The notes below the pieces were generated by a model. It saw only the letters and a list, made by a program, of their open reading frames with translations. It did not search any database and was not told where the DNA came from. Shown here in pieces: positions 1 to 32,086 of a stretch of 32,086 bases of DNA; positions within the stretch are counted from its first letter, which is position 1; every line of letters starts with the position of its first letter. Origin of the DNA: Planctomycetales bacterium (GTDB taxonomy: Bacteria; Planctomycetota; Planctomycetia; Isosphaerales; Isosphaeraceae); the NCBI GenBank assembly GCA_027435495.1, contig DAHZZC010000205.1, positions 1 through 32,086 of the forward strand. The letters run 5' to 3'. Made by a program: the position numbers and the translations under genes.

Positions 1-665
1 ACATCGCCAGCTTCGTCGCCGAGGCCCAGGCCGCCATCGACCAGCAGGTGAAGCTGCCGAAGTCGGGAGGATACGTCCTACGATGGGGCGGACAGTTCGA
101 GCACCTGCAAACCGCGACACGACGGCTGATGATCGTCGTTCCGGTGGCGTTGCTTCTCATCTTCCTGCTGCTCTACAGCACGTTTCGCTCGCTCCAGCTC
201 GCGGCTTTGATCTACCTGGCGGTTCCGATGGCGGCTACCGGCGGCGTCTTCGCACTCGCAGTGCGAGGGCTGCCGTTCTCGGTCTCGGCGGGGGTGGGGT
301 TCATCGCGCTCTTCGGTGTCGCGGTACTCAACGGCCTGGTCTGGGTCAGCGCGGTCGAGCACCTGCACCAGGAGGGGGTCGAGGCGCACGAGGCGGCACG
401 CGAGGCCGCGATCGTCCGGCTCCGGCCGATCCTGATGACGGCGCTGGTGGCCGGGCTGGGGTTCATCCCGATGGCGCTGGCGACCTCGCCGGGCTCGGAG
501 ATCCAGCTCCCGCTGGCGACGGTCGTCATCGGCGGGATCATCACGGCTACCCTGCTGACGACCCTGGTTCTGCCGTCGATCTACCCGTGGTTCGCTCCCC
601 GAATCCGCGCGATCCGCAAGGGTTCGCCGATCGCGGGTGGGAATGGCGCGAGGCACCACGCCTGA
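1..665 (+). CDS. CusA/CzcA-family heavy-metal efflux RND transporter, C-terminal part (5' truncated by window)
   Basis: Frame is open from base 3 (IASFVAEAQAAIDQQVKLPKSGGYVLRWGGQFEHLQTATRRL...); typical RND C-terminal TM block (FIALFGVAVLNGLVWVSAVEHLHQEG..., RLRPILMTALVAGLGFIPMALATSPGSEIQLPLATVVIGGIITATLLTTLVLPSIYPWF). Confidence 0.93.
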   Translation, partial: IASFVAEAQAAIDQQVKLPKSGGYVLRWGGQFEHLQTATRRLMIVVPVALLLIFLLLYSTFRSLQLAALIYLAVPMAATGGVFALAVRGLPFSVSAGVGFIALFGVAVLNGLVWVSAVEHLHQEGVEAHEAAREAAIVRLRPILMTALVAGLGFIPMALATSPGSEIQLPLATVVIGGIITATLLTTLVLPSIYPWFAPRIRAIRKGSPIAGGNGARHHA

Positions 666-678
666 CCGCTCGGAGTAA

Positions 679-717
679 GGTCGGCGCCGCCCCGGATTCC
701 AGGGAGCGGCGCCGACC
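679..717 (+). terminator. Terminator-like hairpin after the RND gene
   Basis: 12-bp perfect inverted repeat GGTCGGCGCCGC (679-690) / GCGGCGCCGACC (706-717), 15-nt loop; no clear U-tract. Confidence 0.45.
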
Positions 718-1019
718 GGTCGGATTTCATCGCGACCGATGCGCGGTGCCCCGGCGGCCCGCCTGATGCGATTCGAGGGCCTTTGCGCGGGCCTCGGCCC
801 GTTTTTCGTTTCCGGATCTCCTGGGCCTTGCCGGTCGCCTCCTGCGCCGACTGGGTGCTGCCACCGCAGCATCCCGCCATCGCCACCGAGGCCGCGACGA
901 CAACGCCTCCGACGAACCATCATGGCGAGATCCTCCGCGATCAACTGGCGAACCGGCCAGATTTGCGGCTATACTCCCTCCCATCATTGCAGACATCCCA
1001 GCCACTGAGGATCTCCCAG

Positions 1020-2378
1020 ATGTCGATCCGATCGCAATCGAACCGATGTCGGCGCGGCTTCGGGCTTGCCGTCGAGAGCCTTGAGGCCCGGTCAATGCTC
1101 ACAACAGCCGCGATGATCCAGTGGTCGATGGTCCCCCAGATCGTGCCCGACCCGGTTCACGGAAATCAACCGGATCTGCCGAACACGCCCGCGTACGTCA
1201 ACCCGCCGAATGGCTACGGCGTCGATCTCAACGCCTCGGGGTCGATTGGTATCCAACCGAGCTCGACGTTCGCCTGGACGGTCACCAACTCGACGGGCCA
1301 GACGACCGACCTAACCGGCGAGACTCCGACGATCGATTTGCAGCAAGGTCCTTATACCGTGCAGCTTACGGTGACTGGCCTGGCCGGATCGAGCGGGCCG
1401 CAGGTGGTGGACGAGTCGATCCAGGTGAAGGATCTGCTGGTGGTCTCGATCGGGGATTCGTATGCCTCGGGCGAGGGGAATCCCGTGGTCCCGTCGCCGA
1501 CCTCACCGCAGTGGGCCTACTCGCCCGACCCCGCGATGAACGCCCAGAACGCCGACGCCCACCGGTCCACGCTCTCGGCTCCAGCGCAGTTCGCGTTACA
1601 ACTCCAGCAGGCGAATCCGCACGAGGCCGTCACGTTTGTCTCGGTTGCGGCCTCGGGAGCGACGATCAATAACGGAATTCTCGGCCCGATGACAAGCATC
1701 GGCAACCCCAGCGTGACACTCCCCTCCCAGATCAGCGAACTGAAATCGATTATCGGCAACCGGACCATTGACGTGCTGACCGTCTCCGTCGGCGGCGACG
1801 ACATCGGCTTCTCGAAGATTGTCGAGTCGCTGATCCTGAACTCTCACATCGGCCACCCGACCCGGAAGATGATCCTGCAACAGTTCCAGGGAGCGCTCTC
1901 GCAGTTGCCCTCGCACTTCGCAGAACTGGCCTCGGCGATCCAGGGACTGAACCCGGGGCGGGTTCTCGTGAGTAATTATCCGGGACTGGCGGGCAACAGC
2001 CAGGGGGTTCCCTCGCCGATCCTGGGACCTGGCGGCGTGGTCCTGATCAACCGAATCGACGCCGCGTTTGCCACGCACCGGATCATACCGGCGCTCGATG
2101 CCGTGATCGCCTCGGCGGCTCAAACCTACGGCTGGACCCTCGCGCCAGGGATTGTCGCTGATTTCCGAACTCACGGTTATCCTTCGAAAGATTCGTGGAT
2201 CCGCACCTTCCCGCAATCTCTGGCGATGGAGGGAAGCATCGATGGAACGCTCCATCCCAACGCCGCCGGCAACCAGGACATCGCCACCCGACTCCTGGAT
2301 GCCTATCTCGGAATCCTGCCGACGACGGTGGGGCACGGGCTTCATCTGAAGAAGGGAAAACACATCCGAAAGCGGTAG
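1020..2378 (+). CDS. SGNH/GDSL-type hydrolase with planctomycete N-terminal extracellular motif
   Basis: Start taken at ATG 1020 (MSIRSQSNRCRRGFGLAVESLEARSMLTTAAM); SGNH blocks SIGDSYASGEGNP, SVGGDDIGF, DGTLHPNAAGNQDIA. Confidence 0.85.
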   Translation: MSIRSQSNRCRRGFGLAVESLEARSMLTTAAMIQWSMVPQIVPDPVHGNQPDLPNTPAYVNPPNGYGVDLNASGSIGIQPSSTFAWTVTNSTGQTTDLTGETPTIDLQQGPYTVQLTVTGLAGSSGPQVVDESIQVKDLLVVSIGDSYASGEGNPVVPSPTSPQWAYSPDPAMNAQNADAHRSTLSAPAQFALQLQQANPHEAVTFVSVAASGATINNGILGPMTSIGNPSVTLPSQISELKSIIGNRTIDVLTVSVGGDDIGFSKIVESLILNSHIGHPTRKMILQQFQGALSQLPSHFAELASAIQGLNPGRVLVSNYPGLAGNSQGVPSPILGPGGVVLINRIDAAFATHRIIPALDAVIASAAQTYGWTLAPGIVADFRTHGYPSKDSWIRTFPQSLAMEGSIDGTLHPNAAGNQDIATRLLDAYLGILPTTVGHGLHLKKGKHIRKR

Positions 2379-2507
2379 GTCTCTTGCTCGGCATCGGCCC
2401 AGTCGCCCGATCGGGCTTTCTCGCCAATCGCGCCGAGGGCCCGGTAGGGGATATCGGAAAGCTCGCCCGAGGGAGATGGCGAACCTGCGGGTGAATGGGG
2501 AGTGGGA

Positions 2508-5500
2508 TCAGTCGGTCAGACCCAGGCGGTCGAGCTCGCGGGCGATGAGATCGAGGTCCCAGACCTCGACCATCGGGTCGGAGATGGCGAGGCTGGCGAG
2601 TCTTGCGCCCTGGTCGTCGAAGACGAGGTTGGTGACCATCCCGCGATGGCCAGGGAGTCGGAGCCAGAGCCGGGGCGATGCGGGGCGGGAGACGTCCTGG
2701 AGTGAAATGGTTCCCTGGAGCGATCCCACGGCGAGTGTCCGGCCCTCGGGTGAGAAGGCGAGCGAGGGGATCACGCCGGTCGGCTCTCCGGGCGAGGGGC
2801 GGAACGTGCCCAGGATGGCGAGGCGGCCGGTCTCGATCAGGGTGACGGTTCCCTCACGGTCGCCGACGGCGAGCACCGCGCCGTCGCGTCGGAGGGCGAG
2901 GCTGGAGAGCTTCTCCAGGGTTGGCAGGTTTCGGTCGCGGGCGACGGCTTGCAAGGCGCCCGAGGCGTCGGGCCCTTCCAGGTCCCAGATGTGCAGACTT
3001 CTCCCGGCGAAATCGACGAGGTAAAGCCGATCTCCGCGTGGGGCGACCTGGATTGCGTGGAAGAGGCTTGGGCCTCGCTCGGTTGAGCCTTCCGGTGCGG
3101 GGGGTTTGACCGGGATCAGGCGGTCGGGGTGGTCGCTTCGCCAGATCGAGACCGACGACGAGCGGAGGAGGGCCATCGTCCGGCCGTCGGCGGATCGAGC
3201 GATCGGCGTGAACCAGGCTGGCTGGGCTTGGTTCTGCGGGATGCGGAGGATCGGCGGCGTGCGCGCGGGGACAGCATCCGACGGCCAGATTCGGATCTCG
3301 TCGGTGTCCTGTGCGATCAGGCGGCCCTGGTCGTCGAAGGCGATGGAGGCGGGAGATTGCTCGTTGGATCGGCCCCGGGAGCCTCGCCATCCGCCAGAGC
3401 GCCGGCCTGTCGTCGGGTCGTCTCCGACGGCCAGTGATCGAGGCATCGCCGACTCGGGGCATCGTCCCCCACGCCAGGTCCAGACCTCCGCGTCGAAGCC
3501 GCCGCCAGCGAGCAGGCCGCCGGGGCCGAAGGCGAGCGAGGTCGGCCGGTTCTCGAAGCCGCTGACCTGAGACCGCGCCGCGGAGTCGTGGATTGTCCAG
3601 AGGGGTGTGGTCCCAGACGCCCCCACCGCGGCCAGGGTCCGGCCGTCGGGCGAAAAGGCCAGGTCGTGCGACTGCTCCGATCCGGGGAGGATCGCCATCC
3701 TCGCCTGGGCAGCCGGGTCGTAGATCTCGATTGGGCCGGGCCAGCCCGAGATCGCCAGCATCCCCATCGGGCTGAACCGCATCACGCGGATGAAGCTGGC
3801 CACCCGGGCCTGGAAGCTTGGCGAGGGCGAGGGGCCGCCGCTGTTCTCCATGTTATAGACGCGGATGGACTGGTCGCGCCCGGCCGTCGCCAGGAGTGAG
3901 CCCGGGCCGATCGCCAGCGCGGTGACCTCGCCCTGGGTATCGATCCAGTCGCGGCGGGAGCTATCGTACCCCTTCTCGGTGCGAAAGAGGCGGACGCCCC
4001 GCGTGCCGGGTCCGGTCAGGGCCACGGCGACGATCTTGCCATCGGGGCTGATCGCCACCATCGGCGGCGAGCCGGGGCGAGTCCGATCGCGGCCGGAAAC
4101 AGGCCCTCGGCGCGAGGGGGACCAGGGATCGAGCTCGCGGTGCTCCAGGCCGTCGAGGTCCCAGAGATTGACGACGAAGGGATAGGGCGGCAGGGCATCG
4201 AGGTCTTCATCGGGCTGGAAGTCGGTCGAGGGCGAGTCGAGCCGAAGCTCCACGGTGACCAGCCGGTGTCCCTCGGGGTCGGCGGTCAAGCCAAGGATCG
4301 CGCGCCGGGGCGAGGTGATCCTGCGGACCGGGGCGCCCGAGATCGCGTCGACGAGTTGAACGCCGGAGCCGTCGGGGAGCAGAGCGGCGATGTAGTTGCC
4401 GGCCGTGGCGAGTGTCCGACCCGTGAGCCGGGGAGGGCCAGGCGCCTGGGCGGGGCGCGGTCGGGAGCGATTGGTTCCGGAGCTGGCGGGGGAGGGCTCG
4501 GGCTCGATGGCCTCGGCCGGCTCGCCCGATGCCTGAAGCGAGAGCGAGAGGGCCTGCCGCCCCTGCTCGACGTCCCAGAGCACCAGTTCATTCGCCTCGC
4601 GTGAGATTGACCAGAGACGGTGCCCCTGCGGGCCGAAGCTCAGGCCATCGCCCGATCGCGACTCCAGCGCAGGGCGGGTCTCGACGTCGCGCATCACGAG
4701 GAAGTTAACGGCCTCGTCGCGGAACTCGGAAAGTTCTTCCGGAGGGATGTTGAGAGCGACGGCCTTGCGAATCTGCTCCAGGCCCTTGGCACGTCGGTCG
4801 GGGCCGTCGAGCGATTCGAGGATCTGCGCCGTCTTGAGATGCTGACCGCGACGCGCCAACTGGGCCTCCCGGTTGGCCTGTTCGAGCGAGTCGAGTGTCT
4901 TGCGTAGGTCCTCGTTCGAGGCGATCACCGCGGCGCGCTCGCCGAGGATGCGGACGTAGGAATACGTGGCGATCGCCAGGATCATCGCGACAGCCGAGGC
5001 GGTGACGGCGGCGGTTTGCGGGTGTCGGCGGGCGACCCGCCAGAGCCGGCCGACGGGCCCAATCCGGCGCGCCTTCACCGGGGCGTAGCTGAGGAATCGG
5101 GCGAGGTCCTCGGCGAGTTCGTTGGCGGAGGCGTAACGGTCGACCGGACGCTTGGCCAGGGCCTTCAAAACGATCGTTTCCAGGTCGCGCGGGACCCTCG
5201 GATCGAACTTCCTCGGCGGTGCGGGATCGTCTCGGCCGATCTGGTCGACCAGCTCGGCGGCGCTCCGGCCGTCGAACGGCGGGCGCAGGGTGAGCAGTTC
5301 GTAGAGCGTGGCACCGAGCGAGTAAACATCGGTACGCCCATCGATCTGGCCGGCGGTCCGGGCCTGCTCGGGGCTCATGTAGCGAGGGGTGCCCAGGAGG
5401 CTGTCATGGTGGGTGAGGCCAGGATCGGCCAGGCGACGGGCGAGGCCGAAGTCGGTCACCCAGATGTTGCCCCGGGCGTCGATCAGGATGTTCGACGGCT

Positions 5501-6554
5501 TGACGTCGCGGTGGATCACGCCCTGATGGTGGGCGTGCGCCAGGGCATCGGCGGCCTGGAGCCCGACCGAGGCGACCCACCGGAAGTAGGAGGAGCCACG
5601 GGGCGGGTCGAACGGCGGCGGCTCATCGCCGATGGTGGAGGTCCCACGCCCCCTGCGCAAAGACGAGTCATCGAGTGCGAGCAGCGACCCGGAGGGATCG
5701 CCGTCCATCGGCGCGCCGAGACTGCTTCGATGGCCGATCCGGCTTCCCCACGAGGCGGTCGAGTCGCCGATGGCCGAGGGGGGAGAGCCCGGGAGCCCTT
5801 GCGGCGGAGGGCAGACGGTCTGGTCGGCCCGGGGATATCGCCAGAGCCATCCCGGCGAGACGCGGAGCCAGATCGGGCCGAAGCGCGAGCTGTTCGAGGC
5901 GCCCGGCTCGCCGAGCGAGGAAATCCCGGCCGGTCCCGAGGCATTCCGTGCCCGGCGGAGGTGTCGGATCACGCGGTCGAGGCCGTTCCCCTCGATCCGC
6001 TGCATCGCGTAGTAGCAGAGGCCGCCGACCTGGCCGACGTCGAAGACTGGGACGATATGCGTGTGGTGAAGGCCGGCGGCGGTCCGGGCCTCGTTGAGGA
6101 AGCGTCGGCGTGCCGAGGAGTCGGGCGCGGCGTGAGTTCCGAGGACTTTCAGGGCCACCGGGCGGTCGAGGCCGACGTGTACGGCCTCGTAGACCGTACC
6201 CATCCCACCCCGGCCAAGCTCCTGGACGACCCGGTAGCCGGCGATTCGGTGGCCCGACTCCAGCCAACGCCCCGAGCCGCCGCGTGGGCCGCTCCAGGCG
6301 CCCGACCCGCCGCCTCGGCCGACCAGGCCGTGGACGAGCTCCAGCCCTTCGAGGGCGGCGCGAAGCTCGTCGCGAAGGTCGGCGTCGTATCGAGCGACGA
6401 AGGATTCGAGGTCAGGAGCCTCGTCACGCTCGACGAGGCCGAGGAATTCCTCGATCGCCTCACCGAGTTGGTCGTCCTCGTCGTCCTCCTCGACCTCGGG
6501 CGCGGGCCCCTGGTCGGTCGGTCGCGGGTCGTCATTGGGCGGAGCCATCGTCAT
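2508..6554 (-). CDS. Serine/threonine protein kinase with TM segment and C-terminal WD40-repeat region
   Basis: Kinase motifs ELGRGGMGTVYEAVH, VALKVLG, GVIHRDVKPSNILID, VTDFGLARRL, GTPRYMSPEQA, DVYSLGATLYELLT; hydrophobic TAAVTASAVAMILAIATYSYV; then repeats such as FSPDGRTLAAVG, FSPEGRTLAVGSLQGTISLQDV, VEVWDLD. Confidence 0.95.
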   Translation of the reverse strand: MTMAPPNDDPRPTDQGPAPEVEEDDEDDQLGEAIEEFLGLVERDEAPDLESFVARYDADLRDELRAALEGLELVHGLVGRGGGSGAWSGPRGGSGRWLESGHRIAGYRVVQELGRGGMGTVYEAVHVGLDRPVALKVLGTHAAPDSSARRRFLNEARTAAGLHHTHIVPVFDVGQVGGLCYYAMQRIEGNGLDRVIRHLRRARNASGPAGISSLGEPGASNSSRFGPIWLRVSPGWLWRYPRADQTVCPPPQGLPGSPPSAIGDSTASWGSRIGHRSSLGAPMDGDPSGSLLALDDSSLRRGRGTSTIGDEPPPFDPPRGSSYFRWVASVGLQAADALAHAHHQGVIHRDVKPSNILIDARGNIWVTDFGLARRLADPGLTHHDSLLGTPRYMSPEQARTAGQIDGRTDVYSLGATLYELLTLRPPFDGRSAAELVDQIGRDDPAPPRKFDPRVPRDLETIVLKALAKRPVDRYASANELAEDLARFLSYAPVKARRIGPVGRLWRVARRHPQTAAVTASAVAMILAIATYSYVRILGERAAVIASNEDLRKTLDSLEQANREAQLARRGQHLKTAQILESLDGPDRRAKGLEQIRKAVALNIPPEELSEFRDEAVNFLVMRDVETRPALESRSGDGLSFGPQGHRLWSISREANELVLWDVEQGRQALSLSLQASGEPAEAIEPEPSPASSGTNRSRPRPAQAPGPPRLTGRTLATAGNYIAALLPDGSGVQLVDAISGAPVRRITSPRRAILGLTADPEGHRLVTVELRLDSPSTDFQPDEDLDALPPYPFVVNLWDLDGLEHRELDPWSPSRRGPVSGRDRTRPGSPPMVAISPDGKIVAVALTGPGTRGVRLFRTEKGYDSSRRDWIDTQGEVTALAIGPGSLLATAGRDQSIRVYNMENSGGPSPSPSFQARVASFIRVMRFSPMGMLAISGWPGPIEIYDPAAQARMAILPGSEQSHDLAFSPDGRTLAAVGASGTTPLWTIHDSAARSQVSGFENRPTSLAFGPGGLLAGGGFDAEVWTWRGGRCPESAMPRSLAVGDDPTTGRRSGGWRGSRGRSNEQSPASIAFDDQGRLIAQDTDEIRIWPSDAVPARTPPILRIPQNQAQPAWFTPIARSADGRTMALLRSSSVSIWRSDHPDRLIPVKPPAPEGSTERGPSLFHAIQVAPRGDRLYLVDFAGRSLHIWDLEGPDASGALQAVARDRNLPTLEKLSSLALRRDGAVLAVGDREGTVTLIETGRLAILGTFRPSPGEPTGVIPSLAFSPEGRTLAVGSLQGTISLQDVSRPASPRLWLRLPGHRGMVTNLVFDDQGARLASLAISDPMVEVWDLDLIARELDRLGLTD

Positions 6555-7191
6555 ACCTCAGCGAGCCGCCAGGCGGCCCTTCCATCGTACGCTTCAGGTG
6601 CTTGAGGCCGCGGGCGAAAATCCCCCGGACCGACTTGCGGCTCAGGCCAAGCCGCTGTCCAATCGTTTCGTAGGAGAGGTTCTCAGCGTAGTAGAGCCAG
6701 AGAACATCGGCCTCGTCGACCGGCAGGCCGGCGAAGGCATCGGCGAGTAAAACGAGCTGCTCTCGTTTGCTGGCGGCCTGACTGGGGCTCGACTGGCTGA
6801 GCGAGAGTATGTCGAGCAGCCGGCCGCCCTCCTCGCCCGACCGTGCGCTGGAGTCGGGCGGAGCGTCGAGCGGACGCGCGGACACGCCGCCCGCACGCTT
6901 TGCCCGACTGTGATAGCGCCCAAGATCCGCTAACTTCTGGCCGACCAGCCGGCGGAGCCAACCCAGGAGCGCCGCTTCGGACTGACCGGTAAATTGTGGA
7001 AACTGCCGGACGACCTCGACGAGCGCCTCCTGGACTACATCGGAGAGCTCGACCCGCTCGCGGAGCCGGGGACCGAGGCCGGTCCGAACGACCATCCGGA
7101 GGTAATTCCGGTACAGGGCGCACAGTTCCCCCAGCGCCTCGGTTTCCCCGGCGCGGGCCCTCGACAGCAAATCGATTGGTCCGGCGGTCAT
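6532..7191 (-). CDS. ECF-type sigma-70 family RNA polymerase sigma factor
   Basis: Region 2-like LSDVVQEALVEVVRQFPQFTGQSEAALLGWLRRLVGQKLADLGRYH and region 4-like LPVDEADVLWLYYAENLSYETIGQRLGLSRKSVRGIFARGLKHLKR; overlaps the kinase start. Confidence 0.92.
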   Translation of the reverse strand: MTAGPIDLLSRARAGETEALGELCALYRNYLRMVVRTGLGPRLRERVELSDVVQEALVEVVRQFPQFTGQSEAALLGWLRRLVGQKLADLGRYHSRAKRAGGVSARPLDAPPDSSARSGEEGGRLLDILSLSQSSPSQAASKREQLVLLADAFAGLPVDEADVLWLYYAENLSYETIGQRLGLSRKSVRGIFARGLKHLKRTMEGPPGGSLRYDDGSAQ

Positions 7192-7349
7192 CGTCTTGAT
7201 CCGCTCCCGGCGGTGAGTCCGGGAGGAGGGCCCGCATCGTCAGGCCCTCCTCTCCAAGTAGGCGTCGAAACGCCGGGCGCCGACCCGGCGAACCCCCGAG
7301 GGGTCGACGATCGGGGGATTGGCGGCCCCGGCGCGGGCTGGCCTCGCGA

Positions 7350-7378
7350 TTGTGCCAGGCCCTTGCCTCCATTATACT
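7350..7378 (+). promoter_or_regulatory. Candidate sigma70-type promoter upstream of ackA
   Basis: TTGTGC (7350-7355), 17-bp spacer, TATACT (7373-7378); about 80 nt upstream of ATG 7458. Confidence 0.4.
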
Positions 7379-7457
7379 GGGGTTCGTCCTGAGGCTGTCA
7401 GTCCCTCGGAGGAACCCGATCGGTGTTCGTATCCCCATTCCCGACGAGATCGCCGCG

Positions 7458-8666
7458 ATGGTGAGACGACGTCCGGATCGCTCCTGCCTTCTGACCGTCA
7501 ACGGCGGATCGTCCAGCCTGAAGTTTGCGCTCTTCCCGGCGACCGGCGAGGCGAGCTTGCCATCGATCCTGCGGGGACGGGTTGAGCGAATTGGCCTCCA
7601 CGGAACGCGGGCCATCGTCTCGCCCGACGACGGAGATCGAATCGAGCAGGATGTCGAGGGGCCTGACCTTGCCGCCGCAGCCGGTTGGCTGATCGGATGG
7701 CTGAAGGCGAACGTCGGGGAATCGGCGATCGGAGGCGTGGCGCATCGGGTCGTTCATGGCGGTCCGAATTACTCCGAGCCCGCCCGGATCACTCCCGACT
7801 TGATCGCCGAACTGAGGCGGGTCAGCCCGATGGACCCGGACCACCTGCCGGGCGAGATCGCCCTGATTGAGACGTTCGTTGAGGGGATGCCCGGTGTCCC
7901 GCAGGCGGCCTGTTTCGACACCGCCTTTCACCGCGACCTCCCTCGCGTCGCCCGGATGATCCCGATCCCCCGACGATTCGAGGAGCTGGGGGTCCGACGG
8001 TACGGGTTCCACGGGCTCTCGTTCAGCTACCTGATGCGGGCGCTGACCGAGGCGGCCGGGGCGGAGGTCGCGAGTGGTCGAGTCGTGCTTGCGCACCTCG
8101 GCAGCGGCGCGAGCCTGGCGGCCGTACATCAAGGGAAGCCGATGGATACGACGATGGCCCTGACTCCGGCCGCGGGACTGGTGATGGGGACAAGGTCGGG
8201 TGATATCGATCCGGGCTTGCCCGGCTATCTCGCCCGATCGGCTGGCGTCTCGCCCGAGGCGTTCGACCGGATGGTGAACCACGAGTCGGGATTGCTGGGT
8301 GTCTCGGGGACGAGCCCGGACGTCCGCGACCTGCTGTCCAGCCGGAAGAATGATTTCCGGGCCAACGAGGCGATCGAGTTATTCGTTTACTCGATCCGGA
8401 AGGGAATCGGGGCGATGGCCGCGGCGATGGGCGGGCTGGATGTCCTGGTGTTCTCCGGTGGCATCGGTCAAAATGCTCCGGAGATCCGAGCTGGAGCCTG
8501 CGAGGGGTTGGGGTTCCTCGGGGTCGAGCTCGACGATCGGGCCAACGCCGAAGGCGCTCCGAGGATCTCGACGGCCAGGTCGCGGGCCGAGGTCCGCGTG
8601 ATCCCGACCGATGAGGAACTGGTGATGGCCGGGCAGGCGTCGGCCGTGCTGGCGTCGTTGAGCTGA
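7458..8666 (+). CDS. ackA: Acetate kinase
   Basis: LLTVNGGSSSLKFALF, AHRVVHGG, AACFDTAFHRDLP, RRYGFHGLSFSY, LAHLGSGASLAAV, GLVMGTRSGDIDPG, VFSGGIGQNAPEIR. ATG 7458 preferred because the 7350 start coincides with the candidate promoter. Confidence 0.95.
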   Translation: MVRRRPDRSCLLTVNGGSSSLKFALFPATGEASLPSILRGRVERIGLHGTRAIVSPDDGDRIEQDVEGPDLAAAAGWLIGWLKANVGESAIGGVAHRVVHGGPNYSEPARITPDLIAELRRVSPMDPDHLPGEIALIETFVEGMPGVPQAACFDTAFHRDLPRVARMIPIPRRFEELGVRRYGFHGLSFSYLMRALTEAAGAEVASGRVVLAHLGSGASLAAVHQGKPMDTTMALTPAAGLVMGTRSGDIDPGLPGYLARSAGVSPEAFDRMVNHESGLLGVSGTSPDVRDLLSSRKNDFRANEAIELFVYSIRKGIGAMAAAMGGLDVLVFSGGIGQNAPEIRAGACEGLGFLGVELDDRANAEGAPRISTARSRAEVRVIPTDEELVMAGQASAVLASLS

Positions 8667-8765
8667 GCGCCGGAACGTCGAAAATCGATCGAGGGACGGC
8701 GAGGCCCGGTGTCGGGACCTTCGTTCATTCCCGAAGCGATCAGGGAATCCCGGGGGAGAGACCAG

Positions 8766-9389
8766 ATGATCCACATGCAATACACCGTCGACGATCTGAA
8801 GACGCTCCCCTTGCGAGCGATCGTCGCCCTGGCGGTCCGATGCGCCCGGCGGGTGGAGCGACTTGCGTCGCTACCGGACGGACATCCCGACGCAGCGAGT
8901 GTCAAGGCGGCGGCCGACGAGGCCCTGCGGGTGGCCGAGACCTTCGCCCGGGGCGAGCCATGTCCCTCGGCCGAGCAGGCGGTGGAAGCGATCGAAGCCG
9001 TACACGATGCGGCCTCCGGCGAGATCATTCGCGAGAATGCCTACGCGTCGATTGTCCGGGCGATCCACGCGGCGGCGACCGCGGCCCGGGCTGTGGCGGA
9101 GGAGCATGAGCCAGGCGAGCGCCTGCTCATGGGAGGCCACGGGAATCCGCGGCTGGCGTCGGTCGCCGGCATCTCGGCCGATCTCGCCGCGATGGGAGCC
9201 TTCACCGCCGCTCTCAATGCCGCCGAGGCCGTCGGCTCGACCGACGAGTTCACCCGGTGGGCCGCCGAGGACTTCCGCAAGCTCCAGAAATTGAAGCTCG
9301 GCGAGTATCCTGAGGCTGGCGACCCCATCGACCCATCGCCGGCCGGGCCGCTTGGCCCTCTCTGGCCGAAACCCGACTTTGGGCTCTGA
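8766..9389 (+). CDS. Hypothetical protein, Ala-rich helical, between ackA and DUF2090 gene
   Basis: ORF MIHMQYTVDDLKTLPLRAIVALAVRCARRVERLA...; purine-rich GGGGGAGAG just upstream of ATG 8766; codirectional with flanking metabolic genes. Confidence 0.75.
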   Translation: MIHMQYTVDDLKTLPLRAIVALAVRCARRVERLASLPDGHPDAASVKAAADEALRVAETFARGEPCPSAEQAVEAIEAVHDAASGEIIRENAYASIVRAIHAAATAARAVAEEHEPGERLLMGGHGNPRLASVAGISADLAAMGAFTAALNAAEAVGSTDEFTRWAAEDFRKLQKLKLGEYPEAGDPIDPSPAGPLGPLWPKPDFGL

Positions 9390-9433
9390 CGCACCTTTTC
9401 CCGGATCGCAACGAAATTTCAAGGAGAACGCAC

Positions 9434-10354
9434 ATGGCTATCGGTTACGACCGTCCGCTTTACATCCTCCCCTTCGATCACCGAGGGACGTTCCAGAAGA
9501 ACATGTTCGGCTGGTCGGGCGCGCTGAGCGACCAGCAGACGGCGAAGATCGCCGAGATGAAGGGCGTCATTTATGACGGCTTCAAGGCGGCACTGGGTGG
9601 CGGCGTCCCGCAAGACAAGTCGGGCATCCTGGTCGACGAGCAGTTTGGCTCGGCGATCCTGGCCGACGCGGCGAAGCATGGTTACAACACGTCGTGCCCG
9701 GCCGAGAAGAGCGGCCAGGATGAGTTTGACTTCGAGTACGGCGAGGATTTCGGCAAGCACATCGAGAAGTTCCGGCCGACTTTCTGCAAGGTCCTGGTCC
9801 GGTACAACCCCGAGGGCGAACCCGAGTTGAACCACCGGCAGTCGGAGCGGCTGGCCCGGCTCTCGAAGTATCTACACTCGGGCGGTCAGAGCAAGTTCAT
9901 GTTCGAGCTGCTGGTTCCGGCCGAGAAGGCCCAGCTCGAGAAGGTCGGCGGGGACAAGAAGCGGTACGACCGCGAGCTGCGCCCCGACCTGATGATCGCC
10001 GCGATCCACCAGCTTCAGGACGCCGGTGTTGAGGCCGACGTCTGGAAGATCGAGGGGATCGAGACGGCGGAGGACGCCAAACGGGTCGTCGAGGCCATGA
10101 AGCGAGGCGGTCGCGACCAGGTTGGCGGGATCATCCTCGGCCGCGGTGAGGATGATGTGAAGGTCCGCCACTGGCTCAAGACGGCGGCCTCTGTCCCCGG
10201 CTTCATCGGCTTCGCCGTTGGCCGGACCAGCTTCTGGGATCCTTGCGTTGAGTGGCGTGACGGCAAGCTGACCCGCGAAGCCGCCGTCGCTGAGATCGCC
10301 CGTCGCTATCGCGAGTGGTGCGACATCTTCGACTCCGCCTCCGCCGGGCGCTGA
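9434..10354 (+). CDS. Stand-alone DUF2090 / 2-deoxy-5-keto-gluconate-6-phosphate aldolase-like (IolC C-terminal-type) protein
   Basis: MAIGYDRPLYILPFDHRGTFQKNMFGW, KFMFELLVPAEKAQLE, YDRELRPDLMIAAIHQLQDAGVEADVWKIEGIE, GRTSFWDPCVEWRDGKLTREAAVAEIARRYREW; AAGGAG upstream of ATG. Confidence 0.85.
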   Translation: MAIGYDRPLYILPFDHRGTFQKNMFGWSGALSDQQTAKIAEMKGVIYDGFKAALGGGVPQDKSGILVDEQFGSAILADAAKHGYNTSCPAEKSGQDEFDFEYGEDFGKHIEKFRPTFCKVLVRYNPEGEPELNHRQSERLARLSKYLHSGGQSKFMFELLVPAEKAQLEKVGGDKKRYDRELRPDLMIAAIHQLQDAGVEADVWKIEGIETAEDAKRVVEAMKRGGRDQVGGIILGRGEDDVKVRHWLKTAASVPGFIGFAVGRTSFWDPCVEWRDGKLTREAAVAEIARRYREWCDIFDSASAGR

Positions 10355-10379
10355 GTTGCCCCGGGCCCGGAGCCCGATC

Positions 10380-10417
10380 GGCCCCGCCGGATGCTCGCGC
10401 GGCATCCGGCGGGGGCC
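10380..10417 (+). terminator. Strong GC-rich hairpin between aldolase-like gene and xfp
   Basis: GGCCCCGCCGGATGC (10380-10394) / GCATCCGGCGGGGGCC (10402-10417), 7-nt loop, one bulged G; no U-tract. Confidence 0.45.
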
Positions 10418-10549
10418 TGACCGTCCCGTCGATGTCGCCGGCGGTCTGGTCGATGGTCATCCTGCGGCGGTTGCACCTCGCGCCGACATCGGCTAGATTG
10501 ATCCCCCGTTCCATCAACGAGAGACTTCGGAGAGGGAAGGATCATCGCC

Positions 10550-12946
10550 ATGGATTCGACACTCGAGGCCGGGCTCCTCCGGCGGATGGACGCCTACTGG
10601 CGGGCCGCGAATTATCTATCGGTCGGCCAGATTTACCTGCTCGACAACCCTTTGCTTCGCGAGCCACTGAAGCTCGAGCACGTCAAGCCGAGGCTGCTCG
10701 GCCACTGGGGTACGACTCCCGGTCAGAATTTCGTGTATGTCCACCTGAATCGGATCATCAAGGAACATGATCTGAACATGATCTACCTCGCCGGCCCGGG
10801 GCACGGGGGGCCGGCACTGGTGGCGAACACGTATCTCGAAGGGACATATAGCGAGATCTACACGAGCATCACGCAGGACGAGCTCGGGCTGAAGCGTCTC
10901 TTCAAGCAGTTTAGTTTCCCGGGGGGAATCCCGAGCCACGTGGCGCCGGAAACGCCCGGGTCGATCCACGAGGGAGGCGAGCTGGGATACAGTCTCAGCC
11001 ATGCGTATGGTGCTGTCTTCGATAACCCCGACCTGATTGCGGCCTGCGTGGTTGGTGACGGTGAGGCCGAGACCGGCCCGCTGGCAACGAGCTGGCACTC
11101 GAACAAGTTCCTGGACCCCGCCCACGACGGCGCGGTTCTGCCGATCCTGCACCTCAACGGATACAAGATCGCCAATCCAGCCGTTCTGGCGCGGATCGGT
11201 CGCGACGAGCTGGAGTCGCTCCTCCGGGGCTACGGTTACACGCCCCATTTCGTCGAGGGGAACGAGCCGGAAGCCATGCACCGGCTGATGGCCTCGACGC
11301 TCGACCGCGTGCTTGCTGAGATCAAACGCATCCAGTTCGACGCCCGCGAGCGAGGTATCACCGAACGTCCCCGATGGCCGATGATTGTGCTGGTCACACC
11401 CAAGGGCTGGACCGGCCCGAAGGAGGTGGACGGCCTCCCGGTCGAGGGGACATACCGGGCGCACCAGGTTCCGCTCTCCGAGCCCACGCAGCACCCCGGG
11501 CACCTGAAGCTGCTCGAACAGTGGCTCCAGAGCTACCGTCCTGAAGAACTCTTCGACAAGCACGGAAAGTTCCGGGCCGAGCTCGCCGAACTGGCGCCGA
11601 TGGGCGAGAGGCGGATGGGCGCCAATCCGCACGCCAACGGCGGCGTCCTGCTCCGCGACCTCCGCCTCCCCGATTTCCGTGACTTCGCCCTTGAGGTCCC
11701 CTCGCCCGGCAAGGCTCAGGGCGAGGACACCCGGATCTGCGGCCAGTTCCTTCGGGATGTGATCCAGCTCAACGACGACCTGCGGAACTTCCGGATTTTC
11801 GGTCCTGACGAGACGGCCTCGAACCGGTTGACCGCGGTCCTCGAAGCCACCAACAAGCAATGGGAGGCGGAGGTCGTTTCGACCGACGATCACCTGGCGC
11901 ACTCGGGCCGGGTGATGGAGATGCTCAGCGAGCACCAGTGCGAGGGTTGGCTGGAGGGCTACCTCCTGACCGGCCGGCACGGCCTGTTCAACTGCTACGA
12001 GGCGTTCATCCACATCATCGATTCGATGTTCAACCAGCACGCGAAGTGGCTGAAGGTCACCCGAAGCATTCCCTGGCGGCGACCGATCGCGAGCCTGAAT
12101 ATTCTGCTCTCCTCGCACGTCTGGCGACAGGACCATAATGGGTTCACCCACCAGGACCCGGGGTTCATCGATCACGTGGTGAACAAGAAAGCCGAGGTGA
12201 TCCGGGTCTATCTGCCGCCGGATGCGAACTGCCTGCTTTCGGTGATGGACCACTGTCTGAGGAGCCGGCACTACGTCAACGTGATCGTGGCGAGCAAGCA
12301 CCCCTCGCCACAGTGGCTCGACATGGACTCGGCGATCAAGCACTGCACGGCCGGGATCGGGATCTGGGAGTGGGCGAGCAACGACCGAGGAGCGGAGCCC
12401 GACGTCGTGATGGCGTGCGCAGGGGATGTCCCGACGCTGGAGACACTCGCCGCTGTCTCGATTCTTCGGGCGTCTCTGCCGGAGTTGAAGATCCGGGTGG
12501 TCAACATCGTCGATCTGATGAAGCTCCAGCCGCCGACCGAGCATCCTCACGGACTCTCCGACCACGACTTCGACACGCTCTTCACGAAGGACAGGCCGGT
12601 GATCTTCGCCTACCACGGATATCCGTGGCTGATCCACCGGCTGACGTACCGGCGGACCAATCACAAGAATCTGCACGTCCGTGGCTACAAGGAAGAAGGG
12701 ACGATCTCGACGCCGTTCGACATGGCGGTGATGAACGACCTCGATCGGTTTCACCTGGTCAGCGATGTGGTGGATCGCCTTCCGCAGCTCGGCAGCTCGG
12801 CGGCGTACGTGAAGCAGGCGGTCCGCGACAAGCTGATCGAGCACAGGCAGTACATCACCGAGCACGGCCAGGACATGCCCGAGATCCGAGACTGGGGCTG
12901 GGGGATCTCGGGCGAGTCGGACCCGGGGCGTGCGGAGACTGGCTGA
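10550..12946 (+). CDS. xfp: Xylulose-5-phosphate/fructose-6-phosphate phosphoketolase
   Basis: About 798 aa; [160 protein letters not shown]. Confidence 0.98.
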
Positions 12947-13089
12947 GCGCGGGCCTTCGTGAAGGCCGTCGCTAGATTCGGGACGTCTGGTCAACCGACC
13001 TCGGGCCGCCCTCCCAGGACCGTCATTCCTTTCGGTCGAAGGAGCGATGCGGCCCGAATGCGGGCGGCCCTCAATGAGGCGCGCCTCCC

Positions 13090-16000
13090 TCATCGCTTTG
13101 GCTTCGCCCCCAGTGATCGAAGCGAATCGATGGCAAGGACCCGGAGCCAGAGAAAGGTTTCGTCGGTATCGGCAGCTTTCAGGTATTTGCGAGCGGCCTC
13201 CGGACGTCGCTTCATCAGAAATCGACCGACCAGGAACGAGGCGTTGCCGCGGGGGCTCGGCGGCATCTCGGCGAGTTTCTTGTCGACGGCCGGTTCGTCG
13301 AGCGGACGGCCTCCGCCGTCGGCGAGCGATGCGACGATCTGCTGCACGACGGCCACCGATCGGGGCGCACTGCCCTGAAACTTGTTGATGTACTGCTGGA
13401 AAGACCGATCTCGGAGTGCCTTATCGCCCAGTTCGTCGGCGATCAAGGCGATGCAGAACATCTCCATCGGCGCTGGTGCGGCTGTGTCCGCCGCGATCAG
13501 GTAGGGCATGGCCTGCCGGGGCAACCCGATCGACCAGAGAAACAGGCCCGCACTGGTCGGGGCAACCAGGTCGGGGCGATCGGCGGCGGTCGCCATGAAC
13601 TCCCGGGCGAAGTCCGTCGCCGCGGCGAGGTCGCCACGTCCGGTTCGCTTGCAGAAGAGATACCAGAGCGGCCAGCTCGTATCGGGATAGCGTTCGGTGG
13701 TCCGCCGGGTCCAGAGCTCGGCGCGTTCCCAGTCCTTGAGCCTTTCATTGCATCGTGCTGCGCACTGCATCGCCCAGTTTGCCCAGGTCTCTGCGGCCGT
13801 CTCGGCGTACGGCTTCGCCTCGGCGAATCGGCCGCGGTCCATCAGGTCGTTGGCAAGCTGGACCTGAACCTCGGCGTGCTCGAGACCGGCCGCCTCGGTC
13901 TTCGCCAGGTATTCGTCGAGAGTCGATTTCCAGCGGTCGGCGTCGCCTCGGGCCCTGTAACATTCGGCAAGCTTCACGTAGGCCCATCGGTCGGGCGAAA
14001 GCTCCATGTAGCGCCTCAGGAGCTTCTCGGCCTCGTCGTACTGCTTCAACTCGACGTATTTCCGGCCGAGGGCCCCGATCAGCGCCGGAGCGTCGCCGAC
14101 CTTTTGCCGCCATTCGGAGACGCTTTGCTTCGACTGGTCCCAGGCCCCCTCGACCAGCTTTCCCATCGCGAAGGCCGAGTAGGGGTCCAGTCGCATCAAC
14201 ATGCTCGCGAAGAAGGGATGAGCGTCCTTGGAGTTGGCGATCCGCTCGCAGGCGTCGCGCACGACGGAGGTGGCATGGTAGTTGGCGAGGTCCCAGGTCT
14301 GCTTGTAAGCGGGAAACTGGACCTGGCGAAGGGCTTCGAGCATCGGCAACTCGATCACCTCGAGATCGGCCAGGTTCATCCGGTTTCCCAGGGCGGTCAG
14401 GGCCGGGATGCCCTGCTGCGGCGGCAGGCCGAGGAATTCCAGGTAGCCGAAGTATCGATGGTGCTCGACGAACGGCCGGATGTCCTGGAAATACTCGGCC
14501 GTCGGAACACTCCACTTGTAGGCCATGAACTGAAGCCGGCGGAAGGCGTGGGTAAACCGAGCCTCGCGTGCGAGGTGGGCCAGGACACCCCAGGGCAGCT
14601 CGCCCTGGTCGACACCGGGTCGGCCCGCCTGGTCGAGCGCCTCGACGATCGCGAGTTCGTCGTCCTGGTCGAGGGCGGGCTTCAGTGAGCCCGGCAGCGA
14701 GCCGATCGACTTCATCTTGACCGGGAACAACTTCGTGAAGGCTTCGGGGCCAAGGACCGTCGCGGCGTGGAGGTCACCGAGCTGGCCCTGAGCGCAGATG
14801 GCGTCGTAGGCACGCTGGCAATCGGCGTCGATCGAGAGGATCGACCGCGCCGTCTGGACGAAGACGCGCGTACCCCTCGGATATTCCAGTGTCAGCATCC
14901 GAAGGAGGGCGGCCAGCTTCGCGTGTGGGCCGTCCTTGATCGTCAGGCGGTCTCCATCAGCCTTCAGGTAGGCTTCGATTACCGGGAGCCATGTTGGCGA
15001 CGGCACCGGCGGCTTTCCGGCAGACTTCACCTGGTTGTCGAGCCCTTCGGCCCGGTCGAGGACGAGCCGGGCATTGTAGGGGCGGCCGATCATGGCCAGA
15101 ACGAACGCAAGCGTCCGGACGGCAAAGGGAGAATCGGGCTGCCGGGCACGGAGCCGATGGGCGTAAAGCATCGCCCTCGCCTTGAAAGCCCGGTGCGCTG
15201 GGCTCCACTGATATTCCGTGAGCAGGCCAAGCTGAGCGTAGGCTCTCGCCAGTGCCGAGAGCCGGGCGGGCGACTCGCCATCGGTCCGGATCGCTTCGTG
15301 GAGCGACCGGATCGCGGCAAAGTGGTCGACCAGTCCAAGGGTCTCCAGCCGGCTCTCGATATCGGGCGAGACGGTCGCATCATCTCGAATCGGGTTGGGG
15401 CGGCCGTTGAGCCCGAGCCGCTTCAGCAGCGCGGGGAATTTGGTGCGAGCGAGCTCCTCAGTCCGGCCGGCAAGCTGGAGGATGAACGGGCCCGAGTCGG
15501 GCATCGTCCCAAGGTCGTCGGCCTCGAGGATCTCGGCCTTCTCGCCGGCACCCCGGCGCACCAGTGCGTGGCACTCACCGTTGCGGAACAGGACGACCAC
15601 CTCGATCGGCGGTCCATCGCCACGTGCGGGCTCGGCGTCGTCGAGCACGACATCTCGGGTGGAAAGCCCTAGCTCGTCGCGAGCCGCCATCAGGAGCGCC
15701 TGGTGAACCAGCTCTCGGTCCAGGAGCCCCTGGCGGGTCCCCAGGTAATCCGCCTCGTAACGAGGCGACTCCGAACGCCCGAGCGCCACGACCGCCGCCG
15801 ATTTGCCGTCTCTCCCCGGCGAGAGGATCACCATCGGCGTCCGGACCTCGGCTGGGTCGGGTGCTGTCGAGACTTCTCGTGGCTCGTCGGCCTTTCTGGC
15901 CACCCCAGCATTCGCCTTCGCCCCGGCCTGCGTGGCGGCGGCCTGCTGCCGGGCGATGGCGACGGCCCGCGTCACCTCCATCCAACGGAAATACCAGACT

Positions 16001-16098
16001 CCGCCGGCCGCCACGATGCCGGCCACGGCGACCACCAGGACAGTCCGCATCTTGCCCTGGCCGCAAGGCTTTCGATGCCTGCCACGGAATTGGATCAT
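13090..16098 (-). CDS. Large TPR-like protein with N-terminal TM anchor
   Basis: N-terminus MIQFRGRHRKPCGQGKMRTVLVVAVAGIVAAGGVWYFRWMEV; TPR-like helices YVELKQYDEAEKLLRRYMELSPDRWAYVKLAECYRARGDADRWKSTLDEYLAK and VQLANDLMDRGRFAEAKPYAETAAETWANWAMQCAARCNERLKDWERAELWTRRTTERYPDTSWPLWYL. ORF track start is 16152; ATG 16098 looks more natural. Confidence 0.8.
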   Translation of the reverse strand: MIQFRGRHRKPCGQGKMRTVLVVAVAGIVAAGGVWYFRWMEVTRAVAIARQQAAATQAGAKANAGVARKADEPREVSTAPDPAEVRTPMVILSPGRDGKSAAVVALGRSESPRYEADYLGTRQGLLDRELVHQALLMAARDELGLSTRDVVLDDAEPARGDGPPIEVVVLFRNGECHALVRRGAGEKAEILEADDLGTMPDSGPFILQLAGRTEELARTKFPALLKRLGLNGRPNPIRDDATVSPDIESRLETLGLVDHFAAIRSLHEAIRTDGESPARLSALARAYAQLGLLTEYQWSPAHRAFKARAMLYAHRLRARQPDSPFAVRTLAFVLAMIGRPYNARLVLDRAEGLDNQVKSAGKPPVPSPTWLPVIEAYLKADGDRLTIKDGPHAKLAALLRMLTLEYPRGTRVFVQTARSILSIDADCQRAYDAICAQGQLGDLHAATVLGPEAFTKLFPVKMKSIGSLPGSLKPALDQDDELAIVEALDQAGRPGVDQGELPWGVLAHLAREARFTHAFRRLQFMAYKWSVPTAEYFQDIRPFVEHHRYFGYLEFLGLPPQQGIPALTALGNRMNLADLEVIELPMLEALRQVQFPAYKQTWDLANYHATSVVRDACERIANSKDAHPFFASMLMRLDPYSAFAMGKLVEGAWDQSKQSVSEWRQKVGDAPALIGALGRKYVELKQYDEAEKLLRRYMELSPDRWAYVKLAECYRARGDADRWKSTLDEYLAKTEAAGLEHAEVQVQLANDLMDRGRFAEAKPYAETAAETWANWAMQCAARCNERLKDWERAELWTRRTTERYPDTSWPLWYLFCKRTGRGDLAAATDFAREFMATAADRPDLVAPTSAGLFLWSIGLPRQAMPYLIAADTAAPAPMEMFCIALIADELGDKALRDRSFQQYINKFQGSAPRSVAVVQQIVASLADGGGRPLDEPAVDKKLAEMPPSPRGNASFLVGRFLMKRRPEAARKYLKAADTDETFLWLRVLAIDSLRSLGAKPKR

Positions 16099-16178
16099 GG
16101 CTGTTCCTTCATCAGCGAACGAGGCTGAGGTGACACCGCCGAACTCTCGCAACGCGCGAGCGAGCCCAGAAGCTCCAA

Positions 16179-16207
16179 TCTATACATTACGACGATCGCA
16201 CATGCAA
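16179..16207 (-). promoter_or_regulatory. Candidate sigma70-type promoter for the TPR-like gene
   Basis: On the minus strand TTGCAT - 17 bp - TATAGA; about 80 nt upstream of ATG 16098. Confidence 0.4.
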
Positions 16208-16305
16208 TGATCTCCCGGCGGACAGGTGACTTGCCCCGTCTTGGCGGGTATGATCTTCGCCGGGACAAAGTCCGGCTGGCTGGACACGATGCGGAGTGCA
16301 GACCC

Positions 16306-16902
16306 ATGTCCGAGACCTTCCCCGAGATTTACCTGGCCCGGCACGGTGAAACGGCCTGGACCATCTCGAGGCAGCACACGGGCCGGAGCGATATTCCCCT
16401 GACCGATCGCGGGGAAGCCAACGCGATCGGGCTCGGCGAACGCCTGCGAGGCGTCGACTTCGCGAGGGTGCTAACCAGTCCGCTCCAACGCGCGAGGCGC
16501 ACCTGTGAACTCGCGGGCTTCGCCGATCGGGCCGAGGTCGACCTTGACCTGGTCGAGTGGGATTACGGCGACTACGACGGGCTCACCACGGCCGAGATTC
16601 GCCGCGAGCGTTCGGGCTGGGACATGTTCCGCGACGGATGCCCCGGCGGCGAGTCGGTTGGGACCATCGCGGTGAGAGCCGACCGCGTGATCAGGCATCT
16701 CCGGCCAATCGAGGGCCGGACGCTCCTCATCGGTCACAGCCATTTTTTCCGGGTCCTGGCGGCACGTTGGCTGGGCCGGCCAGCGGACGAGGGGCGATTC
16801 TACGTTCTGGGGACCGCCTCACTGAGTGTCCTTGGATATGAGCACGACCGCGACGAGCCGGTTATCCGACTCTGGAACGACGATCGACACACCCGCGTCT
16901 GA
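16306..16902 (+). CDS. Histidine phosphatase (phosphoglycerate mutase-like) family protein
   Basis: [33 protein letters not shown] (RHG motif), [51 protein letters not shown]. Confidence 0.92.
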
Positions 16903-16952
16903 ACCTCCCGAGATCGCGGCGGGACGGGAAGACCGACGGACGGAGTATCTTC

Positions 16953-18593
16953 ATGGCGATTCACCCCCAGGCGGGTCAAACAGCACCGGCCGACATCCTC
17001 ATCGACCTCCCCGCACTCGAGCGTGCCTATTACGAGAACCGCCCCGACCCGTCCGACCCTCGCCTCCGCGTCGCCTTTGGGACCAGCGGCCATCGCGGAA
17101 CCCCGACCGACAGCACCTTCACCGAGGCCCACATTCTCGCCATTAGCAAGGCGATCTGCGACTACCGGCGCGATCGAGGGATCGACGGCCCGCTTTTCCT
17201 GGGCAAGGACACCCACGCGCTTTCCGGCCCGGCGCAGCGGACGGCGCTCGAAGTCCTGGCCGCAGAGGGCGTCGAGGTTGTCCTCCAGCGCGACGACGGC
17301 TTCACACCGACACCCGTCATTTCGCACGCCATCCTCGTCCATAACCGAGGACGTCGCGACCACCTTGGCGACGGAATCGTGATCACACCCTCGCACAACC
17401 CGCCTGCCGACGGCGGTTTCAAGTACAACCCGCCCGACGGCGGCCCGGCTGACACCGACGTCACCTCCTGGATCCAGGACCGGGCCAACGCGCTGCTCCG
17501 CGGTGGCAACGTTGAGGTGAAGCGCCGGCCGATCGCCCAGGCCCTCCGCGCGGCGACCACCCGCGAGGTGGACTTCGTCCGGCCGTTCGTCGACGACCTC
17601 GGCAGCGTGATCGACATGGAGGCGATCCGCAAGGCCGGGCTGAATCTGGGCGTCGACCCGCTCGGCGGAGCCTCGGCCCGGTACTGGCAGCCGATTGCCG
17701 ACACCTTCGAGCTGGACATCACGGTCACCAATCCGGCCTATGACCCGACGTTCCGGTTCATGACGCTCGACCACGACGGCAAGATCCGGATGGACTGTTC
17801 GAGCCCGTATGCGATGGCGAGCCTGGTGAAGCTCAAGGACCGCTTCGCCCTGGCGTTCGGTAACGACCCCGACTCGGACCGTCACGGAATCGTCACGCGA
17901 TCGATCGGTCTGATGAACCCGAACCATTACCTGGCTGTTGCGATCCGTTACCTGCTGACGCACCGGCCCGGCTGGGGAAAGAACGTCGCGATCGGCAAGA
18001 CGCTGGTCAGTAGCGGACTCATCGACCGGGTCGTTTCCGGACTCGGTCGGACGCTGCGCGAGGTTCCCGTCGGCTTCAAATGGTTCGCGCCGGGGCTGGC
18101 CGAGGGCTCGCTCGGCTTCGGCGGCGAGGAAAGCGCCGGCGCCAGCTTCCTGAGACGCGACGGATCCGCATGGACCACCGATAAGGACGGGATCATCCTC
18201 GACCTGCTCGCCGCCGAGATTCTCGCTGTCACGGGCAAGGACCCGGGCGAGCATTTTCAGGAGCTGGCGGCCCAGTACGGGATGCCGTTCTATACTCGGA
18301 TCGACGCCCCGGCCACACCCGATGAGAAGGCGAAGCTGAGCAAGCTCGACCCCTCGGCGGTGAAGGCATCGGAGATGGCGGGCGACCCGATCCTCGCCCG
18401 GCTCACCCGAGCGCCGGGGAACGACGCCCCGATCGGCGGGCTGAAGGTTGTTGCTGAGTCCGGATGGTTCGCCGCCCGACCATCGGGCACTGAAAACATC
18501 TACAAAATCTACGCCGAGAGCTTCCGCGACGAGAGCCATCTGAAGGCGATCGTGGCGGAGGCGAAGCAGATCGTCGCCGATGCGCTCGCCTGA
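16953..18593 (+). CDS. pgm: Phosphoglucomutase (alpha-D-glucose phosphate-specific type)
   Basis: [107 protein letters not shown]. Confidence 0.96.
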
Positions 18594-18627
18594 GCGAGTC
18601 CCTCTTTCTCCACAGGGTCGAAACGAG

Positions 18628-20256
18628 ATGAGCACCACGCTGCGTGATCTGCCCGCCTGGAAGTCGCTCGAGTCCCACTACTCGGAGGTGAAGGACCGGC
18701 ATCTCCGAGATCTTTTCGCTGAGGATCCGGGCCGAGGCGAGCGGATGACCGCCGAGGCCGCCGGCCTCTTCCTCGATTACTCGAAGCACCGCGCCACTCA
18801 CGAGACGTTGAAGCGGCTCGTCAAACTGGCCGAGGAATCCGACCTCCGCGGCCGGATCGACGCGATGTTCCGAGGCGACCCGATCAACGCGACCGAGCAC
18901 CGTTCGGTGCTGCACGTCGCCCTCCGGGCGCCCAAGGGTCAGTCGATCTTTGTCGACGGCAAGGATGTCGTGCCCGATGTCCACGAGGTCCTCGACAAGA
19001 TGGCTGGCTTCACCGGTCGGATCCGGTCGGGCGAGTGGAAGGGATATACCGGAAAGCCGATCCGGAACGTCGTGAACATCGGGATCGGCGGGTCGGACCT
19101 CGGCCCGGTGATGGCCTATGAGGCGTTGAGGCATTACAGCGACCGAGGACTCACCCTTCGGTTCGTCTCGAACGTCGACGGGACCGACTTCGCCGAGGCG
19201 ACCCGCGACCTCGACCCGGCCGAGACACTTTTTATCGTTTCCTCGAAGACGTTTACCACGCTCGAGACGATGACCAACGCCCAGACGGCCCGCGCCTGGA
19301 CACTCGCGGCGCTGAAGGACGATGCGTCCATCGCGCGGCACTTCGTCGCGGTCTCGACCAATGCCGAGGAGGTCAGCAAGTTTGGGATCGACACGGCGAA
19401 CATGTTCGGCTTCTGGGACTGGGTCGGCGGTCGGTACTCGATGGACGCCGCGATCGGCCTCTCGACGATGATCGCGGTCGGGCCCGAGAATTACCGGGCG
19501 ATGCTCGCCGGATTCCACGCGATGGACGAGCACTACCGGACGGCCCCGTTCGAGAAGAACCTCCCGGCGATCCTCGGCCTGCTAACCGTCTGGTACACCG
19601 ACTTCTTTGGCGCCGAGACCGTGGCCGTCCTGCCCTATGACCAGTACCTCAAGCGGTTCCCGGCGTATTTGCAGCAGTTGACGATGGAGAGCAACGGCAA
19701 GTCGGAGACGCTCGACGGGAAGCGGGTCGACTATCCGACCGGCCCGATCTACTGGGGCGAGCCCGGGACGAACGGCCAGCATTCGTTCTACCAGTTGATC
19801 CACCAGGGAACCCGGCTGATTCCCTGCGACTTCATTGGGTTCTGCCGTTCGCTGAACCCAGTGGGCGAACACCACGATCTGCTGATGTCGAACGTCTTCG
19901 CGCAGGCTGAGGCGCTCGCGTTTGGCAAGACGGCCGAGCAGGTGAAGTCGGAGGGGACGGCGGACTGGCTGGTCCCGCACCGGACGTTCGAGGGGAACCG
20001 GCCCTCGAACGTGATCCTCGCCGATCGGCTCACGCCCGAAGTGCTGGGCGCCCTGATCGCGCTGTACGAGCACAGCGTCTTCACCCAGGGGACGATCTGG
20101 CGGATCAACCCGTTTGATCAGTGGGGCGTCGAGCTGGGGAAGGTGCTCGCCAAGCGGATCATCCCCGAGCTGGAGTCGAAGGACGAGCCGAAGCTCAACC
20201 ACGACAGTTCGACCAACGCCCTGATCCGCCGTTATCGCCAGCACAAGGCGAGGTAA
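18628..20256 (+). CDS. pgi: Glucose-6-phosphate isomerase
   Basis: [141 protein letters not shown]. Confidence 0.97.
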
Positions 20257-20277
20257 TTCGGAGCGCGCGCGAAGAAA

Positions 20278-20300
20278 CCCCCGGCGAATGACGCCGGGGG
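20278..20300 (-). terminator. Hairpin terminator between convergent pgi and PEP-CTERM genes
   Basis: CCCCCGGCG (20278-20286) aatga CGCCGGGGG (20292-20300), 9-bp perfect stem; on the minus strand the stem is followed by TTTCTT. Confidence 0.65.
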
Positions 20301-20347
20301 CCTCGAGAGAGATTCGGTCGGCCGCTGCCCTGATCTGGACGGACGGC

Positions 20348-21007
20348 TCAGGCCGAGGCGCGCTGACGGCGGCCTTGCACCATCCGACGCAGGCCGACGC
20401 CGCCCAGGACACTCAGGAAGAGAGCGATCGTGCTGGGCTCGGGGGCGCTGGTGTCACCACCGCCGGAGGGGGCATTGGTCGTGGCGACCTGTGCCTGAAG
20501 GGTAGTCTGGCCGCCGTTGACCGAGTTGGGGACCAGCAGTTCCTGGCTATTCGAGAGGTCCAGGGTGCCGGCGCCCGCGCCGATGGAAAACGCAGCGGTT
20601 GTAACCGGGTTGAAGGTGACCTTCACGCTAGATTGATTCGCACCGGTGACCGTTCCGTTGAAATAGCCGGTGACCTGCACCGGGGTATCCTGAACGGTGG
20701 TCCCATTGAACGCGTTTGGAATCAGCGAGAGGCTGAATGGCGTATTGTTGTAGGTGGTCGACTGGCCATTCGGCAGCGCGGCGACGACGAAAGTCCCCAG
20801 CGAAATGTTCGAGGCGGTGTCCACCGACCCGTTCTGCACCGGGACGAAGCTGATCGCCGGGGCGCCGTTGATGTTGGCGGTCCCGGGGCCCCCCGACGTG
20901 GTGTAATTCAGGATCCCGTCGGCACGGGCGCCCGAGGCGCCGGCGACGAACAGGCCCAGCGCGATGGCCGCGGTGCGAAACCCGGTCCATCCTCTTGTCG
21001 TCTGCAT
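20348..21007 (-). CDS. PEP-CTERM sorting domain-containing secreted protein
   Basis: Signal peptide MQTTRGWTGFRTAAIALGLFVAGASGARA; C-terminus APEPSTIALFLSVLGGVGLRRMVQGRRQRASA (PEP motif, hydrophobic helix, basic tail); CAGGAGGAAGTG upstream of ATG 21007. Confidence 0.88.
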   Translation of the reverse strand: MQTTRGWTGFRTAAIALGLFVAGASGARADGILNYTTSGGPGTANINGAPAISFVPVQNGSVDTASNISLGTFVVAALPNGQSTTYNNTPFSLSLIPNAFNGTTVQDTPVQVTGYFNGTVTGANQSSVKVTFNPVTTAAFSIGAGAGTLDLSNSQELLVPNSVNGGQTTLQAQVATTNAPSGGGDTSAPEPSTIALFLSVLGGVGLRRMVQGRRQRASA

Positions 21008-21239
21008 CACTTCCTCCTGAAAGGGATGGGGACGTCGCGCTCCTTCCCGCGACTTCGCCCGTCTGCGTCCGGACTCGAGACATGGTCCCGTTGAGCCCCC
21101 GGCCCGGAGGACGGGAGAAGTCCCGCGACGGTCCTCGGGCGCGGTGACGCGGCCCGAGCCGTCCCGACCGGAGAGGTCGGGATGATGGAGCGGAAGAAAT
21201 GTAGCGATCCGCATCCCGGCCTCCTTGCCCGATTCGGTC

Positions 21240-21259
21240 GGGACCCATGTCTGGGTCCC
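21240..21259 (-). promoter_or_regulatory. Hairpin in the upstream region of the PEP-CTERM gene
   Basis: GGGACCCA tgtc TGGGTCCC perfect 8-bp stem; a second stem CCCGACC ggaga GGTCGGG lies at 21163-21181. Confidence 0.3.
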
Positions 21260-21400
21260 ACCTTCGCGGATTCCCGTCCTTGAGCGAACGCGGCGGAGAA
21301 TACCCCGATCCCCTGATGTTGTAAATTGAACTTTGACCTCGCTGGCGATTTTTTCGAGTTTCCCTCAACTCGCAGCCGGTCGCGGCCGATCGCCCCGGGG

Positions 21401-23779
21401 TCAGAGGAGGTGAATGGGGTCGACATCGATCGCCAGTTCGATGCCGTGCGGGGCCGGAATCGTGGAAGGAATCGTGTGCGCCAGCACCTGCAAGGAACGA
21501 GGCGAGGGGCATCGAAGCTGAATGTGAAACCGAAACAGATTCCGGATCTTCAGGATTGGGGCCGGCGCCGGCCCGAGAACACGCACTCCCGGTTCCGCCG
21601 CCGATCGGAGCGCCTCGGCCATCCGCTGGAGATACTCGAAAACGGCCGACTCCTCTGGCCCGCGTGCGATCAAACGGACCAGCCGGCCAAACGGCGGGAC
21701 GCCATACTTCTCCCGCTCGGGCAGTTCGCCGGCGACAAACGCCAGGTAATCGTGCCGCGACGCTGCCTGAATCGCCGGGTGGTCCGGCGCGTAGGTCTGG
21801 ACCAGCACACGACCCGGCCGGTCGCCCCGGCCCGTCCGACCGGCCACCTGCGCCACCAGTTGAAAGGTTCGTTCGGCAGCGCGGAAGTCGGGCAGGTGAA
21901 GCGCTGTGTCGGCATTGACCACGCCAACCAGCGTCACGTCAGGAAAGTCGAGCCCCTTGGCGATCATCTGCGTGCCGAGCAGGATCCGGATCTCACCCGC
22001 CTTGAATGCCGAAAGCACCTGCTCGTGACTTCCTGGAGATCGCATGGTGTCGGAGTCCATCCGCCGCGACCGATACTCGGGGAAGGCCAACTCGACCTCG
22101 CGCTCCAGCCGCTCGGTTCCGATCCCGCCGTAATGCAGACCCGTTGCCCGGCACGACGGGCAGGCCGGCGGGCACGCCCGCTCGGCATCGCAGGTGTGGC
22201 AGATCAGGAGGTGGCGCGATCGGTGGTAGGTCGTCGCGACGTCGCAGGAGTGGCACTTCACCACCTCGCCGCACTTCGGACAGATGACGAACGTGTGGAA
22301 CCCTCGGCGATTCAGGAGCAGAATCACCTGGCCGCCATCCTTCAGCGCCTGAGCCATCGCCTGACGGAGCGATTCGGAGAGTCCGCCCAGCGGCGTCTTC
22401 TCGTGCCGCAGATCGATGAGCTGGACCTCAGGCATCGGCCGGTCACCGACCCGGGAAGGCATCGAGAGCCGCGTGTATCGTCCACGGTCGGCGTTCCGCC
22501 AGGTCTCCAGCGAGGGCGTCGCCGAGCCGAGTAAAATCGGGATCTTCTCCATCTGAGCGCGCTTCACGGCCACATCGCGCGCGTGATAACGCGGCGTCGT
22601 CTCCTGCTTGAACGTACCCTCGTGTTCCTCGTCGATGACGATCAGCCCGAGCCGACGCGCCGGCGCAAAGACGGCCGAACGCACCCCGACGACAACCTCG
22701 ATCTCTCCCGCCGCGATGCTCTGCCAGTGTCGATGCCGCTCGGCGTCACTCAGGTGACTGTGCAGGACGGCGACCCGGCCAAACCGTCGGCGGAAACGCC
22801 GGATCGTCTGCGGCGTCAGGCTGATCTCGGGGACCAGAACGATCGCCTCTCGACTTCGCGCCACGACCCGCTCGATCGCCGAAAGATAGACCTCCGTCTT
22901 GCCGCTGCCGGTCACACCATGGATCAAAAACGGCGCGAACCCGCCGGAGTTCAGCGCCGGCTGGATCTGCTCCAGGATCGCCGACTGCTCGGCGGTCAGC
23001 ACCAGGCCAGGCTGTGAAGCCGGTGCCGAACTCTCGGCAGGCGGGGCCGGCGACGAGGGCACAGGTGGACCGGCCAGGCCAACCGGCAGCCGACGTCGGA
23101 CGGTGTGGACGAGCCCCTGCTTCAAAAGCGCCTGGACCGGGCCCGGCCCGCACTTCGCCAGACGAGCGACGTCGGCGATGGTTAGCGGCTCGTTGTCTCG
23201 GCAGAGGACTTCCAGCGCCGCGGATTGTTTCGCCGAGAGTTTTGGTGCGGTGGTCGGCTCGCGGAGGGCCTCACGAGTCTCTTCCGGGACGACGAGGAAC
23301 GTCCCAATCCGGGTCCCGGCGTGCTTCTTGACCCCTGCCGGAACCACGGCATCGAGTGCCTGGCCCCAGGAACAGGCGTAATACTCGGCGAGCCACCGCG
23401 AAAGCTCGAGCATCCTGTCATCGATCAACGGGAGGGGGTCGAGAAGCTCGACGATCTCCTTGATCCGAAACGGGTCAAGTCCCTCGGGCGGCTCGCGGTC
23501 AAGCCGAACGCAATACCCCGGCGCCAGCTTGTCGCCACGCCCGAGCGGCGCCCGAACCCGCTGGCCGACCCGGATCTGCCCGGCCATCCGCTCCGGAACG
23601 CGATAGGTCAGAATCTGCTCGATCGGGCGATTGAAGACCAGGCCGGCGAAGAGCCCGACGCCTGCCGGATCGTCGTCGGCCAGCCCAAACCAGGAGGGCT
23701 GGGAGTCAGCAAGCGGCCCGTGAACGACCGGTGAGCGGACGGTGCGGGCGTGGTCGTCGCCGGCGCGGGCGGGGCTCAT
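21401..23779 (-). CDS. priA: Primosomal replication protein N' (PriA helicase)
   Basis: FLIHGVTGSGKTEVYLSAIERV, VPEISLTPQTIRRFRRRFG, LIVIDEEHEGTFKQETTPRYHARDVA, LLLNRRGFHTFVICPKCGEVVKCHSCDVATTYHRSRHLLICHTCDAERACPPACPSC, GTQMIAKGLDFPDVTLVGVVNADTALHLPDFRAAERTFQLVAQVAGRTGRG. ATG 23779 preferred over ORF start 24073. Confidence 0.97.
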   Translation of the reverse strand: MSPARAGDDHARTVRSPVVHGPLADSQPSWFGLADDDPAGVGLFAGLVFNRPIEQILTYRVPERMAGQIRVGQRVRAPLGRGDKLAPGYCVRLDREPPEGLDPFRIKEIVELLDPLPLIDDRMLELSRWLAEYYACSWGQALDAVVPAGVKKHAGTRIGTFLVVPEETREALREPTTAPKLSAKQSAALEVLCRDNEPLTIADVARLAKCGPGPVQALLKQGLVHTVRRRLPVGLAGPPVPSSPAPPAESSAPASQPGLVLTAEQSAILEQIQPALNSGGFAPFLIHGVTGSGKTEVYLSAIERVVARSREAIVLVPEISLTPQTIRRFRRRFGRVAVLHSHLSDAERHRHWQSIAAGEIEVVVGVRSAVFAPARRLGLIVIDEEHEGTFKQETTPRYHARDVAVKRAQMEKIPILLGSATPSLETWRNADRGRYTRLSMPSRVGDRPMPEVQLIDLRHEKTPLGGLSESLRQAMAQALKDGGQVILLLNRRGFHTFVICPKCGEVVKCHSCDVATTYHRSRHLLICHTCDAERACPPACPSCRATGLHYGGIGTERLEREVELAFPEYRSRRMDSDTMRSPGSHEQVLSAFKAGEIRILLGTQMIAKGLDFPDVTLVGVVNADTALHLPDFRAAERTFQLVAQVAGRTGRGDRPGRVLVQTYAPDHPAIQAASRHDYLAFVAGELPEREKYGVPPFGRLVRLIARGPEESAVFEYLQRMAEALRSAAEPGVRVLGPAPAPILKIRNLFRFHIQLRCPSPRSLQVLAHTIPSTIPAPHGIELAIDVDPIHLL

Positions 23780-24146
23780 GATTGGAGCGGCTCCTCCGAG
23801 GACCTGAGACACATCCCCGCGAAGGCTGTCCGATTCCCTGGGAGGGTGAGGTCTGTCCGAGCCGCGCATCCAGGCTCGGCGAGAGCCTCGCCCTCCCGGC
23901 TCGAACGGAGACCATCTCCGGTCATGGGAATGAGACAAACCTCTCCGGCGTTGACAAGGCCCGGGACCCGGCCCTATCGTCAAGTTCCCGCCGACCTCGG
24001 CGACCAGATTCAACGGAGGCCCCGACCCCGACGGATGCCCCTTAGTACAACGGATTTCTGTTCGTCTGTCCACAGGAAACCAGAGACCCGCGGGCCGGGT
24101 GCGGTGGGGATCTACCGATCGGGCGAGGGATGAGGGCGGCCGGGCG

Positions 24147-24746
24147 ATGCGACTGGGACTTTACGGCGGGACTTTCGACCCGATCCACCTGGGCCACCTG
24201 ATCCTGGCGGAGCAGTGCCGCGAGGCGTGCAGGCTGGATCAGGTCTGGCTGATTGCGACCGGCTCTCCGCCGCACAAGATGGGAGGGCGGACGCCGGTAC
24301 TGCACCGACTGGAGATGGTCCGGATCGCGATCGCCGGACATCCGGCCTTTGAGGCCTCGGAGATCGAGGCCCGAGGGCCTGGCCCGCATTACAGCGTCGA
24401 GACACTACAGGCGATCCACCGCGATCGACCCGCCGACGACCTGTTCTTCCTGATCGGCGCCGACAGCCTGGCCGACCTGCCGACCTGGCGCGAGCCCGAG
24501 CGTATCGCACAGCTCGCGACGATCGTGGTGGTGAACCGTCCGGGGATTGAGGAGGCCGACCCCTCTCGGGCGCCCAACCTTGGCCCTGGGACGAAACCGA
24601 TGCAATGGGTCACGATCCCGTCGATTGGGATCGCTTCGAGCGACCTTCGCCGGAGGATGACCGAGGGGCGGAGCATCCGCTACCTGGTTCCTCGCGGGGT
24701 CGAGGCTTACATCGAGGCGCATGGCCTTTATGGCCGGCCCGGCTGA
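24147..24746 (+). CDS. nadD: Nicotinate-nucleotide adenylyltransferase
   Basis: MRLGLYGGTFDPIHLGHLILAEQCRE, FLIGADSLADLPTWREPERIAQLATIVVVNRPG, IPSIGIASSDLRRRMTEGRSIRYLVPRGVEAYIEAHGLY. Confidence 0.96.
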   Translation: MRLGLYGGTFDPIHLGHLILAEQCREACRLDQVWLIATGSPPHKMGGRTPVLHRLEMVRIAIAGHPAFEASEIEARGPGPHYSVETLQAIHRDRPADDLFFLIGADSLADLPTWREPERIAQLATIVVVNRPGIEEADPSRAPNLGPGTKPMQWVTIPSIGIASSDLRRRMTEGRSIRYLVPRGVEAYIEAHGLYGRPG

Positions 24747-24760
24747 TTTCTCTCCCACCG

Positions 24761-26098
24761 TCACTCGGTTCCTCGGCCTTTCTTCACGAAGCGTGGGATG
24801 AGCCGGGAGGATGTGCGTGTGAGGCAGTAGAGCAGGGGCGCTGTGACGGAAATGGGCTGGATGTCCGCCGGCCGAATTGCGGGCAGGCCGGTGGAAGGGT
24901 CGCGGGCGATCCTCGGACCGAGCGAGCTGATGGCGATGTAGGTGACGTCCTTCGCGAAGGCATCGGCCGCGGCGACGGTCTCGGGACAGTAGTGGAGCAG
25001 GATTCGGCGGAGTAGCTGGGAGAGGTGCTCGATGTGGTCCATGTCGATCCCGGTGACGCCCCCCTGGGTGCGCCAGGGGTCGCCGTCTCGGTCGGTGTCG
25101 AGGAGGTGATTCCACTCGTCGAGCTTTGAGAGGACGACGACGAGAGGCCGGTCGTAGCTTGCTGAGTGCGAGAGGCCAGCGTGGCGATGGATGCGCGCGG
25201 CGGCCTCGTTCAGGACTGTCTCCTGTCGACTCAGCCGCCCGGCCTGCTGGGCTGCGCCGTCGCTGAAGGTCGAGTTACCGCGGCAGGCGGCGCGGAAGCG
25301 AGGGTCCTGGGTCGGGTCGAACAGGAACATCACGGCCCGAGAACGCGCGAGGTGCCGCGTGACCGGGCTGGAGGTGGTGTCCTGGCCGGGCTGGAAGTGC
25401 TCGCCGGCGTTGTCGTAGAGGCAGATCATTCGGGCGAGCCGGACCGAGTCGGCGTGTGCGTGACCCTTCTGCGGACGGACGGTGAACAGGAAGGGGCGGG
25501 GATAGCTAACGGTCTGCTGTCCGTAGGCGACGGTGTCGTAGAGTTCGCCCTGAAGCTCGGTTTTACGGATCAGGTTACCCAGCGGGATTGGGCGAGACTC
25601 TTCAGCGTTGAGGAAGAGCGACTCTTCCCAGGCGTTCAGCAGGCGGTTGGCTGTTGGGTCGGCGTCGGTGAATGCGACCTGGAAATGGATTGGCAGAACC
25701 TGGCGCAACTGCCAGGTCATGGTCGTGAGGAAGTACGACTTCCCGCTCGCCGGGCTGCCGAGGATCGAGAAGAACAGCGGCTCCATCTCCAGCAGAGCGC
25801 GGGGGATGGAGAGGTGGCAATGCGGGCAGGCGAGATTCCGGCAGGTCATCCCCCGGGCGTCGATGGCGTCTCCCTCGACCGTAAATCGGCTTGGAAGGAA
25901 CCGTTGCTGCCGCTCGGGCCCGAGCATGGGGTCGCCGAGCAGTTCGACATGCTCGGAGATCCAGAGGACCTGTTCCGGCGGGAAGGTTTCCCAGCAATGC
26001 GGGCAGGTGGCGCGCGTGAGTAGCCGGATCGGCTCGGTTGCGGTCGCCTGGGGCTCGTCTTCGATGAGGCTCATGAGCACGATCCTGATGCGAGGCAC
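24761..26098 (-). CDS. Zinc-ribbon-containing P-loop GTPase-like protein (possibly a 'double-GTPase'/TRAFAC-type family)
   Basis: Cys pairs CPHC and CRNLACPHCH; P-loop FFSILGSPASGKSYFLTTM; DxxG-like LYDNAGEHF; VVLSKLDEWNHLL as NKxD-like. Alternative start at 26074 (MSLIEDEPQ). Confidence 0.7.
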   Translation of the reverse strand: MPRIRIVLMSLIEDEPQATATEPIRLLTRATCPHCWETFPPEQVLWISEHVELLGDPMLGPERQQRFLPSRFTVEGDAIDARGMTCRNLACPHCHLSIPRALLEMEPLFFSILGSPASGKSYFLTTMTWQLRQVLPIHFQVAFTDADPTANRLLNAWEESLFLNAEESRPIPLGNLIRKTELQGELYDTVAYGQQTVSYPRPFLFTVRPQKGHAHADSVRLARMICLYDNAGEHFQPGQDTTSSPVTRHLARSRAVMFLFDPTQDPRFRAACRGNSTFSDGAAQQAGRLSRQETVLNEAAARIHRHAGLSHSASYDRPLVVVLSKLDEWNHLLDTDRDGDPWRTQGGVTGIDMDHIEHLSQLLRRILLHYCPETVAAADAFAKDVTYIAISSLGPRIARDPSTGLPAIRPADIQPISVTAPLLYCLTRTSSRLIPRFVKKGRGTE

Positions 26099-26143
26099 GA
26101 CCCGGCCCCGTCCGTCCGCGAGGGTCGACGACCACGTCGGACT

Positions 26144-26149
26144 ATTATA
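26144..26149 (-). promoter_or_regulatory. Consensus -10 element (TATAAT) upstream of the GTPase gene
   Basis: Minus strand reads GTAATATAATAG; about 46 nt upstream of ATG 26098; no convincing -35 seen. Confidence 0.3.
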
Positions 26150-26163
26150 TTACGGCGGCGAGA

Positions 26164-26195
26164 AAGTCGATCAGGCTTTCCAGCCTGACCGACTT
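26164..26195 (-). terminator. Hairpin between sulP stop and GTPase gene
   Basis: AAGTCG a TCAGGCT ttcc AGCCTGA c CGACTT: 13 of 14 paired positions, 4-nt loop, followed by TCTC on the minus strand. Confidence 0.45.
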
Positions 26196-26256
26196 GAGCT
26201 TCTTCATTGCCGGCGTCATAAGAGCGTCGATCGGCGATGGGGAATGGTCGAAGGCT

Positions 26257-27540
26257 TCACCGGCCCGTCTCAATGGCGGCGGTCGGCCGGGCGGGAAGGA
26301 GACGGACCAGGGCGCGTCGCGCGAGGTAGAGTGAACACCCCAGGGCCATGGCAGCAACGGCATTGGTCGTCAGCACGGCGAAGGCCGTGAGCAGGAATGC
26401 CGAGGCGTCCAGCCGCCTCATCCGGTGCAACCGGCGCCAGGTGCTCCATTCGAGGAGACTGATGCCGACGTAGACGGTCACGCCGGCGAGCGCGGGCATT
26501 GGAACCCGCGCGATCACCCCCGAGCCGAAGCGCAGGAAGAGGGCCAGAAAAACCGCGTGCAGCAGGTTTGAGAGCCGGGTTGTCCCACCGCATCGAACAT
26601 TTGCCAGGCTCCGCGCCGGTATGCCGACGCTGGGCGGAACGCCGAGTGCACCGGCGAGGAGGTTCGCGATACCGTAGGCACCCAGTTCGGCATCGGCGTC
26701 GGCGGGGCGGAGCGGACGGTGCCGGCCCCGAAAGTGCTCGACGACCCGGGAGGTGATCAGGATATTCACCGCCGCCACGACCGCCAGCCCGAGCGCCGCC
26801 GGGACGACGTTGCGAAGATCGGTCGCCCGCCAGGAGAATTCGGCGGGTGCTGGTATCGCCAGCGAAACTTCTCCGAGAGTCGCCTCGCGCCAGCCAAGTG
26901 CCATCGCGACCAGGGCAGCCGTCCCCACACCCAGCAGGGGCGACGGCGACCTCGGCCATCTGCGTGCGGCCACGATCGACCCGGCCACTACAATCGTCCC
27001 AAGCAGGGCCGGCTCCCACCTCGCTCGTCCGAGCATCGTCAACGCCAGGGCGAGCTGGCCGATTGAGCTCGAGGGGCCGCCGAGTCCCTGAGCCGGCAGA
27101 CCGAGAAGCGTTCGGGCCTGGAGAATCACCATCATGGCACCGACGCCACACGAGAAGCCGGAGACGACGGCGTGCGGGACCTTCGCGACGTAACGCCCCA
27201 GTCGCATCACTCCAAACGCCAGCAGAAACACCGAGGCGGTCAGACCTATCTTTGAGGCGCCACCGATCCCGTCCTCGCGCACCGCGGCGGCGAGAAACGG
27301 GACGGTGGCGCTGGCCGTCCCACCAATCAGGACCGGATTGCGGCCGAGACACGCCGTGATCGGCGCCGTGACGATCGAGGTATACAGGCCAAACTCGGCC
27401 GGCAGGCCCATGAGCCGGGCCATGGCCAGTCCGTACGGCAAAGCAACCATCGCGGCGATGGCGCCGCCAGCGACGTCACCGGCCAGTCGACGCCACCGGT
27501 TCGCGCTGGGGCTGGCCGACGGCTCGACGTTTTTAGACAT
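26257..27540 (-). CDS. SulP family inorganic anion transporter lacking a C-terminal STAS domain
   Basis: DVAGGAIAAMVALPYGLAMARLMGLPAEFGLYTSIVTAPITACLGRNPVLIGGTASATVPFLAA, VPHAVVSGFSCGVGAMMVILQ, GVPPSVGIPARSLANVRCGGTTRLSNLLHAVFLALFLR; ends soon after the last TM segment. Confidence 0.85.
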   Translation of the reverse strand: MSKNVEPSASPSANRWRRLAGDVAGGAIAAMVALPYGLAMARLMGLPAEFGLYTSIVTAPITACLGRNPVLIGGTASATVPFLAAAVREDGIGGASKIGLTASVFLLAFGVMRLGRYVAKVPHAVVSGFSCGVGAMMVILQARTLLGLPAQGLGGPSSSIGQLALALTMLGRARWEPALLGTIVVAGSIVAARRWPRSPSPLLGVGTAALVAMALGWREATLGEVSLAIPAPAEFSWRATDLRNVVPAALGLAVVAAVNILITSRVVEHFRGRHRPLRPADADAELGAYGIANLLAGALGVPPSVGIPARSLANVRCGGTTRLSNLLHAVFLALFLRFGSGVIARVPMPALAGVTVYVGISLLEWSTWRRLHRMRRLDASAFLLTAFAVLTTNAVAAMALGCSLYLARRALVRLLPARPTAAIETGR

Positions 27541-28687
27541 TCATCACTCGCCCGAAGGCCGCCCGAAACGTCGCCATTTCCTCGGGCGTTCCGATCGAGA
27601 CCCGAACATGGTTTGGCAGGGCCGGCCAGGTCCGGCCGATCGCGACTTTCTCGCGGAGCATGGCCTGCTGAACCGCCCGACCCGGGCGTCTGGTGTCAAT
27701 CATGATCATGTTGGCCTCGGAGGGGATCACGTCGAATCCCTTCTTCGACAGCCAGCCGACGGTCTCTCCGCGGATCTCAGCGATGAGCCTTCGACGAGTC
27801 TCGATCAGGCCCCTGGCCTTCAGGCTGGCGATTGCGCCGACCATCCCGGTCGCGGGCAGGGCACCGGCCGCATAGCCCCGAATCTTCTCCAGCAGGTCGG
27901 GGCGTCCGATCGCAGCGCCAGCGCGGAGGCCGGCCATCCCATAGAGCTTCGAGAACGTCCGCAGGATGATGACATCCTTGCCAGCGACGACCATCGGAGT
28001 GCCGGGCTCGGCCGTCTTCGCGAGGTGGATGTAAGCCTCATCAAGCAGGATGATCGTCCCCCTTGGCTTGTTGGCGACGAGGTATTCGATCTCCTCGCGT
28101 GGGGTGACGGAGCCGGTGGGGTTGTTGGGATTGCAGACGTAGATGACGCCGGCGTTGGGATCGGCGGCGGCCATGGAGCGGACGTCGTGGGACCAGTCGC
28201 GGCGGAGCGGGACCTTGATGGTCCGCGCACCGATGAACTCGGCGGCCTTACCGCCAGCCTCGTAGCCGGGGTCAGCGACGACGAAGCTCTTCTCGGGCCC
28301 GCAGAAAGCCAGAACCACGCGGTGAAGCGGGTCGCTGGAGCCGGCGAACGGAGCGACGTGGTCGAGCGGGACGCCCTCGGCGGCGGCCATGGCATCGCGG
28401 AAGGCGAAGGTCTCCTGGTAGAGATACCGGCCGCCCTGGGGAACGAGCTTACGGATCGCCTCTACGGCCTCGGGGCAGGGGCCCATTGGGTTCTCGTTGG
28501 CGTTGATCCGGACGGCGTCCTCGGGGAGGGGTGGCCCCGCCGAGAGGCCCTGGGCCAGGGTCGCCTCGTTGTAGAATGAGAGGGACGATCCGGCGGCCAG
28601 AAACGCGGCGAGTCGGGCGAGGTCGCGGCGGTTGAAGCCACGATCGATCAGATCCCGCCGCTGCCGGGGGCTGAACAGGTCCTTCAT
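27533..28687 (-). CDS. PLP-dependent aminotransferase (histidinol-phosphate aminotransferase-like) with Tat-type signal
   Basis: N-terminus MKDLFSPRQRRDLIDRGFNRRDLARLAAFLAAGSSLSFYNEATLAQ; INANENPMGPCPEA, VIYVCNPNNPTGSVTPREEIEYL, LLDEAYIHLA, LRTFSKLYGMAGLRAGAAIG. GGAGGA upstream of ATG 28687. Confidence 0.9.
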   Translation of the reverse strand: MKDLFSPRQRRDLIDRGFNRRDLARLAAFLAAGSSLSFYNEATLAQGLSAGPPLPEDAVRINANENPMGPCPEAVEAIRKLVPQGGRYLYQETFAFRDAMAAAEGVPLDHVAPFAGSSDPLHRVVLAFCGPEKSFVVADPGYEAGGKAAEFIGARTIKVPLRRDWSHDVRSMAAADPNAGVIYVCNPNNPTGSVTPREEIEYLVANKPRGTIILLDEAYIHLAKTAEPGTPMVVAGKDVIILRTFSKLYGMAGLRAGAAIGRPDLLEKIRGYAAGALPATGMVGAIASLKARGLIETRRRLIAEIRGETVGWLSKKGFDVIPSEANMIMIDTRRPGRAVQQAMLREKVAIGRTWPALPNHVRVSIGTPEEMATFRAAFGRVMNV

Positions 28688-28971
28688 GATTCCTCCAGAG
28701 ATCACCGCGTCGAGCGATCGGGCGAATCGAGCGATCAGCGGGGACGCGAGCGTCCCGCCCTGGCCGGTGACGAGGATCGTCGGAGATAACCGGACAGATC
28801 GGCTCGGCGGAGGAAGAGGAGGGACGGACCCGACCGGCGGAAACCCGGCGGGACGGGCCGGAGCCCCATCGCGAAGCCAGGCGACATTATAGGCGCCGGG
28901 GATCGGACCGTAAACCGGATCGCCCGGCGGATTCCCGCGTCGTTTCATCCCTGGAGCCTTCAGAGGCGGGA

Positions 28972-29943
28972 TCACCCGACGCCGCAGGCTCGTCGGGCTC
29001 GGTCGAGGACCCGGCGCGCCGTGGCCCGGGCTCGCTCGGCGGCGGCGACGCGGACTTCTTCGACCCGCCCGGGATGAGCGAGCCATTCCGCCCGGCGCTC
29101 GCGGGCCGGTGCAAATCGGGCGATCATCGCGTCGGCCAGCCGGGTCTTGACCTCGCCGTAGCCGATCCCGCCCTCCCGGTATCGGCGTTCGACCTCGGCC
29201 AGTTCGTCGGGCGTGGCGAAGAGCTTGAAGAGGTGGAACAGCGAGTCGGTCTCGGGGTTTTTCGGGGCCTCGACGGGCGTGCTGTCCGTAACGATCCGCT
29301 TGACCTTCTTCTTGATCACGGCCGGTTCGTCGAAAATCTCAATGGTGTTGCCATAACTCTTGGACATTTTCCGGCCGTCGAGTCCGGGGACGACAGCGAC
29401 CGATTCGAGGATGTGCGGCTTCGGCAGCCGGAAGACCTCCTTGCCGTTCCCGTGGACTCGATTGAACCGCTCGGCGATGTCGCGGGTGATCTCCAGGTGC
29501 TGCTTCTGGTCCTGGCCGACCGGGACGAGGTCGGCGTCGTAGAGGAGAATGTCGGCGGCCTGGAGGACCGGGTAGGCGAACAGGCCGTGCTCGGCCGAGA
29601 GGCCCTGCTCGACCTTGTCCTTGTAGCTGACGCACTTTTCCAACCAACCCATCGGCGTGACGGTCGTCAGCAGCCAGGCCAGTTCGGTTGTCTCGGGTAC
29701 GTCGGACTGGACGAAGAGCGTCGCTCGATCGGGGTCGAGGCCCAGCGAGAGCATCGTCACCATCACGTCGAACGTATAGGCGCGGAGCTGGTCGGCATCG
29801 CGGACACTGGTGAGCGCGTGGTAGTCGGCGACGAAGTAATAGGCGTCGTTCTCGCGCTGAAGGTCGATGAACTGTCGGAGCGCGCCGAAGTAATTGCCGA
29901 TATGCAGAGCGCCCGAAGGCTGGATTCCCGACAGGATGCGCAT
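28972..29943 (-). CDS. trpS: Tryptophanyl-tRNA synthetase
   Basis: MRILSGIQPSGALHIGNYFGALRQFI, YYFVADYHALT, LFVQSDVPETTELAWLLTTVTPMGWLEKCVSYKDK, GRKMSKSYGNTI. Confidence 0.97.
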   Translation of the reverse strand: MRILSGIQPSGALHIGNYFGALRQFIDLQRENDAYYFVADYHALTSVRDADQLRAYTFDVMVTMLSLGLDPDRATLFVQSDVPETTELAWLLTTVTPMGWLEKCVSYKDKVEQGLSAEHGLFAYPVLQAADILLYDADLVPVGQDQKQHLEITRDIAERFNRVHGNGKEVFRLPKPHILESVAVVPGLDGRKMSKSYGNTIEIFDEPAVIKKKVKRIVTDSTPVEAPKNPETDSLFHLFKLFATPDELAEVERRYREGGIGYGEVKTRLADAMIARFAPARERRAEWLAHPGRVEEVRVAAAERARATARRVLDRARRACGVG

Positions 29944-30196
29944 GGTTCAAAGAACTCGGCTCGTAGGAACGAAAGGCGAGGAAGCCGTCGGACACGACGG
30001 ATGCCGCCGCGGGGATGATCGGGACGTCCCGCGATCCCCAGTCGTTGCCAATGTACCAGGCGGCGTGGGAAGCGGCCAAGTCGGCCTGTGGCCGCCGAGA
30101 GCCCGGGTTGGCAGGCGCCCCAGGCCGATGCTACGATGCGGCGAGCCATCGGCGGAGGGGCCGAAGGGAGACAGTCCGGAGGCGGAGAAAGTCGCG

Positions 30197-30631
30197 GTGA
30201 TCACCCGAATCTACGAGGGGAATGGGGTCCGATTCGCGTACCCCGCCGACTGGTCGGTGGAAGAGTCGGACGACGGTGAGTCGTCGACAGTGGAGGTGCT
30301 GGCACCCGGCGGCCTCGCCTTCGTGCTGGTTCGGACCGACGAGACTGGCCCCAACCCAGCCGAGGTCGCCGACGAGGTTCTGGAGGCGATGCGCGAGGAT
30401 TACCCGGACCTCGACGTCGTCCCTGCAATGGACGACATCGCCGGCCACCACGCGACCGGGTACGACCTCGAATTCTTCTCGCTCGACGTCACAAACGCGG
30501 CGACGATCCGCTGCTTCCGGACCATTGAACGGACCATCCTCATTTTCGGTCAGTGGTCCGACATCGTCGACGAGGCCCTCCCCGACCGCATCCGCAGCCT
30601 CTGGCGCTCGGTGGAGGAGATGGAGGATTGA
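30197..30631 (+). CDS. Small hypothetical protein, possibly PsbP/DUF1795-like
   Basis: Likely GTG start 30197 preceded by GGAG: VITRIYEGNGVRFAYPADWSVEESDDGESSTVEVLAPGGLAFVLVRTDETGPNPAEVADEVLEAMREDYPDLDV... ; ATG 30128 in frame is an alternative start. Confidence 0.65.
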   Translation: MITRIYEGNGVRFAYPADWSVEESDDGESSTVEVLAPGGLAFVLVRTDETGPNPAEVADEVLEAMREDYPDLDVVPAMDDIAGHHATGYDLEFFSLDVTNAATIRCFRTIERTILIFGQWSDIVDEALPDRIRSLWRSVEEMED

Positions 30632-30719
30632 GGGGAAAGCCGGGGGATGCGGCGATTATTGGCCCCTCGCTCGATGATTGGGCTTCGCTGACTAGGCGTG
30701 GGAACATATCGCCCAAGGA

Positions 30720-31121
30720 TCAGGCCGAGCTTGGCTCCATTGCATAAGCAAGCAGGGTGCTGACGATCCGCTTGACACGATCCGAAGAGAGGATCTCTTT
30801 GAGATTCTCCCGGAACTCGTCGAAATTGTGGGAGAGGATCATTCGGTTGCTCGTCCCGTCGCGAATCTCGAGGGGATAGATCGATGGATTATGGTGGACG
30901 CTCAGGAGGAAATAGCGATAGTTCGAAAGAGTCGGGACGACGAGGTAGAGCGAATGTCGGAATTCCAACTCCGCGCCGACGCCGGTCTGGACGCTCCCTT
31001 CGACCAGGTTCTTCGTTCGCTCGCCGAGGAGAGAGGCCTGTTCCTTGAGGATGGTCAGCGGGGTGATTTCCGGCTCGACGCCGAAGTTGTCCGGCCAGAA
31101 GCTTTCATGAGGCTTGTTCAT
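30720..31121 (-). CDS. Hypothetical 133-aa protein paired with EEP-family enzyme
   Basis: MNKPHESFWPDNFGVEPEITPLTILKEQASLLGERTKNLVEGSVQTGVGAELEFRHSLYLVVPTLSNYRYFLLSVHHNPS...; start overlaps the end of the upstream gene by 17 bp. Confidence 0.75.
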   Translation of the reverse strand: MNKPHESFWPDNFGVEPEITPLTILKEQASLLGERTKNLVEGSVQTGVGAELEFRHSLYLVVPTLSNYRYFLLSVHHNPSIYPLEIRDGTSNRMILSHNFDEFRENLKEILSSDRVKRIVSTLLAYAMEPSSA

Positions 31122-31983
31122 GGCGAGTGTCCTGTGGGAGGTCCACCGTAAAGAGAATCGGAAGGTGATCGGAGACGAGCAGCTTCGAGTGCCTCTTGGT
31201 CTCACGCTGGAGGGCAATCTCTCCGGATGCGGAGAGGCCTTTTTCCAGGACCTGGAGCGATGGGCCAATGAAGGCATCGAGCAGTTCGGGGCGGATGAGG
31301 ACCTGATCGAGTGTGTGCCAGTAGATGTTCGTCCGGCCCCGCTGGCGATGATAGTAGGTACCCGGCGGCCCCTCGGACATGTCCCCCAGGCGGCTCCACA
31401 TCGGATTGTAGAAACGAGGTCTTTCGTCGAGGTTGCTGTCCACTGCCTGACGGGTCAACCCCTTCGTCATCATCGCCCCGAATCCGTTCGCGTCCACCAT
31501 TCCTTCGTCGAAGGGATTCATGTTGAAATCGCCAACCAGAATTGTCCTGCGATGTCGTGCCTTCTGCTCGGCATCGCGGAGGAATTGAGCCAGCTCGAAG
31601 CAAAGCGAACGTTGCTCCGAGGGCGAGTGATTCCTCCTCTCCGGAAAATGGATGACGGCGGTGAGGATCTCCATCATGCCCGGCAGGCGCAGGCGCCGAA
31701 CCGTCATTCGGGGATGGTCCTCGAAACGATCCAAAAATGACGCCTTGAATCGAGTGAAGATCTGGAACCTTTGGTTAGGCCCCGCGGCATAATGAAACCT
31801 TGTCTCCTCGCGGTTCAATTCATTGAGCACCAGGCCCGGTGGGACCGTACTCTCTGTCAGGAGGATCAGAGCCGCTTCATGATGCAAGGCCGTTCGGGCG
31901 ACGATCGCGGCAGGATCTTCGATCTCTCGGGGTGGCCTGAAGTTCCAGAAGAAGAATCGGGTCACGAGGAGGTCTCGCAGCAT
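31105..31983 (-). CDS. Endonuclease/exonuclease/phosphatase (EEP) superfamily protein
   Basis: FFFWNF (Asn motif), ALILLTES (Glu), RTILVGDFNMNPFDEGM (GDFN), NIYWHTLDQVLIRPEL, LLVSDHLPILFTVDL (SDH). Confidence 0.85.
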   Translation of the reverse strand: MLRDLLVTRFFFWNFRPPREIEDPAAIVARTALHHEAALILLTESTVPPGLVLNELNREETRFHYAAGPNQRFQIFTRFKASFLDRFEDHPRMTVRRLRLPGMMEILTAVIHFPERRNHSPSEQRSLCFELAQFLRDAEQKARHRRTILVGDFNMNPFDEGMVDANGFGAMMTKGLTRQAVDSNLDERPRFYNPMWSRLGDMSEGPPGTYYHRQRGRTNIYWHTLDQVLIRPELLDAFIGPSLQVLEKGLSASGEIALQRETKRHSKLLVSDHLPILFTVDLPQDTRHEQAS

Positions 31984-32086
31984 TTCAGCCTATGCGTTCA
32001 GCACCGATCATAGCATCCCGCCGGGCAACTTCGAACCATTCCCATTTCAGGGGTCCGGCTCGTATAGTCCGTCCAGGAACCCGACG

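Follow-up and report, generated by a model that had tools for sequence, protein, structure and literature searches.

Enzymes with the EEP fold rank among the most common nucleases known, and the closest described relatives of the enzyme considered here belong to the TDP2, DNase I and Mth212/ExoIII branch of that superfamily, with which it shares the fold and the motifs N, E, H, GDxN, D and SDH. Unlike those enzymes, to which it is 15–17% identical, it belongs to a family that has motifs of its own and whose genes nearly always come with a small partner gene. Like type II toxin-antitoxin systems, the pair consists of two short, adjacent, overlapping and co-inherited genes, mobile and patchy in distribution, one of which is probably noxious; unlike in those systems, the enzyme gene comes first, and toxicity and neutralization are putative. 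We know of no EEP toxin, and of no member of this partner family, in any toxin-antitoxin class. PrrC-type anticodon nucleases are restriction-linked genes of type I hsd loci, and in two clostridial loci our pair similarly lies as an accessory nuclease inside an hsdM-hsdS-hsdR operon, but it has an EEP fold rather than one of the ABC-ATPase/HEPN type, includes a second gene and is found mostly outside hsd loci. Finally, the defence nucleases Nhi, Hachiman, retron Eco8 and Septu are thought to detect phage SSB, and a recent review that treats them (PMC12904381) mentions no EEP enzymes among such SSB-linked nucleases. A candidate link to SSB exists here as well, through the DDIPF or DDLPF tips of some partners; however, those systems would sense phage SSB, whereas such partners would mimic the SSB tip, and the one in our sequence does not carry it.

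In the library of papers searched, we found no description of an EEP-partner pair, nor do that literature and the family libraries hold any antiphage or toxin-antitoxin system made of an EEP nuclease and a dedicated small partner. A mobile nuclease with a regulatory partner is of a known kind, but this combination of folds and this partner family appear not to be known. Our reading, which we consider rather probable, is that the pair forms one horizontally mobile conflict module, which most likely defends against phages or mobile elements by a logic like that of toxin-antitoxin systems. The first gene would encode an intracellular, metal-dependent EEP phosphodiesterase with DNA as its likeliest target, and the second, translationally coupled, a small enzyme-binding protein, which would either keep the enzyme in check until a replicating phage disturbs the cell or guide it to DNA that is being replicated. 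The sequences themselves establish conservation, pairing, co-inheritance, an intact active site, mobility, allele replacement and the presence of the pair among phage, plasmid and restriction-modification genes; we infer the nuclease activity, the physical binding, the trigger and the phenotype. As the pair is compact (1.3 kb), spread across phyla and carried by phages and plasmids in easily cloned forms, its function is directly testable.

Organization of the locus

The window, by which we mean the whole stretch of DNA analysed, comprises one complete contig (32 kb; G000:C205) from a planctomycete-like MAG. On its minus strand, the gene for a 292-aa EEP-superfamily phosphodiesterase resembling TDP2/DNase I-type nucleases (31105–31983) overlaps by 17 bp (31105–31121) the gene for a 133-aa partner of an undescribed family (30720–31121), which confirms the overlapping unit that an earlier note on this DNA had placed at 30720–31983. 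The overlap is again 17 bp in a congeneric relative (G018) and in a 3.5-kb Klebsiella plasmid. It implies coupled translation, as the note had held, but the fixed stoichiometry that the note also deduced does not follow from an overlap alone. The true start of the enzyme may be a GTG at 31965 rather than the ATG at 31983, because the G018 relative begins at the matching position.

The contig ends 103 bp beyond the 5′ side of the enzyme gene, and the upstream gene of this genome lies outside the available sequence. On the other side, the variable locus has its edge at a conserved plus-strand gene (30200–30631; 97% DNA identity to G018), beyond which a minus-strand gene (28972–29943) serves as a landmark of the fixed site. 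From its sequence we take this gene to be trpS, encoding tryptophanyl-tRNA synthetase (98% amino acid identity to G018 and 95% to a second congener, G017).

The enzyme

The earlier assignment of the first protein to the EEP fold is sound: Pfam Exo_endo_phos (PF03372) matches it with 36 bits against a cutoff of 24.5 (E 8e-9), and its AlphaFold model (pLDDT 91) is TDP2-like. The best Foldseek matches in the PDB are to TDP2 (E 6e-11, TM 0.5–0.6), followed by Mth212/ExoIII, EEPD1, DNase I and others; the profile match to TDP2 chains is weak (E 0.001), and the likeness to TDP2 is one of predicted fold only. The motifs WN, E, GDFN and SDH, previously described as intact-looking, are present, together with VIHF. 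Across an alignment of 34 family members, H112, D152, N154, D226 and H273 are invariant and N14, E44 and D272 are conserved in at least 90%; W222 is also among the conserved residues, and the family signatures are GDFNMNPFDxGMV, FYNPMW, PGTYY, WxxFDQVLIRP and SDHLPI. The conserved VHL histidine resembles the arrangement in TDP2 and DNase I, unlike that in ExoIII. The enzyme looks catalytically intact and cytoplasmic and, since the solved structures closest to it in fold are those of TDP2, Mth212/ExoIII and DNase I, is most likely a metal-dependent phosphodiesterase acting on DNA.

The protein is a bare EEP domain that starts at the first core strand, and neither its sequence nor its model contains a secretion signal, a receptor-binding domain or a transport domain. 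This architecture bears on whether the pair could be an interbacterial weapon, in which a nuclease effector travels with its immunity protein as a bacteriocin or as secretion-system cargo. Such a weapon would explain the effector-first order with overlap, the ColE1-like plasmids that carry the pair and the position of one Photobacterium plasmid copy near hcp/vgrG, but the bare domain and the 3-kb plasmids, on which no lysis gene was found, make it very improbable.

The partner protein

The earlier note had called the 133-aa protein an orphan of no recognized family. It indeed matches no family in Pfam, NCBIfam, PADLOC or PHROGs, but it is no orphan, as homologues are widespread. Its AlphaFold model (pLDDT 95) consists of a helix, five beta strands and two helices, and the alignment reveals conserved motifs, namely an N-terminal (D/N)LWP, a helix with ILxEQAxxL and a YP preceding a strand (W9, YP83). 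Foldseek searches of the PDB and BFVD returned no significant fold relative (E ≤ 0.001). Weak PDB profile matches to D-Ala ligase and FaRel2 were judged to be chance, and a ubiquitin-conjugating-like (UEV/RWD) fold, hinted at by scattered weak PDB matches and a shared YP motif, was not supported by TM-scores near 0.25. The apparent partner at L130 and L134 was set aside as probably a different protein.

Seven members of the wider partner family end in an acidic, SSB-like C-terminal tip, which reads DDIPF in L033, L094, L101 and L102, DDLPF in L110, KDIPF in L103 and EEPPF in L012. An ending of the form [DE][DE][ILVP]PF is found in only 3 of 643 gene calls on long loci, and all three are partners; the partner in the window lacks it. 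As a lead only, the tip hints that some partners may bind the proteins whose usual ligand is the SSB tail, an attachment that would bring the module to replication forks. One could picture a hitherto undescribed form of antiphage defence: a small protein, which in several lineages imitates the SSB tip, would hold or aim an EEP-fold DNase, so that phage hijack of the replication machinery would release or recruit the nuclease, and we regard this specific mechanism as tentative and on balance doubtful.

Conservation and inheritance of the pair

A search with the enzyme alone yielded 43 loci, a few of them near-duplicates: 7 come from the order, 28 from other genome contigs and 8 from viral contigs. 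A partner homologue lies directly downstream of the enzyme at 38 of the 43, and all eight viral-contig matches carry one; at the other five, the partner is partial (one), the contig ends (one) or a different gene follows (three, in the Bacillota L045–L047). The enzyme/partner unit proposed in the earlier note is a recurrent one. Its hosts span at least seven phyla and include Planctomycetota, Acidobacteriota, Bacteroidota, Cyanobacteriota, Pseudomonadota, a deltaproteobacterium, Verrucomicrobiota and Bacillota, and in the enzyme tree members of different phyla are intermixed. Among 39 intact pairs, enzyme and partner tree distances are correlated (Mantel r 0.72), a value reached in none of 5000 permutations (maximum 0.36), as expected of co-inherited genes. 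Both genes are under purifying selection (dN/dS about 0.18 for the enzyme and about 0.45 for the partner) which, together with their joint recurrence across phyla, shows that the pairing is not due to chance. The upstream neighbours differ everywhere (aconitase, NADH dehydrogenase, a PEP-utilizing enzyme, a GalT-like protein, a hydrolase, HsdS, AbiD), so the unit consists of two genes, and a third conserved member is ruled out.

Profile comparison detected no homology between the downstream genes of L045–L047 and the partner, and the view that these Paenibacillus and Paraliobacillus genes are diverged partners was dropped for want of such support. In Paenibacillus, the gene that follows the enzyme (L045:5454–6200 and L046:5428–6198) has, by eye, an apparent sigma-70 region-2-like N-terminus joined to a C-terminal domain of unknown type, and is a possible alternative partner.

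Partner genes also occur without an enzyme gene (L087:9976–10503 and L135:8282–8710). One of these solitary partners stands beside a GalT-like gene, the kind of gene found ahead of the full pair in L005 as well, and the other is flanked by sixA-like and purM-like genes. In the complete genome of Pseudomonas sp. KNUC1026 (L073:9762–11010) a frameshifted enzyme is followed by an intact partner, and in another finished sequence (L096:9659–11142) a frameshifted enzyme is followed by an intact, unrecognized protein of 227 aa. Broken enzymes with a retained partner are commoner than the reverse, although the excess is no larger than gene length and search bias predict; we did not keep this asymmetry as a sign of a toxin-antitoxin system, because the 2:1 ratio in gene length and the partner-based ascertainment can account for it.

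These losses matter for the idea that the pair stabilizes plasmids and prophages, with the enzyme as nuclease toxin and the partner as proteic antitoxin, serving mainly for addiction rather than phage defence. Stabilization would suit two overlapping genes that are the sole cargo of 3-kb plasmids, that occur in filamentous and temperate phages and whose second member at times persists where the enzyme has been lost or disrupted (L087, L135, L096, L105). However, the loss asymmetry does not reach significance, many copies stand singly in chromosomes with no mobile element in sight, some lie within type I R-M operons, and the replacement of alleles at a fixed chromosomal site suits defence at least equally, and we therefore think addiction an unlikely main function.

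Both genes are rare and patchy, occurring in 0.5–13% of genomes per clade: they were found in 6 of 45 genomes of the order, 8 of 392 of the phylum, 5 of 346 Bacteroidota, 2 of 369 of the gammaproteobacterial class and 4 of 391 of the clostridial class (among which L130 is a likely false positive), and in none of the E. coli genomes searched. A housekeeping AP endonuclease of the ExoIII/Xth type would be near-universal in its clade, and relatives of this enzyme occur in 7 of 45 order genomes; patchy, mobile and present on phages and plasmids, it does not come from a characterized housekeeping family. The same pattern weighs on a further explanation, that of an accessory enzyme which repairs DNA or processes nucleic acids together with a cofactor subunit, for instance one of TDP2- or ExoIII-like type that is recruited via SSB-binding proteins. 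The nearest folds (TDP2 and Mth212/ExoIII) and the SSB-tip-like C-terminus of several partners are what such an enzyme would have, but the patchiness, cross-phylum transfer, allelic replacement, carriage by tiny plasmids and phages and the company of AbiD and R-M genes are unlike repair genes and leave it with little probability.

Allele replacement at a fixed site

The congener G018 carries the pair at the same site, between the same neighbours. The flanks of the two genomes (trpS and the small plus-strand gene) are 96–97% identical in DNA and 98% in protein, whereas the enzyme is 66% identical in DNA and 63% in protein, and the partner 65% and 53%, with similarity falling at the stop codon of the 30200–30631 gene. 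Synonymous divergence is 0.09–0.13 in the flanks and 1.0–1.6 in the pair, about 10-fold higher. Because the synonymous divergence of the pair is so far above that of the flanks while its dN/dS is below 1, the comparison points to replacement by a distant allele rather than to fast point evolution. In G017, where the flanks show about 90% DNA identity, all that is left of the enzyme gene is a 5′ stub of ~32 codons, and there is no partner.

Genetic neighbourhoods and mobile carriers

The reading as a mobile conflict module draws on the pairing, the r of 0.72, the patchiness, the allele replacement, the R-M, AbiD and FRG company, the carriage by small plasmids and a filamentous phage, the homology of partners across branches and the catalytic residues that are invariant or nearly so. 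Against defence stand the planctomycete copies beside housekeeping genes, the negative PADLOC result, the solitary partners and the other downstream gene in L045–L047. The coupled unit of the earlier note, which considered effector/inhibitor and defence roles among others for it, is supported as a reading, with the exact role (defence, toxin-antitoxin or effector-immunity) still putative; neither outcome that the note had named against it, a partner not conserved beside EEP genes or an enzyme of a characterized housekeeping family, came about.

Most planctomycete copies lie beside housekeeping or ordinary metabolic genes and not in a defence island, and the PADLOC-DB 2.0.0 system models matched neither window protein, nor any of 34 enzyme relatives at E ≤ 1. 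In raw counts, R-M, AbiD and FRG/PDC-S15 neighbours occur at a minority of loci. In the two clostridial operons the order is hsdM-hsdS-[EEP-partner]-hsdR, and the HsdR proteins come from different families. These operons, with the pair between hsdS and hsdR, occupy L070:5784–13730 (on the same contig as L037) and L039:1–6915, and the specificity gene of L070 also bears a GIY-YIG nuclease domain. Elsewhere, viral-contig pairs adjoin terminase and portal genes (L094) or an antirepressor and a virion gene (L091).

Profile comparison (hhalign 95.5%, E 1.4e-8) identifies homologous partners in a more distant branch. Its pairs follow AbiD on two Acinetobacter plasmids, stand between an integrase and an FRG/PDC-S15 gene in Acinetobacter phages and occur on the Photobacterium conjugative plasmid near hcp/vgrG. 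Such a pair is also the only evident cargo of plasmids of 3.0–3.5 kb from Klebsiella (ColRNAI), E. coli and Edwardsiella (L101, L102, L103); in the E. coli plasmid pEC904, the reading frame of the partner is interrupted. A Vibrio filamentous phage carries a divergent enzyme, recorded as DNase_I-like, together with a partner (L104:1774–3082). In a third clostridial locus (L133:6656–12256), a Schlafen/AlbA-type (AlbA_2) gene lies two genes upstream of the pair and a weak HipA-like match downstream, and an unrecognized 436-aa gene lies 3 bp upstream of the pair.
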